Source: Nakamurella aerolata (lineage in GTDB: Bacteria > Actinomycetota > Actinomycetes > Mycobacteriales > Nakamurellaceae). Taken from it: a stretch of DNA of 64,000 bases. This document shows, piece by piece, positions 1 to 64,000 of the stretch; positions within the stretch are counted from its first letter, which is position 1; each line of letters opens with the position of its first letter. The translations under genes were made by a program, and so were the position numbers. The notes below the pieces were generated by a model. That model ran no database searches. It had not been told where the DNA came from and saw nothing but the letters and a program-made list of their open reading frames with translations. The DNA lies in NCBI RefSeq assembly GCF_013002705.1, contig NZ_JABEND010000002.1, forward strand, positions 124,001 through 188,000, in the 5' to 3' direction.

Positions 1-838
1 CGGCACCAACAGCTACCTGATCGCGGCGGACGCGTCCGGCCCGTCGGTGCTGGTCGATCCCGGGCCGGACGACGACGAGCACCTGCGCGCGCTGGCCCAG
101 CGCGACCTTGCGCTGGTGCTGATCACGCATCGGCATGCCGACCACACCGCCGGTTCCGCCCGGCTGCACGAGTGGACGTCGGTGCCGGTGCGCGCGGTCG
201 ACCCTGACCACTGCCACGGCGCGGCGCCGCTGACGTCGGGGATGCTGGACGTCGCCGAAACCGCAGGGGTGCGCCTTGAGGTGGTCGCCAGCCCCGGTCA
301 CACCGACGACTCGGTGAGCTTGTTGGTGCCGGATTTCGAGCACGACTTCGGGCAAAACTTCGGGCAAGGCATCGGGCAAGGCATCGGGCAAGACTTCGAG
401 CAAGACTTCGAGCAAGACACAGCCCCGACCACCGGCGCGATGCTCACCGGCGACACCATTCTCGGCCGCGGCACCACCGTGATCGCCCACCCCGACGGGA
501 ACCTCGCCGACTACTTCGGCACGCTGGACAGATTGGAAAGCTACGGAAACGTCGCGGTACTGCCCGCCCATGGCGATCGCCGCAGCGATCTGGCTGCGGT
601 GTGCAGGCAGTACCGCGAACACCGCAAGCAACGCCTGGCCCAGGTGGCCGCGGTGTGCGACCAACTCGGCGATCTCTCCAGCCTTGACGATCCGCGGGCC
701 AGAACGGCGGTGATCGATACCGTGGTCGACGCGGTGTACACCGACATTGCCGACGGGGTACGGGCCGCTGCGGCGAAAAGCGTTGCCGCGCAACTGGACT
801 ACCTGGCCGAACACGGCTGCCTCAGTGCTCGTGACTGA
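1..838 (+). CDS. MBL-fold metallo-hydrolase, 5' truncated by window edge
   Basis: The reading frame is open from base 2, beginning GTNSYLIA, the usual first strand of glyoxalase II-like metallo-beta-lactamase-fold proteins, so the true start lies upstream. The zinc ligand motif THRHADHTAG is present, followed by SPGHTDDS (third His region), TGDTILGRGTT and a C-terminal PAHGD His. It is probably a cytosolic hydrolase of the Rv3677c type; the substrate is unknown. A 24-residue insertion of four-residue repeats (FGQ/IGQ/FEQ type) sits between the SPGHT and TGD motifs. The next gene overlaps its 3' end. The family call is secure; the function is not. Confidence 0.85.
   Translation, partial: GTNSYLIAADASGPSVLVDPGPDDDEHLRALAQRDLALVLITHRHADHTAGSARLHEWTSVPVRAVDPDHCHGAAPLTSGMLDVAETAGVRLEVVASPGHTDDSVSLLVPDFEHDFGQNFGQGIGQGIGQDFEQDFEQDTAPTTGAMLTGDTILGRGTTVIAHPDGNLADYFGTLDRLESYGNVAVLPAHGDRRSDLAAVCRQYREHRKQRLAQVAAVCDQLGDLSSLDDPRARTAVIDTVVDAVYTDIADGVRAAAAKSVAAQLDYLAEHGCLSARD
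344..415 (+). repeat. Six in-frame 12-bp tandem repeats inside the MBL-fold gene
   Basis: Six 12-bp units of the type gacttcgggcaa follow each other exactly in frame, with variants aacttcgggcaa, ggcatcgggcaa and gacttcgagcaa. They encode DFGQ, NFGQ, GIGQ, GIGQ, DFEQ, DFEQ. Because the unit is a multiple of three, slippage would change loop length without breaking the frame. Confidence 0.9.
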
Positions 839-1691
839 CTCGGCGAAAGGTTCGAGCGCACTCCCGGCAGCGCTGCGCCGGGCGTTCGAGCTGCTGCGCT
901 GCCCACACTGCGGCGCCGCCCTGGTGACGGGCACCCACCGCACCGTGAGTTGCGCGGGGCCGCGGCCGCACCCCTTCGATCTCAGCCGGTACGGCTACCT
1001 CACCCTGTTCGACGCCAAGGCCAACCGCAGCACCGCCGACTCCGCGAACATGGTGGCCCACCGGGTCGCCTTCCTGGACGCCGGTCACTACGGGCCGATC
1101 ATGGCGGCGGTGGCTGCGGCGATTCCCGGGGCCGGAGTGGCCGTCGACGTCGGCGGAGGCACCGGCCACTATCTGCGCGCGGTGGCCCCGGAGGTCGGCC
1201 TGGTGCTGGACAACTCCGATCATGCACTGCGGCAGGTGGTTCGCGGCTCGCCGCCGCATGCCGCCGTCCGGGCCGACGTCTGGCGCCGGCTCCCGGTGGC
1301 CGACGCCGCCGCCGACGCGGCGACCGTCATCTTCGCCCCGCGGGCGCCCGCCGAGCTGGCGCGCATCCTGCGGCCGGGCGGAACGCTGGTCACCGTCACC
1401 CCGGAACCGGACCACCTTGCCGAACTTCGCGAGCCGCTCGGCCTGCTCGCCGTCGACGCCGGCAAGGCGCAGCGGCTGGCCGACGACGCCGCCGGTGCGT
1501 TCACGCCCCGGGACGCCACCCGTGTCAGGTTTCCGATGACGTTGTCGCACAACGATATCGAGCACCTGGTCGGCATGGGCCCGACCGCGCGGCACCGCAG
1601 CGCCGAGCAGCTCGCCGCCGCCATTGCCACCCTCGCAGACCCGGTGACGGTGACCGCCGACGTCACCGTCGGCAGCTGGCAGCGGGCCTGA
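825..1691 (+). CDS. RlmA-like 23S rRNA (guanine-N1)-methyltransferase family protein
   Basis: The N-terminal zinc finger of the RlmA/TlrB family is visible: CPHCG near residue 27, then a Cys about 16 residues on and HPFDLSRYGYLTLF. A class I SAM-binding motif follows (VAVDVGGGTGHYL), then a catalytic domain with FAPRAPAELARILRPGG. The family methylates G745 or G748 of 23S rRNA; some members give macrolide resistance, but which base is modified here cannot be told. GTG 825 and GTG 831 are both possible starts; both overlap the end of the upstream hydrolase, so the two genes are probably cotranscribed. No clear Shine-Dalgarno sequence is seen. Confidence 0.75.
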   Translation: MLVTDSAKGSSALPAALRRAFELLRCPHCGAALVTGTHRTVSCAGPRPHPFDLSRYGYLTLFDAKANRSTADSANMVAHRVAFLDAGHYGPIMAAVAAAIPGAGVAVDVGGGTGHYLRAVAPEVGLVLDNSDHALRQVVRGSPPHAAVRADVWRRLPVADAAADAATVIFAPRAPAELARILRPGGTLVTVTPEPDHLAELREPLGLLAVDAGKAQRLADDAAGAFTPRDATRVRFPMTLSHNDIEHLVGMGPTARHRSAEQLAAAIATLADPVTVTADVTVGSWQRA

Positions 1692-1717
1692 CCGTCGCGC
1701 CGATTCCCGGCACAAAA

Positions 1718-1745
1718 GCAGCCGCGGGATCGGGGTGGCGGCTGC
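1718..1745 (+). terminator. Inverted repeat after the rRNA methyltransferase gene
   Basis: Perfect 8-bp arms GCAGCCGC and GCGGCTGC enclose a 12-nt loop, 27 nt after the stop codon. There is no U-tract, which is common for actinobacterial terminators. It lies just upstream of the G6PD start. Confidence 0.45.
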
Positions 1746-1777
1746 GGTCCGCCGAGCCACCTGGCACCCTGTTCACC

Positions 1778-3442
1778 ATGGCACAGAGCAGCTCCCGCAG
1801 GACCGGCGCCAAGAAGCCGGCGGCCAAGGGGACGTCCGCCGCGAAGCCGGTCGCCAAGAGGGCGTCCGCCAACAAGACGTCCACCAGAAAGACGTCCACC
1901 AGCAAGACGTCCAGCAAGACGTCAACGGCAAAGGTGTCTGCCCAACGGGCCACGTCCGGGTCCACTCGCCCGGTCCGCTCCGCAACGTCGGCCCGGCCGG
2001 CCCGCTCGGCCCGTTCAACCCGCTCGGCTGGCAAGGGCCGCGGCCGCACGCCGCAGCGGCAGACCCTGCTGATCCTCGGCGCCAGCGGCGACCTGACCGG
2101 GCGGCTGTTGCTCCCAGGTCTCGGCAGCTTGTTGGCCAGCGACCACGGCACGCCGCTCAAGCTCATCGGATCCGGCATGGAGGACTGGTCGGCGAGCAAG
2201 TGGGACAGCCGGGTACGCAAGGCGTTTGCCGACTACAGCGGCCCGCTGGTGCGCGCCGCCGCAGCCGACACCGAGTACGTCCAAGCCGACGTGACCGATG
2301 CCGAACAACTGGCCGCGCTGCTGGCCAAATCCGAAGGCAGCACGGCGATCTACTTCGCGCTGCCGCCGGCCGTCACCGCCAAGGTGTGCCAGACCCTGGC
2401 GACCATGGAGCTGCCTGCCGGGCTGCGGCTGGTGCTGGAAAAGCCGTTCGGCACCGACGTTTCGTCCGCCGAGAAGCTCAACGCGCTGCTGCAGAAGGTG
2501 GTGCCGGAGGAGCAGATCTTCCGGGTCGACCACTTCCTCGGCAAGTCGACCGTGCTGAACATTCTCGGCCTGCGCTTCGCCAACCGACTGCTGGAACCGG
2601 TGCTGAATGCCGAGCACGTCGAGAAGATCGAGATCATCATCGACGAGGCACTCGGCCTTGAGGGCAGGGCCGGCTACTACGACGGCGCCGGTGCGCTGGT
2701 GGACATGATCCAGTCGCACCTGCTGCAGGTGATGTCGGTGCTGATGATGGACGCGCCGCCGACCCTGACGGCACCGGATCTGCGCGACCGCAAGTCGGAA
2801 GTGTTGCGCGCCACCAAGATCTGGAACGACGATCCGGTCGGCTCCTCGCACCGGGCCAGGTACACCGCGGGCAGCGTCGGCCGCCGCACGTTCCCGGCCT
2901 ACGCCCAGTCGCCCGGCGTCGATCCGTCCCGCAAGACCGAGACGCTGGCCGAGATCACCGTCGAGGTGGACACCTGGCGCTGGGCCGGCGTGCCGGTGAC
3001 GCTGCGCAGCGGCAAGGCCCTCGGCACCGGCAACAAACAAATCATCGTCACCTTCAAACCGCCGCCGCGGGTGCCGGACGGCTTCACCGGAACCTGGATC
3101 CCTGAAAGGCTTTTCATCGGGATCGACCCGGCCTTCATGACGTTGAACCTGAACGTCAACGGGCCGGGCAACTACCTGGAGATCGACCCTGCGGTGATGA
3201 CGGCCGACTTCGGCCCTGGTCAACTGTCGCCCTACGGCGAGGTGATCTCCAGCGTGCTGTCCGGCGACACCAGCCTTGCGGTGCGCGGCGACGCCGCCGT
3301 CGACTGCTGGCGGGTGGTGCAGCCGGTGCTGAACGCCTGGAAGGCCGACAAGGTGCCGCTGGACACCTACCCGGCCGGCAGCGCGGGGCCCAAGAGCTGG
3401 CCGACGGTCGGCGCCAAGCCGATCAGCGAGCCGCTGTCGTAG
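1778..3442 (+). CDS. zwf: Glucose-6-phosphate 1-dehydrogenase with lysine-rich N-terminal tail
   Basis: Oxidises glucose-6-phosphate to 6-phosphogluconolactone with NAD(P)+, the first step of the oxidative pentose phosphate pathway. Visible motifs are the nucleotide-binding GASGDLTGRLLLPGL, EKPFGTD, the substrate site RVDHFLGKS (usual RIDHYLGKE), RFANRLLEPVLN, GYYDGAGALVDM and SHLLQ with the catalytic His. The enzyme domain starts near residue 92. Before it lies a Lys/Ala/Ser/Thr tail rich in KTS and AAKP repeats, resembling histone H1 or HU-tail sequences. ATG 1778 is the only ATG before the domain; an internal GTG in the tail could give a shorter form. The dehydrogenase call is secure; the role of the tail is unknown. 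Confidence 0.88.
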   Translation: MAQSSSRRTGAKKPAAKGTSAAKPVAKRASANKTSTRKTSTSKTSSKTSTAKVSAQRATSGSTRPVRSATSARPARSARSTRSAGKGRGRTPQRQTLLILGASGDLTGRLLLPGLGSLLASDHGTPLKLIGSGMEDWSASKWDSRVRKAFADYSGPLVRAAAADTEYVQADVTDAEQLAALLAKSEGSTAIYFALPPAVTAKVCQTLATMELPAGLRLVLEKPFGTDVSSAEKLNALLQKVVPEEQIFRVDHFLGKSTVLNILGLRFANRLLEPVLNAEHVEKIEIIIDEALGLEGRAGYYDGAGALVDMIQSHLLQVMSVLMMDAPPTLTAPDLRDRKSEVLRATKIWNDDPVGSSHRARYTAGSVGRRTFPAYAQSPGVDPSRKTETLAEITVEVDTWRWAGVPVTLRSGKALGTGNKQIIVTFKPPPRVPDGFTGTWIPERLFIGIDPAFMTLNLNVNGPGNYLEIDPAVMTADFGPGQLSPYGEVISSVLSGDTSLAVRGDAAVDCWRVVQPVLNAWKADKVPLDTYPAGSAGPKSWPTVGAKPISEPLS

Positions 3443-3487
3443 TCAGCAAGCGCCTGTCGTCATCGGCGAGCCTGTCAGCATCGGCGG

Positions 3488-3515
3488 CGGGCACGCAGTC
3501 CCGGGTCAGTGCCCG
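3488..3515. terminator. Inverted repeat between convergent G6PD and amidohydrolase genes
   Basis: Arms CGGGCAC and GTGCCCG (7 bp, 14-nt loop) lie between the two convergent genes and overlap the stop codon of the minus-strand gene. It could end transcripts from both sides. Weak, with no T-tract. Confidence 0.35.
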
Positions 3516-4759
3516 GTGCGGTACCGGCGGCCGACCAGCGCCAGTCCGTCGGCCACCACCCGGCCGCGGTGCAGCACGGTGCGGTCGCCGGAGCGGTCCA
3601 TCACCGCGGCCGTCACCGAATCGCCGTCAATCACCAACAGCTCGGCAGGGTCGCCAACGGCCAGGCCGGGCCGGTCGTGCACACCGCCCAGCCGCGGCGC
3701 CTGCGGGTCGAGCACGCTGCGGCCACCGATGGACGCCACCGCCAACGCATAGTCGATCAATGCGTCGGCTCGGTAGTTCTGGGTGAACGCCAGCTGCCAG
3801 GTGCGGTCCAGCAGATCGGCATCGCCGTAGGGCGACCAGTAGTCGCGCATGCCGTCCTGGCCAAGCCCGACCCTGACACCGGCGTCGGTCAGTCGCCGCA
3901 GCGGCAGCGTCCCGGTACCGGCCGGCGCCACGGTCGCGACGGCAATGTCGTTGTCGGTCAACAGCTCCACCAGCCGGCCGACGGTGGCGTCATCGTTGCT
4001 CGCGCCCAGCGCGAAGGCGTGCGAGATGGTGACCTGACCTGCCATGCCGAGCGACTTGGTGCGCTCGGCGATCAACTCCATCGAGAACGCACCGAGGGTG
4101 CCGCGCTCGTGCAGGTGGATGTCGACAGGTACCTGATGGCGCTGGGCGAGGGAGAACACCACGTCGAGCTGGCCGGCCGGGTCGCGATCCAGCCCGCACG
4201 GGTCGATCCCGCCGATGATCCCGGCACCGGCCTGCAGCGCCGCGGCCAGCAGATCGGCGACGCCGGGGTCGGTGATCACCCCGGCCTGCGGGAACGCGAT
4301 CACCGTGACCTCGGCCCGTCCGGCGAACTGCTGCGCCGCCGCCAGCACCCCCTCCAGCCGCTCCAGCCGGCAGTCGGTGTCGACCTGAGCGTACGAACGG
4401 AACCGGGTACAGCCCCGCGCCAACGCCAGCCCGATCGCGGTGGCCGCCCGCTCGGCGACCGGAGGGTCCTCGCGCCAGTGCGCCCTGTCGTTACCGATCA
4501 GCTGCGCAAGGGTGGCCGGCGCGTCTGCGGTGCCGGCGGTGTGCTCGCGGAAGGGCAGGCCGAGCCGGTTCGAATCCAGATGGACATGCGCGTCCACCAA
4601 CGCCGGCACCAGCAGCCGGCCGGCGCCGTCGACCGTGTCCACCTGCGACCGCTGCCCGCCGGCGCCGGCAGCGTGCGGGCGGATCTCGGCGATCACCCCG
4701 TCGCGGAGCAACACGTCGGCGGCCGGACCACCCCACGGCCGGACCTCGCGCAGCAGCAT
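3506..4759 (-). CDS. Amidohydrolase-superfamily protein, cytosine-deaminase-like
   Basis: A 417-residue metal-dependent hydrolase with an N-terminal composite beta domain, the metal motif HVHLD near residue 60, HLHERG (second metal His region), SHAFALG and LGQDGMRDYWSPYGD with the catalytic Asp. The layout and the C-terminal GDPAELLVID strand match the CodA/N-isopropylammelide type of deaminases acting on cyclic amidines, but the substrate cannot be fixed from sequence. It lies downstream of crp on the same strand with a 19-bp gap, so it may share the crp transcript. Confidence 0.75.
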   Translation of the reverse strand: MLLREVRPWGGPAADVLLRDGVIAEIRPHAAGAGGQRSQVDTVDGAGRLLVPALVDAHVHLDSNRLGLPFREHTAGTADAPATLAQLIGNDRAHWREDPPVAERAATAIGLALARGCTRFRSYAQVDTDCRLERLEGVLAAAQQFAGRAEVTVIAFPQAGVITDPGVADLLAAALQAGAGIIGGIDPCGLDRDPAGQLDVVFSLAQRHQVPVDIHLHERGTLGAFSMELIAERTKSLGMAGQVTISHAFALGASNDDATVGRLVELLTDNDIAVATVAPAGTGTLPLRRLTDAGVRVGLGQDGMRDYWSPYGDADLLDRTWQLAFTQNYRADALIDYALAVASIGGRSVLDPQAPRLGGVHDRPGLAVGDPAELLVIDGDSVTAAVMDRSGDRTVLHRGRVVADGLALVGRRYRTGH

Positions 4760-4778
4760 CTCGGCGGGGCCCGCCGGC

Positions 4779-5453
4779 TCAGCGGGCGCGGCGGGACAGC
4801 CGCTCCGGGTCGAGGATGACCACCGACTTGCCCTCGAGGCGCAGCCAGCCGCGATGGCCGAAATCGGCCAGCGCCTTGTTCACCGTCTCGCGGGACGCGC
4901 CGACCAGCTGGGCCAGCTCCTCCTGGGTGAGATCGTGGGTGACCCGCAGCTGCCCCGACTCCTGCTGACCGAACTGCCTGGCCAACTGCAGCAGCGCCTT
5001 CGCGACCCGGCCGGGCACGTCGGTGAAGATCAGATCGGCAAGGTTGTTGTTGGTCCGGCGCAGCCGGCGGGCCAGCACCCGCAGCAACTGCTCGGCGATC
5101 TCGGGGCGCTGCCCGATCCAGCCGCGCATGTTGGCCCGGTCCATGGTGGCCAGCCGGACGTCGGTGACGGCCGTCGCGCTGGACGTGCGCGGGCCGGGGT
5201 CGAAGACGCTGAGCTCACCGAACATGTCGGACGGCCCCATCACCGCCAGCAGGTTCTCCCTGCCGTCGGGGGAGTGCCGGCCCAGCTTCACCTTGCCGGC
5301 CAGAATGATGTAGAGCCGATCGCCCAGCTCACCCTCGGAGAAGATGGAGCTGCCCCGCGGGTAATCCACCGTCTCCAACTGGTCGCCGAGCTCGTTCGCC
5401 GCCTCGGGGTCGACACCTTGGAAGATGCCTGCCTTCGCGAGGTTCTCTTCCAC
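4779..5453 (-). CDS. crp: Crp/GlxR-type cAMP-responsive transcription regulator
   Basis: A 224-residue protein, the same length as mycobacterial Crp (Rv3676). The cAMP-binding cup includes [15 protein letters not shown] and [18 protein letters not shown] (phosphate-binding cassette); [15 protein letters not shown] forms the dimer helix; the helix-turn-helix is [21 protein letters not shown] chose GTG 5453 because cgggagaatctg puts a GGGAGA Shine-Dalgarno just before it and the product begins exactly where the family does; an upstream ATG would add 43 poorly conserved residues. It is a global regulator of carbon and redox genes in related bacteria. It sits between the amidohydrolase and a small membrane protein gene, in the order known from mycobacteria. 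Confidence 0.95.
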
Positions 5454-5653
5454 CAGATTCTCCCGTCGTTCCCGTCGAACTTGTCGCGTTCGGTAGCGCC
5501 GGCCGGTGCGAAGCGGCCCGCCTGCGGCACAGAACTCGCCCACCGCACCCGCGGCGCGGGCGACCAGTGGGTTGTTCGTCACAATTATTGGTCAGCACAG
5601 TCTAGGCATCGGCCCCCACGCCCGGCAGACCGGCGTGCCGAGGAAGGACCCTG

Positions 5654-5881
5654 TCACCGACCAGCGCGGCGACGGCGCCGAAAACGCGGCAGGGCGCGCG
5701 ACCAGCCCTCGCGGATAAAGGTGTTCACCTCGTCAGGGCGGGCGCTGTCCAGGAACTGCTCGACCTCCTCCTCGCTGACCGATGCGCGGTGCAGCCGGCT
5801 CTCCACCCGCTCCATGAGCAGCGCGAAGATCAGCAGCAGGACCGGGATGAGCAGCACGAGGAACTCCATAGCGCTGCTCAT
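5654..5881 (-). CDS. Small single-pass membrane protein between crp and nth
   Basis: About 75 residues: one N-terminal transmembrane helix ([21 protein letters not shown]), then a short acidic segment [19 protein letters not shown] and a basic tail [11 protein letters not shown] recognise no functional domain. A membrane protein gene also occupies the crp-nth gap in mycobacteria (Rv3675), though I cannot confirm homology. ATG 5881 is used; ATG 5869 four codons later is an alternative. The gene is divergent from nth and upstream of crp. Confidence 0.65.
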
Positions 5882-5971
5882 TGTGGCCCATCGGCAGGCC
5901 CGCGCGAGCCAGGCTCGCAGCGCACAGCCCTTTCCGGCGGGCTTGTCAGCAAGCTGTGGCAACCTGACTGC

Positions 5972-6805
5972 ATGTCCGACCGCCCTGCCCCACAGCGGAC
6001 CAGCCGGCCGCGCACCCGCAAGCCGGCGAGCGTGCCCGCCAGCCCGCTGGCCCGCACCCGCAGGGCCCGCAAGATCGCCGGGCTGCTGGCCGAGGAGTTC
6101 CCGCAGGCGCCGGCCGAACTCGACTTCACCACGCCGCTGGAACTCGCGGTGGCCACCGTGCTGTCGGCGCAGAGCACAGACGCCAGGGTCAACCTCGTCA
6201 CCCCCGCGGTGTTCGCGAAGTACCCCGACGCCGCCGCGTACGCCGCCGCCGACCGTGCCGAACTCGAAGAGCTGATCAAGTCAACCGGCTTCTTCCGCAA
6301 CAAGGCCAACTCCCTGATCGGCCTCGGCCAGGCGCTTGTCGAGCGCTTCGACGGGGTGCTCCCGGACACCCTTGACGAGCTGGTGACGCTTCCCGGCTTC
6401 GGCCGCAAGACGGCAAACGTGGTGCTGGGCAACGCTTTCGGCAAACCCGGCATCACTGTCGACACCCACCTCGGCAGGCTGCTGCGGCGCTGGGGGTTGA
6501 CCGACGCCACCGACCCGGTCAAGGCCGAACGCGACCTGGCGGGCCAGCTGCCCGCCGCCATGTGGACCGAGTTCTCCAACCGCGCGATCTACCACGGCCG
6601 CCGGATCTGCCACGCCAAGAAGCCGGCCTGCGGTGCCTGCCTGCTGGCCCCGCTGTGCCCGTCCTACGGCACCGGCCCGACGGAGCCGACGGTCGCCGCC
6701 GCGCTGATCACTGGACCGGAACGCGACCACCTGCTGGCACTGGTGGGCCTTGACGCCGAGGGGCTGCCGGTCGGCACCGGAGCCGGCGCCGGGGCCGTCA
6801 CGTGA
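5972..6805 (+). CDS. nth: Endonuclease III (base-excision DNA glycosylase/AP lyase)
   Basis: Removes oxidised pyrimidines and cleaves AP sites. The helix-hairpin-helix with catalytic lysine reads [14 protein letters not shown], the catalytic Asp is in [13 protein letters not shown], and the 4Fe-4S cluster ligands C-x6-C-x2-C-x5-C lie in [17 protein letters not shown]. The 40-residue basic N-terminal extension ([22 protein letters not shown]) and the C-terminal tail are longer than in E. coli Nth but normal for actinobacteria. The stop overlaps the GTG of the NUDIX gene (GTGA), so the two are translationally coupled, and MarP follows closely. Confidence 0.95.
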
Positions 6806-7608
6806 GCCAACCCGATCTGCGGAGCGACGCAGCGGGAACCCGGCTGCCGGGTGCCGCCGCTGCACCCGATTTCGTCCGGCCGCTGCTTGCCGCCGTCGAT
6901 CGTCCGCTGCCTGGCCCGCTGGGCCGACTCACCGGCCGGCAGCCGGTGGCGACCGCGCAGGACGACCCGGACGACTCCGCCGTCTCCGAGCCACCGGCCG
7001 AGTCGGCTGCCGAACAGTCCCGCCCGGCCGCCGTGCTGATCCTGCTGGCGGCCGACCCCGAGCCGCAGGTGCTGCTGACCGCGCGGGCAAGCACGTTGCG
7101 GTCGCACGCCGGCCAGCCCGCGTTCCCCGGCGGCCGTGCCGACCCCGGCGAAACGCCGGTGCAGACCGCGCTGCGCGAGGCCGAGGAAGAGACCGGCCTC
7201 GACCCGGCGCAGGTACAACCGATCGCGCTGCTGCGCCCGCTGCCGCTGAGCTTCTCCGGACATCTGGTGACGCCGGTGCTGGCCGTGCAGCAGCACCCGG
7301 CCGCGGTGCGCGTCGTCGACCCGGCCGAGACGTCCGCGGTGGCCTGGGTGCCGGTCGGCGAGCTGACCGACCCGGCCAACCGCGGCTGGGTCGGCCTGTC
7401 CGGCGGCTATCGCGGCCCCGCCTTCTCCGCCGCCGGGCTTGTGGTGTGGGGTTTCACCGGACTGCTGCTGGACGCCGTGCTGACCATGGCCGGCTGGAAC
7501 GTGCCGTGGTTGCCGGGCCGTGCCCTCACCCTGCCGTCGGCCGACGCCGGTGCCCGTCCGGCCGCCGACGCCGGTGCCCGTCCGGCTGTCCAGACCCAGC
7601 AGAGCTGA
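6802..7608 (+). CDS. NUDIX hydrolase, coenzyme A pyrophosphatase type
   Basis: The NUDIX box G-x5-E-x7-REUxEExGU is intact (GRADPGE ... REAEEETGL), preceded by [20 protein letters not shown], the signature that separates CoA pyrophosphatases from other NUDIX enzymes. It is expected to split CoA or acyl-CoA to phosphopantetheine and 3',5'-ADP with Mg or Mn. It corresponds to Rv3672c, between nth and marP. The N-terminal 70 residues are poorly conserved and the C-terminus ends in a small repeat ([16 protein letters not shown]). Confidence 0.88.
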
Positions 7609-7610
7609 CC

Positions 7611-8801
7611 GTGACGTTCATCGACGCGATCATCGTCGTGCTGCTGATCTGGGCCGCGGTGACCGGACTGCGGCAAGGGCTGGTGACGGCCGGGCTGGCG
7701 CTGATCGGCGCGGTCGGCGGGGCGATCCTGGCGCTGCGGCTGGCCCCGCTGGTGATGGACCGGCTCGCGGACAGCGGCGCGCGGGTGGCGCTCGGCGTCG
7801 CCTGCGTGATTGTCGGGGTCGGCCTCGGTGAGCTGCTCGGTTCATGGATCGGCCGCAAGATCTCGTCCACCATCACCTGGACGCCCGCGGTGGCGGTGGA
7901 CCGCGGTCTCGGGCTGATCGGGCACACCCTCGCGGTGGTGCTGATCACCTGGCTGGTGGCGATCCCGCTGGCCTCAGCGCCGATGCCGTGGCTGTCGTCC
8001 GCGGTGCGCGGCTCGGCCGTGCTGGAGAAGATCGACGACGCCATGCCCGAAGGGGCACAGAACATTTCCTCGGCGCTGGGCCGGGCGCTGAACGCCTCCG
8101 GCTTCCCCTCGATCCTGTCGCCGCTGGACCGCACCCCCACTCAGGACGTGCCGGCGCCCGACACCGGCGTGGCCGCCGACCCGCAGGTGCAGACCGCGTC
8201 CGACTCGATCGTGAAGGTGCTGGCCTCTGCCCAACAGTGCAACCGCGGCATGGAGGGCACCGGCTGGGTGATCGCCCCCGAGCAGGTGATGACCAACGCC
8301 CACGTGGTGGCCGGCGCCAACACCACCTCGGTGTCGATCGACGGGCAGCAGTACCGCGCCAGCGTGGTGCGGTACGAGCCGGACATCGACGTGGCGGTGC
8401 TTCGGGTTCCCGGGCTCACCGCCCCGGCGCTCACCTTCGACCCGGCGCCCCGGGAATCCGGGACCAGCGCGGTGGTGGCCGGCTATCCGCTCAACGGCCC
8501 GTACACCGTTGTGCCGGCGCGAGTGTCCACCATGTTCGAGCTCCGCGGCCCGAACATCTATCAGGACAGCACCGTGCAGCGCGAGGTGTACACGTTGCGC
8601 GCGGTGGTGAAGCCGGGCAACTCCGGCGGCCCGCTGCTCGCCTCCGACGGCACCGTGATCGGGCTGATCTTCGGCACCGCACCCGACGTCAGCGGTGTCG
8701 GCTACGCGCTCACCGGTGCCGAGATCCAGCGCGAATACACCGCTGGCCTGACCGATACCAGCAGGGCAGATACCGGGGCCTGCCTCCCGGACGCCGCCTG
8801 A
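7611..8801 (+). CDS. marP: MarP-type membrane-anchored periplasmic serine protease
   Basis: A 396-residue protein (397 in M. tuberculosis MarP) required there for acid resistance. Four hydrophobic helices fill the CvpA-like N-terminal half (residues 2-140); a chymotrypsin-fold protease domain follows. The triad is visible: His231 in TNAHVV, Asp260 in DIDVAVL, Ser338 in GNSGGPL. Cys210 and Cys391 match the position of the redox-sensitive disulfide of MarP. GTG 7611 starts 2 nt after the NUDIX stop, so it belongs to the nth-NUDIX-marP operon. Confidence 0.92.
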   Translation: MTFIDAIIVVLLIWAAVTGLRQGLVTAGLALIGAVGGAILALRLAPLVMDRLADSGARVALGVACVIVGVGLGELLGSWIGRKISSTITWTPAVAVDRGLGLIGHTLAVVLITWLVAIPLASAPMPWLSSAVRGSAVLEKIDDAMPEGAQNISSALGRALNASGFPSILSPLDRTPTQDVPAPDTGVAADPQVQTASDSIVKVLASAQQCNRGMEGTGWVIAPEQVMTNAHVVAGANTTSVSIDGQQYRASVVRYEPDIDVAVLRVPGLTAPALTFDPAPRESGTSAVVAGYPLNGPYTVVPARVSTMFELRGPNIYQDSTVQREVYTLRAVVKPGNSGGPLLASDGTVIGLIFGTAPDVSGVGYALTGAEIQREYTAGLTDTSRADTGACLPDAA

Positions 8802-8928
8802 CGTCGGCATCGGTCGGACTCGGCATGGGAAGTCGGTGAGCGTCCGGCGCAACGGGCCGGCGGGCCGCCGCGTCTGAGGTAGCGTCAAGGCAAAGCAACG
8901 ATCCGGTAACGCCAGCTCCGGCAGGATT

Positions 8929-8970
8929 GGCAGTTTCGGCAGTTTCGGCAGTTTCGGCAGTTTCGGCAGT
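8929..8970 (+). repeat. 9-bp tandem repeat in the leader of a small membrane-protein gene
   Basis: The unit ggcagtttc is repeated four times plus a partial fifth (ggcagt), ending one base before the aaggaa Shine-Dalgarno of the next gene. The 9-bp period preserves an open frame (AVS repeats), but the coding start is downstream. A copy-number change would alter leader length. Confidence 0.9.
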
Positions 8971-8983
8971 AAGGAAAAACCTC

Positions 8984-9202
8984 GTGATCGAAGCACTCAT
9001 CGTGCTCGGTGTAGTGGCGCTGCTCGCCAGCGGGCTCGGCAGTTGGCTGGTCCGGCACCATCGCCTGCAGCTGCGCGAACTGCGTGCCGCCGAACAGGCC
9101 GCCGTCGCCGGGTTGCGTCAGCTGGCGCACACCGCCCGCGACAAGGCGCACCTGCCGGCCGGGCTGAGCGCGGCCCCGCGGCAGGATCCACGGCCCACCT
9201 GA
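8984..9202 (+). CDS. Small single-pass membrane protein, unknown function
   Basis: 72 residues: a transmembrane helix (ALIVLGVVALLASGLGSWLV), then a basic, Arg/Ala-rich amphipathic segment (RHHRLQLRELRAAEQAAVAGLRQ) likely in the cytoplasm. GTG 8984 is chosen because an AAGGAA ribosome-binding sequence ends 8 nt before it. An upstream in-frame ATG would translate the 9-bp repeat and is less likely. I do not recognise the family. Confidence 0.6.
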   Translation: MIEALIVLGVVALLASGLGSWLVRHHRLQLRELRAAEQAAVAGLRQLAHTARDKAHLPAGLSAAPRQDPRPT

Positions 9203-9264
9203 GTTGCCCGGCATCAATTCCGCCGCAATGTCGAACGGCTCGGCCCCGGCTCCGATCTAGGGTC

Positions 9265-9795
9265 ATGACACCACTTTCACCGTCCTCGAAGACCGACCAC
9301 GTGCACGCCCGCGAGCGCGAGGTGCTGCTGGGCGCCCTCGCCAGTCAGCGGCAGCGCATCCTCGGCGCGCTGGACGGCCTTGACGCAGCCCAGCTGCGCA
9401 CCGCAACGTTGCCGTCCGGCTGGCATCCGCTCGGGCTGGTCCGGCACCTGACGCTGTCGGACGAGCGTTACTGGCTGTGCCACGTGATGGGCGGCCAACC
9501 GCTGACCTGGCCGGACGAACCGCGCGGCGACTGGCTGGTCGCCGACGACGAGCCGGCAGCGGACGTCATCGATGAGTACCGGAACGCGGTAGCGGAGGCC
9601 GACGCTGTGGTGGCCGCGCATTCCCTTGACGACCCGCCCGCGCTGCCCGACCCGCAATGGGCCGACTGGGGGCGGGACTATCCCGATCTGCGATCGATCA
9701 TGATGCATCTGCTGCTGGAGACCGCCAACCACGCCGGTCAACTGGACGCCGCCCGCGAGCTGATCGACGGCCGCCAATGGGTGGTGCTGGACTAG
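9265..9795 (+). CDS. DinB/DUF664 mycothiol-S-transferase-like protein
   Basis: 176 residues with the four-helix DinB fold: HPLGLVRHLTLSDERYWL carries the first metal His and NHAGQLDAARELI the second metal His and family C-terminus. In actinobacteria this family transfers mycothiol or other thiols in detoxification. ATG 9265 is used; a TAGGGT -10-like hexamer (9258-9263) lies directly before it, so a leaderless message starting at GTG 9301 is an alternative. It is convergent with the alpha/beta hydrolase, 5 bp apart. Confidence 0.8.
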   Translation: MTPLSPSSKTDHVHAREREVLLGALASQRQRILGALDGLDAAQLRTATLPSGWHPLGLVRHLTLSDERYWLCHVMGGQPLTWPDEPRGDWLVADDEPAADVIDEYRNAVAEADAVVAAHSLDDPPALPDPQWADWGRDYPDLRSIMMHLLLETANHAGQLDAARELIDGRQWVVLD

Positions 9796-9800
9796 CCGGA

Positions 9801-10754
9801 TCAGCCGGAGGACGCCGTCACGATCAGCTCGTTGACCTGGTCAGGGGCCTCCTCGGCGGCGTAATGGCCGATGTCACCGATCACCACCCTGCGGTAGTCG
9901 CCGGCGCAGTGCCGTTCGGTGCCGACAAACCGCTCCACCGGGACGAACGCGTCGTGCTGGCCGCCCACCTGGGTCACCGGCGCGCTGATCTGCAGCCGGC
10001 TCAGGGCATCGCGATGGCGGTGACCGTCGGCCCGCCAGGGCGAGCGAGCCAGCCAGCGCAACTGTTCGCTGCTGGCCCTGGCCGCGCCGGGCAACTCGAT
10101 GGCGCGGCGCAACTTGCCGACGGCGTCGGCGAAATCGTCGGTGCGCTTCCATGCGGTGCCGGCGTGCTTGCGGACGATCCGCTCCAGCAGCACCCCGTGG
10201 TGCCGGCGCAGCCGCATCGGCAGGAACGTCGGCAACGCGGCGGCCAGCAGCATCCGGCCGTGCCGGTCCACCCGCAGCGACGATCCGGGAGTCGCCAGTG
10301 CGGCGGGGTTGGGCGCGGCCAGCGCGACCACCGCGCGCACCCGCTCCGGCTCGAGCAGGGCGGTGTTCAGCGCCGTCAGACCACCGAACCCGTGCCCGAC
10401 CAGCACCGCGCTGCGCTCGCCGAGCGCGCCGATCAACCCGCTGGTGTCTTCGGTGAGGGTGAAGGCGTCGTAGCCGCGTGGTGGCGCATCGGTGCCGCCG
10501 TGCCCGCGCAGATCCACCGCAACGGCCCGGAATCCGGCGTCGGCGAGCGCCGGGAGCTGGTGCCGCCACGAGTACCAGTACTGACCAAAACCGTGCAGCA
10601 GCAACACCAACGGGCCGCTACCGGCCTCGGCGACGTGAAAGCTGATGCCGTTGGCCGACACCGTGTGGTGCCGCCACGGCCCTTCATGACGAACGTCGAA
10701 CCCGCCGGCGTCACCGGAGTCCGGTGCGGCACCGCCTTGGCCCGCCGCCAGCAT
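9801..10754 (-). CDS. Alpha/beta-hydrolase-fold protein lacking the nucleophile residue
   Basis: 317 residues with a clear alpha/beta hydrolase fold: oxyanion motif LLLHGFGQYWYSW, VDLRGHGGTDAP, nucleophile elbow VLVGHGFGGL, and late GGQHDAFVP and IGDIGHYAAEE (Asp and His regions). At the nucleophile position of G-x-Nuc-x-G the residue is Gly (GHGFG), where esterases have Ser and epoxide hydrolases Asp. The place after the Holin-X gene matches ephE (Rv3670). Either a different chemistry or a non-catalytic role is likely. It lies 15 bp after the Holin-X gene on the same strand. Confidence 0.75.
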   Translation of the reverse strand: MLAAGQGGAAPDSGDAGGFDVRHEGPWRHHTVSANGISFHVAEAGSGPLVLLLHGFGQYWYSWRHQLPALADAGFRAVAVDLRGHGGTDAPPRGYDAFTLTEDTSGLIGALGERSAVLVGHGFGGLTALNTALLEPERVRAVVALAAPNPAALATPGSSLRVDRHGRMLLAAALPTFLPMRLRRHHGVLLERIVRKHAGTAWKRTDDFADAVGKLRRAIELPGAARASSEQLRWLARSPWRADGHRHRDALSRLQISAPVTQVGGQHDAFVPVERFVGTERHCAGDYRRVVIGDIGHYAAEEAPDQVNELIVTASSG

Positions 10755-10769
10755 CGCGGTCGAGGTGCC

Positions 10770-11297
10770 TCAGCGGCGCTCCAGCGGTGCCACCGGTCCG
10801 GGGGCAGCCGCCGGGTAACCACCGGGGTTGTGCGGTTTGACGGCGCCGGTCAGCGCCTGTTTGGTCTGGTTGAGCTCGGCGATGGTGTGTTCGGGCGCCT
10901 TGACCTTCTTCACCTTGCGCCAGCCCAAGAAGCCGAACACCGCCGCCATCAACAGCATTGCGACAAAAACGATGGTGAACGCCAGCCAGCGCCACAGCCA
11001 AATCGACAGGATCTCGGCGATCATGAACCAGAAGAACCACAGCGAGAACAGCGCAACCACCCCGGCGATGATGAAGAACACCGCGCCGACCGCGCCCTGC
11101 TTCACCGATTGGGTGATCTCGGCCTTGGCCAGCTCGATCTCGCCCCGGATCATCGTCGACATGCTGGAGGTGGCGTCGGCCACCAGCTTGCCCATGGAGG
11201 CGCTGCGGTCGACGTCGCGCTCGGCCACCAGCGGGATGTCGGAGCGCTTGGTGAGGTCGGGCTGGCTGCTGGACTGTGGGTTTCCGGGGGTTGCCAC
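10770..11297 (-). CDS. Phage-holin-like Holin-X (DUF1469) family membrane protein
   Basis: 175 residues: soluble N-terminus, an amphipathic segment MIRGEIELAKAEITQSVK typical of the family, two transmembrane helices (VGAVFFIIAGVVALFSLWFF and LAFTIVFVAMLLMAAVFGFL), then a basic region and Pro-rich tail. Despite the name it is a chromosomal actinobacterial protein (Rv3669 type) of unknown function. A perfect AAGGAGG precedes the GTG start. The alpha/beta hydrolase gene follows in the same operon. Confidence 0.85.
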   Translation of the reverse strand: MATPGNPQSSSQPDLTKRSDIPLVAERDVDRSASMGKLVADATSSMSTMIRGEIELAKAEITQSVKQGAVGAVFFIIAGVVALFSLWFFWFMIAEILSIWLWRWLAFTIVFVAMLLMAAVFGFLGWRKVKKVKAPEHTIAELNQTKQALTGAVKPHNPGGYPAAAPGPVAPLERR

Positions 11298-11419
11298 GGT
11301 CCCTCCTTATGCCGTTCGAGACCTGCCGTTGGCTGCGGGCCCGAAGTGGCGAGTCGTTCTGGTTCCGGTCGGTTCCTGCTTCAGTGTGCCCGCGGCGAGT
11401 GCTGCCACCGGAGCGCTGA

Positions 11420-12490
11420 TCATCCTCGCATGCTTACGGTTCGGTCGGGCACCGAAGGGGAAGCGGCGGCGCGCGGCGGCACCACTCGCGGGCCGGAGCC
11501 GGTCGACCCGCGCACCACCAGCTCCGGCTGGAACTGCAGTTCGGTGCGGTGCGGCGGGTGGCCGGCGATCTCGTCGGCCAGTGCCTGCACCGCCGCCATG
11601 CCCATGGCCAGCACCGACTGCCGGATGGTGGTGAGCGGCGGATCGGTGTAGCCCATCAACATGGAGTCGTCGTAGCCGATCACCGAGACGTCGCCCGGTA
11701 CCTGCAGCCCGCGGGCCTTGACGGCTCGGATCGCGCCGAGCGCCATCAGGTCGGAGCCGCAGACCAACGCCGTACAACCCTTGTCCAGCAAAACGTTTGC
11801 CGCCGCCTGGCCGCCCTCGACGGTGAACAGCGTGACGGACACCTGCTCGGTGGCGTCGGCGCCGAGATGCCGGCGGACGGCGGCGCGGTAACCGGCCAGC
11901 TTGCGCTGCGCCGGGACGAATCGCTGTGGCCCGACCGCGAACCCGATGGCGGTGTGGCCCAACGACACCAGATGCCCGACGGCGAGGTCCATGGCGGCGG
12001 CGTCGTCGTCGGAGACGAAGGACGCGTCGATCCGGTCGGTGTAGCCGTTGATGAACGCCAGCGGCAGGCCGGATTCGCGCAGCCGGGAGTACCGGGACAG
12101 ATCCGCGGTGGTGTCGGCGTGGAAGCCGGAGACGAAGATGATTCCGGCCACCCCGTGGTCGCCGAGCAGATCGATGTACTCGTCCTCGCTGATGCCGCCG
12201 GGGATGCGTGAGCACAGCAGCGGGGTGAAGCCCTGCTGCGCCAGCCCGGACTCGATGACCTGGGCAAACATCGGGAAGATCGGGTTGTCCAGTTCCGGGA
12301 TGATCACCCCGACCAGGCCGGTGTGCCGGCGCTGCAGCAGGGCGGGACGCTGGTACCCGAGCACGTCGAGTGCGGTCAGCACGGCGCGCTTGCTCTGTTC
12401 CGAGACGCCGGAGCGCTCGTTCAACACCCGGGAGACGGTTGCGGTGCTGACCCCGGCGTGGGCAGCGATGTCCGACAACCGCGATGTCAT
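11420..12490 (-). CDS. LacI-family transcription regulator of the divergent maltose operon
   Basis: 356 residues: LacI helix-turn-helix and hinge at the N-terminus (RLSDIAAHAGVSTATVSRVLNERSGVS) and a periplasmic-binding-like sensor domain with GLVGVIIPELDNPIFP, GYDDSMLMGYTDPPLTTIRQ and the C-terminal ELVVRGST motif. Divergent orientation from malE-malF-malG-amylase, with palindromes between, makes it the likely maltose/maltodextrin repressor. Effector specificity is inferred from context only. Confidence 0.9.
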   Translation of the reverse strand: MTSRLSDIAAHAGVSTATVSRVLNERSGVSEQSKRAVLTALDVLGYQRPALLQRRHTGLVGVIIPELDNPIFPMFAQVIESGLAQQGFTPLLCSRIPGGISEDEYIDLLGDHGVAGIIFVSGFHADTTADLSRYSRLRESGLPLAFINGYTDRIDASFVSDDDAAAMDLAVGHLVSLGHTAIGFAVGPQRFVPAQRKLAGYRAAVRRHLGADATEQVSVTLFTVEGGQAAANVLLDKGCTALVCGSDLMALGAIRAVKARGLQVPGDVSVIGYDDSMLMGYTDPPLTTIRQSVLAMGMAAVQALADEIAGHPPHRTELQFQPELVVRGSTGSGPRVVPPRAAASPSVPDRTVSMRG

Positions 12491-12530
12491 GGCGAGGACA
12501 GTACGGTCTGCCGGCTCCCTTGCAAAGGCT

Positions 12531-12578
12531 TTCGGCCGAATGCAAGCCCTTTCGGTTGCTGAAAGTTCTTGCTATGGT
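12531..12578 (+). promoter_or_regulatory. Candidate LacI operators and malE promoter
   Basis: A perfect 10-bp palindrome TTCGGCCGAA lies at 12531-12540, flanked by TTGCAAAGGC and ATGCAAGC. A second imperfect palindrome CTTTCGGTTGCTGAAAG (5-bp arms) lies at 12549-12565. A candidate -35 TTTCGG (12550) and -10 TATGGT (12573) with a 17-bp spacer overlap the second site, as expected for a repressor blocking polymerase. Operator assignment is inference from position and symmetry. Confidence 0.45.
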
Positions 12579-12658
12579 CCTTGCAACTCGTTCTGGCTTC
12601 GTGCCAACTCGTTTGTGACGACCGACACCGACCCCGGTGCCTCACCCCAGGGAGAGCA

Positions 12659-14083
12659 ATGAAGCTCCGTGTAACCGCCCGTGCCGCCAAGTCGGCCGGC
12701 ATCGCACTCACCGCAGGCATGCTGGCCGTCAGCCTGGCCGCCTGCAGCAGCGACAACAACTCCGGCGCATCGTCCGAGTCCACTGCCGGCGGTGCCGGTG
12801 CCACCACCGGCGACACCGGTGCGGCCGGGGCCAGCGGCGGTGCCGCTGCCAGCCAGGGCGGTGCCGCGGGCAGCGGTGCTGCCGCCTCGCAGCCGGCCGG
12901 CAGCGCCGCAGACACCGCGGCCGGCGGCGGCGCCGTCGCCGGTTCCGGCGCCACCATCACCGTGTGGGCCGACGAGCTGCGCGCCAAGCCGCTGACCGAC
13001 ATCGCCAAGAAGTTCGAGGCGGACACCGGCGCCAAAGTGGTGATCCAGCAGAAGGACTTCGGCAAGATCACCAACGACTTCATCGCCCAGGCGCCGACCG
13101 GTAAGGGCCCCGACATCATCGTCACCGCGCACGACGGTCTCGGCAAGATGGTGCAGAACGGCGTCGTTGCGCCATTGGAGTTGGGGGACAAGGCCTCTCA
13201 GTTCCAAGACGTCACCATCAAGGCGATGACGTACAACGGCAAGGTCTACGGCCTGCCCTACGCGGTGGAGAACATCGCGCTGGTGCGCAACACCGCGCTG
13301 GCCCCCGACAAGCCCAAGGATTTCGACGACGCCGTCGCCACCGGCCAGAAGCTGGTCAAGGACGGCAAGGCCAAGTTCCCGTTCCTGGTGCAGCAGGACG
13401 CCAAGGGCGGCGACCCGTACCACATGTACCCGTTCCAGACCTCTTTCGGCGCACCGGTTTTCGCCTCGACTCCTGATGGCGGGTTCGACCCGAAGAAGCT
13501 CACCATGAACAGCCCTGAAGGCGTGAAGTTCGCGCAGTGGCTGGCCAAGCAGGGTAAGGCCGGAGTCTTCAAGGGCACCATCTCGCAGGACATCGCCAAG
13601 GACGCCTTCGCCAAGGGCCAGTCACCGTACATCGTCACCGGACCGTGGAACGCGCCCGACTTCGAAAAGGCCGGCATCAAGTTCACCATCGAGGACGTGC
13701 CGTCCGCCGGCGGTCAGCCGGCCAAGCCGTTCGTCGGCGTGCAGGGCTTCTTCGTCTCGGCCAAGAGCAAGAACGCGTTGCTGGCCAACAGCTTCGTGCT
13801 CGACTACCTGTCCACCGAGCAGGTGCAGCTGGACCTGTACAAGTCCGGCGGCCGCGCCCCCGCGCTGAAGTCGGCCTTCGACAAGATCAAGAGCGACCCG
13901 GTGGTCGCGCAGTTCGGTGCCGTCGGCGCCAAGGGCACCCCGCAGCCGAACATCCCGGCGATGGACGCGGTGTGGAGCGACTGGGGCACCACCGAGCTGG
14001 CGATCATCCAGGGCAAGGGCGATCCGAAGGCGCTGTGGGACAAGATGTGCGCCTCGATCGAGTCCAAGATCGCAGCCGGCTGA
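12659..14083 (+). CDS. malE: Maltose/maltodextrin ABC transporter substrate-binding lipoprotein
   Basis: 474 residues. A lipoprotein signal ends at LAACSS; then comes an unusually long linker of about 65 residues rich in Gly, Ala, Ser and Thr. The MBP-like domain begins at ATITVWADELRAKPL and includes KGPDIIVTAHDGLG, YGLPYAVENIALV, VTGPWNAPDF and VGVQGFFVSA, the classical cluster B binding-protein pattern. ATG 12659 follows a GGAGAG ribosome-binding site. First gene of malE-malF-malG-amylase; it captures alpha-glucans outside the membrane. Confidence 0.9.
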   Translation: MKLRVTARAAKSAGIALTAGMLAVSLAACSSDNNSGASSESTAGGAGATTGDTGAAGASGGAAASQGGAAGSGAAASQPAGSAADTAAGGGAVAGSGATITVWADELRAKPLTDIAKKFEADTGAKVVIQQKDFGKITNDFIAQAPTGKGPDIIVTAHDGLGKMVQNGVVAPLELGDKASQFQDVTIKAMTYNGKVYGLPYAVENIALVRNTALAPDKPKDFDDAVATGQKLVKDGKAKFPFLVQQDAKGGDPYHMYPFQTSFGAPVFASTPDGGFDPKKLTMNSPEGVKFAQWLAKQGKAGVFKGTISQDIAKDAFAKGQSPYIVTGPWNAPDFEKAGIKFTIEDVPSAGGQPAKPFVGVQGFFVSAKSKNALLANSFVLDYLSTEQVQLDLYKSGGRAPALKSAFDKIKSDPVVAQFGAVGAKGTPQPNIPAMDAVWSDWGTTELAIIQGKGDPKALWDKMCASIESKIAAG

Positions 14084-14090
14084 CCCAGCC

Positions 14091-15698
14091 GTGACCGTGC
14101 AGCAGACCCCGGCGCCGGAGCGGTCCGGCCGGCGCCGGGGGGTCGGTCTTGCGGCTTCGGCCGGCAAGGGTTTCTACGTCAAGCTGGTCTTGATGGCGGT
14201 GGTCGACGCCCTCGGACTCTACGGCATCATCGCGCTCGGCAGCCAGCACTCCTGGGTGCCGATGATCTTGATGATCGTCGCGCTGATCGTCGTGAACATC
14301 GTCTACTTCACCCCGCGGTTGACGGCCAGCAAGTACCTGGTCCCCGGGCTGATTTTCCTTTTGGTCTACCAGGTTTTCACGGTGCTGTACTCCGGCTACC
14401 TGGCGTTCACCAACTACGGCGACGGGCACAACTCCACCAAGGAGGACGCGGTCGCCGCGCTGCTCACCCAGAGCGAGCAGCGGGTACCTGACTCGGCCGA
14501 GTACCCGCTCACGGTTGCCGTGCAGGGCAACAAGATTGCCTTCCTGGTGCTGGACCCCGGCACCAAACAACCGGAGATCGGCACCGCGGACGAGCCGCTG
14601 CAGCCGGCCACCGGTGCCACCGTTTCCGGTACCAGGGTGACGGCGTACCCGGGCTGGCAGGTGCTGCGGCTGGTCGACATGCTGCAACGCGGGCAGGCCT
14701 TCACCAATCAGCTGACCCAGCTGCGGGTCCCGATCTCCGACAAGCCGGAAGACGGGTCGATCCGCACCCAGACCGGCCAGACGGCATACGTGTACCGGTC
14801 GACGCTGAGCTACAACGCGGCGGCCGACACCCTCACCGACTCGGCCACCGGAACGGTGTACCGGGCAGGCGACACCGGCAACTTCGTCGCGCCGGACGGG
14901 CAGGTTCTTGAACCCGGCTGGCGTACCGGGGTCGGCTTCTCGAACTTCATCAACGTGTTGAGCGACAAGTCGATCCGCGGGCCGTTCCTCGGGGTGTTCG
15001 TCTGGACCTTCGTCTTCGCCATCCTCACCGTGCTCGGCAGTTTTGTGATCGGGTTGTTCCTGGCCGTGGTGCTCAACGACACCAGGATGCGCGGCCGGCG
15101 CATCTACCGCTCATTGCTGTTGCTGCCGTATGCGTTTCCCGCGTTCCTGTCCGCGCTGGTCTGGCAGGGCCTGATGAACAAGGACTTCGGCTGGATCAAC
15201 CAGGTGCTGCTGGGCGGCGCCGACGTCGACTGGCTCGGCGACCCGTGGATGGCACGGCTGTCGGTGCTGATCGTCAACTGGTGGCTCGGCTTCCCCTACA
15301 TGTTCCTGGTGGCCACCGGCGCGTTGCAGGCCATCCCGGCGGACATCACCGAGGCCGGCGCCATTGACGGTGCGTCCCCGTGGCAGATCTTCCGGCGACT
15401 CAAGCTGCCGCTGCTGATGGTCTCGCTGGCACCGCTGCTGATCACCTCGTTCGCCTTCAACTTCAACAACTTCAACACCATCTACATGTTGACCGGCGGC
15501 GGGCCGAAAGACCTGTCGGCGTCGGTGGACGTGGGATCCACCGACATCCTCATCACGTTCGTGTACAAGCTGGCGTTCGGCGGGGTCAACAAGCAGTACG
15601 GCCTGGCGAGTGCCATCGCCATCATCATCTTCGTGGTGGTCGCCCTCATCTCGGCGATCTCCTTCCGCCGCACCAGAGCGCTGGAGGATCTGAACTGA
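14091..15698 (+). CDS. malF: Maltose/maltodextrin ABC transporter permease MalF
   Basis: 535 residues. Three early transmembrane helices, a large extracytoplasmic P2-like loop (about residues 100-300) with repeated TGTVYR-type strands, then the permease core with the ATPase-contact EAA motif EAGAIDGASPWQIFRRLKLP. The large loop is characteristic of MalF and contacts the binding protein. GTG 14091 starts 7 nt after malE; the stop overlaps the malG ATG. Confidence 0.9.
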   Translation: MTVQQTPAPERSGRRRGVGLAASAGKGFYVKLVLMAVVDALGLYGIIALGSQHSWVPMILMIVALIVVNIVYFTPRLTASKYLVPGLIFLLVYQVFTVLYSGYLAFTNYGDGHNSTKEDAVAALLTQSEQRVPDSAEYPLTVAVQGNKIAFLVLDPGTKQPEIGTADEPLQPATGATVSGTRVTAYPGWQVLRLVDMLQRGQAFTNQLTQLRVPISDKPEDGSIRTQTGQTAYVYRSTLSYNAAADTLTDSATGTVYRAGDTGNFVAPDGQVLEPGWRTGVGFSNFINVLSDKSIRGPFLGVFVWTFVFAILTVLGSFVIGLFLAVVLNDTRMRGRRIYRSLLLLPYAFPAFLSALVWQGLMNKDFGWINQVLLGGADVDWLGDPWMARLSVLIVNWWLGFPYMFLVATGALQAIPADITEAGAIDGASPWQIFRRLKLPLLMVSLAPLLITSFAFNFNNFNTIYMLTGGGPKDLSASVDVGSTDILITFVYKLAFGGVNKQYGLASAIAIIIFVVVALISAISFRRTRALEDLN

Positions 15699-16630
15699 TG
15701 AGCGTCGTCGCTCCCGTCCCGGAGGTCCCGGCCGCAGTCCCGGACGACTCGGTGTCAATGAGCAAGCGTCCCTTCAACTTCGGGCGCTGGTTCAAGGCCA
15801 CCGGCTGGCGGCATCTGGTCGGCCTGGTGGCGCTGGTGTTCGCGATCTTCCCGCTGGTGTTCGTGCTGTCGGCGTCGTTCTCGGCGGTGGCCACACTGAC
15901 CGGCTCGAACGCGCTGTTCTCGAGCTTCACGCTGGCGTCGTACAAGGCGCTGTTCAACGACCCGTTGAACCCGTACGGCTGGTGGTGGCTGAACAGCATG
16001 TGGATCGGCGTCGTCACCGCAGTGGCGACGGTGTTCCTATCGGCGCTGGCGGCATATGCCTTCTCCCGCTTCCGGTTCCGTGGCCGCCGCGCCGGGCTGC
16101 TGTCGCTGATCCTGATCCAGATGTTCCCGCAGCTGCTGGCGTTCGTTGCGATCTTCCTGCTGCTGTCCGGGCTGCAGGACGTGTTCCCGGCGATCGGCCT
16201 CGGCACCCGCTGGGGGTTGATCTGCGTCTACCTCGGCGGAGCGCTCGGCGTGAACACCTACCTGCTGTACGGGTTCTTCAACACCGTGCCGAAGGAGATC
16301 GACGAGTCGGCGAAGATCGACGGCGCCGGGCACGCCAGGGTGTTCTTCACCATCACGCTGCGTCTGGTTGCACCGATCCTCGCTGTGGTGTCGCTGCTGT
16401 CGTTCGTCGGAGTGCTCAACGACTTCGTGATCGCCTCGATCACCCTGACCGATCCGCAGTCGCAGACCCTTGCGGTTGGCCTTTACTCCTTCGTGTCCAA
16501 CCAGTTCAGCCAGCGCTGGGGCATTTTCGCCGCCGGCTCGGTGCTCGGCGCGTTGCCGGTGGTGCTGCTGTTCCAGTTCCTGCAGCGCTACATCGTCGGC
16601 GGCCTGACTGCCGGCTCGGTCAAGGGCTGA
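15698..16630 (+). CDS. malG: Maltose/maltodextrin ABC transporter permease MalG
   Basis: 310 residues, six predicted transmembrane helices, with EAA motif DESAKIDGAGHARVFFTITL and the conserved C-terminal FQFLQRYIVGGLTAGSVKG seen in MalG, whose tail contacts MalE. ATG 15698 overlaps the malF stop (ATGA type). No cognate ATPase gene is in this cluster, so the importer probably uses a shared MsiK/MalK-type ATPase encoded elsewhere. Confidence 0.92.
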   Translation: MSVVAPVPEVPAAVPDDSVSMSKRPFNFGRWFKATGWRHLVGLVALVFAIFPLVFVLSASFSAVATLTGSNALFSSFTLASYKALFNDPLNPYGWWWLNSMWIGVVTAVATVFLSALAAYAFSRFRFRGRRAGLLSLILIQMFPQLLAFVAIFLLLSGLQDVFPAIGLGTRWGLICVYLGGALGVNTYLLYGFFNTVPKEIDESAKIDGAGHARVFFTITLRLVAPILAVVSLLSFVGVLNDFVIASITLTDPQSQTLAVGLYSFVSNQFSQRWGIFAAGSVLGALPVVLLFQFLQRYIVGGLTAGSVKG

Positions 16631-16633
16631 GCG

Positions 16634-18514
16634 ATGTCCGACGTCCCGCCGGCGGCCGGCCTGCCCACCATCGGCCTGCCGGCGGCGCATCACGACGGTT
16701 CCGAACTGTATGTGCCGCAAGGTGTTCCGGTACTCGGTTCGACCGTCCCGGTCAGGGTGCTGGTCAGCGACCCGAGCGTCACCGGCGTGCATCTGCGCAC
16801 CGTCGCCGACGGTGAGCCGCGCTGGGTTAGCGGCGCGTTCACCACGGACGGGTCCGATGCGGCAGGCCAGCGCTGGTGGACCGGGGAGCTGCCGATCACC
16901 GGGCCCGTCACCCGCTACCGCTTCCTGCTGGAACGCGCCGACGCGGCCGGACAGCCGCTGGAACCGGTGTGGCTCAACCAGTTCGGTCTGATCGCTCGCG
17001 ACGTACCCGACTACCACGACTTCCGGATCAGTACCAACGACCCTGGCCCGGACTGGGCGCTGGACGACGTGGTGTACCAGGTGTTTCCCGACCGCTTCGC
17101 CCGCAGCGCCGGCGCCCCTGCGGTCGCCGAGATCGCCCCGGACTGGGCCGTCCCGGCACAGTGGGACGACCCGGTGATCGGCACCGGCCCGCAGACGCCG
17201 CTGCAGTTCTACGGCGGCGATCTGGACGGGGTCCGCGAGCACCTCGACCACCTGCGGGCGCTCGGCGTGACGCTGCTGTACCTGACCCCGGTGTTCCCGG
17301 CCAGGTCCAATCATCGTTACAACGCCTCGACATTCGCCGAGGTCGACCCGCTGCTGGGCGGTGACGAGGCGCTGGCGGCGCTGGCCGATGCGGCGCACCG
17401 GCAGGGCATCAGGGTGATCGGTGACATCACCACCAACCACACCGGCGACGATCACCCGTGGTTCCGGGCGGCGCGGGCAGTCGATGCCTCCGCCGAGGCG
17501 CGGGGCCGCTACTACCTTTCCGACGACGGCAGCTACATCTCCTGGCTGGGCGTCGCTTCGCTGCCCAAGCTGAACTTCGGGTCGAAAGCCTTGCGGGAAG
17601 ACCTGTACGGCAGCCAGGACTCGATGATCGGGCGGTGGCTGCGACCGCCGTTCGAGCTGGACGGCTGGCGGGTCGATGTGGCGAACATGACCGGTCGGCA
17701 CGCCGCCGACGACTACACCCTCGACGTGGCGCGTGGCATTCGGCAGCGCATCGACACCGACCGGCCGGAGTCGTTGCTGATGGCCGAGCACGGTCACGAC
17801 TACACCGCCGACCTGGTCGGCGACGGCTGGCAGGCCACCATGAACTACGCCGGCTTCACCAGGCCGGTGTGGAGCTGGCTCACCGGCGGCACCGACATCG
17901 GCGGCCAATTCCTCGGTGTGCCAGGGGGTATCCCGCGCCGGCCGGCCGAGGCGATCACCGGCACCATGCGCGACTTCGACGCGCTGGTGCCGTGGACGGT
18001 GCAGCAACGCAACTGGAACATCCTCGACTCGCACGACACCCCGCGGTTCGTCGAGATCGCCACCGACCCGGCTGTCGCCGAGGTCGGCATCGGGCTGCTG
18101 TTCACCATGGTCGGCGTACCGATGATCTTCGCCGGCGCCGAGATCGGCATGCGCGGCGTGAACGGCGAGGACGCTCGCCGGCCGCTGCCGTGGGACCGCC
18201 GCGCCGAGTGGGACATCGCGCGGTTGTCCATGTTCACCGAGCTGATCGCGTTGCGGCGGTCGGTCGAGGCGCTGCGCCGGGGCGGGCTGCGGTGGCTGCT
18301 GGCCGAAGGTGACGTGATCGCCTTTCTCCGGGAGACCCCGCGGGAACGGATCCTGGTGGTCGCTGCCAGGGCCGCCTGGGACGGCGCCGCGTTGCCCGCT
18401 GCGCTCGGGTCGGCCGCCGAAACCCTATACGGCGGAACTGATCTGCTCGATTCGTACGGGGCGCTGGCGGTGCCGGCCGGCGGACCGGGGCTAGGGGTCT
18501 GGCGGTTGCACTAA
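16634..18514 (+). CDS. GH13 alpha-amylase-family enzyme (maltodextrin glucosidase type)
   Basis: 626 residues with an N-terminal starch-binding-like beta domain and a TIM-barrel catalytic domain. The four GH13 regions are visible: DITTNHTGDDH, GWRVDVANM (nucleophile Asp), MAEHGHDY (acid/base Glu) and NILDSHDTPR (Asp). VVYQVFPDRFA is typical of intracellular maltodextrin or neopullulanase-like members. No signal peptide is seen, so it should act on imported maltodextrins in the cytoplasm. It starts 3 nt after malG and ends the operon. Confidence 0.88.
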   Translation: MSDVPPAAGLPTIGLPAAHHDGSELYVPQGVPVLGSTVPVRVLVSDPSVTGVHLRTVADGEPRWVSGAFTTDGSDAAGQRWWTGELPITGPVTRYRFLLERADAAGQPLEPVWLNQFGLIARDVPDYHDFRISTNDPGPDWALDDVVYQVFPDRFARSAGAPAVAEIAPDWAVPAQWDDPVIGTGPQTPLQFYGGDLDGVREHLDHLRALGVTLLYLTPVFPARSNHRYNASTFAEVDPLLGGDEALAALADAAHRQGIRVIGDITTNHTGDDHPWFRAARAVDASAEARGRYYLSDDGSYISWLGVASLPKLNFGSKALREDLYGSQDSMIGRWLRPPFELDGWRVDVANMTGRHAADDYTLDVARGIRQRIDTDRPESLLMAEHGHDYTADLVGDGWQATMNYAGFTRPVWSWLTGGTDIGGQFLGVPGGIPRRPAEAITGTMRDFDALVPWTVQQRNWNILDSHDTPRFVEIATDPAVAEVGIGLLFTMVGVPMIFAGAEIGMRGVNGEDARRPLPWDRRAEWDIARLSMFTELIALRRSVEALRRGGLRWLLAEGDVIAFLRETPRERILVVAARAAWDGAALPAALGSAAETLYGGTDLLDSYGALAVPAGGPGLGVWRLH

Positions 18515-18535
18515 CGGCCGACGTGTCGTCCTCGG

Positions 18536-18541
18536 TAGGGT
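18536..18541 (+). promoter_or_regulatory. Candidate -10 hexamer for a near-leaderless iminopeptidase transcript
   Basis: TAGGGT (TANNNT consensus) lies 8 nt before GTG 18550, a spacing that would place the transcript start at or within two bases of the start codon. No convincing -35 hexamer is seen. This supports GTG 18550 over GTG 18523. Confidence 0.4.
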
Positions 18542-18549
18542 CACCGGTC

Positions 18550-19533
18550 GTGTTCGTCAAGTCTGAAGTGCGCGATTCTGGGCTGCTGTCGGTTGACGCT
18601 GTGCATGAGATCTATTGGGAGGAGGCCGGTAACCCGCACGGGATCCCTGCCCTCTACTTGCATGGCGGCCCGGGAGGCACGTTGGGCGCGGGTGCCTACC
18701 GAAGGAAGTTCGATCCGGCCAGATTTCGGATCATCGGGCTCGATCAGCGTGGTTGCGGTCGATCCCGTCCGCACGTGACAGCGCCCGGCTACGACTTGAG
18801 GCAGAACACTACGCAGCACCTGATCGATGACATCGAAGCAGTGCGCAAACACCTGGGTATCGATCGTTGGCTCGTCAACGGCGTGTCGTGGGGCACGACG
18901 CTCGCGCTGGCATACAGCCAGGCGCACCCGGACCGGGTGCTTGGGCTGGTGCTCATGGCAGTGACGACCACTGATCGCTTCCAGGTGGACTGGATCACCG
19001 AAGATATCGGTGCCATCTTTCCCGAGGCTTGGGATCGGCTGGCCGACCACGCCGAACGGGCCGGAATCGGCTATCGCCGTGGGACGGGCCGGGTAGTCGA
19101 GGCCTACGCCCAGCTGATGACCGACCCAGACCCGCTCGTCCGTGATACCGCCGCCATCGCCTGGCGGGACTGGGAAGAGCACCACGTTTCGATCGGAACT
19201 GACGGAATCGTCAGAGACCCTCGGTTCGACGATGCCGACCACCGGCAAGTCTTTGCGACGCTGGTCACGCATTACTGGGCACACGACGCGTTTCTGGACC
19301 CACCGGTTCTTCAGCGGATGGACGCCCTGCGCGGAATCCCGGGGACGCTGATCCATGGTCGCCGGGATGTGAGCGGGCCGGCCGTTGTGGCCTGGCGACT
19401 TCACCAAGCTTGGCCAGGCAGCGAACTCCACGTCGAAGAGTCTGAAGGCCATGGCGGCCCAGAGATGGTCCACGCTTGGTGCGCTGCGAACAACGCGCAC
19501 GCCGACCGGATCGACGCTGCGCAACTGCTTTAG
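18550..19533 (+). CDS. pip: Proline iminopeptidase (prolyl aminopeptidase), S33 family
   Basis: 327 residues. HGGPGG oxyanion motif, LDQRGCGRSRPH, nucleophile motif GVSWGTTLAL (family GGSWGSTL), GRRDV with the acid Asp and a C-terminal EGHGG with the triad His. It releases N-terminal proline from peptides in the cytoplasm. GTG 18550 is chosen because FVKSEVRDSGLLSV aligns with the usual N-terminus and a -10-like TAGGGT lies just upstream; GTG 18523 is the alternative. GC content and codon third positions are visibly lower than in neighbours, suggesting recent acquisition. Confidence 0.9.
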   Translation: MFVKSEVRDSGLLSVDAVHEIYWEEAGNPHGIPALYLHGGPGGTLGAGAYRRKFDPARFRIIGLDQRGCGRSRPHVTAPGYDLRQNTTQHLIDDIEAVRKHLGIDRWLVNGVSWGTTLALAYSQAHPDRVLGLVLMAVTTTDRFQVDWITEDIGAIFPEAWDRLADHAERAGIGYRRGTGRVVEAYAQLMTDPDPLVRDTAAIAWRDWEEHHVSIGTDGIVRDPRFDDADHRQVFATLVTHYWAHDAFLDPPVLQRMDALRGIPGTLIHGRRDVSGPAVVAWRLHQAWPGSELHVEESEGHGGPEMVHAWCAANNAHADRIDAAQLL

Positions 19534-19912
19534 AGCCCCATCTGTGAGTGCGCCATCGATTAGCGAGACGGCTAAGAGGGTGGCAGGAATCGCTCAATCG
19601 GCCCGGAATCGCTTAACTGGCAACGGGTTTGATCGTGCGACAGCATGCTGGCCCTGGTGGAACGTGGCCTACGAGCCCGACGGCGAGTTCTCGGTCTCCC
19701 GACCCCCTGACCTGTTCGTGTTGAGTGCCGCGACCCTGCATCTGGCTGTGCGGCCGTCGTTCGGTGGGCGGCGGCCGACCCCCATCCGAGCGGCCGGTGC
19801 GGGCATTCGAAGAAAAGTTCGAAAAACTGGGTTATAACTTATGCGGGACTCCGCTGCCCTCGGTAGACTGAGGGAAGAAAGGCGAGACTGGGATGCGGTG
19901 AGGGGAGGGCTC
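19534..19912 (+). other. Intergenic region, lower GC, no supported gene
   Basis: About 380 bp between the iminopeptidase and the DUF222 gene. A 150-codon frame crosses it but overlaps the pip coding end in another frame and has no domain or ribosome-binding site. Two TTCGAA boxes (19806 and 19818) and a TATAAC -10-like hexamer (19833-19838) lie close to the DUF222 gene and could be its promoter. Confidence 0.4.
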
Positions 19913-21883
19913 ATGGCGGCAATCGCGGACGTGATGCAAGCCGGCTCCGCTTGCGTGCGGCGCGACTCGGGTGAGGGGCTCGGCATGTCCAGTGCCAGCC
20001 CACCCGCCGCTGCTGACACCGGCGCGGCCGCCGACGCCATCGCCCAAGCCTGCGCGGAGTTGACCGCATTGTTGGCCGGTGCCGCAGCGTCACCGGACCG
20101 GGCGGCAGCTGTCGACCGGCTCGCCGCTCTCGAGCAACTGGTCGGTGCGGCCAACGGCGCGATCGCCGCTCAGTCACTGGCCTTTGCCGAGGCCGAGCGC
20201 GCCAGACAGGTCGCCGCCGGCGTCTCCTCCCGCCAGCTCGGCCGCGGAGTGGCCGAGCAGATTGCCTTTGCGCGCAGGATGTCGCCCGCCGCGGCAAGTC
20301 ACCAGCTCGGCGTCGCCCGCGCCCTGCGCGATCGGCTGCCGCAGACGTTTGCGCGCCTCAGGGAAGGGGAGCTGTCCTTGGCCCAATGCCAGATCGTCTG
20401 CCGTGAAAGCTCTTCGCTGGAAGATGAGCAGGCTCGGCTCATCGACAACGGACTTGCCGGCCAGCTGCATGGCTGGAGCCTGCAACAGACCGAACAAGCT
20501 GTGCGCCAGGCGGTCTACACGCTCGATCCGCACGGCAGCGTCGACCGGCGAGCGCGAGCGGCCAAGCAACGACGGGTCACCATTCGACCACTACCCGATG
20601 CCATGACGATGATCTCCGCGCTACTTCCGATGGAGCTCGGGGTCGGCATCTGGACCAGCCTCACCCGGCAGGCCGAGCATGCGATCGGCGTCGGCGACGA
20701 ACGCACCAAAGATCAACTCCGGGCCGACGCGCTCGCCGAGCGGCTGCTCAGCTCAGCACATGAACCTGCCGCTGGCCTCACCCTTGTCAAAGACGCTGAG
20801 GTGAGTGGCTCTCACATTCCGAAGCAGAGCGACGCAAGCGGTGGTCGAAACGCTGCGCATGCCAACGACTCTGAGCCCGGTTCCGATCCGGCCTGCCAAG
20901 CCCGCTCGGACGCGCCTGGTCAGCGTGCTCACCGGGCCGACCGCACGCCGGGAAGACGTTCATCAGATTCCGATACGTCGGTTTCCGTGATCCCGCCGGC
21001 GCATCATGGTGGTGCTACCTCAGAGTCTGCGACAGCAGAACCTGAGACAGAGTCTGCGACAGCAAAACCTGAGGCCCCGGCGTCACACCCCACCGCCCGG
21101 CGCTCCGACCCCGCCGAACCACCTGCGGGCGAGAATGATCCACCACGTCTACGGCGCAGATCCCCGCTGTACGAGCGCTTCGGCGATGCCCAAGCCACAC
21201 CGCTCGCATCGGCCGAGGGTTCGGTTCCCCGGCCGCCCAATCTCGACGTGCACCTCGTCATCGTGATGACGGCAGACACCCTGCTCGGATACAGCGACCG
21301 GCCCGCCAAGCTGGACGGTTACGGACCCATCCCGGCTGAACTGGCTCGCGACTTCGCCTCCGGAGACTCCCTGCACCGCAGAGACAACAGCGCCGTCGTG
21401 GGCAGCAGAGACAACAGCGCCGTCGCAGCCAGCAGTCCCGCAGACAGCAAAGACAACAGCGCCGTCGTAGACGGCAACGGCGCACTCGGCAGCGCGAAGA
21501 GCTGGCGGCGGGCCAAGGTGCGGCTCACCAGGATGCTCGTCGACCCCATCGACGGCGTCCCGGTGGGCATGGACGCCCGCCGCCGCGACTTCACCGGCGT
21601 GCTGCGCGAGCTGGTGCTGCATCGCGATCCGCAATGCGCCCAACCATTCTGCTCCGCACGGTCCCGCCATGCCGACCATGTTGTGCCCTACGCCGCCGGC
21701 GGTACCACCACGCTGGAGAACGGCCAGGGCCTGTGCGCGTCCGGCAACTACGTGAAAGAGATCCCGGGTTGGCGCACCGAGCGGCGGCGCCAGGGCACGG
21801 TCGTCACCACGCCAACCGGGCACCGATATCTCACCGAACGCACCCCGCCATTGGGCCTGCCGCCCAAGGCTTGGCGGCTGTAG
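19913..21883 (+). CDS. DUF222/HNH endonuclease-domain protein (13E12 repeat family)
   Basis: 656 residues. The DUF222 region (about 25-280) contains RLAALEQLVGAANGAIAAQS and the conserved AKQRRVTIRPLPDAM; a long variable linker follows; the C-terminal HNH motif reads RSRHADHVVPYAAGGTT with NGQGLCASGNYVKEIPGW. ATG 19913 follows a strong GGGGAGGG ribosome-binding site. Such proteins are multicopy in actinobacteria and behave like mobile or domesticated nucleases; their function is not established. In the C-terminal knuckle the second Cys of the common CxxCNY pattern is Gly (CASGNY). The linker carries two sets of direct repeats. Confidence 0.82.
   Translation: MAAIADVMQAGSACVRRDSGEGLGMSSASPPAAADTGAAADAIAQACAELTALLAGAAASPDRAAAVDRLAALEQLVGAANGAIAAQSLAFAEAERARQVAAGVSSRQLGRGVAEQIAFARRMSPAAASHQLGVARALRDRLPQTFARLREGELSLAQCQIVCRESSSLEDEQARLIDNGLAGQLHGWSLQQTEQAVRQAVYTLDPHGSVDRRARAAKQRRVTIRPLPDAMTMISALLPMELGVGIWTSLTRQAEHAIGVGDERTKDQLRADALAERLLSSAHEPAAGLTLVKDAEVSGSHIPKQSDASGGRNAAHANDSEPGSDPACQARSDAPGQRAHRADRTPGRRSSDSDTSVSVIPPAHHGGATSESATAEPETESATAKPEAPASHPTARRSDPAEPPAGENDPPRLRRRSPLYERFGDAQATPLASAEGSVPRPPNLDVHLVIVMTADTLLGYSDRPAKLDGYGPIPAELARDFASGDSLHRRDNSAVVGSRDNSAVAASSPADSKDNSAVVDGNGALGSAKSWRRAKVRLTRMLVDPIDGVPVGMDARRRDFTGVLRELVLHRDPQCAQPFCSARSRHADHVVPYAAGGTTTLENGQGLCASGNYVKEIPGWRTERRRQGTVVTTPTGHRYLTERTPPLGLPPKAWRL
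21021..21467 (+). repeat. Two sets of in-frame repeats in the DUF222 linker
   Basis: Set one is a 27-bp tandem duplication starting at 21021 and 21048 (cagagtctgcgacagca...), encoding ESATAEPET and ESATAKPEA. Set two is three copies of agacaacagcgccgtcg (within 21381-21398, 21408-21425, 21450-21467), encoding DNSAVV. Both lie between DUF222 and HNH and keep the frame. Confidence 0.85.
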
Positions 21884-21957
21884 CCGGGCCGTCACATCGT
21901 GGTTCTGCCGGTGACGCGTGAGCGCAGCTCCACGTCATCGACCTGGCTCGGCCTTGG

Positions 21958-21972
21958 CGCTATCGATAGTCT
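21958..21972 (+). promoter_or_regulatory. merR promoter with palindromic operator overlapping -10
   Basis: CGCTATCGATAG (21958-21969; palindromic core CTATCGATAG) overlaps the -10 hexamer TAGTCT (21967-21972). The start ATG at 21980 is 7 bases after the hexamer, so the message is probably leaderless. TGGCTC at 21944 gives a 17-bp spacer as a weak -35. The same 12-mer with the same geometry occurs before the divergently placed methyltransferase gene at 23829. Confidence 0.6.
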
Positions 21973-21979
21973 TACTTTC

Positions 21980-22639
21980 ATGCGCATCGGTGAACTGGCA
22001 AAGCAGTCCGGAGTGCCGGCCGCGACCATCAAGTACTACGTCAGGGAAGGTCTGCTGCCCGCCGGTGAATCCACCGGCTACAACCAAGTCGACTACACCG
22101 ACGCCCACCTGCGCCGGCTGCGGCTGGTGCGGACGCTGATCGACATTGGCGGCCTGCCCGTTGCCGTGGTCCGCGAGGTGCTCAGCACGCTCGACGCCGA
22201 TGATGCTTCCCTGTTCCACCTGATGGGCGTCGCACAGCAGGGCACCATCGCGCATCGGGAGCTGCACAACGACGATGCGGAACGCCGCGCCAAAGACCTC
22301 GCCAACCAACTGGTTTCCGACAACGGCTGGCAAGCCAAAAAGAAGAATGCTGCGTACGGCGCACTCGTCGAGGCGATCGCCTCCTTGATCCGCATCGGCA
22401 GAGAAGACCTGCTGCCACTGCTGCCGGCATATGCCCAGGCTGCCGAAACGGCCGCCGCCGCCGACATCGCAGTCACCCTCGGCGATGTGACAACACCAGG
22501 GGAACACGGAGTGGCGAAGGAGCAGATCATCGAGCGGGTCGTCGCGGGCACCGTGCTTGGCGACCGCATGATCGCAGCCATGCGCCGCCTCGCGGCAGAA
22601 GCACACAGCCGGCGGGCACTGGCGCGACGCCGGCACTAG
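21980..22639 (+). CDS. MerR-family transcription regulator
   Basis: 219 residues. The N-terminal winged helix MRIGELAKQSGVPAATIKYY, then the wing REGLLPAGESTGYNQVDYTD and a dimerisation helix. The C-terminal half is helical with no Cys metal-sensing loop, so it probably senses an organic ligand. ATG 21980 begins exactly at the family start. It is convergent with the DedA/methyltransferase pair, with 28 bp between stops; shared operators suggest it controls both itself and that pair. Confidence 0.88.
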   Translation: MRIGELAKQSGVPAATIKYYVREGLLPAGESTGYNQVDYTDAHLRRLRLVRTLIDIGGLPVAVVREVLSTLDADDASLFHLMGVAQQGTIAHRELHNDDAERRAKDLANQLVSDNGWQAKKKNAAYGALVEAIASLIRIGREDLLPLLPAYAQAAETAAAADIAVTLGDVTTPGEHGVAKEQIIERVVAGTVLGDRMIAAMRRLAAEAHSRRALARRRH

Positions 22640-22667
22640 CGCCAACGTCCGCCGACGCAGCTCCCTG

Positions 22668-23213
22668 CTACCCGCCACCGAGCAGACGAGCGGCCGAACC
22701 CCCGAGCGTCAGCTCCAACGTCACCCACACGGTCGCGGCCGGCACCGACGCGGCAGCTACCGGCCATGGTCGAGAACCTCTGCGCCCCACCACATTCGGC
22801 ACCACCGACCGCAGGTACGGCACAAACCGTGCCAGCCCGACGGCCAACCAGCCATGACGTGCGGCGAAGGCGTCGGCCCTGTCCATCGCTCCTCGCAGCC
22901 GTGCGGGTCGTCCCGCCGGTCGGCGCTTGGGTGCCGATAGCCGCGTGGTCCGCATCGCCGCCGGCACTCGCAACCGCGGCCCGAGAAACACACCGAGTAG
23001 GTCGCCGGCGACGCACCCCGCAACGCAGCACGCCAGCACCACCCAGAACGTCGGTCGGCCAACGGTCAACCCGCCGAGGATCAGCAGCAGCGCGGCGCTT
23101 GGCATCAGAATGCCTGCAGGAGAACTGGTTTCCGCCACCAAGCAGGTGACGGCGAGCACCGCGATCACCCACGGGCCCCAGGACCCGACCGCGTCAGCCC
23201 ATCCGGCCAGCAC
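22668..23213 (-). CDS. DedA-family (SNARE-associated) membrane protein
   Basis: 181 residues with four to five hydrophobic segments. ETSSPAGILMPSAALLLILGGL carries the conserved Glu and Pro of the first re-entrant helix, and FVPYLRSVVPNVVG the conserved Arg-Pro pattern of DedA proteins, which act as lipid scramblases or polyprenyl-phosphate flippases. GTG 23213 is chosen because GAGGA lies 8 nt upstream; it overlaps the 3' end of the methyltransferase by 20 bp, indicating translational coupling. It is shorter than typical DedA proteins (about 200-220). Confidence 0.78.
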   Translation of the reverse strand: MLAGWADAVGSWGPWVIAVLAVTCLVAETSSPAGILMPSAALLLILGGLTVGRPTFWVVLACCVAGCVAGDLLGVFLGPRLRVPAAMRTTRLSAPKRRPAGRPARLRGAMDRADAFAARHGWLAVGLARFVPYLRSVVPNVVGRRGSRPWPVAAASVPAATVWVTLELTLGGSAARLLGGG

Positions 23214-23829
23214 CGGCGAGTCCTCGACCGCGCAAGGTGAATACCTCTGCCGGGGGCAAATTGCTGGCAACGACCGCCCGATGGGCCGTCCGGAACTCGC
23301 GGCAGAAGTTCTGCAGCAGCACCCGGTTCGCCGCGCGCCGTTCCCGGGTTCGTCTGCCGAGCACCCGATCGGTGGCAACCGCTCCCAGGTAGCGGAACCA
23401 CGTCAGGGTGCCGCCATCGGCCAGCTGGCGCCGCAAACACCCCAGCACGGCCCGCACCTCGGCGGTCGGAAGATTGGCAAAGGGTATGCCGCAGACGACG
23501 AATGGGAAAGGGCCGCCGCTCAGCGCGGCATCCTGCACTGCCGCCGGATAAACGCTGACCTGCGGGTAGCGCTGCGCCAGCAGCCGGGCGAACCGCTGGT
23601 TGGGCTCCACGGCGGTGACGCTGGCCCGCGGCGCACGCCGCAGCAGCATCCGCGTCACCGCTCCAGTGCCTGCACCCACCTCGAGAATGCGTCCGCCGGC
23701 CGGCAGCTCGGCCGCAGGCAACGCGAGCCGGGCGGCGAGTTGGCGTCCGCTCGGGGTGACCGAGCCGATGGCGGCGGGCTGCCGCCGGGCCTGGCCGGCG
23801 TAGATCCAACGATCAAGGGCTTGAGTCAT
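23194..23829 (-). CDS. SAM-dependent methyltransferase, phospholipid N-methyltransferase-like
   Basis: 211 residues, class I fold. SAM motif ILEVGAGTGAVTRMLL, acidic motif AVEPNQRFA and a later motif CGIPFANLPTAEV that resembles the SGLP/PF motif of PmtA-type phosphatidylethanolamine N-methyltransferases and of rRNA dimethyltransferase relatives. Pairing with a DedA gene favours a lipid substrate. ATG 23829 has AGGA 5 nt upstream. The promoter carries the MerR-type palindrome. The substrate is inferred. Confidence 0.65.
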   Translation of the reverse strand: MTQALDRWIYAGQARRQPAAIGSVTPSGRQLAARLALPAAELPAGGRILEVGAGTGAVTRMLLRRAPRASVTAVEPNQRFARLLAQRYPQVSVYPAAVQDAALSGGPFPFVVCGIPFANLPTAEVRAVLGCLRRQLADGGTLTWFRYLGAVATDRVLGRRTRERRAANRVLLQNFCREFRTAHRAVVASNLPPAEVFTLRGRGLAGAGRMG

Positions 23830-23836
23830 CACGATC

Positions 23837-23871
23837 CTATCGACATCGACGCTATCGATAGCGACACTATC
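23837..23871 (-). promoter_or_regulatory. Promoter/operator of the methyltransferase-dedA pair
   Basis: A perfect 14-bp palindrome CGCTATCGATAGCG spans 23850-23863. Reading toward the gene, it overlaps a -10 TAGCGT (23849-23854), the same arrangement as at merR. CTATC half-sites on the plus strand lie at 23837, 23852 and 23867, exactly 15 bp apart, suggesting more than one bound dimer. Confidence 0.6.
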
Positions 23872-23923
23872 ACCAATGCCCGGCGCGGGGAGCCGACCGG
23901 CGGCCCGGGGTTCAGCGCGGACT

Positions 23924-25099
23924 TCAGCCGAGGGTCTGGTCGTTGCGCAGCTTGGCGAACATGTCGGCGGCACCTGGCGCGGCATTCAGCCCGTCGGACG
24001 AGGTGGACGGTGTCGTCGGGATGGTCGAGAAACTTACCGAGCTGGCACCGCCGCCCAACTGGCGGGCCAGATCGAGCAGACCGTCAACGCTGACGTTCGC
24101 GGTGGTGGAGTTCTGGATGAAGGTGTCGACGGTGCGGTTCAATCGCGCCGGATCGCTGAGCATGCCGGAGCTCGACAACTGGCGCATCATCGCCGCGATC
24201 AACTGCTGCTGGCGTTTGACCCGACCCAGGTCGCCGGTCGGATCGCCTTGCACAATGCGGGATCTCGCCAGCTTCAACGCCGTCGCACCGTCGATCTGCT
24301 GAACGCCGGCCTTCGCGATCACGGTGCCCTGGTTCTTGTCGATCACTGGGCCGGGGAACGACATCCGCAGCCCGCCCAGGCTGTTGACGATCGCTCCGAA
24401 ACCGTCGAACTGGAAGGTGATCAACCGATCGACGCGCAGCCCGGTCAGCGCCTGCACGGCCTGCACCGAGCAGCGCGGCCCACCAACGGCGTAGGCATTG
24501 GTGATCTTCCACTGGGTGGCCGCGCTGCGGAAGATCTGATTCGACACCTTGCCGGTGGCGTTGTCCCAGTTATGGCACTGCGGCGCCGCGACGTAGGTGT
24601 CGCGCGGGATGGACAGCACGCTGGCCTTGCGGTGCCCGGCATGCAGGTGCACCAGCATGATCACGTCGGACTGGCTGGTGCCCTCGCCGACGCCGTTGGT
24701 CGCGTCGCCACGGGTGTCGACGCCGAGCACCAGAATGTTCTCGGGCGCGGTACCGGCCGCGCTGTTCAGCGGCGGCAGGGTGGCGCCGCCCGCGGGCCGC
24801 CCGGCACTCGGCTCTGTGCCGGTTCCGTTTTCGGCGCCTGCGCCGCTGCCGGCGCCCGCCGCACCGCCGGCTCCGTTGCCGGCCGCCGGCCCGCCGTCGG
24901 CCGGCCGGATGTTCGGGTCGTCCGGCACCAGAGCGTCGACTTGGCGGGCCGCCAACTCGTTCTCGGCGTGGTGTTTGAAGCCCCAGCTCACCCCGACAAC
25001 GGCGAGCACCGCGACCGCCACCACCGCGAGCACGCTGCGGAGCGTGACGACGGCCGCACGGCGACCGGACGACCGGCCCGGCGATCCGCTCTCCGACAT
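23924..25099 (-). CDS. LytR-CpsA-Psr (LCP) family cell-wall glycopolymer transferase
   Basis: 391 residues. One N-terminal transmembrane helix (about 20-42), a Gly/Ala-rich linker, then the LCP domain: NILVLGVDTRGD, SDVIMLVHLH, SIPRDTYV, ITFQFDGFGAIVNSLGG and the catalytic-site Arg cluster in KLARSRIVQGDPTGDLGRVKRQQQ. These enzymes attach polyprenyl-linked glycans such as teichoic acids or arabinogalactan to peptidoglycan outside the membrane. ATG 25099 follows GGGAGG. No accessory LytR_C domain is visible. Confidence 0.9.
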   Translation of the reverse strand: MSESGSPGRSSGRRAAVVTLRSVLAVVAVAVLAVVGVSWGFKHHAENELAARQVDALVPDDPNIRPADGGPAAGNGAGGAAGAGSGAGAENGTGTEPSAGRPAGGATLPPLNSAAGTAPENILVLGVDTRGDATNGVGEGTSQSDVIMLVHLHAGHRKASVLSIPRDTYVAAPQCHNWDNATGKVSNQIFRSAATQWKITNAYAVGGPRCSVQAVQALTGLRVDRLITFQFDGFGAIVNSLGGLRMSFPGPVIDKNQGTVIAKAGVQQIDGATALKLARSRIVQGDPTGDLGRVKRQQQLIAAMMRQLSSSGMLSDPARLNRTVDTFIQNSTTANVSVDGLLDLARQLGGGASSVSFSTIPTTPSTSSDGLNAAPGAADMFAKLRNDQTLG

Positions 25100-25208
25100 G
25101 CGACCTCCCGCGTGCGCTCGCACAGTAGCCCAAACGGGCTAATGCTCATGTGCACAGAGTAACGGACATGGCTGCCCTGGTCGACGCTTATCGGTCGATC
25201 GCTACCGG

Positions 25209-27209
<2,001 letters not shown>

Positions 27210-27411
27210 GATGTCTCCTGTGCGATGGACGTGCGCTGCGGCAGCCGTGCTGCCGTGCGGGCGGTGGCGTCGATGCCTGGTCGCCGACAGGGCGAGCCCG
27301 CAGGCTCGAAACTAGCCGCCCGTCGATGCCGCTGCCAGGGCGGGTCCAGCGGTAGCCGCCGCAGCTGTCCGTCCCCGCAGCGGTCCGGTTCGGCTGTGAC
27401 AGCCTGAGCGG

Positions 27412-28245
27412 ATGAGTTCACCTTCCGGATCTCCGATGGCGGCGGCGTTGCCGCGGCTGCGGCGACTGGCGGCCCGGCCGCAGGTGGCCGAACAGCTCGC
27501 CGGGGTGGCGACGGCGGTGCGGGCCGTGCACACCCACCGCAGCAACATGCGCGGCTGGGCGCGGTCGGCCGCGGCCGCGTCGGTGCGCGCGGCCAGGGCG
27601 TCCGCCGCGCTGGACGGCGGGGATCCGCGGCTGGACGCCGAGGCCGAGTCGATCGCCGACCCGGTGCTGGCCGGGGCGCTCAGGGTGTCAGCGGCGCTCG
27701 GCTCGCTGGTCGGGGTGTGGCCGCGATCGCCGCGGCAGGTGCTGGCCCGGCTGCATGTGCTGGCCGCCCGTGATCTGGTTGCCGACGACGACCAGCTCGG
27801 ACGGCCGGCAGCGGGAGCGGCGGCCGGGGCCGCCGCCGCGTCGGTGACCGAGCTGGTGGCGCTCGGCGACGCCAACGATCCTGTCGAGGCATTGCTGCGG
27901 GTGGGACTGGTGCACGCGGAACTGCTGCGCGGCAGCATGTTCGGCACCGCGGACGGCGTGGTCGCCAGGGCCGCCGCCCGGCTCACCGCGATGAGCAGCG
28001 GCCTCGACCCGAGGGGGCTGTGCGTCCCGGAGGTGGGCGCGTTGCGGGCCGGTGCGGGCTACCGGCGCTGGCGGGACGCCGCTGGTGCGCTCCATCTCGA
28101 CGCTGCCGCCGAGCCGGCCGATGATGAGCCGGCTGGTGACGGGGCGGCTGATGATGAGGCGGGGGTGAGCTGGCTGCTGGAGCATGCCCGCTGGTGGCAG
28201 CTGGGGGCGGCCGAGGGTCAGTCCATCGCACGGCTGAACGGGTGA
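27412..28245 (+). CDS. Conserved actinobacterial protein with degenerate Fic-like fold
   Basis: 277 residues, nearly all helical. RAARASAALDGGDP resembles the inhibitory-helix region of Fic proteins, and VHAELLRGSMFGTADGVVARAAARL resembles the catalytic loop HPFxxGNGRxxR with His, Asn and the ATP-binding Arg replaced, so AMP transfer is not expected. VPEVGALRAGAGYRRW follows. Relatives near acs are often labelled oxidoreductase without evidence. The call is a motif-level judgement. It is divergent from acs; a strong stem-loop follows the stop. Confidence 0.55.
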   Translation: MSSPSGSPMAAALPRLRRLAARPQVAEQLAGVATAVRAVHTHRSNMRGWARSAAAASVRAARASAALDGGDPRLDAEAESIADPVLAGALRVSAALGSLVGVWPRSPRQVLARLHVLAARDLVADDDQLGRPAAGAAAGAAAASVTELVALGDANDPVEALLRVGLVHAELLRGSMFGTADGVVARAAARLTAMSSGLDPRGLCVPEVGALRAGAGYRRWRDAAGALHLDAAAEPADDEPAGDGAADDEAGVSWLLEHARWWQLGAAEGQSIARLNG

Positions 28246-28295
28246 ATTTGGCCGACGGATCGCATGCCGCCGGGTCCGAACCACCGGAAAAGGAA

Positions 28296-28331
28296 GACGG
28301 CGCTCGGCGGTCGAAACCGCCGGGCGCCGTC
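28296..28331 (+). terminator. Terminator of the Fic-like gene
   Basis: A 16-bp stem, GACGGCGCTCGGCGGT against ACCGCCGGGCGCCGTC with a single G-T wobble, and a CGAA tetraloop, 50 nt after the stop codon. No U-tract, as usual for this GC class. Confidence 0.65.
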
Positions 28332-28846
28332 CACGCGAATGACGACCGGCGAGCAAGCTGCACCGAGTTCTCGTCGCCGTAGCGGACCAGCGGGTGATTC
28401 CCGAACGGCCCTGGCGGCGCACCTTCCGCGGCGTTGGCGGTGAGTGGGTACCGGCGATTCGCGACGGACTCTCCGCACCCGGGGTGTGCCGCGATTTCTC
28501 TTCCACCGCGACTGTGGCCGGAACGGGGATCCGTGTCAGTAGTGATACTCCGGGAGCAGCCAAAAGACAAGAGTTGCAACGGTATTGCGTCATCGGGAGT
28601 GGGCCGGACCAGCTCATCGGGTGGGGTTCGCGGCGGACCGTCAGCCGACCCCGATCTCGCGCCCGGCCGGCAGCCGCTGTTTCGTCCCATGTTCACCCGT
28701 CCGGCGTAAAGTCCTTTGCGCGACATGTCACATCGGCTTCCGCTACACGGAAAATTGACGAATCACTATCGGCGCGGGGTGACGCCCGCCGGATGGAAGC
28801 GCTATCGTTGAGGCGTCGGTTTCATCCCCCCCGGAACCGACCACCC
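28332..28846 (+). other. Long intergenic region upstream of ssd, no supported gene
   Basis: No frame here has a domain, a ribosome-binding site and sensible codon use. GC content falls near 28560 and 28700-28760. TTGACG (28755) lacks a -10 at proper distance. TATCGT at 28803-28808 with TGACGC at 28780 and a 17-bp spacer is a possible promoter pointing into the hairpins that follow. Confidence 0.35.
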
Positions 28847-28910
28847 GGTTCAGTTCAACCCCCCGGAACTGAACCCCCGCGGCCCCCGCCTCCCCCCTGG
28901 CGGGGGCCGC
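28847..28910 (+). other. Two adjacent perfect hairpins in the acs-ssd intergenic region
   Basis: Hairpin one: GGTTCAGTTC (28847-28856) and GAACTGAACC (28866-28875), 10-bp perfect stem. Hairpin two: GCGGCCCCCGCC (28879-28890) and GGCGGGGGCCGC (28899-28910), 12-bp perfect stem, 8-nt loop. Only 3 nt separate them. They could be the 3' end of a short noncoding transcript, a bidirectional terminator, or a leader element of the ssd-tad operon 165 bp downstream. Confidence 0.6.
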
Positions 28911-28982
28911 CCCTTATCTCCGGCGGGTTCTCCCACCGCGGCTCGTCCGCTGGCCCTTGCCGTCACCCGTGTCGACACCGGC

Positions 28983-29022
28983 TTGTCCACACCGGGTTGT
29001 CCACACCCCGGATTTCGATCCA
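28983..29022 (+). promoter_or_regulatory. DnaA-box cluster upstream of ssd
   Basis: Two exact actinobacterial DnaA boxes, TTGTCCACA, lie at 28983-28991 and 28997-29005, 14 bp apart, and a third partial box CGATCCACA ends near 29024. A 10-bp palindrome GTGTCGACAC (28969-28978) precedes them. The cluster ends about 50 bp before the ssd start. DnaA binding here is inferred. Confidence 0.5.
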
Positions 29023-29074
29023 CATTTCCGGCCGGCTGCTCGACGCCGCCGGTACTGCCCGCTGCGATGGACCG

Positions 29075-30166
29075 ATGGAACATCGCCCACTGATCGTGAC
29101 GTCCGACCCCGATCTGCTCGACGACGTGCTGCGGATGGCCGCTGCCACCGGCGTCGAACTGCAGCACGAGGCCGAACCGATCAACCGGGGTGCCTGGCGG
29201 ACCGCCCCGTTGATCGTCATCGACCTGCCGCAGATCCCGCGAGCGCTCGGCGCCGGCTTCCCGCGCCGGGACGCGTTGATCGCGATCGCCCGTGCCCAGC
29301 CGGACGAGGCTGCCTGGCAGCACTGCGTGCGGCTGGGTGTTGAACAGGTGCTCCTGCACCCCGCCAGCAGTGCCGACGCGGTCGACGCCGAGCAGGTGCT
29401 GGTCGAGCGGTTCTCCCGGCTGACCAGCTCCGTCGGTGAGGGCGGCGCCATCGTCGCCACCCTCGGGGCCTGCGGCGGCGCCGGCGCGACGGTGCTGTCA
29501 GCGGCGACAGCCATCGCAGCGCAGCGCGCCGGCCGCCGCACCCTGTTGGCCGACTGCGATCCGTGGGGTGCCGGGCTCGACGTTGTGCTCGGGATCGAAC
29601 CCGACACCGGTCTGCACTGGCGAGATCTTAAGGCGCCGGCGGGCCGGCTCGCCACGGCGGCGCTGCGCCGCGCCCTGCCGTGGCTGACCGTCGGCCGCGA
29701 CCAACTGCCGGTGCTGACGTACGGAACCGGCAGCCAGCGGCAGGTGTCACCGGATGTGGTCGACGTGGTCCTGACCTCGGTCCGGCAGGCCGGTGAGCTT
29801 GCGGTCGTCGACCTGCCGCGCACCCCTGAACCGGTCGCCGACCGGGTGCTCGGACTGGCCGCGCTGGCGGTGCTGGTGGTTCCCGCCGACGTCCGCTCCA
29901 CCTATGCAGCGCTGCGGCAACGGCAACGGCTGGCCGATCTCGGCGTCCCGGCGGCGCTGGTGGTGCGTGGGCCGGCGCCCGGCGGGCTGACGGCCGACGA
30001 GATCGGCGAGGCCCTCGGGCTCGACGTCTTGGCCACCATGCGTCCGCAGGCCAGGCTCGCCACCGAACTCGACAACGGGCGGCCACCCGGTCTGGAGCGG
30101 CGCTCGCAGCTGGCCAAGGCCGCCGAGCGGGTGTTGGCCGGAGTGCAGCAGCTGGCCGCGGCATGA
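29075..30166 (+). CDS. ssd: Septum-site-determining protein Ssd (MinD/CpaE-like ATPase)
   Basis: 363 residues, orthologous in place and pattern to Rv3660c. An N-terminal receiver-like domain (LIVTSDPDLLDDVLRMAAATG) is followed by a MinD/CpaE-type domain with deviant Walker A GACGGAGATVLSAATA lacking the usual KGG lysine, LLADCDPWGAGLDVVLG and VVPADVRSTYAALR. In mycobacteria Ssd inhibits septation; in pilus loci CpaE relatives position the Tad machine. The start ATG 29075 gives the family N-terminus. It overlaps tadA by ATGA, so it heads the tad operon. Confidence 0.85.
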   Translation: MEHRPLIVTSDPDLLDDVLRMAAATGVELQHEAEPINRGAWRTAPLIVIDLPQIPRALGAGFPRRDALIAIARAQPDEAAWQHCVRLGVEQVLLHPASSADAVDAEQVLVERFSRLTSSVGEGGAIVATLGACGGAGATVLSAATAIAAQRAGRRTLLADCDPWGAGLDVVLGIEPDTGLHWRDLKAPAGRLATAALRRALPWLTVGRDQLPVLTYGTGSQRQVSPDVVDVVLTSVRQAGELAVVDLPRTPEPVADRVLGLAALAVLVVPADVRSTYAALRQRQRLADLGVPAALVVRGPAPGGLTADEIGEALGLDVLATMRPQARLATELDNGRPPGLERRSQLAKAAERVLAGVQQLAAA

Positions 30167-31329
30167 CGTCAACGCTGCCCACCGGCCTGGTGGAGAAGGT
30201 GCAGGCGCGGCTGGCCGACCAGCGCAGCGAGCCGACCCCCGCGGCCCTGGCGGCGGCAGTGCGCGCGGAGTCGAGCGCGCTGGTCAGCGATGCGGAAATG
30301 CTGCGGTTGTTGCACGTGCTGCAGCGTGAGCTGGTCGGTGCCGGCCCCCTGGCCGACCTGCTGGCCGACGCCGACACCACCGATGTGGTGGTGAACGGCC
30401 CTGGCGACGTGCGGGTGGATCGCGGGCACGGCTGGGAAACCGCGGACGTCAGCTTCGCGGACGAAGCCGCGGTGCAGCGGCTGGCGCGCCGGCTCGCCAC
30501 CGCCGCCGATCGCCGGCTCGACGAGGCACACCCGTACGTCGACGCCCGGATGGCCGACGGCACCCGGCTGCACGCGGTGTTGGCGCCGGTGGCCGCCTCC
30601 GGAAGCTGCTTGTCGCTGCGGGTGCTCCGGCCGGTGCGGCACACCCTGGCGCAGTTGGCCGCCGCCGGTGCGCTACCAGGGGTGTGCACGCAGTTGCTGC
30701 CAGCAGTGGTGGCGGCGCGGCTGGCCTTTCTGGTCTCCGGCGGTACCGGGTCGGGCAAGACAACGCTGTTGTCGGCGCTGCTCACCGAGGTGGCCGCCGA
30801 CGAGCGCCTGGTCGTGGTGGAAGATGCCGAAGAGCTCCGGCCGCCGCACCCGCACCTGGTCCGGCTGGTGGCCAGGCCGCCCAACATCGAGGGTGCCGGC
30901 GGTGTCGACCTGCGGCAGCTGGTGCGGCAGGCACTGCGGATGCGGCCCGATCGGCTGGTGGTCGGCGAGGTGCGCGGCGCCGAGGTGATCGAGCTGCTCG
31001 CCGCGCTCAACACCGGGCACGACGGCGGTGCCGGCACCCTGCACGCCAATACCGTCGCCGACGTGCCGGCCAGGGTCGAGGCGTTGGCCGCCGCCGGTGG
31101 CATGGAACGCGCCGCGGCGCAGGCGCAACTGTCCGGCGCCATCCAGGTGGTGCTGCATCTGCGGCGCCACAAGGGGTTTCGCCGGGTTGCCGAGGTCGGG
31201 GTGCTGCAGCGCCGGGACGACGGCGGGGTGCGGGTGGTCCCTGCGGTGCGCGACGGGGTGGTGGTGCCACCCGGCGGCCCGATGCTGCGGGAACTGCTGC
31301 AGGCGCGCGGGGTGAACCCGCCGTGGTGA
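30163..31329 (+). CDS. tadA: Tad pilus secretion ATPase TadA
   Basis: 388 residues of the CpaF/TadA type II/IV secretion ATPase family: N-terminal domain VVVNGPGDVRVDRGHGWE, Walker A GGTGSGKTTLLSALL (about residue 193), Walker B region RMRPDRLVVGEVRGAE, and His box GHDGGAGTLHAN. It powers pilus assembly at the inner face of the membrane. ATG overlaps the ssd stop, and its own stop overlaps tadB (GTGA). Confidence 0.93.
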   Translation: MTSTLPTGLVEKVQARLADQRSEPTPAALAAAVRAESSALVSDAEMLRLLHVLQRELVGAGPLADLLADADTTDVVVNGPGDVRVDRGHGWETADVSFADEAAVQRLARRLATAADRRLDEAHPYVDARMADGTRLHAVLAPVAASGSCLSLRVLRPVRHTLAQLAAAGALPGVCTQLLPAVVAARLAFLVSGGTGSGKTTLLSALLTEVAADERLVVVEDAEELRPPHPHLVRLVARPPNIEGAGGVDLRQLVRQALRMRPDRLVVGEVRGAEVIELLAALNTGHDGGAGTLHANTVADVPARVEALAAAGGMERAAAQAQLSGAIQVVLHLRRHKGFRRVAEVGVLQRRDDGGVRVVPAVRDGVVVPPGGPMLRELLQARGVNPPW

Positions 31330-32150
31330 GGCCACTGCTGGCCCTGCTGGTGGTGGCGACAGCGCTGGTGCTGTGGCCGGAACAACCGGCGCTGCGGCGC
31401 TGGCGCCGGCTGACCGGGACATTGCCGCCGCTGGGCACCGGAGCCGGTGCGAGCCGCCCGAGCGCCCGCATTGTTGCTGGCTGGCAACGACTTCCGCTGC
31501 CGTTGGGAGCTGCATTGCTCGCGGCGCCGTCGGCCTGGTGGCTGTTCGGCGCGCTCCCGGCGATAGCCGCCGGCCTGATCGCCGCGACCGCCGCGACGCT
31601 GATTCGCGGGTTCCGCGGCGCCCGGCGGGAGCGTCGGCTGTGGGCCGAGCTGGCCGCCAGGGTCCGGATGCTGACCCGGGAACTGCGCAGCGGTTCACCG
31701 CCGGCGGCCGCTGCCGAGCTGGTGGCCGCCGGTGCCGGTGCCGACGTGGCGCAGCAGCTGCACCAGCTGGCGGCCCAGGCGCGGTGGGGGCTGCAGCGGC
31801 CCATCGGCGGCCCGGCGCCGGTGCGCGCTGTCGGTCGGCAGTTGTCGGCGGGTCTGCGGCTGGCCGTCCGGAGCGGGGTGCCGTGGGCGGCGTTGGTGGA
31901 ATCCGCGGCGGTCGACATCGACGCCAGGGTGCGGGTGGCCGAAGACCGCGCCGCCCAGGTCGCCGGTCCGCGGTTCTCCGGTTATGTGCTGGCGGCCCTG
32001 CCGGTGTTCGGTCTGCTGCTGGGCGCCGGCATCGGCGCCGACCCGCTTGCGGTGTTGCTCGGGCCGGCACCCGGCGGGGTGCTGCTGCCGGTCGGGGTGC
32101 TGCTCTGCTGCGCCGGGCTGCTCTGGTCGGCGCGCATCACCGCGCGATGA
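31326..32150 (+). CDS. tadB: Tad pilus inner-membrane protein TadB
   Basis: 274 residues. Hydrophobic N-terminal segments, a cytoplasmic T2SSF-like domain (LAARVRMLTRELRSGSPP ... GLRLAVRSGVPWAALV) and two C-terminal transmembrane helices. Platform protein for TadA. GTG 31326 lies within the end of tadA; the stop overlaps the tadC start. Confidence 0.85.
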   Translation: MRPLLALLVVATALVLWPEQPALRRWRRLTGTLPPLGTGAGASRPSARIVAGWQRLPLPLGAALLAAPSAWWLFGALPAIAAGLIAATAATLIRGFRGARRERRLWAELAARVRMLTRELRSGSPPAAAAELVAAGAGADVAQQLHQLAAQARWGLQRPIGGPAPVRAVGRQLSAGLRLAVRSGVPWAALVESAAVDIDARVRVAEDRAAQVAGPRFSGYVLAALPVFGLLLGAGIGADPLAVLLGPAPGGVLLPVGVLLCCAGLLWSARITAR

Positions 32151-32899
32151 TGCCGCACTCGGACGGCCCGCTGGTGGCGCTGCTGTTGGCGCTGGCGGTG
32201 CTGAGCTGGCCGGCGCCGGGTCTGCGCGCCGCGAAACCCCCTTCGCGGCAGCAGGTCTCGGTGTCGGCCCGTTGGCGTGCGACGGCGGTAGCAGCCGGAT
32301 TGTGCGCTGTGGTGGCGGTGCTGGCGCCGGCCTACTGGTGGCTCGGGGTGCCGGCGGGTGCGTTGGCGGCCTGGTGGTCGCTGCGGCAGGACGTCAAGGT
32401 TCCGGCGCGGACGGTGGTGCGGCAGCGGGCCGAGCTGGCTGCGCAGTTGGACCTGGTGGCTGCGTGTCTGCAGTCCGGGCTGCCGATCGCGGGCGCGCTC
32501 GCAGCGGTGCGCGAATCCATCAAATCCGTTGGTGCGGGGGACGTTGCGGACGCGGGAGAATCGGCCGGCGCCGGCGCGATGGCACTGGATCAAACAGCGG
32601 CGCTGTTGGCGATCGGTGCCGACCCGGAGACCGCATGGCGGCCCGCTGCCGAGCATCCCGACCTTGCCTCGGTTGCCGCCGCCGCGCGCCGATCTGCCAG
32701 TGGCGGAACAACTCTGGCCGAGGCGTTCCGCGAGCAGGCGGTGCTGCTGCGTCGGCAGAACGCCGCTGCTGCGCAGAGCGCTGCCGGTAGGGCGGGGGTG
32801 TTGATGACGGCTCCGCTGGGCGCCTGCTTTCTGCCCGCGTTCCTGTGCCTGGGTCTGGCACCCGCGGTGGTCGGACTGTTGGAGCGGCTGCCGCTGTGA
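32147..32899 (+). CDS. tadC: Tad pilus inner-membrane protein TadC
   Basis: 250 residues. Two N-terminal transmembrane helices, a T2SSF domain with LDLVAACLQSGLPIAGALAAV, and a C-terminal hydrophobic pair ending LGLAPAVVGLLERLPL. Partner of TadB. Starts at ATG 32147 overlapping the tadB stop. Shorter than full-length TadC proteins, as in other reduced actinobacterial tad loci. Confidence 0.85.
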   Translation: MMPHSDGPLVALLLALAVLSWPAPGLRAAKPPSRQQVSVSARWRATAVAAGLCAVVAVLAPAYWWLGVPAGALAAWWSLRQDVKVPARTVVRQRAELAAQLDLVAACLQSGLPIAGALAAVRESIKSVGAGDVADAGESAGAGAMALDQTAALLAIGADPETAWRPAAEHPDLASVAAAARRSASGGTTLAEAFREQAVLLRRQNAAAAQSAAGRAGVLMTAPLGACFLPAFLCLGLAPAVVGLLERLPL

Positions 32900-32910
32900 G
32901 CCGTGCTCGT

Positions 32911-32963
32911 TGTGGACAGAGTTGTCCACCGGCGGTTTCGGCATCCACATTCTGTCGTCCACT
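32911..32963 (+). promoter_or_regulatory. Inverted pair of DnaA-box-like sequences between tadC and flp
   Basis: GTGGACA (32912-32918) and TGTCCAC (32923-32929) form a perfect 7-bp inverted repeat made of two near-exact DnaA boxes in opposite orientation (CTGTCCACA on the minus strand and TTGTCCACC on plus, 8 of 9 each). Two weaker boxes follow, GCATCCACA (32941) and TCGTCCACT (32955). It may equally be a processing hairpin before flp. Confidence 0.4.
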
Positions 32964-33046
32964 GCTGACGAGTTCGCCGCGATCAGCCATGGTCGAAGGA
33001 CCAGGTCGAGCAAAGGGCTCGGCCGTCAGAGAGAGGGGGAACTGTT

Positions 33047-33274
33047 GTGACACAACGGATCAGCCGTCGATGCCGACGCGGCGCGGTCGCTTTCGGGCGG
33101 GCGCTGCTGCGGCGGGCGCGAACGCGGGCCGATGCCGGGATGACGACGGTGGAGTATGCCGTCGGCACCCTGGTCGCCGCGGCGCTCGCGGCCGTGCTGT
33201 ACCAGATCGTCACCGGCGAATCGGTACTCACGGGGTTGACCAATCTGGTCAACCGGGCACTGGCGGTGGTGTGA
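33047..33274 (+). CDS. Flp-type pilin (DUF4244), major Tad pilus subunit candidate
   Basis: 75 residues. A basic leader (RRARTRADAG) precedes GMTTVEYAVGTLVAAALAAVLYQIV: cleavage after Gly31 would leave the Glu5-Tyr6 motif of type IVb/Flp pilins followed by the hydrophobic assembly helix. GTG 33047 has GGGGGAAC before it. It corresponds to Rv3656c in place. The stop overlaps the next start (GTGA). Confidence 0.85.
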   Translation: MTQRISRRCRRGAVAFGRALLRRARTRADAGMTTVEYAVGTLVAAALAAVLYQIVTGESVLTGLTNLVNRALAVV

Positions 33275-33678
33275 CCGCGGCCCGGCCCCGGCTACCGGCG
33301 CGGCCGCACGCTCGCGACGGCCGAACGGGGGAGAGCGGCTCGGTGACGGTGGAGGCCGCCCTCTCGCTGACGGTGATCGTGGTGGTGCTGGCGGCCTGCC
33401 TCGCCGGGGTCGGGTGCGCGGTTGCGCAGATCCAATGTGTTGACGCCGCGCGGGAGGCCGCCAGGCTCGCCGCTCGCGGCGACGACGGCGCAATCGCTGC
33501 GGCACAACGGATTGCGCCGTCAGGAGCGAGCATCAGCGTCGGCACCGGCGGGACTACCGTGACGGCATCCGTCACCGTGACGCCGGTCGGCGGACTGTTG
33601 CCGGGTGTGCGGTTGTCCGCCACCGCGGTCGCCGCAAAGGAGCCCGATGCCGCCGCGAGTCCTGGTGCGCTGCCGTGA
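33271..33678 (+). CDS. TadE-family minor pseudopilin
   Basis: 135 residues. GESGSVTVEAALSLTVIVVVLAACLAG is the TadE motif (Gly, then Glu at position 5, then a transmembrane helix), followed by CVDAAREAARLAARGDDGAIAAAQRIAP, typical of the family. The N-terminal 35 residues are Arg/Pro-rich. GTG 33271 overlaps the flp stop; its own stop overlaps the next GTG. Confidence 0.85.
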   Translation: MTAARPRLPARPHARDGRTGESGSVTVEAALSLTVIVVVLAACLAGVGCAVAQIQCVDAAREAARLAARGDDGAIAAAQRIAPSGASISVGTGGTTVTASVTVTPVGGLLPGVRLSATAVAAKEPDAAASPGALP

Positions 33679-34037
33679 GCAACCGCCCTGCGGACTCCGG
33701 GTCCGCGACGATCCTTGCGGCGGTGGGGTTGGCGGCGATGCTGGTGCTGCTCACCCTGGGTTTGCAGGTGACCGGCGCGGTGATCGCCCGGCACCGGGCC
33801 GAGACCGCCGCCGATCTGGCGGCGCTGGCCGGCGCCGGGCAGTTGCTGCTCGGGCCGGAGGCCGGCTGCGCCGCAGCCGCGGCGATCGCCAACCAGAACG
33901 GTGCAACTGTTGCCGATTGTTCTTGGCAGGACATGGATGTGCTCGTCACCGTGCAGCTACCGGTGCACCTCGGTCCGGTGGCGTCGTCGGCCGTGGGGCG
34001 GGCCCGGGCCGGTCCGGTGCAGCAACCGTTCGGCTGA
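33675..34037 (+). CDS. TadE-like helper protein (Rv3654c type)
   Basis: 120 residues. GSATILAAVGLAAMLVLLTLGLQVTGAVIARHRAETAADLAALAGA is the pattern of the Rv3654c-like small proteins at the end of actinobacterial tad operons: a single helix, then a segment common to TadE/TadG-like proteins. Two Cys (GCAAAA, DCSWQD) may form a disulfide. The last 92 bp overlap the 3' end of a gene on the other strand. Confidence 0.8.
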   Translation: MSNRPADSGSATILAAVGLAAMLVLLTLGLQVTGAVIARHRAETAADLAALAGAGQLLLGPEAGCAAAAAIANQNGATVADCSWQDMDVLVTVQLPVHLGPVASSAVGRARAGPVQQPFG

Positions 34038-34434
34038 GGCCGGTGATCGGATTCGTCAGCGCCGAGATGAGTCTTCGGACAGCGCTGCGTCGGGAGATCG
34101 CCCGCAGGAACTCCGCGGCGGTGGCCTGCGGCACCGGCCGCAGAAACTCCATCACGGTCAACTCGGCACCACCGGCCAGCGAACGTTGCGCCACCAGCGC
34201 AGGCACCTGGCGGGTGCCTGCCGCCCTGCTGTACAGCAACGCCGTGTAGCGGGCGGCTGGATCGAAAGGGCTGATGCGAGCGGCATATCCACCCTGCGGC
34301 GACCGCAGCGCAAAGGCCCAGTCGCCGGCCCCGCAGTCGCTCCACCCGGCCGCGCGCAGCCGCCCGGCCAACGCCGAGTACTCGGTCGCGGAGCTCACCG
34401 ACATCAAGAACGCCAGCTCGTCGTGTTCGGGCAT
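33946..34434 (-). CDS. Unknown protein in the helicase operon
   Basis: 162 residues, starting ATG 34434 only 2 nt after the helicase stop, so surely cotranscribed. It begins MPEHDELAFLMSVSSATEYSALAGRLRAAGWSDC, with YAARISPFDPAARYTALLY and ELTVMEFLRPVPQATAAEFLRAI further on; the C-terminus is Pro/Arg-rich and disordered. I do not recognise the family. Its 3' end overlaps the TadE-like gene on the opposite strand. Confidence 0.6.
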   Translation of the reverse strand: MPEHDELAFLMSVSSATEYSALAGRLRAAGWSDCGAGDWAFALRSPQGGYAARISPFDPAARYTALLYSRAAGTRQVPALVAQRSLAGGAELTVMEFLRPVPQATAAEFLRAISRRSAVRRLISALTNPITGLSRTVAAPDRPGPAPRPTTPPDRGAPVAAR

Positions 34435-34436
34435 GG

Positions 34437-36884
34437 TCAGCCGATCGCGGCCAGCACCTGGTTCAGTACCACCACGGCGCCGTCCTTGAACAGCGGGTGG
34501 TTTCCGTTGCCGCACTTGGGGGATTGCACGCACGACGGGCAACCGGAGCGGCAGCCGCAGGCGGCGATCGCATCCTTGGTGGCGGCGAGCCACTGGCTGA
34601 TCACGCCGAAGCCGCGTTCGGCGAAGCCCGCACCCCCGGGATGGCCGTCGTAGACGATCACCGTCGGCAGGCCGGTGTCCGGATGCAGATTGCTGGACAG
34701 CCCGCCGATGTCGGATCGGTCGCACCCGGCGAACAGCGGCAGCAGGCCGATCGCGGCGTGCTCGGCGGCGTGCAGCGCACCGGCGAACGCCTCCTCGGGT
34801 AATCCGTTGCGCAGCAACAGGTTGTCGTCGAGCGTGTACCACACCGCCATGGTCGAGAGCTGCTGCTCCGGCATGTCCAGTTCAACGACGTCCAGCAGCT
34901 CGCCGCGCTTGCGGCGGCGCTGATAGCCGACCACCTGCTCGGTGGCCAGCACCGGGCCGAACGAGACCGTCACGCCCGGAAAGTGTTGCGACCGCGTGGT
35001 TCCGGTGATCTGCACGCTGGAGATCGTCTGCGGGCTGGTGGTCCAGTCCGGGTCTTCGGCGTGTACCAGGGCGATCCCGCCGGCGCCCATGCCGGCAGCG
35101 CCGTCGGCGGCGGGATCGGCGGGCAGATGCAATTCGTCCACCAGATAGCTGCGCCCCTGATGCAGGTGCACCGCCCCAGGGTGCATTGAGCCGGGGGCCC
35201 TCGATGCCCCGACCGTCCCGAGCACCCGCCCGGTGTCCGACTCGACGATAGCCACCTGGGTGCCGGTGCCGCGCAGCTCCACCTCGGCCGCAGGATGCCC
35301 AGGCTCGGTGTGGTACCAGCCCTGCGGGCGAGACCGTAACTGCTTGCCGCGCACCAGCTCCGCCAGCACCGAATGCACCCGCTCGCTGGCACCGAACAGC
35401 GCCAGCTCGTCGTTGGTGAGGCGCAGTTCCGCTGCGGCACAGCGCAAATGCGGGCCGAGCACATGCGGATTCTCCGGGTCGATCACGGCCGCCTCCACCG
35501 AGCCGCCGAACACCGCATCGGGATGATGCACGAGGTAAGTGTCCAGCGGGTCGTCGCGGGCGACGAACACCACCAGCGCCTCGTTGCCGGTGCCGTCCGA
35601 GCTGCCGGTGGCACGTCCGGCACGTCCGGCCTGCTGCCAGATCGACGCCAGCGTCCCGGGAAACCCGGCGAGCAGCGCGGCGTCCAGCCCGGCGATGTCG
35701 ATGCCGAGCTCCAGCGCGTTGGTGGACGCCACTCCCAGCAATTCCCCGGAATCCAGCGCCCGTTCCAGCGCCCGCCGGTCTTCCGGCAGATACCCGCCGC
35801 GGTACGCCGCGACCCGCCCGGCCAGCTCGGGGTCGGTGCGCTCCAGCGCATGCTGCGCCGTCAGCGCCACCTGCTCGGCGCCCTGCCTGCTCCGGACGAA
35901 GGCCAGCGTGCGCACCCGCGCCGACACCAGATCGGCCAGCATCCTGGCAGCCTCGGCCGGGGCGGAACGGCGCACCGGCGCGCCGGAACCGAACCCGCCG
36001 TCGCCGCTGGTCTCCGACTCCCGCAGCAGCGGCGGCTCCCACAGCACGAACCGCCGGCCCGCGCGCGGGGCGGCGTCGTCGACAACGGCGGCCACCGGAT
36101 CGGGGTTGCCGATCAGCCGGGCCGCGGCCGGCCCAGGGTCGGACACCGTCGCCGACGCCAGCACGAACACCGGATCGGCGCCGTACCGCCGGGCCAGCCG
36201 CCGCAACCGGCGCAGCACCAGGGCGACGTGCGAGCCGAACACCCCGCGGTAGGCGTGGCACTCGTCCACCACCACGTAGCGCAGCCGGCGCAGCAGCCTG
36301 GTCCAACGGTGGTGCTGCGGCAGCACTCCGCGGTGCAGCATGTCAGGGTTGGTCAGCACGAACCTGGCGTGCTCGCGCACCCAGTCGCGCTCGTCGATCG
36401 GGGTGTCGCCGTCGTAGCCGGCCGGCCGCACCCCCGGCAGCCCCAGCGACTCGACCGCGCCCAGCTGATCGGCCGTCAGCGCCTTGGTGGGGGACAGGTA
36501 CAGCGCGGTCGCCCGCGGATCGTCCAGCAGCGCCGACAGCGTCGGCAGCAGGAACGCCAGCGACTTGCCCGATGCGGTTCCGGTGGCCACCACCACGTCG
36601 GTGCCGGCGGCGGCGAGCTGCGCCACCTGCGCCTGATGCCGCCACGGGCGCTCGATCCCCTTGCGCCGCAGGGCATCGCGTAGCTCGTCCGGCACGAAGC
36701 CCGGCCAGGGCACCGCGCTGCCGGCCCGCGCCGGCAGCTCCTCGACGTGAGTGATCGGGTTCTCCCAGGCCGGAACCGCACGGCGAATCACCGCGAGCGG
36801 ATCGCGCGCGGTGGTTGCTGGGGCGTCCAGTCCGGCAGTCACAGACACCCATTGTGCGACGCGGCACCGACACAGCCGGGTCAT
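34437..36884 (-). CDS. DEAD/DEAH-box helicase with DUF1998 Cys domain (MrfA/YprA-like)
   Basis: About 815 residues. Walker A VVVATGTASGKSLAFLLP, DExH box VVVDECHAYRG, motif III ASATVSD, motif VI QQAGRAGRATGSSDG, and a C-terminal DUF1998 zinc domain with four Cys in CGCRSGCPSCVQSPKC. It resembles Bacillus MrfA, a 3'-5' DNA helicase in mitomycin-damage repair, and Rv3649. ATG 36884 is used; GTG 36848 (VSVTAGLDAP) is an equally possible start. Divergent from hppA, convergent with tad. Confidence 0.9.
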   Translation of the reverse strand: MTRLCRCRVAQWVSVTAGLDAPATTARDPLAVIRRAVPAWENPITHVEELPARAGSAVPWPGFVPDELRDALRRKGIERPWRHQAQVAQLAAAGTDVVVATGTASGKSLAFLLPTLSALLDDPRATALYLSPTKALTADQLGAVESLGLPGVRPAGYDGDTPIDERDWVREHARFVLTNPDMLHRGVLPQHHRWTRLLRRLRYVVVDECHAYRGVFGSHVALVLRRLRRLARRYGADPVFVLASATVSDPGPAAARLIGNPDPVAAVVDDAAPRAGRRFVLWEPPLLRESETSGDGGFGSGAPVRRSAPAEAARMLADLVSARVRTLAFVRSRQGAEQVALTAQHALERTDPELAGRVAAYRGGYLPEDRRALERALDSGELLGVASTNALELGIDIAGLDAALLAGFPGTLASIWQQAGRAGRATGSSDGTGNEALVVFVARDDPLDTYLVHHPDAVFGGSVEAAVIDPENPHVLGPHLRCAAAELRLTNDELALFGASERVHSVLAELVRGKQLRSRPQGWYHTEPGHPAAEVELRGTGTQVAIVESDTGRVLGTVGASRAPGSMHPGAVHLHQGRSYLVDELHLPADPAADGAAGMGAGGIALVHAEDPDWTTSPQTISSVQITGTTRSQHFPGVTVSFGPVLATEQVVGYQRRRKRGELLDVVELDMPEQQLSTMAVWYTLDDNLLLRNGLPEEAFAGALHAAEHAAIGLLPLFAGCDRSDIGGLSSNLHPDTGLPTVIVYDGHPGGAGFAERGFGVISQWLAATKDAIAACGCRSGCPSCVQSPKCGNGNHPLFKDGAVVVLNQVLAAIG

Positions 36885-36939
36885 TACCCAGGGTGAGGCA
36901 GCGCGCGGGAGCCGATGACGGCCACCGGCGGTGGCGTGA

Positions 36940-36945
36940 TCTAGG
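36940..36945 (+). promoter_or_regulatory. Candidate -10 hexamer of hppA
   Basis: TAGGGT, 62 bp before the hppA ATG, fits TANNNT. No good -35 at 16-18 bp; TGACGG lies 20 bp upstream. Low confidence. Confidence 0.3.
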
Positions 36946-37007
36946 GTGAGCGCGAGCACAGCGACGCGCTCCGTGGCGAGCGCCTACCCCTCCCCAGGAG
37001 CGCCGTA

Positions 37008-39338
37008 ATGACAGCTCGACTATCCGAGCCCGTTCTGCACCAGGCCCAGCAGCTGGCCGCCTCGTCCGACCTGACCATGGGCGGCGGCGACAAGACCATC
37101 GTGGTGATCGTCGGCGTAGTGGCGCTGGTAGCGCTGGCCATCGCCTTCGTGCTGCGGGCCGGTGTGCTGGCCGCCGGGCAGGGCAGCCAGCGGATGCAGG
37201 AGATCTCGGCGGCCGTCCAGGAGGGTGCCGCCGCCTACCTGACCAGGCAGTTCCGCACCCTCGCGATCTTCGTGGTGATCGTGTTCGCGCTGCTGTTCGC
37301 GCTGCCAGCTGACAGCGCGGGCGAACGGATCGGACGCAGCATCTTCTTCCTTGTCGGTGCCGGCTTCTCCGCCGGTATCGGCTACCTGGGCATGTGGCTG
37401 GCCACCCGCGCCAACGTGCGCGTCGCGGCGGCCGCCGCCCAGGGCGACCACGCCGGCCGCGACCGGGCGATGCAGATCGCCTTCCGCACCGGCGGCACCG
37501 TCGGCCTCGCCACCACCGGCCTCGGGCTGCTGGGCGCCGCCGTTGTGGTGCTGGTGTACGTCGGCGATGCCCCGAAGGTGTTGGAGGGCTTCGGTTTCGG
37601 TGCCGCCATGCTCGCCATGTTCATGCGCGTCGGCGGCGGCATCTTCACCAAGGCCGCTGACGTCGGTGCCGACCTGGTCGGCAAGGTGGAGCAGGGCATC
37701 CCCGAGGACGACCCGCGCAACGCCGCCACCATCGCCGACAACGTGGGCGACAACGTCGGTGACTGCGCCGGTATGGCCGCCGACCTGTTCGAGAGCTATG
37801 CGGTCACCCTGGTGGCCAGCCTGATCCTCGGCAGCGCCGCCTTCGGCACCAAAGGTCTGATCTTCCCGCTGATCGTGCCGGCCATCGGCGTGCTGACCGC
37901 CATCATCGGCGTCTACATCACCAAGCCGCGGCAGGGCGAGTCCGGGCTGGTCACCATCAACCGCAGCTTCTACATCGCCGCCGGTATCTCGGCGGTGCTC
38001 TGCGCGGTGGCGGCATTCGTCTACCTGCCCAGCAGCTTCGCCGGCCTCGGCATCCCCGACGAGGGCGGCAATCCTGCGCTGATCGCCTTCATCGCGGTGA
38101 TCATCGGCATCGTGCTGGCCGCGGTGATCCTGTGGCTCACCGGCTACTTCACCGACACCAACCGCAAGCCCACCCAGGACGTGGCCGCCACCTCCGTCAC
38201 CGGCCCGGCCACCGTTGTGCTGTCCGGTATCTCGCTGGGCCTGGAGTCGGCGGTGTACACCGCGCTGGTGATCGGCGCGGCAGTATTCGGCGCGTTCCTG
38301 CTCTCGGCGAGCCTGCCAGTGGCGCTGTTCGCGATCGCGCTGGCCGGTTGCGGTCTGCTGACCACCGTCGGCGTGATCGTCGCGATGGACACCTTCGGCC
38401 CGATCTCCGACAACGCCCAGGGCGTCGCCGAGATGTCCGGCGAGGTGTCGGAGGCCGGCGCGCAGACCCTCACCGACCTTGACGCCGTCGGCAACACCAC
38501 CAAGGCCATCACCAAGGGCATCGCGATCGCCACCGCCGTGCTCGCCGCGACCGCGCTGTTCGGCTCGTACCGCGACGCCATCACCAACGCCCTGATCAAG
38601 GCCGGCGCCGCCGCCGGCGACCTGGGCCGAGCGTTCATCACCGACATCACGGTGCCGAACGTGCTGGTCGGCGTGCTGCTGGGCGCCGCCGTGGTGTTCA
38701 TGTTCTCCGGCCTTGCCATCAATGCGGTTTCCCGCGCGGCCGGCGCCGTCGTGCAGGAGGTGCGCCGGCAGTTCCGCGAGATCCCCGGGATCATGGAGGG
38801 CACCTCGCGCCCGGAGTACGGCAGGGTGGTCGACATCGTCACCCGCGACTCGCTGCGTGAACTGGCCACCCCCGGTCTGCTGGCCGTGTTCGCGCCGATC
38901 GCCGTCGGCTTCGGCCTCGGCACCGGCGCGCTGGCCGGTTACCTTGGCGGCGCCATCGCCTGCGGCACCCTGATGGCGGTGTTCCTGGCCAACTCCGGTG
39001 GCGCCTGGGACAACTCCAAGAAGCTGGTGGAAGACGGCCACTACGGCGGCAAGAGTTCGGAAGCGCACGCCGCGACCGTCATCGGCGACACCGTCGGCGA
39101 CCCGTTCAAGGACACCGCCGGCCCGGCCATCAACCCGCTCATCAAGGTGATGAACCTGGTCAGCGTGCTCATCGCACCGGCCGTGGTGGCACTGTCGGTC
39201 GGCGACGGCAACAACCCGGCCGTGCGGGTCATCATCGCGCTGGTGGCGGTGGCGATCATCGTCGCGGCCGTTGTGGTGTCCAAGCGGCGGGCCAGCCGGC
39301 TGAACGACGCGCCGACCAGCACCGCCAAGGCCGCCTGA
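37008..39338 (+). CDS. hppA: Membrane-bound proton-pumping inorganic pyrophosphatase
   Basis: 776 residues, about 16 transmembrane helices. The PPi-binding signature DVGADLVGKVEQGIPEDDPRN (near residue 219), DNVGDNVGDCAGMAADLFESY and the C-terminal GDTVGDPFKDTAGPAINPLIK are intact. In the K+-dependence switch the sequence is GNTTKAITKG, with Lys at residue 499 where K+-dependent enzymes have Ala, so it should be a K+-independent H+ pump. ATG 37008 has AGGAG 7 nt upstream. It couples PPi hydrolysis to proton export. Confidence 0.96.
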   Translation: MTARLSEPVLHQAQQLAASSDLTMGGGDKTIVVIVGVVALVALAIAFVLRAGVLAAGQGSQRMQEISAAVQEGAAAYLTRQFRTLAIFVVIVFALLFALPADSAGERIGRSIFFLVGAGFSAGIGYLGMWLATRANVRVAAAAAQGDHAGRDRAMQIAFRTGGTVGLATTGLGLLGAAVVVLVYVGDAPKVLEGFGFGAAMLAMFMRVGGGIFTKAADVGADLVGKVEQGIPEDDPRNAATIADNVGDNVGDCAGMAADLFESYAVTLVASLILGSAAFGTKGLIFPLIVPAIGVLTAIIGVYITKPRQGESGLVTINRSFYIAAGISAVLCAVAAFVYLPSSFAGLGIPDEGGNPALIAFIAVIIGIVLAAVILWLTGYFTDTNRKPTQDVAATSVTGPATVVLSGISLGLESAVYTALVIGAAVFGAFLLSASLPVALFAIALAGCGLLTTVGVIVAMDTFGPISDNAQGVAEMSGEVSEAGAQTLTDLDAVGNTTKAITKGIAIATAVLAATALFGSYRDAITNALIKAGAAAGDLGRAFITDITVPNVLVGVLLGAAVVFMFSGLAINAVSRAAGAVVQEVRRQFREIPGIMEGTSRPEYGRVVDIVTRDSLRELATPGLLAVFAPIAVGFGLGTGALAGYLGGAIACGTLMAVFLANSGGAWDNSKKLVEDGHYGGKSSEAHAATVIGDTVGDPFKDTAGPAINPLIKVMNLVSVLIAPAVVALSVGDGNNPAVRVIIALVAVAIIVAAVVVSKRRASRLNDAPTSTAKAA

Positions 39339-39343
39339 CCGGA

Positions 39344-39382
39344 CGGCGCCCACATACCGCAAGGGGCTGCCGATGGGCGCCG
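39344..39382 (+). terminator. Inverted repeat just after hppA
   Basis: CGGCGCCCA (39344-39352) pairs with TGGGCGCCG (39374-39382), 9 bp, 21-nt loop, starting 5 nt after the hppA stop. Confidence 0.45.
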
Positions 39383-39417
39383 CCCGTCCAGGCGACGCCG
39401 GTACGGTAGGCGCTGAC

Positions 39418-39447
39418 GTGAACGGCCGCTGCGCCGCGGCCGTTCAC
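39418..39447 (+). terminator. Strong hairpin between hppA and the lipoprotein cluster
   Basis: A perfect 12-bp stem, GTGAACGGCCGC and GCGGCCGTTCAC, with a TGCGCC loop. It probably ends hppA transcription; it lies 60 bp before the first lipoprotein gene and could instead be a leader element. Confidence 0.6.
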
Positions 39448-39506
39448 CTCAGTGCGACGTCATTGCGGTTGCCTCATCCCCAGCCGCTTCACCCCAGAGG
39501 TGGTTC

Positions 39507-40322
39507 TTGTCCCGATTCCCCGCGCCGGCCGGCGGTGCCGCTCGCGCTCGTCCTGCCGCTGGGCTGGCCGGTGCCGTCGCCATGGTGACGGTGCTGCTGG
39601 CGGGGTGCGCGCCGACCAAGTCCACCTCGGGCACCGACTCCAGCGATCCGCAGTCGATGGGCTGGGCCGCCTCCAGCGCCGCCAGCGGGTCGGCCGCTGC
39701 GGCCGGATTGTCGGACGCCTCGGCGGGCGGGACGACGGCAGGGTCCACCGGCACCAGCAGCAGCTCAGCGGCGTCGGGCAGTCGCTCCGCCGCCGGCAGC
39801 ACCAAGTCCGGCAGCACCAGGAGTACCGCCACCAGCACCGCGCGGCCGAGCACCAGCAAGTCCACCGCGCCGGCGCCGTTCACCGGCAAGGACGCCGCCT
39901 TCTTCGCCGCGTTCTGCGCCCCGCTGGACAGTGATCTGACGCAGCAGCTCAAGGCGGCATCCGGTGAGGTCGACCGCGCCAGTGCCAGCAGCGCGCTGAC
40001 GTCGGCGGCGGAACAGTACGACGCGGCCGCCGCCGCCATGACCAAGGCCGGCAACCCGGCCGTCAGCAACGGCGCTGCGCTGGCCCGCTCGGCCAGGACG
40101 GCCTACGCCAACATCGCGGAGGCCGCCCGCACCGGAATCGGTGCGCTCGGCAACGCCACCAGCGGCGACGCGGTGCGCCGCACCGTCCAGAACACGCTGA
40201 CAACAATGCAGGCCCAGCAGGCCACCCTCGACCAATTCTCCGGGCAGCTCAACTCCGCCGCGACGCGGCAGCGGTTGGCGTCGGTTCCGGCGTGTGCCCC
40301 GCTGGTCAAGGGCAGCACGTAG
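39507..40322 (+). CDS. Cys-pair lipoprotein, divergent member of the cluster
   Basis: 271 residues from a TTG start, supported by AGAGGTGG just upstream. Signal peptide with lipobox LLAGC; then about 85 residues of Ser/Thr/Gly/Ala low-complexity linker; then a helical domain beginning KDAAFFAAFCAPLDSDL and ending LASVPACAPLVKG. The two Cys match the spacing pattern of the three following lipoproteins, though overall identity is low. Surface-anchored; function unknown. Confidence 0.75.
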   Translation: MSRFPAPAGGAARARPAAGLAGAVAMVTVLLAGCAPTKSTSGTDSSDPQSMGWAASSAASGSAAAAGLSDASAGGTTAGSTGTSSSSAASGSRSAAGSTKSGSTRSTATSTARPSTSKSTAPAPFTGKDAAFFAAFCAPLDSDLTQQLKAASGEVDRASASSALTSAAEQYDAAAAAMTKAGNPAVSNGAALARSARTAYANIAEAARTGIGALGNATSGDAVRRTVQNTLTTMQAQQATLDQFSGQLNSAATRQRLASVPACAPLVKGST

Positions 40323-40453
40323 CAATCCTGCGATGGTCAACGGCAGGGGAACCGATCGGCTACTGTCTTCGTCCGAGCAGGTGATGTCGCTGCGTTTGAC
40401 AGCGGCGCCGGCCCGATCCGCGGGCCGCACCCCTCGACAAGGAGTCTTCGTCT

Positions 40454-41200
40454 ATGAAGCGCATGACAGGTGTCGTGGCCGCGGCCGCGGCCGCCACTGT
40501 GATCCTGGCCGGATGCGGCAACGAGACCAGCGGCAACGCGTCCGGTGCGTCCCCAGCCGCCAACGAGCAGACCACCGATCAGCAGACCACTGACCAACAG
40601 ACCACCGGCGGCACCGACAGCTCCACCGGCGGTGACTCGACCGGCGGTGACTCGACGGGCGGCGAGTCCAGCGGCGGGCAGCTCCCTGGCGGGGAATCGA
40701 GCGGCGGCGCGTCGGCGAATGCCCCGACCACTACATTCGGCGCCGACGCGCAGGCCGACGAGACCACGGTCGCCTGGATGACGACCTTCTGCGAGGGCAT
40801 CAAGCCCGGCATGGAGCAGATGAAGAACTTCGGCAGCGCGGCCAGCGCCAGCGGCACCGATCCGAAATCGATGATGACCAAGTTGGCCGGCCCGATGGAG
40901 ACCATGGGCAAGTCGTTCACCGACACCGCGGCCGCGCTGAAGGACAAACCGGCGCCCACGTTCTCCGGTGGCGAGGCGTTCGCCAAGACCGTTGTCGACG
41001 GGATGGGCACCATGGGAGGCAAGGTGACCGAGGTCGCCACTGCCATGAAGAACGGTGACATGGCTAAGGTCGCCGAGATGCAGAGCACCATGACCGACCT
41101 GGGCAAGACCTTCAGCGGAGTCACCACCGACCCCGCAGCCCAGAAGGTGTTCCTCTCGGTGCCGGCCTGCAAGGAGATCAAGACCGCCATGGGCGGTTGA
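40454..41200 (+). CDS. Cys-pair lipoprotein paralogue A
   Basis: 248 residues: lipobox VILAGCGN, a linker of about 70 residues with DQQTT and GGDST repeats, then a helical domain ADETTVAWMTTFCEGIKPGMEQMK ... FSGVTTDPAAQKVFLSVPACKEIK. The two domain Cys should pair outside the membrane. ATG 40454 follows ACAAGGAG. A 7-bp GC hairpin (40409-40427) lies in the leader. No family is recognised. Confidence 0.8.
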   Translation: MKRMTGVVAAAAAATVILAGCGNETSGNASGASPAANEQTTDQQTTDQQTTGGTDSSTGGDSTGGDSTGGESSGGQLPGGESSGGASANAPTTTFGADAQADETTVAWMTTFCEGIKPGMEQMKNFGSAASASGTDPKSMMTKLAGPMETMGKSFTDTAAALKDKPAPTFSGGEAFAKTVVDGMGTMGGKVTEVATAMKNGDMAKVAEMQSTMTDLGKTFSGVTTDPAAQKVFLSVPACKEIKTAMGG

Positions 41201-41206
41201 TCCTCC

Positions 41207-41222
41207 CGGTCCGTCCGGACCG
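41207..41222 (+). other. Small hairpin between paralogues A and B
   Basis: CGGTCC and GGACCG with a GTCC loop, 7 nt after the stop of paralogue A. Too weak to be a full terminator; possibly a partial terminator or RNA-stability element. Confidence 0.35.
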
Positions 41223-41279
41223 ACGCCAAACCGGGTACCGCCCATGACCAGGTACCACCAAAACAAGGAGCTCTTATCC

Positions 41280-42053
41280 ATGAAGCGCATGACGGGCGTT
41301 GTGGCTGCTGCCGCAGCGGCGACCTTCATCCTGGCCGGCTGCAGCAACGACACGTCCGGTAACGCCTCGGGCGAGTCCCCCACCACCAACCAGCAGACCA
41401 CCAACGAGCAGACCGGCACCGAACAGACCACCGACACCAACGCCGGTGACGGCGCCGACGCCAGCGGTGACACCACCGCAGACGGCGAGGACACCGCCGG
41501 CGCGGGCAGCGACACCACCGCCGGCGGCGAGGACACCGCTGGTTCGGATGCCACCGGTGCCATGGGATCGGCTGCGCCCACCACCACCGTCGGTGCAGGG
41601 GCCGAGGCCGATGAGGCCACCGTCGGCTGGTTCACCACCTACTGCGAGGGCATCAAGCCTGGTCTCGACGAGGTCAAGAACATCGGTAGCGCCGCCAGCG
41701 GCGGCAGCACCGACCCGAAGGCCATGATGACCAAGATGGGCGGCACCTTCGAGAACATGGGCAAGGCCTTCACCGACACCGCCACCGCGCTGAAGGACAA
41801 GCCTGCACCCACGTTCTCCGGCGGCGAGAACTTCGCCACCACCGCCATCGACGCGCTGACCCAGGTCGGCGGCAAGATGACCGAGACCGCCGACGCCATG
41901 AAGAGCGGTGACGTGGCCAAGCTCTCCGAGATGCAGACCACCATGTCGGAGCTGAGCAAGGTGTTCTCCGGGATGAGCGCCGATCCGGCCGCCACCAAGG
42001 TGATCCAGTCGATCCCGGCCTGCAAGAACCTGACGTCCTCCATGGGCGGCTGA
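41280..42053 (+). CDS. Cys-pair lipoprotein paralogue B
   Basis: 257 residues. Signal peptide MKRMTGVVAAAAAATFILAGC is nearly identical to that of paralogue A. The linker is Asp/Thr/Gly-rich with a repeated DTTA/EDTAG unit. The domain reads ADEATVGWFTTYCEGIKPGLDEVK and ends VIQSIPACKNLTSSMGG. ATG 41280 has AAGGAG 9 nt upstream. Paralogue A and B domains are close enough to be a recent tandem duplication. Confidence 0.82.
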   Translation: MKRMTGVVAAAAAATFILAGCSNDTSGNASGESPTTNQQTTNEQTGTEQTTDTNAGDGADASGDTTADGEDTAGAGSDTTAGGEDTAGSDATGAMGSAAPTTTVGAGAEADEATVGWFTTYCEGIKPGLDEVKNIGSAASGGSTDPKAMMTKMGGTFENMGKAFTDTATALKDKPAPTFSGGENFATTAIDALTQVGGKMTETADAMKSGDVAKLSEMQTTMSELSKVFSGMSADPAATKVIQSIPACKNLTSSMGG

Positions 42054-42065
42054 TTCCTGCCGCCG

Positions 42066-42086
42066 ACGTCCCGATGCGTGGGACGT
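42066..42086 (+). other. Small hairpin between paralogues B and C
   Basis: ACGTCCC and GGGACGT, 7-bp stem with a 7-nt loop, 12 nt after the stop of paralogue B. Same position as the hairpin after paralogue A, but unrelated in sequence. Confidence 0.4.
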
Positions 42087-42117
42087 ACCGCCCCCCCGAC
42101 CCCCAAGGAGCAGCACC

Positions 42118-42942
42118 ATGAGCAAGCGCATCACCGTTGTGGTGGCCGCGGCCGCGGCTGCCAGCATCGTCCTGGCCGGTTGCAGTAACGACAGCGGCAC
42201 CGCCAGCTCGGCGCCCACCACGTCCACCACCAGCGAGCAGACCACCGACAACGGCGCCGCCGCCGGTTCTTCCGACAGCGGCGCCACCGCCGGCGACACC
42301 GCCGGCGGTTCGGACACCGCTGGCAGCACCGATGGCGCCGGTTCCTCGGAGGACGCCGGGGCGACCGACAGCGCCGGTGCGGGTTCCACCGACGAGGCCG
42401 GATCGTCCGCGGCGGGCGCTGCCGGCGGCGGCGAAGCGTCCGGTGCCGACAGCTCGGACAGCACCACGTCGCAGACCCCGACCACCACGGTCGGTGCCGG
42501 CGCGACGGCCGACGAGGCCACCGTCACCTGGCTCACCACCATGTGCGAGGGTCTCACGCCGATCACCACGATCGACGCCTCCTCGCTGATGTCCAAGGTG
42601 GACCCGAAGGATCCGCAGGGTTCGATGAAGACCATGGGCGACGAACTGGGCAAGCTCGGCTCGGCAATGACGGACACCGCCGACAAGCTGAAGAACCTGG
42701 ACCCCCCCAGCTTCGAAGGTGGCGAGGCGCTCGCCACCAAGATGACCGACGGGCTGAGCAAGATCGGCGGGGAGATGAGCTCCACCGCCGAGAAGTTGGC
42801 CGCCGGTGACACCAGCGCTGCCACCAGCTTCCCGGCCAAGATGCAGGAGATGGGCAGCTTGTTCGATGGCATGCAGACCGACAAGGCCGTCAACGACGTC
42901 GTCAGGAGCATCCCGGCCTGCCAGAAGTTGAACAACAGCTGA
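42118..42942 (+). CDS. Cys-pair lipoprotein paralogue C
   Basis: 274 residues. Lipobox VLAGCSN; the longest linker of the three (about 100 residues, Gly/Ala/Ser/Asp repeats such as DTAGS and GAGSS). Domain ADEATVTWLTTMCEGLTPITTID, ending VVRSIPACQKLNNS. ATG 42118 follows AAGGAG. The domain is more diverged from A and B than they are from each other. A strong terminator follows. Confidence 0.8.
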   Translation: MSKRITVVVAAAAAASIVLAGCSNDSGTASSAPTTSTTSEQTTDNGAAAGSSDSGATAGDTAGGSDTAGSTDGAGSSEDAGATDSAGAGSTDEAGSSAAGAAGGGEASGADSSDSTTSQTPTTTVGAGATADEATVTWLTTMCEGLTPITTIDASSLMSKVDPKDPQGSMKTMGDELGKLGSAMTDTADKLKNLDPPSFEGGEALATKMTDGLSKIGGEMSSTAEKLAAGDTSAATSFPAKMQEMGSLFDGMQTDKAVNDVVRSIPACQKLNNS

Positions 42943-42963
42943 CGACCCGACCACGCGTCGGTT

Positions 42964-42999
42964 CGACGGCCGGCTCCCCGCCAGGGGTGCCGGCCGTCG
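42964..42999 (+). terminator. Terminator of the lipoprotein cluster
   Basis: CGACGGCCGGC pairs perfectly with GCCGGCCGTCG (11 bp); inside, CCCC pairs with GGGG after a T-T mismatch. It starts 21 nt after the stop of paralogue C. Confidence 0.8.
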
Positions 43000-43037
43000 G
43001 CGTCTGTCGGGCACGGGGGCTGGCTTACGCTGCCGGG

Positions 43038-43703
43038 GTGGAGCAGATCTCGCTGTTCGCCGCTGATGTCGCCGAGCCGTTGCTCGACGACCTCGGCGGG
43101 CTGTTGGCCGCCAACGGTCAACTGGCCAGGGGAGCGGCGGGTACCCGGCTGTCCATTCTGCTCGGCCCAGCCACCGGCCCGACCAGCGCCGCCGGCACCG
43201 GCCCCGCCGAGACCGGCTCCACCGACGCCGACTACACCGACGAGGTGCTGGCGCGCGCCGACGCGCTGGTCGCCGAGTGTGACCGGCGCGGGATCGGCGC
43301 GCAGCGGAGCATCGAGGGTGACCGGGTGCTGGTCAGTACGGACCGGCTGCCGGAGCTGAATGCGCTCGCCGACGCCTGGACCCGCGGTTCGGTGAAACGG
43401 GTCCCGGAATTTCCGGCGCCGCCGGGCGGTTTTCTCCGCTGCTGGGCGTTGGCGGCCGGGCACAGCGAGCCGGCCGGCTATCTGCTGCGGACCGACCCGC
43501 AGGCCGAACAGCTGCTGCCACCGCTGGCGGCGGCGCTCTCGGCGATCGGGCTCACCGGTTCCATCCTCGGTTCCCGAGGGGGTGGCCCCGGGGTGCGTAT
43601 TGTCGGCAGGCGGCGACTGCGCCGCCTGGTCGAACTGCTCGGGACGGCGCCGGCGGGCCTGACGGTGGGGGCGTTCCCGGCCGTCGAGCAGGCCTCCCGC
43701 TGA
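43038..43703 (+). CDS. Conserved actinobacterial protein upstream of topA
   Basis: 221 residues from GTG 43038, beginning VEQISLFAADVAEPLLDDLGGLLA. A Thr/Gly/Ala-rich loop near residue 50 follows; RLSILLGP, LVAECDRRG, PPGGFLRCWALAAG and GVRIVGRRRLRRLVELLG are the most ordered parts. Position before topA matches Rv3647c-type proteins of unknown function. No catalytic motif is seen and no signal peptide, so it is probably cytoplasmic. Confidence 0.65.
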   Translation: MEQISLFAADVAEPLLDDLGGLLAANGQLARGAAGTRLSILLGPATGPTSAAGTGPAETGSTDADYTDEVLARADALVAECDRRGIGAQRSIEGDRVLVSTDRLPELNALADAWTRGSVKRVPEFPAPPGGFLRCWALAAGHSEPAGYLLRTDPQAEQLLPPLAAALSAIGLTGSILGSRGGGPGVRIVGRRRLRRLVELLGTAPAGLTVGAFPAVEQASR

Positions 43704-43844
43704 TCCGGCACCGTTTGCCCTGGCTCGGCGTTTCGCGGCGGCACGTGGCATCATGCGCCGACAGCACTACCGCGTTCGGTGTCCGGCCGCACGCGCTCCG
43801 GCAGCGCGGCTCGGCATCTCACGAAGGACGACAGGACGTACGAC

Positions 43845-46736
43845 ATGGCAGCACGCAAGGCACCCGACGGCCAGCTTCGGCTGGTGGTGGTCGAATCGCC
43901 CAGCAAGGCGAAGACCATCGCGGGCTACCTCGGCGACGGTTATGTCGTCGACTCGTCCGTCGGGCACATCAGAGACCTGCCGCGCGGCGCGGCCGACGTC
44001 CCGGCCAAATACAAAGGCCAGCCGTGGGCCCGGCTCGGCGTCAACACCGAACACGACTTCGAGCCGCTGTACGTCGTCAGCCCGGAGAAGAAGGGCAAGG
44101 TCGCCGAGCTGAAGAAGTTGCTCTCCGGCGCGACCGAGCTCTACCTGGCCACGGATGAGGACCGTGAGGGCGAGGCCATCGCCTGGCACCTGGTGCAGAC
44201 CCTGCAGCCCAAGGTGCCGGTCAAGCGGATGGTGTTCCACGAGATCACCCCGTCGGCGATCCAGCACGCGGTCGACAACCCGCGGTCGATCAACGATCAC
44301 CTGGTCGACGCGCAGGAGACTCGCCGCATCCTCGACCGGCTGTACGGCTACGAGGTCTCTCCGGTGCTGTGGAAGAAGGTGATGCCGAAGCTGTCCGCCG
44401 GGCGCGTGCAGTCGGTGGTCACCCGGCTGGTGGTGGAGCGGGAGCGCGCCAGGATGGCGTTCGTCTCCGGCATCTACTGGGGCATCGACGCCCAGTTCGC
44501 GCGGCGGCTGCCGGAATCCGGTGCCGAGGGTGCTGCGCAGCCGTTCGCGGCCAGCCTGGCCACCGTCGACGGCAAGCGGCTCGCGGTGGGCCGGGATTTC
44601 GACGACGCCACCGGCGCCGTCAAGGCCACCTCCGACGTGCTGCTGCTGGACGGCGACGGCGCCCAGCAGCTCATCGACGGGCTGCTGGCCGGCACCGCCG
44701 AGGTCAGCTCGGTGGAGGAAAAGCCGTACACCCGCAAGCCTTATCCGCCGTTCATGACGTCCACCCTGCAGCAGGAGGCGGGCCGCAAGCTCGGCTTCTC
44801 GTCCGAGCGGGCGATGCGCACAGCGCAGCGGCTGTACGAGGGTGGATACATCACCTATATGCGTACCGACTCGACGACGTTGAGCCAGACCGCGCTGGAC
44901 GCCGCCAGGTCGCAGGCTCGGCAGCTGTACGGCAACGAGTACGTGCCGGACGCGCCGCGGCAGTACACCAAGAAGGTCAAGAGCGCCCAGGAGGCGCACG
45001 AGGCGATCCGTCCGGCCGGAGACAGCTTCCGGACGCCCGGCGAGCTCACCGGCAAGCTCTCGTCCGACGAGTTCCGGATGTACGAGCTGATCTGGCAGCG
45101 CACCATCGCCTCCCAGATGGTCGACGCCAAGGGCCTGACGCTGCAGGTGCGGATCAACGCCACCACCGGCGCCACCGAGGTCGCGGTGGATGGCACGCTC
45201 TGCGTCTTCAATGCCTCCGGCCGCACCATCACCTTCCCCGGCTTCCTGCGGGCCTACGTCGAGACCGTCGACGCCGAGGCCGGCGGCGAGGCCGACGACG
45301 CCGAAAAGCGTTTGCCCAAGCTGGAAGTCGGCCACCAGCTCGACATCCGTGAGTTGATCCCCGGACAGCACGCCACCACCCCGCCGGCCAGGTACACCGA
45401 ACCCAGCCTGATCAAGGTGATGGAGGACACCGGCATCGGCCGGCCGTCCACCTACGCCAGCATCATCCGCACCATCACCGACCGCGGCTACGTCTGGCGC
45501 AAGGGCCAGGCGTTGGTGCCGAGCTGGATCGCCTTCGCCGTTGTCGGGCTGATGGAACGGCACTTCGGCCGGTTGGTCGACTACAACTTCACCGCGGCCA
45601 TGGAGGACGAACTCGACCAGATCGCCAACGGCGACATCGGCCGGGTGCCGTGGCTGACCTCCTTCTACTTCGGCGGCGACCTCGGCCCGTCCGGCGGGGT
45701 GGGCAAGGCCGGTGGGCTGAAGAAGCTGGTCGGTGAGAACCTCGAGGAGATCGACGCCCGCGAGGTGAACTCGCTGCCGCTGCTCAAGGACGCCGCCGGA
45801 CGGCAGGTGTTCGTGCGGGTCGGCCGTTACGGGCCGTACCTGGAGCGGGCCGCGCTGGCCAGCACCGACACCAGTGCCGATGCCGCCGCCGGGGGCGGGG
45901 GTGAGGCCGGGGAAGCCGCGCCGCAGACCGAGCGGGCCAACCTGCCGGACGACCTGGCGCCGGACGAGGTGACCCCGGAGACCGTCGATGAGCTGTTCAG
46001 CCGGGCCGAGGCCGGCGACCGCGAGCTTGGCACCGACCCGGCCACCGGGCACGTCATCGTCGCCAAGGACGGGCGCTACGGCCCGTACGTCACCGAGGTG
46101 TTGCCCGAACCCGAGGGTGCCGAGGCGCCGAAGAAGGGCGCCAAGAAGGTGGCTGGACCCAAGCCGCGCACCGGTTCACTGCTCAAGGACATGCGGCTGG
46201 AGACGGTCACCCTCGACGACGCGCTCAAGCTGCTGTCGCTGCCGCGGGTGGTCGGCAAGGACCCTGAGTCCGGCGACGAGATCACCGCGCAGAACGGCCG
46301 GTACGGGCCGTACCTGAAAAAGGGCACCGATTCTCGGTCGCTGGCCACCGAGGAACAGATGTTCACCATCACCCTGGACGAGGCGCTGGCGATCTACGCC
46401 CAGCCCAAGACCAGGGGCCGGCAGGCCGCGGCCGCCGCGCCGCTGCGGGAACTGGGTGCCGACCCGGCCACCGGCAAGCCGATGGTGATCAAGGACGGCC
46501 GGTTCGGACCGTACGTCACCGACGGTGAGACCAACGCCTCGCTGCGCAAGGGTGACGAGGTGGAGTCGATCGCGGTGGAACGCGCGGCCGAGTTGCTGGC
46601 CGAGCGGCGGGCCCGCGGGCCGGCTCCCAAGCGCACCCGCAAGACCGCCACCAAGACCGCGGCGTCGAAGGCCGGGACCAAGACCGGGACCAAACGCGCC
46701 ACCACCCGCAAGACCACCGCCAAGAAGAGCAGTTAG
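43845..46736 (+). CDS. topA: DNA topoisomerase I (type IA)
   Basis: 963 residues; relaxes negative supercoils. Toprim domain VVVESPSKAKTIAGYLG and LATDEDREGEAIAWHL with the DxDxE metal site; catalytic Tyr338 in ITYMRTDSTTLS. Instead of zinc fingers, the C-terminus has repeated modules (DGRYGPYV, NGRYGPYL, DGRFGPYV) and a lysine-rich tail RKTATKTAASKAGTK, the actinobacterial type needed for processivity. ATG 43845 with AGGACG upstream. Confidence 0.97.
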   Translation: MAARKAPDGQLRLVVVESPSKAKTIAGYLGDGYVVDSSVGHIRDLPRGAADVPAKYKGQPWARLGVNTEHDFEPLYVVSPEKKGKVAELKKLLSGATELYLATDEDREGEAIAWHLVQTLQPKVPVKRMVFHEITPSAIQHAVDNPRSINDHLVDAQETRRILDRLYGYEVSPVLWKKVMPKLSAGRVQSVVTRLVVERERARMAFVSGIYWGIDAQFARRLPESGAEGAAQPFAASLATVDGKRLAVGRDFDDATGAVKATSDVLLLDGDGAQQLIDGLLAGTAEVSSVEEKPYTRKPYPPFMTSTLQQEAGRKLGFSSERAMRTAQRLYEGGYITYMRTDSTTLSQTALDAARSQARQLYGNEYVPDAPRQYTKKVKSAQEAHEAIRPAGDSFRTPGELTGKLSSDEFRMYELIWQRTIASQMVDAKGLTLQVRINATTGATEVAVDGTLCVFNASGRTITFPGFLRAYVETVDAEAGGEADDAEKRLPKLEVGHQLDIRELIPGQHATTPPARYTEPSLIKVMEDTGIGRPSTYASIIRTITDRGYVWRKGQALVPSWIAFAVVGLMERHFGRLVDYNFTAAMEDELDQIANGDIGRVPWLTSFYFGGDLGPSGGVGKAGGLKKLVGENLEEIDAREVNSLPLLKDAAGRQVFVRVGRYGPYLERAALASTDTSADAAAGGGGEAGEAAPQTERANLPDDLAPDEVTPETVDELFSRAEAGDRELGTDPATGHVIVAKDGRYGPYVTEVLPEPEGAEAPKKGAKKVAGPKPRTGSLLKDMRLETVTLDDALKLLSLPRVVGKDPESGDEITAQNGRYGPYLKKGTDSRSLATEEQMFTITLDEALAIYAQPKTRGRQAAAAAPLRELGADPATGKPMVIKDGRFGPYVTDGETNASLRKGDEVESIAVERAAELLAERRARGPAPKRTRKTATKTAASKAGTKTGTKRATTRKTTAKKSS

Positions 46737-46805
46737 CGCCGAAATCAGGGTGCTTGTGGGGTTGTCCCTGCCCGTGGCGGCGGTCCGGCCTCTTACCATC
46801 GAGCC

Positions 46806-47492
46806 ATGACGACACCGGTGGGCACGCAAGCGGGTGCCGAGCGGGCTGAGCGTGCCGAGCGGGCTCTGCGCGGTGCCCGCTTCACCGACGCGCTCACCGG
46901 CCCGGACGGCACCGCTGCGGTGGCGCCGGCCGATGCCTTCGGCGATGCGTTGAGCGTGCGGTTCCTGCCGCTGGACGGTGCCGGATCGGCGCGGGCCGGC
47001 GGGGCCGCTCCGGATGCTGCTCCCGGCGGCGCGGATCCGGCGGCCAGGGCCGGCCGGGAAGCGCAGGCGGTGGCCGCGGCCACCGTGCGGGACGCGCAGG
47101 CGGCGGCGCAAGCGGCAGCCAAGGCAGCGGTGCGCGCGCCGGCTCGGCCCAGCCAACCGCCAGCGACCCGGCCGCCGGCCCGCCCGGCCGCCCCACCCGC
47201 CGCCAGGCAGTCAGCACAGCGGCCCCAGTCAACACCGCCGGCCCGGTCAACACAGCCGGCCCAGTCAGCACCGTCGGCAGCGCAGCCGCCCGGCATCATC
47301 ACCGCCGCCCGGGCGGCCAGGGCTGACACCGGACAACGCGCCCGGTCCGGGTCAGCCGGAAAGACCGGGCCGAAGAAGACCGGCATCGGCAACATCGTCG
47401 GGACGCTGATCTTCCTGCTCGTCATTCTGTTCGGCTCAGGGGCCGGCCAGGAGCTGCTGCGGCTGCTCGGCGACCTGTTCGGAAACCGCTAG
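46806..47492 (+). CDS. Pro/Ala-rich protein with C-terminal membrane anchor
   Basis: 228 residues between topA and the MFS-TMK gene, sharing one base with the next start. Coiled N-terminal part (GAERAERAERALRGARFTDAL), an Ala/Gln/Lys helix, a long Pro/Ala/Gln region, then KKTGIGNIVGTLIFLLVILFGSG, a single transmembrane helix close to the C-terminus. No family is recognised. The tail-anchored layout suggests a cytoplasmic Pro-rich arm. Confidence 0.55.
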   Translation: MTTPVGTQAGAERAERAERALRGARFTDALTGPDGTAAVAPADAFGDALSVRFLPLDGAGSARAGGAAPDAAPGGADPAARAGREAQAVAAATVRDAQAAAQAAAKAAVRAPARPSQPPATRPPARPAAPPAARQSAQRPQSTPPARSTQPAQSAPSAAQPPGIITAARAARADTGQRARSGSAGKTGPKKTGIGNIVGTLIFLLVILFGSGAGQELLRLLGDLFGNR

Positions 47493-49696
47493 TGGGCGCC
47501 GCGCCCAGCTCCACCGGTGACGCCGCAGCCGGCCGACAGCCGTCGGCCCTCGGTTCGCTGCTGCGCATCCCGGTCTTCCGCCGGGTCTGGGCCGGCATCA
47601 CCTTCTCCAGCCTCGGCGACTGGCTCGGTCTGCTGGCAACGACGGCGCTGGCCGCGTTCCTGACGCGGGACGCCTCATCGATCGCGCAGGGCGCGGCGAT
47701 CTCCGGGGTGCTGGTCACCCGGTTGCTGCCCGACCTGATTCTCGGCCCGGTCGCCGGCTCCCTGGTTGACCGGCTGGACCGGCGCAAGGTGGCGGTGATC
47801 TGCGACTCGCTCGCCGGCCTGCTGTACCTGGTGATCGCGTTCTCGCCGAACATCACGGTGCTGCTGGTCGGCCAGTTCCTGGTGGAGGCTGTCGGGTTGT
47901 TCTCGACGCCGGCCAAGCAGGCGATGTGGGTCAACATCGTGCCGCGGGAACGGCTGGCCCTTGCCAACCAGATCAATTACGTCTCGATCTACGGCATGGT
48001 GCCGGTGGCGTCGGTGCTGTTCGCGCTGCTGTCCACCACGGCGCAGTTCTTCATGCCGAGCCAGGAGCAGGTGACGGCGTCCACCACGCTGATCTCCGGC
48101 TCGGCGTCACGGTTCGCCGTCACCACCGCGCTGATCTTCAACGCAGCCACCTTCTTCATCTCGGCGGCGATCATCTACTTCTCGCGCCGGCAGATCCCCG
48201 CGTTCGTCGGGGAGCGGTCGACCTCGCAGAGCGTGTTCTCGCTGATCCGCGAGGGCTTCAGGTTCATCAAGAACTCGCGGGTGATGCGGGCGCTCTACCT
48301 GGGCATCCTCGGGGCGTTCGGTGCCGGCGGCTTGGTGGCGGGGGTGGCGCAGTCGTACGTTGCGCTGCTGGGCGCCGGCAACGCCGGCTACGGCATCTTG
48401 TTCGGGGCGGTCTTCACCGGCCTCGCCCTCGGCATGCTGGTGGGCCCCAAGGTTTTTCCTGCTATGTCGCGGCGGCTCGTGTTCACCGCCTCCATCGGCG
48501 TCGCCGGGGTGATGCTGCTGCTGATGGCGCTGATCCCGGACTTCGTCGGGGCGGTGTTCACCGCGGTGGCGATGGGTCTGGCCGCGGGAATCGCCTGGAT
48601 CACCGGGTTCACCATGATCGGGCACGAGGTGTCGGACCAGTTGCGCGGCCGGGTGTTCGGCTTCGTGATGAGCTCGGTGCGGCTGATCCTGCTGGGCGCC
48701 ATCGCGGTCGGCCCGGTGTTGGCCGGGGCGCTCGGCGTGCACACGATCACCATCGGTGCGTTCGAGCTGACGCTGGCCGGCCCGGCGCTGGTGCTCGGGG
48801 TCGGCGGGTTGCTGGCGATCGCGGTGTCACTGATCGCCGGACGGCAGGCCGGCGGGTTGAAGATGTCGCTGTTCGCCAGGATGATGCGGCGGCGCCGGCT
48901 GCTGGCGGAACGGCACGACCAACCGGGGCTGATGATCGCCGTTGAGGGCGCCGACGACGCGGCCGTCACGGCGATGGCGGCGGCGGTCCGGGAGCACCTG
49001 GCCGACGACGGCTGGGACGTGCGCGCCGAGCGCACCGAGGTGCCGGCCGCCGAGCGCGACGGCGAGGCCAGGCCGACCGTCGGGCAGGCCCTGCGCGGCA
49101 TGGCGCAACTGTCCGACCGGTTGACCAGCGAGGTGGACCCGGCGCTGGACGCCGGCGCCATCGTGGTGTTCGACCGGTACGTCGACTCGGTGATCGTCCG
49201 GTTCGGCTCGCTCGGCGAGCCGGACGAGGATCGCCTGGTGCGGTTGGGGCTGTGGGTGGTGCGCGGGTGGCCGGATCTCACCATCGTGGTGGACTCCGAA
49301 CTGTCCGATGACGATCCGGCGGCGCTGGCCGCGCCCATCGAGGCCGGCGCTGCGCCCGCCGATCCCACCGACCCGACGCAGGTGGCGACCAATGCCTACC
49401 GCGAGCGGGCGGCGTCGGCGCCGGAGCGGTATCTGCGGGTGGCCCCGTTGGCCGCCGCGGTGTCCGGGCCGGCGGCGTTGCCGGACGATCTGGTCGAGCG
49501 GATCAACTCGGTGATCCGGGTGCGCAGCCCGCACCGGCTGCGGCCGGAGGCAGGTCAGGCGGTCGGTGGGGCGGGACAGAGCGGCGAGCTGGAGCCGGTC
49601 GCCGAGCCGGCGGCCGAGGCGGTCGCCGACCCGGCGTCGTCGGTGCGTCCGGAGACGCCGGCCGGCAGCCAGGACGGGGTGCCGCACCGCGGCTGA
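47492..49696 (+). CDS. MFS transporter fused to a catalytically degenerate thymidylate-kinase-like domain
   Basis: 734 residues. Residues 15-455 form an MFS domain with about 12 transmembrane helices and the loop motif DRLDRRKVAV. From about 478 a thymidylate-kinase-like domain follows: MIAVEGADDAAVTAMAAAV is the P-loop strand and helix, and FDRYVDSVIVRFG the DRY motif at 561. Fused MFS-dTMP kinases are known beside topA in actinobacteria, with P-loop EGxDGAGKST. Here the loop is EGADDAAVTA: Lys and two Gly are lost, and the rest of the kinase (LID region) is shortened. ATP-dependent dTMP phosphorylation is unlikely. The Pro/Glu/Ala C-terminal tail is disordered. Confidence 0.8.
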   Translation: MGAAPSSTGDAAAGRQPSALGSLLRIPVFRRVWAGITFSSLGDWLGLLATTALAAFLTRDASSIAQGAAISGVLVTRLLPDLILGPVAGSLVDRLDRRKVAVICDSLAGLLYLVIAFSPNITVLLVGQFLVEAVGLFSTPAKQAMWVNIVPRERLALANQINYVSIYGMVPVASVLFALLSTTAQFFMPSQEQVTASTTLISGSASRFAVTTALIFNAATFFISAAIIYFSRRQIPAFVGERSTSQSVFSLIREGFRFIKNSRVMRALYLGILGAFGAGGLVAGVAQSYVALLGAGNAGYGILFGAVFTGLALGMLVGPKVFPAMSRRLVFTASIGVAGVMLLLMALIPDFVGAVFTAVAMGLAAGIAWITGFTMIGHEVSDQLRGRVFGFVMSSVRLILLGAIAVGPVLAGALGVHTITIGAFELTLAGPALVLGVGGLLAIAVSLIAGRQAGGLKMSLFARMMRRRRLLAERHDQPGLMIAVEGADDAAVTAMAAAVREHLADDGWDVRAERTEVPAAERDGEARPTVGQALRGMAQLSDRLTSEVDPALDAGAIVVFDRYVDSVIVRFGSLGEPDEDRLVRLGLWVVRGWPDLTIVVDSELSDDDPAALAAPIEAGAAPADPTDPTQVATNAYRERAASAPERYLRVAPLAAAVSGPAALPDDLVERINSVIRVRSPHRLRPEAGQAVGGAGQSGELEPVAEPAAEAVADPASSVRPETPAGSQDGVPHRG

Positions 49697-49697
49697 T

Positions 49698-50681
49698 TCA
49701 ACCGAACGCGACCACGTACTTGCCCGGTGCGGTTCCGCCGGCCAGAGCGTCGTGCGTTGCGGGCACCTGATCGATCCCGTTGCGCAGCACCACCTCGGGG
49801 CGCACCCGACCGGCTGCGACGGCCCGGAACACCGTGTCCATGGCGTCGGCCACCAGCCGCGGCTGCTGGGTCGAGGTGGTGGCGATGCTGAACCCGCCGA
49901 TGCTGACATTGCTGCTCATCAGCCCGGCCGGATCGGGCAGCGGAGCCGGCGCCGCGCCGCCGGCGTTGCCGAACAGCAGCACGGTGCCGCCGCCGGCGGC
50001 CAGTTCCAGGTCGGCGCCAAGTTCCTTGCTGCCCAACGGATCCAACACCAGATCGAAGGGACCGGTCAGCTTGCGCTGCCAACCGTCGTCACGCACCAGC
50101 ACCGTCGGATAGCCCCAGGCTGCCGCGGTGTCCACTCGGCTCGCGGAGCCCACGACGCCGACCAGCTCGTCGACGCCGTGCAACGGTGCCAGGGCCGCGA
50201 GCGCCTGGCCGACGCCGCCGGCGGCGGAGTGCACCAGCACCCTGCTGGGTGCATCCGGTCCGGCCAGGCCGCTGGGCAGGTGACGCAGCAGCAGTTCCGC
50301 TGTCGCCCAGGCCGTTGGTACCGCCGCCGCCACTGCTGAATCGACCGACTCCGGCACCCCGGTGACCAGATCCGCCGGAACGCAGACCTTTTCGGCCAGA
50401 CCGCCGCAGGCGAGGAAGCCGGCCACCCGCTGCCCCTGCAGTTCCGCCGCGGTGCCGGCGCCGAGCGCGGTGACGGTGCCGACCACCTCAATACCAGGGA
50501 CGATCGGCCACTGCGGCACGTACGCGCGGTCGCCGCGGCGCATCAGGATGTCCTTGAAGTTGATCCCGGCGTGGGTGACGTCGATCAGGACCTCGCCCTC
50601 GCCCGGGGTCGGGTCGGCCCGCTCGACGATCTCGGTGTTGCTGGCATCTGCTGCCGGTCCGGTGAACTGCACAACGCGCAT
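49698..50681 (-). CDS. NAD(P)H:quinone oxidoreductase-like medium-chain reductase
   Basis: 327 residues of the zinc-free MDR/quinone reductase family: HAGINFKDILMRRGDRAY, PGIEVVGTVTALG, VLVHSAAGGVGQALAALA (NADPH-binding), FDLVLDPLG, and ending RNGIDQVPATHDALAGGTAPGKYVVAFG. It reduces quinones or enones with NADPH. ATG 50681 has GGGAG upstream. Two palindromic operators lie in its promoter. It is convergent with the MFS-TMK gene (one base between). Confidence 0.88.
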   Translation of the reverse strand: MRVVQFTGPAADASNTEIVERADPTPGEGEVLIDVTHAGINFKDILMRRGDRAYVPQWPIVPGIEVVGTVTALGAGTAAELQGQRVAGFLACGGLAEKVCVPADLVTGVPESVDSAVAAAVPTAWATAELLLRHLPSGLAGPDAPSRVLVHSAAGGVGQALAALAPLHGVDELVGVVGSASRVDTAAAWGYPTVLVRDDGWQRKLTGPFDLVLDPLGSKELGADLELAAGGGTVLLFGNAGGAAPAPLPDPAGLMSSNVSIGGFSIATTSTQQPRLVADAMDTVFRAVAAGRVRPEVVLRNGIDQVPATHDALAGGTAPGKYVVAFG

Positions 50682-50699
50682 GAGCACTCCCTCAAGTAG

Positions 50700-50757
50700 T
50701 TCGATGAATATCGAAGTCGTGTCCCGAACCGTAACCGGTATTTCGACAAACATCGAA
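50700..50757 (-). promoter_or_regulatory. Two ArsR-type operators before the quinone oxidoreductase
   Basis: TTCGATGAATATCGAA (50700-50715, perfect 6-bp arms) and TTCGACAAACATCGAA (50742-50757, perfect 5-bp arms) share the pattern TTCGA-N6-TCGAA and are 42 bp centre to centre, four helical turns. A third related site lies in the leader of the ArsR gene. Confidence 0.6.
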
Positions 50758-50837
50758 GAAGTGTGCCCGGTGTCACGGCGCGGCGACGGAGAAATCGATG
50801 GGCGGGCGAAGCCCGCCAATGCGCCGGTCGGGTGCCG

Positions 50838-51227
50838 TCAGGAGCCGGCGCGGATGACCTCGCACAGTGGCTCCGCGCGGGCGAGCCGAGCGTCGGTGGT
50901 GAGCAGCGGGCACGCCAATCGCTCGGCCAGGGCGACGTAGAGTCCGTCGAGCACCCGGATCGCAGCGCGTAGCTCGAAGGCACGCAGCAGCAGCGCCTCG
51001 TCCAGCGGGAACACCTGCTGGGTCAGCGTGGCTGCCTCCTTGAGCGCCCGCCTGGCGGCTGCGGCGCTCAGCTCGTCGGCTCGGTGCAACCGGCTGATTG
51101 CCGACGTCACCTCGGCGAGTTGATGTGCAGGAGCGGCGATGCGTTGATCGAGGTGAGCAAGCACGGCGTCGCGATGCGGCCGATCGGCTACCGCGTCGAC
51201 GAGGGCAGAAGCATCGAGAACGATCAC
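50838..51227 (-). CDS. vapC: VapC-type PIN-domain toxin
   Basis: 129 residues. PIN-domain acidic residues are in place: Asp in MIVLDASALVDAV, Glu in HQLAEVTSAI, Asp in IRVLDGLYVALAE and Asp in CPLLTTDARLA. A Mg-dependent ribonuclease in this family. GTG 51227 overlaps the antitoxin stop (GTGA), the usual toxin-antitoxin coupling. Confidence 0.88.
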   Translation of the reverse strand: MIVLDASALVDAVADRPHRDAVLAHLDQRIAAPAHQLAEVTSAISRLHRADELSAAAARRALKEAATLTQQVFPLDEALLLRAFELRAAIRVLDGLYVALAERLACPLLTTDARLARAEPLCEVIRAGS

Positions 51228-51442
51228 GACCCGAAGTCGTCGCGCGCGGCGCTCATCAGGTCTTCGGTCGTGATGGCGGTGCGCCGCAACGGACGTTTGC
51301 GGGCGCGTGCGATCCATTCGGCGTTGCTCGCCTTGGCAAGCTCGGTGCTGAAGGCGCGCTGAGCGATCTGGGAAATGGGCAGGTCGCGGCGCCGGAGTTC
51401 GGCGTACATCTCGTCGGGGACGTAGACGTTGACCTTTGGCAT
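51224..51442 (-). CDS. vapB: VapB-type antitoxin
   Basis: 72 residues beginning MPKVNVYVPDEMYAELRRRDLPISQIAQRAF, the beta strand and helices of a ribbon-helix-helix DNA-binding antitoxin; the C-terminal RTAITTEDLMSAARDDFGS should wrap the toxin. ATG 51442 gives the family start; no strong ribosome-binding site, possibly leaderless (TACATT 9 nt upstream). Confidence 0.82.
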   Translation of the reverse strand: MPKVNVYVPDEMYAELRRRDLPISQIAQRAFSTELAKASNAEWIARARKRPLRRTAITTEDLMSAARDDFGS

Positions 51443-51505
51443 ACCCACAATGTACCCCCAACGGCTCCACGAGGCAGCGCCGAAGAATTGCTGCGTACGC
51501 TGTGG

Positions 51506-51521
51506 TTGGACATTCATCGAA
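51506..51521 (+). promoter_or_regulatory. ArsR-type operator in the arsR leader
   Basis: TTGGACATTCATCGAA matches the proximal quinone-oxidoreductase operator read on its coding strand (TTCGATATTCATCGAA) at 14 of 16 positions. It ends just inside the GAAGGAG ribosome-binding site, so bound protein would block both transcription and access to the start. Confidence 0.55.
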
Positions 51522-51531
51522 GGAGCCCATC

Positions 51532-51858
51532 GTGCCTACCACTAGCAGCCGCACCCGGGCGGGCAAGGCGGCGACAGTAGCGCCGGCGCCGTCCGAGACG
51601 GCCGCGGTTTTCCATGCGCTCGGCGACCCGAACCGGTTGGCCATCGTGCGGCAGTTGCTAGCGGACGCCGAAAAGGCCTGCGGCAGCTTCGATGTCGACA
51701 TCACCGCCTCGACGCTGAGCCATCACTTCAAGGTGCTTCGCGAGGCTCGCGTCATCGAGCAGCGGGCCGACGGGTACCGCAAGCTCAACACCATCCACCC
51801 GTTCCTACGGGCGCACTTCCCCGGGCTGCTGGCCGACCTGGCCGGCGTGGACGGCTAG
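51532..51858 (+). CDS. ArsR-family winged-helix regulator
   Basis: 108 residues: HALGDPNRLAIVRQLLADAEKACGSFDVDITASTLSHHFKVLREARVIEQ is the winged helix with recognition helix STLSHHFKVL. One Cys (KACGSF) lies before the recognition helix; there is no ELCVCDL metal site, so a thiol-based or organic signal is more likely than a metal. GTG 51532 follows GAAGGAG. Likely represses itself and the quinone oxidoreductase across vapBC. Confidence 0.88.
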   Translation: MPTTSSRTRAGKAATVAPAPSETAAVFHALGDPNRLAIVRQLLADAEKACGSFDVDITASTLSHHFKVLREARVIEQRADGYRKLNTIHPFLRAHFPGLLADLAGVDG

Positions 51859-51909
51859 CAGCGCGGCTCGGGCGGGCGGGGCGATGACCACCGCGCCGAC
51901 CGGTGCAAC

Positions 51910-54900
51910 TCAACCCTCGTCGCGGCGCGCGTACAACTCCGCGTACGCCCCGCCGCGGCGCAAAAGCTCGTCGTGGTGGCCGATTTCGGCCACCCGCCCG
52001 TGCTGCATCACCACGATGCGGTCGGCGCGGGCGGCGGTGGTCAACCGATGCGCCACCACCACCGTTGTGCGCCCGGCGGCGACCCGGTCGGTGGCGTCCA
52101 GCACGGTCTGCTCGGCGGACGGGTCGAGCGCCGCGGTGGCCTCGTCCAGCAGCAACACCTTGGGCTGCACCAGCTCTGCCCGCGCCAGCGAGATCAACTG
52201 GCGCTGCCCGGCGGACAGATTGCGCCCGCGCTCGTCGATCCGGTGGGCAAACCCGTGTGACAGTCCGGCAATCGCCTCGATCGCCCCGACCGCCCGCGCG
52301 GCGGCCTCCACCTCGGCGTCCGAAGCATCCGGACGGCCGTAGGCGATGTTGTCGCGCACCGTCCCGACGAACAGGTGCGCCTCCTGCGGCACCACCGCCA
52401 GCTGCCGGCGGTAGTCGACCAGATCGACCTGCCGCACGTCGTGCCCATCCACCAGCACCCGCCCAGTGCTGACGTCGTAGAACCGGGCGATCAGCTTGAC
52501 CAGCGTGGACTTTCCGGCGCCGGTGGCGCCGACCACCGCGACGGTCTCGCCCGGCCGGAACGCCAGGTCGACGTCGAGCAGCGCCGGGTCGGCGTCCTCG
52601 GAGTAGCGGAAGCCGACCTTGTCCATGTCGACCTTGCCGTCCAGTCGGCCCAGCGGAATCGGGTGCGCCGGCGGCGGCACCGTTGTCGGGGTGGACAGCA
52701 GTTCGCCGATCCTGGTGAGCGAGACGCTGGCCTGCTGGAAGCCGTCGAACACCTGCGACAGTTGCTGGATCGGCGTGAAGAAGTTGTTGAGGTACAACAC
52801 GAATGCCAGCAACGTGCCAGCGGTCAGCGCGCCGCTACCGACCCGGTGCGCGCCGACGGCCAGCACCGCGGCCGCCGCCAGATCGCCCAGCAGCGCCACG
52901 AACGGGAAGTACAGCGCGATGGCCGTCTGCGCGCGCATCCGGATGCGCCGGTAGCTGTCGGACTTCTCGGCGAACGCCGCGGCGTTGCTGTCCTGCCGGC
53001 CGAGGGCTTGCGAAACCCGAAGGCCGGCAACATTTTCCTGCAGGTCGGCGTTCACGATCGCCACCTGCTCGCGGGCCAGGGTGTACTGCCGTACCGCGTA
53101 CCGCCGGAAGATCACGGTGGCCACCAACAGAATCGGCAGCGCCGCGAACGCCACCATGGCAAGGCCGGCGCTCATCACCAGCAGCGCCACCGCGATCGCC
53201 AGGAACGTGCTCAGGCTGACCACCGCCGTTACAAGGCCGGTCTGCAGGAACGACGACAGCGCATCGACGTCCGAGGTCATCCTGGTCATGATGCGACCGG
53301 CCAGCTCGCGCTCGTAGTAGTCGAGGCCGAGCCGCTGCAGATGCGCGAACTCCCTGATCCGCAACGAGAACAGCACCGACTCGCCGGCCTTGGCCATGGT
53401 GACGGCCTGCGCCCGCTGCACCAGGTAGTCGGCCACCACGATGATCGCGGCGGTGATGGCGAGCACCCAGATCAGCGACATCCGGCCCTGCGCGACGCCG
53501 TGGTCGACGGTGGAGCGCAGCAGCGCCGGCAGCAGGATCTGCGCCACCGCGTCCAACGCCACCAGCACGGCGGCCACCGCCAGCAGCCCGCGGACGCCGC
53601 GCAGCACCTGGCCGAGCGAGAACCGTTGCGACCGACCGGATCCGCTGTCGGAACCGCTGTCGGAACCGGCGGCCACCACCGTGGGATCGGGCCGGTCGGT
53701 GGCCGGCGGCAGCTCTTCGATCCGCTTGCGCAACTCGTCGGTCAGCGGCATCGCGGCGATGCCCGACATCATGCCGCCGCCACCGCGGCCGGCGCCGCCA
53801 CCCATCGTCCTGGGCGAATCCGGGAGACGCTGCGCCGCTTCGGGTCCGGCGTCCCCAGCGTCCTCGCCGGCGTCCCCTGTGTCCCCGGCGTCGCCGGCGT
53901 CCCGGCCGTCCCGGCCGTCCCGCTCGGGCGGCCACAGCGCCGGGGTCAGCCCGTCCGGCCCCGCCGGCGGCACCCGGCCGCCGAGATCTTCGGTCAGCGA
54001 GCTGCCGAGCAACTGTCGGTAGAGCGGGCAGCGCTGCAGCAGCTCGTCGTGGGTGCCGTGGTCCACCAGCCGGCCGGCGTCCATCACCGCGATGGTGTCG
54101 GCCAGCTCAAGGGTGGAGCGGCGGTGCGCGATCAGCACCGTGGTGCGGTCGGCCGTCACCCGGCGCAGCGTCGCCAGAATGGCGGCCTCGGTGGCCGGGT
54201 CGACCGCGCTGGTGGCGTCGTCCAGCACCAGCACCCGCGGGTCGGTGAGCATCGCCCTGGCCAGCGCCAGCCGCTGCCGCTGCCCACCGGACAGGGTGAG
54301 CCCGCGTTCGCCGATCTCGGTGTCGTACCCGTCCGGGAGCCGGCTGATGAACTCGTCGGCCTCGGCGGCAACGGCGGCCGCCCGGATCTGCTCCGGCGTC
54401 GCGTCGGGCCGGCCGTAGCCGATGTTGTCGGCGATCGACGCCGAGAACAGGAACGCCTCCTCGAACACCACCCCGACCGCGCTGCGCAACTCCGCCCTCG
54501 TCACGTCCCGCACGTCCACCCCGCCCACCGCGACACTGCCGGACGACGGGTCGTAGAACCGGGGCAGCAGCAGCGACAGCGTGGACTTGCCCGATCCGGA
54601 GGGGCCGACAACCGCCACCGTCGAGCCGGTCGGCACCCGCAGCGAAAAGCCCTGCAGCACCGACTGTTCGGCGCCGTAGCCGAAGTGCACGTCGTCGAAG
54701 CGCACGTCCAGCCCACCGGCCGGCAGCTGCACCGGTTGCTCCGGATCGGTGATGCCGGCGTCCAGATCGACCAGCTCGAGTACCCGGTCCGTCGCGGCCC
54801 CGGCCTGCTGGCCCATCGCGAACATCATGGTGATCGATCTGGCCGGCCCCATCAGCGAGGCCAGGTAGAGCGAGAACGCCACAAAGGTGCCGAGGCTGAT

Positions 54901-55761
54901 GTTTCCCCGCAGGGTCAGCCAGCCGCCGAGCAGCAGCACGAACACCTGCCCGAGCGCTATCACCGACGGCAACAGGTTGGTGCGGGCCGCCAGCCGGGCC
55001 GACCGCAACCGGTCGGCATACAGCCGGGTCGCGGCCTTCCGCAGCCGGCCGACCTCCCGCTGCTCCTGCCCGAACCCCTTCACCACCCGGACGCCGGTGA
55101 CGTCTTCTTCCACGATTTCGGCGATGTCGGCCGCCGACTGCTGCGCCACCCAGGTGGCCGGGAACAACTGCCGGCGCAGCTGCCGCACCAGGTACACCAC
55201 CACCGGCACCACGATCAGCGCCGACACCGTGAGCAGCGGCGACAGCCACAGCATCAGCACCAGCGACACCGCCGTCATGGTGAGCTGCCCGATCACCATG
55301 GGTGCCATCGCCATCAGGCCCTGCACCATCTGCAGGTCGGAATTGGCCCTCGACACCACCTGGCCGGTGCGCAGCTGATCCTGGCCGGCGCCGTCCAGCC
55401 GCGAGATCGCGGCGAACACGTCCTGCCGCAGGTCGTGCTGCACCCACAGGCTCAGCCGGCCGGCCGACCACCGGCGCAGGAAGGTGCTGGCGAACAGGGC
55501 GATCGCGACGGCGACGAGGCCGGCGATGGCCCAGCCGGTGGCGGCGGACCGGCCGGCGGAGATGTCGTCGACCACGGTGCGGGTGAGCAGTGGCGTCACG
55601 GCATTGAGCGACAGCGCCAATGATCCGCCCAGCGCCAGCAGCGACGTCAGCCGATAACGCCAGCAGTACGCCAGCAGCCGCCGCAACCAGCCGCGTCCAG
55701 CGGCAGCGGCCGGATGCGCCGGGTCGCTGCGGGGAGGGGACTCCAGCACCGGCGCGGCCAT
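51910..55761 (-). CDS. Fused ABC exporter (TMD-NBD-TMD-NBD) with one degenerate ATP site
   Basis: 1283 residues, two complete half-transporters in one chain, as in mycobacterial Rv0194. NBD1: Walker A GPSGSGKSTLS (about 387), LSGGQRQRLALARA, Walker B VLVLDDATSAVD with Asp in place of the catalytic Glu. NBD2: Walker A GATGAGKSTLV (about 1080), LSAGQRQLISLARA, Walker B VLLLDEATAALD with Glu. NBD1 Walker B and NBD2 signature together form the degenerate site, as in heterodimeric exporters. A Gly/Asp-rich linker of about 130 residues joins the halves. Likely drug or lipid export; substrate unknown. Confidence 0.93.
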   Translation of the reverse strand: MAAPVLESPPRSDPAHPAAAAGRGWLRRLLAYCWRYRLTSLLALGGSLALSLNAVTPLLTRTVVDDISAGRSAATGWAIAGLVAVAIALFASTFLRRWSAGRLSLWVQHDLRQDVFAAISRLDGAGQDQLRTGQVVSRANSDLQMVQGLMAMAPMVIGQLTMTAVSLVLMLWLSPLLTVSALIVVPVVVYLVRQLRRQLFPATWVAQQSAADIAEIVEEDVTGVRVVKGFGQEQREVGRLRKAATRLYADRLRSARLAARTNLLPSVIALGQVFVLLLGGWLTLRGNISLGTFVAFSLYLASLMGPARSITMMFAMGQQAGAATDRVLELVDLDAGITDPEQPVQLPAGGLDVRFDDVHFGYGAEQSVLQGFSLRVPTGSTVAVVGPSGSGKSTLSLLLPRFYDPSSGSVAVGGVDVRDVTRAELRSAVGVVFEEAFLFSASIADNIGYGRPDATPEQIRAAAVAAEADEFISRLPDGYDTEIGERGLTLSGGQRQRLALARAMLTDPRVLVLDDATSAVDPATEAAILATLRRVTADRTTVLIAHRRSTLELADTIAVMDAGRLVDHGTHDELLQRCPLYRQLLGSSLTEDLGGRVPPAGPDGLTPALWPPERDGRDGRDAGDAGDTGDAGEDAGDAGPEAAQRLPDSPRTMGGGAGRGGGGMMSGIAAMPLTDELRKRIEELPPATDRPDPTVVAAGSDSGSDSGSGRSQRFSLGQVLRGVRGLLAVAAVLVALDAVAQILLPALLRSTVDHGVAQGRMSLIWVLAITAAIIVVADYLVQRAQAVTMAKAGESVLFSLRIREFAHLQRLGLDYYERELAGRIMTRMTSDVDALSSFLQTGLVTAVVSLSTFLAIAVALLVMSAGLAMVAFAALPILLVATVIFRRYAVRQYTLAREQVAIVNADLQENVAGLRVSQALGRQDSNAAAFAEKSDSYRRIRMRAQTAIALYFPFVALLGDLAAAAVLAVGAHRVGSGALTAGTLLAFVLYLNNFFTPIQQLSQVFDGFQQASVSLTRIGELLSTPTTVPPPAHPIPLGRLDGKVDMDKVGFRYSEDADPALLDVDLAFRPGETVAVVGATGAGKSTLVKLIARFYDVSTGRVLVDGHDVRQVDLVDYRRQLAVVPQEAHLFVGTVRDNIAYGRPDASDAEVEAAARAVGAIEAIAGLSHGFAHRIDERGRNLSAGQRQLISLARAELVQPKVLLLDEATAALDPSAEQTVLDATDRVAAGRTTVVVAHRLTTAARADRIVVMQHGRVAEIGHHDELLRRGGAYAELYARRDEG

Positions 55762-55767
55762 TTAGAC

Positions 55768-55773
55768 AGCCTA
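55768..55773 (-). promoter_or_regulatory. Leaderless -10 hexamer of the ABC exporter
   Basis: Read on the minus strand, TAGGCT is followed by six bases and then the ATG, so the first base of the start codon is at the expected +1. No ribosome-binding sequence is present, in agreement. No good -35 is visible. Confidence 0.45.
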
Positions 55774-55859
55774 ACCAGTGCGACCGACTCACCCCTCCAG
55801 GTGGTGCCGCCGGCTGTCCAGCCACCGAACGGGTGGCAGGCCGGCACGGTCGGTGACGC

Positions 55860-55892
55860 GGTCACCCGCGGTTCACCCTGCGGCCACCTGCC
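55860..55892 (+). promoter_or_regulatory. PHO box (PhoP-type 11-bp direct repeats) upstream of alkaline phosphatase
   Basis: Three units start exactly 11 bp apart: GGTCACC (55860), GTTCACC (55871) and GGCCACC (55882), each followed by four variable bases. This is the direct-repeat architecture of actinobacterial PhoP sites (GTTCACC-N4). It lies 122 bp before the phosphatase start, a fitting place for activation under phosphate limitation. Confidence 0.75.
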
Positions 55893-56013
55893 GCATCCCT
55901 CGAGTTCGTTCCGCGCTGGTGGGCTCTGATGGCCCGCAACGGGCGGCCGCGTCCTCGGCGTTGCCGGACCCTGCGCGGCCCCGACAGTCCCTGAAGCTGG
56001 AAGGAAATCCCGC

Positions 56014-57711
56014 ATGTCGATCAAAGCCACAAGCGTCCGGCGGCGCACCGTCGTCGTCGGCGTGGCCACCGCGATGGCCGCAGCGGCCGTCGCGACCCCG
56101 GTGCTCGCCGCCCGCAGCGACAGCCTGGCCGACCACGGCGGCGCCACCCGCCTCGACGGCGACAACACCAACAACGTCCGGCAGGCCATCAAGGGCGGCA
56201 AGGCCCGCAACGTCATCCTGCTGATCGGCGACGGGATGGGCTCGAGCGAGCTCACCATCGCCCGCAACTACGAGTACGGCGCCGCCGGCCGGCTCCCCGG
56301 CCTCGACTCGCTGCCGCTGAGCGGGCAGTACACCACCTACTCGCTGACCAAGGCCGGCAAGCCCGACTACGACCCCGACTCCGCCTCCACCGGCAGCGCC
56401 TGGGCCACCGGCACCAAGACCTACGACGGTGCCATCTCGGTCGACATCAAGGGTGCGCCGCAGAAGTCGATGCTGGAGATCGCCAAGGCCAACGGCTTGC
56501 GCACCGGCAACGTCTCGACCGCCGAGATCCAGGACGCCACCCCGGCCGTGCAGATGGCTCACGTCACCGCCCGCTCCTGCTACGGGCCGTCCGCCACCCT
56601 GAAGACCTGCTCGAGCAACGCGATCGAGAACGGCGGCGCCGGCTCGATCACCGAGCAGATCATCAACACCCGCGCCGACGTCACCCTCGGCGGCGGCGCC
56701 GCCACCTTCAACGAGAAGGCCACCGCAGGCAAGTACGCCGGCCAGACCCTGCTCGACCAGGCCACCAGCCGCGGCTACCAGGTGGTCAACAACAAGGCCG
56801 GTCTTGACGCCGTGACTGCGGCCAACCAGGACCAGCCGCTGCTCGGCCTGTTCTCCTCCGGCAACATGCCGGTGCGCTGGGTCGGCCCCGAGTCCACCAC
56901 CGACGGCGGCAAGAAGGACCCGGCCCGCTGCCAGCCGAACCCCGCCCGTCCTGACACCCAGCCGTCGCTGGCCGACATGACCAGCAAGGCCATCGAGCTG
57001 CTGCAGGCCAAGCAGGGCAAGGGCTTCTTCCTGCAGGTGGAGGGCGCCAGCATCGACAAGCAGGACCACGCCGCCAACGCCTGCGGTCAGATCGGCGAGA
57101 CCATCGACCTCGACGAGGCCGTGCAGGCAGCGATGGACTTCGCCAAGAGGGACGGCAACACCACTGTGCTGGTGACCGCTGATCACAGCCACACCAGCCA
57201 GATCGTCGAGGCCGGCTCCGTCACCCCGGGCCTGACCGCCAACCTGCTCACCAACGAGGGCAGCCCGATGACGATCAACTACGCCACCGCAGCCAAGGGT
57301 GGTTCGCAGCAGCACACCGGCGCCGAACTGCCGGTGGTCGGCTACGGCCCGCAGGCCGCGAACGTCGTCGGCCTGATCGACCAGACCGACATGTTCTTCA
57401 TCATGAGCCGGGCCCTCGGCCTGCAGTCCGACCCGGCCGAGCTGAGCAAGAACGCCAAGGTCACCGTCGCCCCGCGCTCGCCCAAGGCCGGTGCCGGTGT
57501 GGTGGTAGAGGCCAGCAAGTTCTACGGCGACACCTCGGTGCGCAGCACCATGGTCGGCGGCGGCAACACCGTCGATCTGGGCGTCACCGAGCTGAACAAC
57601 GGTGCCGCCACCGGTTACGGCACCGCCCCCAGCAAGCCGGGTAAGTACCAGCTGGAGGTCACCGGTGAGCAGTCGGGCAAGAAGGTGACGCTCACCGTCC
57701 AGGTGCGCTGA
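56014..57711 (+). CDS. Secreted PhoA-type alkaline phosphatase
   Basis: 565 residues. Twin-Arg-like N-terminus [19 protein letters not shown] suggests Tat export. Active-site motifs: [16 protein letters not shown], the phosphorylated Ser in [37 protein letters not shown], and a late [12 protein letters not shown]. About 80 extra C-terminal residues form an Ig-like beta domain ([18 protein letters not shown]). ATG 56014 follows GGAAGGAAA. The PHO box upstream and the terminator downstream make it a single-gene unit releasing phosphate from organic esters. Confidence 0.93.
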
Positions 57712-57753
57712 GCCGTTGCCCCGGTAGCACCTGCCTGAGCAGGTCAGCATCGA

Positions 57754-57790
57754 GCGGCGCCCGCCGGACCCTGCGTCCGGCGGGCGCCGC
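57754..57790 (+). terminator. Terminator of the alkaline phosphatase gene
   Basis: A perfect 16-bp stem, GCGGCGCCCGCCGGAC and GTCCGGCGGGCGCCGC, with a CCTGC loop. A smaller perfect hairpin, ACCTGC-CTGA-GCAGGT, sits just before it (57729-57744). Confidence 0.85.
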
Positions 57791-57924
57791 CGCGTGCTGG
57801 CGGTGCGCATGGTGATAACCGTTCGGCAGCGAACTAGGCTCGGCACGCATGCCGCGCCGGTGCGCCGACCTGTCGACGCCGGCCGTTGCCCATCACGGTT
57901 GCCCACGAAAGGCGTTGGAACGCA

Positions 57925-59070
57925 ATGAAGATCACCTCGGTGGAGACCTTCCTGGTGCCGCCGCGCTGGCTGTTCTGCAAGATCTCCACCGACGAGGGCA
58001 TCGTCGGCTGGGGCGAGCCGGTGCTGGAAGGACGAGCGGCGAGCGTGCGCACCGAGGTGCAGCAGTGCGCCGAGTACCTGATCGGCAAGGACCCGCTGCG
58101 CATCGAAGACCACTGGCAGGTGCTCACCAAGAGCCGGTTCTACCGCGGCGGTCTGGTGATGCAGTCGGCGATCGCCGGGATCGATCAGGCGCTGTGGGAC
58201 ATCGCCGGCAAGGTGCGCGGCTGCCCGGTGCACGAGCTGCTGGGCGGCCCGGTGCGCGACAAGGCGCGCATCTACTGCTGGGTCGGCGGCGACGACCCGC
58301 ACGATCTTGAGCAGGCCATCGGCGAGAAGCTCGAGGTGGGCTACACCGCCATCAAGATGAACGTGGCCGGCGCCATGGAGCCGATCTCCACCAACGCCGA
58401 GATCGACGCGGCCGTGCGGCGGGCCCACCTTGCCCGTGAAACGCTCGGCCCCGGCAGGGATTTCGCCGTCGACTTCCACGGCAGGGCCACCCCGGCCAAC
58501 GCCAGGCGGCTGCTGCCGCTGCTGGCCCCTGCGGCCCCGCTGTTCGTCGAGGAACCGGTGCTGCCGGAGTATGGGCAGTTCTTCGGATCCCTCGTCGAGG
58601 CGTCCAACATCCCGATCGCCACCGGCGAGCGGCTGACCGGGCGCGAGCAGTTCCTTCCCGTTGTGCAGCAAGGGGTTGCGGTGATGCAACCCGACCTGTC
58701 CCATGCCGGCGGTATCTCCGAGGTGCGCCGCATCGCCACCCTCGGCGAGACGTTCGGCGCTCAGCTGGCGCCACACTGTCCGCTTGGCCCGATCGCGTTC
58801 GCGGCCTGCCTGCAGGTGGATTTCGCGACGCCCAACTTCCTGATCCAGGAACAAAGCCTTGGTATCCACTACAACACCGGTAACGACCTGCTCGACTACC
58901 TGGTGGACCCGACCGTTTTCGAGATGGTCGACGGCTGTGTGCGCCGACCCACCGGCCCTGGACTCGGCATCGAGATCGACGAGGCCGCGGTGCGTGCCGC
59001 CGACCAGATCGGCCACAACTGGGTGCCGCCGGTGTGGCGGCACGCCGACGGTTCGCACGCCGAGTGGTGA
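57925..59070 (+). CDS. Enolase-superfamily sugar-acid dehydratase, D-galactonate dehydratase-like
   Basis: 381 residues of the mandelate-racemase subgroup: capping domain FCKISTDEGIVGWGEPVLEG, metal ligands in AVDFHGRATP, VEEPVLPEY and ATGERLTGR, the catalytic His pattern Asp-Phe-His of galactonate dehydratase (DxH), and late APHCPLGPIAFAACLQ. It would dehydrate galactonate to 2-keto-3-deoxygalactonate. No kinase, aldolase or transporter of that pathway is adjacent, so substrate is by family resemblance only. Confidence 0.8.
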   Translation: MKITSVETFLVPPRWLFCKISTDEGIVGWGEPVLEGRAASVRTEVQQCAEYLIGKDPLRIEDHWQVLTKSRFYRGGLVMQSAIAGIDQALWDIAGKVRGCPVHELLGGPVRDKARIYCWVGGDDPHDLEQAIGEKLEVGYTAIKMNVAGAMEPISTNAEIDAAVRRAHLARETLGPGRDFAVDFHGRATPANARRLLPLLAPAAPLFVEEPVLPEYGQFFGSLVEASNIPIATGERLTGREQFLPVVQQGVAVMQPDLSHAGGISEVRRIATLGETFGAQLAPHCPLGPIAFAACLQVDFATPNFLIQEQSLGIHYNTGNDLLDYLVDPTVFEMVDGCVRRPTGPGLGIEIDEAAVRAADQIGHNWVPPVWRHADGSHAEW

Positions 59071-59079
59071 CGGCTCGGG

Positions 59080-60723
59080 TCAGCGAACCCGGTTGCGGGA
59101 GAAGTACAACTGGCCCGGCTGCAGCGGCGCGCCGTACAACTGCGGCACCGTCACCAGGGTGAAACCCTTGGCGCGCAACTGCGAAACGATCTGCGGCACC
59201 GCTTGAACGGTGCTGCGGTGAAGGTCGTGCATCAGGATGATCGACCCGTTCGACGCGCCGTCGACGGCGCGCCGCGCGGTCACCGTTGCGTCCTTGTTCC
59301 TCCAGTCCTCGGTGTCGACGTCCCACATCACCATCGGGTCGCCCAGCGTTCGGGTGGTGGCGTTGTACGAGCCGTACGGCGGACGCAGCAGGGTGGGGCG
59401 GCCGCCGCCCGCCGCCTCGATCGCAGCTGCCGCCTCGGTCACCTCGGCGCGCTGACCGGCGGCGTCCATGTTCACCAGGTTGCGGTGATCCATGGTGTGG
59501 TTGCCGATCACCATCCCGGCGCTGCGCAGCCGCCGGACGGTGGCCGGATAAGCGTCCGCCTGCGGCCCCAGCAGGAAGAACGTCGCTGGGGCGCCGGCCG
59601 CAGTCAGCTCATCGATCAGCTGGTCGGTGTACCTGCCGGGTCCGTCATCGAAAGTCAGTGCGACGCAACGCTTCTCGGCGCAGTTCACCGATGTGCCCGG
59701 CGGCTGCACCGCTGTCGGTGTGGGTGTTGCTGTCGGGGTGGGTGGGCGCGTGGTGCTGGGCTGCTGCGTCCGGGTCCCGACCCCCGACGAACGGGTAGCA
59801 GACGAGCGGCTGCCAGGGGAGGTCGGGCTGGTTGAAGTGGAGCCGGTGGAGGTGGAGCCGGTTGATGCTGGGCTGCTGCTTGCCGCGGCGGGTGAGGTCG
59901 CCGGCCGGGAGCCGGGCCGGAACTCGCTGGGGGAGCGGGTGGCCTGCCGGAATCGCTGGCCGGCCGCGGTCAGGTATGCCGACGCCTGCTGCTGGCTCAG
60001 CGGCACCACCGGCGACCCGTCCGACAGCGGCAGGATCAGGCCCTGCGGCACCACGATGCTGACGCTGCCGTCCGGCGCGAACGTCAGCCCGTCCAACAGG
60101 GTGGTCACGTCGTCGTCAGCCAGCGTCTCGACGTCGGGGTCGAATCCCTTGGCCCGCAACGCCGAAGTGATCAGTTGGACGGCGTCGGCGCGTTGCTCCG
60201 GCCGGATCAGACCGGCGCCGGTGGTTGCCACCCCGGTGGCTTCGTCGCTGTAGATGGTGTGGAAGACATTGACGCCCGACGCACCCGGAAACAGATACAT
60301 GGTGAATCTGACGGCGATCAGCGGGCCGGCCACCGCGCTCACCCGCCAGCCGATGTTGAGCTCGGTCGGCGCCTCGCCCGGCGGGGTGTCGGTGACGAAA
60401 TCGTCGTACTGCCGCTGAACCCAGCGCGCCGCCGCCGCGGTCAGCGCCGGAGCGCCATCGGCGACCGGTCGGCTCACCGAGATCGCCGTGCGCTTGTAGT
60501 TCTCCACCACGCGTTCCGGGTACAGCCCCGGCACCAGCTCGTCCAGATCGGCGTCCTGGCCCGGGTCGACAGCGGTTCCGGTGCCGGACGTCGGTGGGGC
60601 GGACGAGGTCGTTTCGGCGGCCGAGGTGGCGGGGCCGCTTGAGGAGGCCGGCGGGATGACGACGGACACCGAACTCGCCGGCGGCAGCACCACCGTCGGC
60701 GGTGTGGGAGGCATCGACGACAC
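59080..60723 (-). CDS. Polysaccharide deacetylase (NodB domain) lipoprotein, start unresolved
   Basis: 547 residues from GTG 60723. A C-terminal NodB domain has CVALTFDDGPGRYTDQLI (catalytic Asp, metal Asp), GNHTMDHRNL (metal His pair), LLRPPYGSYN and MWDVDTEDW, so it should remove N-acetyl groups from cell-wall or other glycans. The central region (80-240) resembles DUF3298/RsiV-like beta domains, followed by a Ser/Thr/Pro linker. The same frame continues upstream through a lipoprotein signal peptide (ending LAGC at about 60793) that has no usual start codon. Confidence 0.85.
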   Translation of the reverse strand: MSSMPPTPPTVVLPPASSVSVVIPPASSSGPATSAAETTSSAPPTSGTGTAVDPGQDADLDELVPGLYPERVVENYKRTAISVSRPVADGAPALTAAAARWVQRQYDDFVTDTPPGEAPTELNIGWRVSAVAGPLIAVRFTMYLFPGASGVNVFHTIYSDEATGVATTGAGLIRPEQRADAVQLITSALRAKGFDPDVETLADDDVTTLLDGLTFAPDGSVSIVVPQGLILPLSDGSPVVPLSQQQASAYLTAAGQRFRQATRSPSEFRPGSRPATSPAAASSSPASTGSTSTGSTSTSPTSPGSRSSATRSSGVGTRTQQPSTTRPPTPTATPTPTAVQPPGTSVNCAEKRCVALTFDDGPGRYTDQLIDELTAAGAPATFFLLGPQADAYPATVRRLRSAGMVIGNHTMDHRNLVNMDAAGQRAEVTEAAAAIEAAGGGRPTLLRPPYGSYNATTRTLGDPMVMWDVDTEDWRNKDATVTARRAVDGASNGSIILMHDLHRSTVQAVPQIVSQLRAKGFTLVTVPQLYGAPLQPGQLYFSRNRVR

Positions 60724-60909
60724 CCCGGAGACTCCGGTCGAGATATCTGCGGGGGTTGCGGGCGCGGTTCCGGCACCGGTGCCGCCGTTGGTGCAGCCCG
60801 CGAGCGCGACAACGGCCGCGACACCGGCGGTGAGCAGCGTGCTGCGGCCCCGGCGGACGTGCCGGCCTGGCCGACGACGGGACTCCGCTGCTGGACACGT
60901 CCCGCAACG
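60724..60909 (-). other. Upstream in-frame signal peptide of the deacetylase without a start codon
   Basis: Read on the minus strand, the deacetylase frame stays open to a TAG at 60910-60912 and encodes a basic n-region (ESRRRPGRHVRRGRSTLL), a hydrophobic stretch and a lipobox VVALAGC. None of its codons is ATG, GTG or TTG. A TTG (60907) and a GTG (60898) exist in another frame, so one indel would join a start to the signal peptide. Confidence 0.6.
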
Positions 60910-61019
60910 CTACCGGGCGCGCCTGGGTGCCCGGGCGGCGGCGCAGCGACAGGGGTGCACCCGACGGTGCACCCCGGCGGTCGCAGCCGGACGTCGCACC
61001 CGCCCGCTAACGTGGCGTC

Positions 61020-62243
61020 GTGAGCACAGCGACGGTCACCGGAGCCGACCAGACCGTCTGGACCGACGTGGTGGGTCAGCACGCCGCGGTGGCCGAGCTG
61101 CGGGCAGCGGTGGCGGCCACCCACGACGACCCGACGGTCCCGGCGGCCGCGATGACGCACGCCTGGCTGTTCACCGGGCCGCCGGGATCCGGCCGCTCCA
61201 CCGCGGCCAGGGCGTTCGCGGCGGCCCTGCAGTGCGCTGATCGCGGCTGCGGGCAGTGCACGCACTGCCGCACGGTGCTGGCCGGGACCCACGCCGACGT
61301 GCGCTCGGTGGTGCCGGAGGGCCTCACCATCTCGGTGAAGGAGATGCGCCAGGTGGTGCAGCTGGCGGCTCGCCGGCCGGCCACCGCGCGCCGCCAGATC
61401 GTGCTGATCGAAGACGCCGACCGGCTCACCGAATCGGCGGCGAACGCACTGCTGAAAGCCATCGAGGAGCCGCCGCCGTACACGGTGTTCCTGCTGTGCG
61501 CCCCTTCCACCCATCCCGAAGACGTCTCCGTCACCATCCGATCGCGCTGCCGGGTGCTGAACCTGCGCACCCCGGCCGCCGCCGACATCGCCGAGGTGTT
61601 GGTCCGCCGCGACGGTATCGACACCGACATGGCCGGCTGGGCGGCATCGGTGTCCGGCGGCCACGTCGGGCGGGCGCGCCGGCTGGCTCGGGACGACGAG
61701 GCCCGCGCCCACCGCGAACGGGTGTTGGCGATTCCCGGTGCGCTGCGCGGCTTCTCCGACGTGTTCGCCGAATCCGGCGCGCTGCTGGCCACCGCAAAGG
61801 GTGAGGCCAGCTCGTACGCCGAGACCCGCGACGCCGCCGAGATCGCCGAGCTGAAAACGGCGCTCGGCGCCGGAGGCACCGGCAAGGGTGCGGCGACCGC
61901 CGCCCGCGGCAGCGCCGGCGCGGTCAAAGAACTGGAGCGGCGGCAGAAGTCGCGGGCCACCCGCACCGAGCGCGACGTCCTCGACCGCGCACTGATCGAC
62001 CTGTCCGGCTTCTACCGGGACGTCATCGCCACCGCCTTCGGCGCCGACGTGCCACTGATCAACCCGGATCTGGCGGAAGACGTGCGCACCGCCGCCGGCC
62101 GGTTCGGCGCCGACGGCGCGCTGCGCCGGCTGGACGCGGTGCTGGCCTGCCGGGAGGCGATCGAGCTGAACGTCAAGCCGCAGATCGCGGTCGAGACCTT
62201 GATGGTGCAGCTGGCCGGCATCGGCGAACCGGCAGCCTCCTAG
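61020..62243 (+). CDS. holB: DNA polymerase III delta' subunit
   Basis: 407 residues, clamp-loader subunit (Rv3644c). AAA+ domain with [20 protein letters not shown], where the Walker A Lys is Arg as expected for the non-hydrolysing delta' subunit; zinc knuckle CADRGCGQCTHC; VLIEDADRLTESAANALLKAIEEPP (sensor and SRC-type region SRCRVLNL). GTG 61020 begins at the family start. Helical collar domain at the C-terminus. Confidence 0.93.
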   Translation: MSTATVTGADQTVWTDVVGQHAAVAELRAAVAATHDDPTVPAAAMTHAWLFTGPPGSGRSTAARAFAAALQCADRGCGQCTHCRTVLAGTHADVRSVVPEGLTISVKEMRQVVQLAARRPATARRQIVLIEDADRLTESAANALLKAIEEPPPYTVFLLCAPSTHPEDVSVTIRSRCRVLNLRTPAAADIAEVLVRRDGIDTDMAGWAASVSGGHVGRARRLARDDEARAHRERVLAIPGALRGFSDVFAESGALLATAKGEASSYAETRDAAEIAELKTALGAGGTGKGAATAARGSAGAVKELERRQKSRATRTERDVLDRALIDLSGFYRDVIATAFGADVPLINPDLAEDVRTAAGRFGADGALRRLDAVLACREAIELNVKPQIAVETLMVQLAGIGEPAAS

Positions 62244-62244
62244 C

Positions 62245-62271
62245 CGCCGCCACGGCTGCCGGCCGGCGGCG
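62245..62271 (+). terminator. Weak inverted repeat after holB
   Basis: CGCCGCC and GGCGGCG, 7 bp, with a 13-nt loop, directly after the stop codon. GC-rich background makes this only moderately convincing. Confidence 0.35.
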
Positions 62272-62347
62272 CCCGAGCACTGTTCGTCACCGGAGATTCA
62301 CCTTCGCGTCGCTGCGCCGGTGCGCCGCCGCTGGTTACCGTCGCCGG

Positions 62348-63922
62348 ATGGCCGACAATCCCCGGGTGATGTCCCGACGCAACGTCATCGCCGCCGGCGC
62401 GGCGGGAGCCGCCGCCACCGTGGCAAACCTGCTGCCCGGCCTGGCTTTCGCACCGCAGGCGGAGGCGGCACCGACCGCGAACCCGTCGGCGCCGCCGACC
62501 CAGACCAAAACCGTGACGGGGCACCTCGAGCCGGGCAACCCCGATTACTACTACGTCCCCGTCGAGGTGCCGGCCGGGGTGTCCCGGATCGACGTCTCCT
62601 ACAGCTACAACCGGCCGGACGTGCCGCCGGGCCGGCGTGGAAATGCCTGCGACATCGGCATGTTCGGGCCCGAGGGCCTTGAGTTGGGTAACCGCAAGGC
62701 TTTCCGCGGCTGGTCCGGGGGTGCCCGCTCCGAGTTCTTCATCAGCCCGTCGGAGGCGACGCCCGGTTATCTGGCCGGCCCGGTGGGCGCCGGCACCTGG
62801 CACGTGGTGCTGGGCGCGTACACCATCGCCCCGTCCGGCATGGACTTCTCGGTGACGGTGACGCTCACCTTCGGCCGCCCGACGCCACCGTTCCGGGCGA
62901 TCGCCGCGCCCACCAGAGCACCGCGGCGGGAACGCGGCCGGGCCTGGTATCGCGGCGACTGCCACCTGCACACCGTGCACTCCGACGGCAAGCGCACCCC
63001 CGAGCAGCTCGTCGCCGCCGCCACCGCCGCGAAGCTGGACTTCATCACCTCCACTGAGCACAACACCCCCAGCGCCCAGCTGGTGTGGGGCCGGTACGCC
63101 ACCGACGACCTGCTGATCCTCAACGGCGAAGAGGTGACCACCCGTTCAGGGCACTGGCCGGCGATCGGCCTGCCGGCCGACACCTGGATCGACTGGCGCT
63201 ACCGCGCCGACACCCCCGAGGAGTTCAGGCGCTTCACCGACCAGGTGCACGCCGCGGGCGGCCTCGTCACCGCGGCGCACCCGTTCGCCAACTGTTTTGC
63301 CTGCGCCTTCGAGTTCCCGCTGGACGCCGGGGTCGACCTGATCGAGGTCTGGAACGGCCCGTGGACCCCGGAGGACGACGCCGCCGTCACGCACTGGGAC
63401 GGCTTGCTGCGCACCGGTACCTTCCTGCCGGCGATCGGCGACTCCGACGCGCACGCCCCGGCGGACACCGTCGGGCTGCCGCAGACGGTGGTCTACGCCG
63501 ACAAGCTGGAGCGGACGGCGCTGATGCAGCGGCTCAAGCAGGGCCGCTCGTACCTGGTGGCGAGCGCCGGGCTGAGCCTGGCCGCCGGCGCCTGGGCCGC
63601 GGGCGCGGCTCCGGCGAGCAACAGCGACGGCACCGCCGCCGAACTTGCCGGCAAGCCCGGCGTCGCCGGGCTCGGTGGCCGGCTCGCGGTCGACTGGGGC
63701 GTCGAGGTGACGGTGCGCTGCCGGGTCAGCGGGTTCCCCGCCGGCGCCGTCGCCACCGTCTTCGACCAGCTCGGCCCGCAACTGCACACCCCGGTGGACG
63801 GCCCCGATCAACTGGTGGAGTGGGTGACCGACGCCAGGTACACCTGCTGGGTGCGGTTCGAGGTGCGGGACGCGGCGGGGGCGATGCTGGCGCTGAGCAA
63901 CCCGATCTTCGTGGGGAAGTAG
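62348..63922 (+). CDS. Secreted PHP-domain metallohydrolase (CehA/McbA family)
   Basis: 524 residues. Twin-arginine signal MSRRNVIAAGAAGAAATVAN with cleavage near AEAAP; an N-terminal beta-sandwich domain (about 55-195); then the PHP domain with metal motifs GDCHLHTVHSDGKRTPEQL, TSTEHNT, AAHPFANCFACAF and AIGDSDAHA. Related enzymes cleave carbamate or phosphate esters; substrate unknown. The gene stands alone on the plus strand after holB. Confidence 0.88.
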   Translation: MADNPRVMSRRNVIAAGAAGAAATVANLLPGLAFAPQAEAAPTANPSAPPTQTKTVTGHLEPGNPDYYYVPVEVPAGVSRIDVSYSYNRPDVPPGRRGNACDIGMFGPEGLELGNRKAFRGWSGGARSEFFISPSEATPGYLAGPVGAGTWHVVLGAYTIAPSGMDFSVTVTLTFGRPTPPFRAIAAPTRAPRRERGRAWYRGDCHLHTVHSDGKRTPEQLVAAATAAKLDFITSTEHNTPSAQLVWGRYATDDLLILNGEEVTTRSGHWPAIGLPADTWIDWRYRADTPEEFRRFTDQVHAAGGLVTAAHPFANCFACAFEFPLDAGVDLIEVWNGPWTPEDDAAVTHWDGLLRTGTFLPAIGDSDAHAPADTVGLPQTVVYADKLERTALMQRLKQGRSYLVASAGLSLAAGAWAAGAAPASNSDGTAAELAGKPGVAGLGGRLAVDWGVEVTVRCRVSGFPAGAVATVFDQLGPQLHTPVDGPDQLVEWVTDARYTCWVRFEVRDAAGAMLALSNPIFVGK

Positions 63923-63944
63923 CCGCCCGACCTACACTCGCGGC

Positions 63945-64000
63945 ATGGGCATGCTGTGCGCCGTCGCGTTCTCACCGACCGGGCAACTGCACTATGCGCG
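63945..64000 (+). CDS. Start of a probable PSP1/YaaT-like gene, truncated by window edge
   Basis: The first 18 codons (MGMLCAVAFSPTGQLHYA) are visible. This start resembles PSP1-domain proteins that often follow holB in actinobacteria. Only the beginning is present, so the identity is tentative; ATG 63951 is an alternative start. Confidence 0.45.
   Translation, partial: MGMLCAVAFSPTGQLHYA

Follow-up and report, generated by a model that had tools for sequence, protein, structure and literature searches.

An SCO5550-type MerR regulator and a PmtA-like methyltransferase/DedA operon share a predicted operator in Nakamurella aerolata

Within the 64,000-nucleotide stretch of N. aerolata DNA analysed here (the window), a merR gene (21980-22639, + strand) faces a methyltransferase/DedA operon (23829-22668, − strand), and a palindromic sequence precedes both units. 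The question raised by this locus is whether the two units, whose convergent arrangement we confirmed, form one regulated cassette that shares an operator, as the original prediction proposed, and if so what the operator consists of, which protein recognises it and what the operon it controls might do.

Pattern searches of the window recovered the predicted 12-mer, CGCTATCGATAG, as exact matches at 21958-21969 (+) and 23852-23863 (−), the sole further exact match, at 23850-23861 (+), being the methyltransferase palindrome read on the plus strand. The description of the methyltransferase promoter also held by coordinates, with a perfect 14-mer palindrome (CGCTATCGATAGCG, 23850-23863) and CTATC half-sites at 23837, 23852 and 23867, exactly 15 bp apart. 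The 10-bp core, CTATCGATAG, has exactly two copies in the 4.35-Mb genome, both at these promoters, 10 and 22 bp upstream of the two facing genes and 1.9 kb apart, while the reversed-pattern control gave no match in the whole genome. Since an iid model at 70% GC predicts about 0.7 copies of this 10-mer per genome, a single copy would be unremarkable, and the surprise lies in the placing of both copies before facing genes.

Comparison across the Actinomycetes resolved the conserved unit as GATAG-N5-CTATC. This unit was present as an exact match no more than 120 bp upstream of merR in 38 of 80 named actinomycete loci, and with at most one mismatch in 68 of them, compared with means of 0.07 (exact) and 0.1 (within one mismatch) in random 120-bp stretches of the same loci. 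In 0.95 Mb of MerR-homologue loci from many genera it occurred 48 times within 150 bp of merR versus 5 times elsewhere, and none of the other half-site spacings from 0 to 14 occurred apart from N9 (2) and N12 (35), the N12 count stemming from neighbouring GATAG-N5-CTATC units. Because the N5 spacing is almost exclusive, the unit is an inverted repeat of 15 bp, and CTATCGATAG arises where one such unit adjoins another, so the 12-mer alone was ruled out as the operator.

Both sites in the window read CTATC-GATAG-N5-CTWTC on the plus strand. The predicted merR operator, CTATC-GATAG-TCTTA-CTTTC, occupies 21960-21979 (+), with the palindrome at 21960-21969 and a one-mismatch unit at 21965-21979 (+). 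The predicted methyltransferase operator, CTATC-GATAG-CGACA-CTATC, occupies 23852-23871 (+), with an exact unit at 23857-23871 (+) and an additional CTATC half-site at 23837-23841 (+), 15 bp from the next. Three further genomes of the genus, encoding MerR proteins 36-38% identical to that of the window, likewise have the palindrome immediately ahead of merR, where it continues as CTATCGATAG-N5-GTATC or GTTTC. The palindrome itself has no orientation, and since the extended site (CTATCGATAG-N5-CTATC, or CTATCGATAG-N5-CTTTC at merR) is read on the plus strand at both cassette ends, it faces into merR at one end and away from the methyltransferase gene at the other; the idea that both sites have the same orientation relative to their genes therefore fails for the extended site. 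Sites within one mismatch of GATAG-N5-CTATC number 23 in this genome versus 9 in the reversed control; a second exact genomic copy (G000:C5:37068) is inside a coding frame and was taken as chance, as were CTATCGATAG sites away from this MerR in four other genomes of the genus (G008, G012, G014 and G015), which have no GATAG-N5-CTATC within one mismatch.

The regulator, a protein of 219 aa, is a MerR as predicted, with an N-terminal MerR helix-turn-helix (HTH; PF13411, MerR_1, E=1.5e-19), and our analysis places it in a known type. Residues 1-213 align to PDB 2DG6 (phmmer, E=9.4e-25), which we take to be SCO5550 of Streptomyces coelicolor, so homology extends beyond the HTH. Its own promoter also carries, with one mismatch, the GATAG-N5-CTATC unit that we define here as an SCO5550-type trait. 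The two proteins share the HTH and a homologous C-terminal domain over nearly their whole length, but they are not orthologues: SCO5550 controls sco5551, whereas the neighbour of the window MerR is the convergent methyltransferase-DedA operon. Where PMC5045206 refers to SCO5550, it describes a MerR-family structure whose dimerization domain differs and whose dimer has an unusual shape.

With the classical metal- and drug-sensing regulators CueR, CadR and BmrR the window MerR has in common the N-terminal HTH and a dyad operator near the promoter core; in contrast to them its C-terminal domain is unrelated, it has no cysteine and its 5-bp half-sites are only 5 bp apart. Its scores against the CadR, CueR, ZntR and SoxR equivalogs of NCBIfam were 28-36 bits, versus cut-offs of 117-168, and the lack of cysteine argues against thiol-based metal or redox sensing.

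Other genes of this type were seen in varied settings. The same genome encodes a second SCO5550-like MerR (L020, G000:C18:156126), divergent from a 138-aa membrane protein, with the half-sites TTGGATAG...CTATCCAA in a different spacing in its promoter. The GATAG-N5-CTATC unit also precedes a further SCO5550-like gene (L101), and in G339 (L235:5390-5419, G339:C18) two perfect units abut before merR, as GATAG-N5-CTATC-GATAG-N5-CTATC. Three Glycomyces loci (L150, L179 and L189) have an SCO5550-type merR with CTATCGATAG-N5-CTATC, divergent from a membrane protein, which in L150 is a DUF2306 protein. About half of the loci encode, divergently from their SCO5550-type merR, a membrane protein of about 320 aa from a family with no Pfam match, as the immediate divergent gene in 34 of 70 (for example L120, L153 and L157; loci L115-L194).

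From the gene order, the motif, its uniqueness and conservation and the family relations of the proteins, we consider it likely that the SCO5550-type MerR autoregulates and controls the PmtA-like lipid N-methyltransferase/DedA operon, the whole being a self-contained cassette. We infer that a MerR dimer binds the 15-bp inverted repeat, and abutting units (CTATC-GATAG) would place two dimers side by side. The merR operator reaches right up to the ATG and overlaps TAGTCT (21967-21972), the putative −10; if this hexamer is the −10, the merR message would begin at or beside the ATG, apparently leaderless, and the site would cover both the hexamer and that start, suiting autorepression of merR, and the genus relatives have the same operator layout. 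The operators of classical MerR regulators lie between −35 and −10. If TAGCGT (23849-23854, −) is the −10 of the methyltransferase promoter, the unit there would have its centre at about −22, a position that suits activation, with ligand-bound MerR switching on the operon. Both hexamers, proposed as −10 elements in the original prediction, fit TANNNT, but the sigma-70 scan gave no promoter match, nor is a strong −35 visible at the methyltransferase, and we keep the assignment, made by sequence inspection, as putative. Two observations weigh against the proposed model: the unit at the merR promoter has one mismatch (CTTTC), and the MerR genes of the S. albidochromogenes and S. altiplanensis cassettes (described below) lack a GATAG unit upstream, which means that not every such MerR regulates itself.

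It is quite possible, if somewhat less than an even prospect, that the MerR instead simply represses both promoters until ligand relieves it, and does not activate the operon. The overlap of the merR site with the −10 and start codon, and the missing strong −35 at the methyltransferase, would fit such a repressor; the location of the methyltransferase site near −22, if TAGCGT is the −10, speaks for activation, as does the title of the SCO5550 study, which in the form cited in PMC5045206 names the protein as a transcriptional activator of sco5551.

The enzyme under this control was predicted to be a lipid methyltransferase. The gene (23194-23829, −) encodes a class I SAM methyltransferase of 211 aa (Pfam Methyltransf_25), for which the best PDB sequence match was PmtA of A. 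tumefaciens (9ko3, phmmer E=4e-9). The AlphaFold2 model (pLDDT 84) also matched 9ko3 (Foldseek probability 1.00, TMt 0.74), one among many class I enzymes, the top Foldseek matches being CysG/BelI and NodS. Among the enzyme's leading NCBIfam scores are those for two lipid enzymes, OlsG and PmtA, though identity to PmtA/OlsG is about 20% in structural alignment and the scores are far under the equivalog cut-offs (46 versus 350 bits for OlsG, 39 versus 250 for PmtA). The GAxxPSG and GxPFxN motifs resemble, as we understand these families, those of PmtA/OlsG. Sequence and structure together make PmtA-like a fair label, and a lipid is the likely substrate: the protein would be a SAM-dependent N-methyltransferase acting most likely on phosphatidylethanolamine or a similar amino-lipid.

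Its partner gene (22668-23228, −, GTG start) overlaps the end of the methyltransferase gene by 35 bp, as in an operon. The predicted DedA identity holds in amended form, as a divergent DedA/VTT-type membrane protein just below the Pfam cut-off (VTT, 31.7 versus 33.9 bits; Streptomyces counterparts score 43-46 bits). Together the two proteins may alter the membrane when a membrane-active or lipophilic compound is encountered. An overlapping methyltransferase-DedA pair also occurs in a Streptomyces genome (G224, L236:4058-5463) with neither MerR nor operator, so the link between enzyme and DedA exists alone as well, hinting at a functional link between the two.

The same operator and cassette could also serve a methyltransferase whose substrate is a small molecule, a peptide or an RNA, as in a detoxifying or self-resistance enzyme. 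We regard this as rather unlikely. The class I fold is common to many small-molecule enzymes, including those heading the Foldseek matches, the methyltransferase has weak Erm/KsgA-like scores, and its Streptomyces counterparts have MFS and MMPL transporters as neighbours, as in drug-efflux loci; against these stand PmtA as the best PDB sequence match, OlsG and PmtA among the best NCBIfam scores, the motifs that we presume to be PmtA/OlsG-like, and partner genes that encode membrane proteins.

The shared operator of a regulated cassette was supported by comparison with other genomes. Three Streptomyces genomes (S. albidochromogenes, S. altiplanensis and G268) have a MerR gene facing that of a PmtA-like methyltransferase, with CTATCGATAG-N5-CTATC in the methyltransferase promoter. 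In the first two, where the MerR is 42-43% and the methyltransferase 36-37% identical to those of the window, this site reads CTATCGATAG-TTGCA-CTATC, and a DedA gene lies divergently across it, followed by the MFS and MMPL transporter genes; in G268 about 20 bp separate the site from the methyltransferase downstream of it. The corresponding sequence at the methyltransferase of Kitasatospora sp. SUK 42 is CTATAGATAG-TTGAA-CTACC, and in G387 an MMPL-methyltransferase operon and merR are divergent across two units. All the merR-facing methyltransferases found keep the motif, and its loss in relatives with both genes, the outcome set beforehand as evidence against the original prediction, was not seen. 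Conversely, none of 28 methyltransferase homologues away from such a MerR had a site within one mismatch in the 200 bp upstream; for eight of these the absence of MerR was checked over about 9 kb, and for the others it was taken from the differing positions of MerR and methyltransferase matches.

These comparisons bear on which protein recognises the site. Another regulator, such as a paralogous MerR or an unrelated protein, might bind it, with the nearby merR as a mere target, and the second SCO5550-like MerR of this genome does have GATAG-like half-sites in its own promoter. The spacing there differs, however, with no GATAG-N5-CTATC within one mismatch, and the motif tracks with the window's MerR subfamily across genera and is absent at methyltransferases without MerR, making such a regulator very unlikely. 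That the palindrome recurs by chance, for which only the 0.7 copies predicted from base composition speak, is hardly credible, given the genomic uniqueness of the two promoter copies, the spacing counts, the class-wide search and random-position control, the conservation in Streptomyces, and the occurrence of the 20-mer pattern CTATCGATAGNNNNNCTATC in only 3 of 394 class genomes (this one, G268 and G339), always next to a MerR of this type and, in two of the three, at the methyltransferase.

The controlled cassette has probably been acquired by this genome. The 16 further family genomes have no close relative of the methyltransferase, and a relative from the genus has retained the adjoining LCP and acetyl-CoA synthetase genes with the cassette absent, which together point to gain. 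In the MerR tree the Streptomyces cassette proteins form one clade with the window MerR elsewhere, and in the methyltransferase tree the window enzyme falls outside the Streptomyces cassette enzymes, at the end of a very long branch. A single inherited cassette is thus not supported by the trees; the association either arose on more than one occasion or dates far back and has diverged greatly. Immediately upstream of the cassette is a DUF222/HNH gene (19841-21883) with internal repeats at about 21360-21480, presumably of the 13E12-like repeat family, which may be a marker of a gene-gain site.

Finally, a regulated PmtA-like methyltransferase in an actinomycete has a precedent in the cinnamycin cluster, where cinorf10 encodes a PmtA-like phospholipid methyltransferase that makes monomethyl-PE and protects from duramycin and cinnamycin (PMC5408092). 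Cinorf10 is under two-component control (CinKR) and not that of a MerR, whereas for the window cassette we noted no lantibiotic genes alongside and the substrate is predicted. Since the cinnamycin producer regulates PE methylation as protection against a PE-binding lantibiotic, it provides a concrete hypothesis for the window cassette. As a tentative extension, one possibility among others, SCO5550-type MerRs may constitute a sensing system for a membrane-active or lipophilic compound that extends across the actinomycete class, acts through the common GATAG-N5-CTATC and has repeatedly recruited membrane effectors (the ~320-aa membrane protein, MMPL/MFS exporters, PmtA-like lipid methyltransferases and DedA), in this case for inducible lipid headgroup methylation as a membrane defence like that of cinorf10.

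This type of regulator is a known one. Our literature searches turned up neither the class-wide operator nor a link between MerR, methyltransferase and DedA; the papers listed for the motif string were all unrelated, and the operator may be partly known. What emerges is an operator, sharply defined and amenable to testing, for a MerR subfamily that is large and has hardly been studied, and a tie between this SCO5550-type subfamily and lipid-modifying enzymes. If this is right, searching for the operator could reveal target genes throughout actinomycete genomes, and the cassette would exemplify ligand-induced methylation of lipids beyond the producers of lantibiotics.
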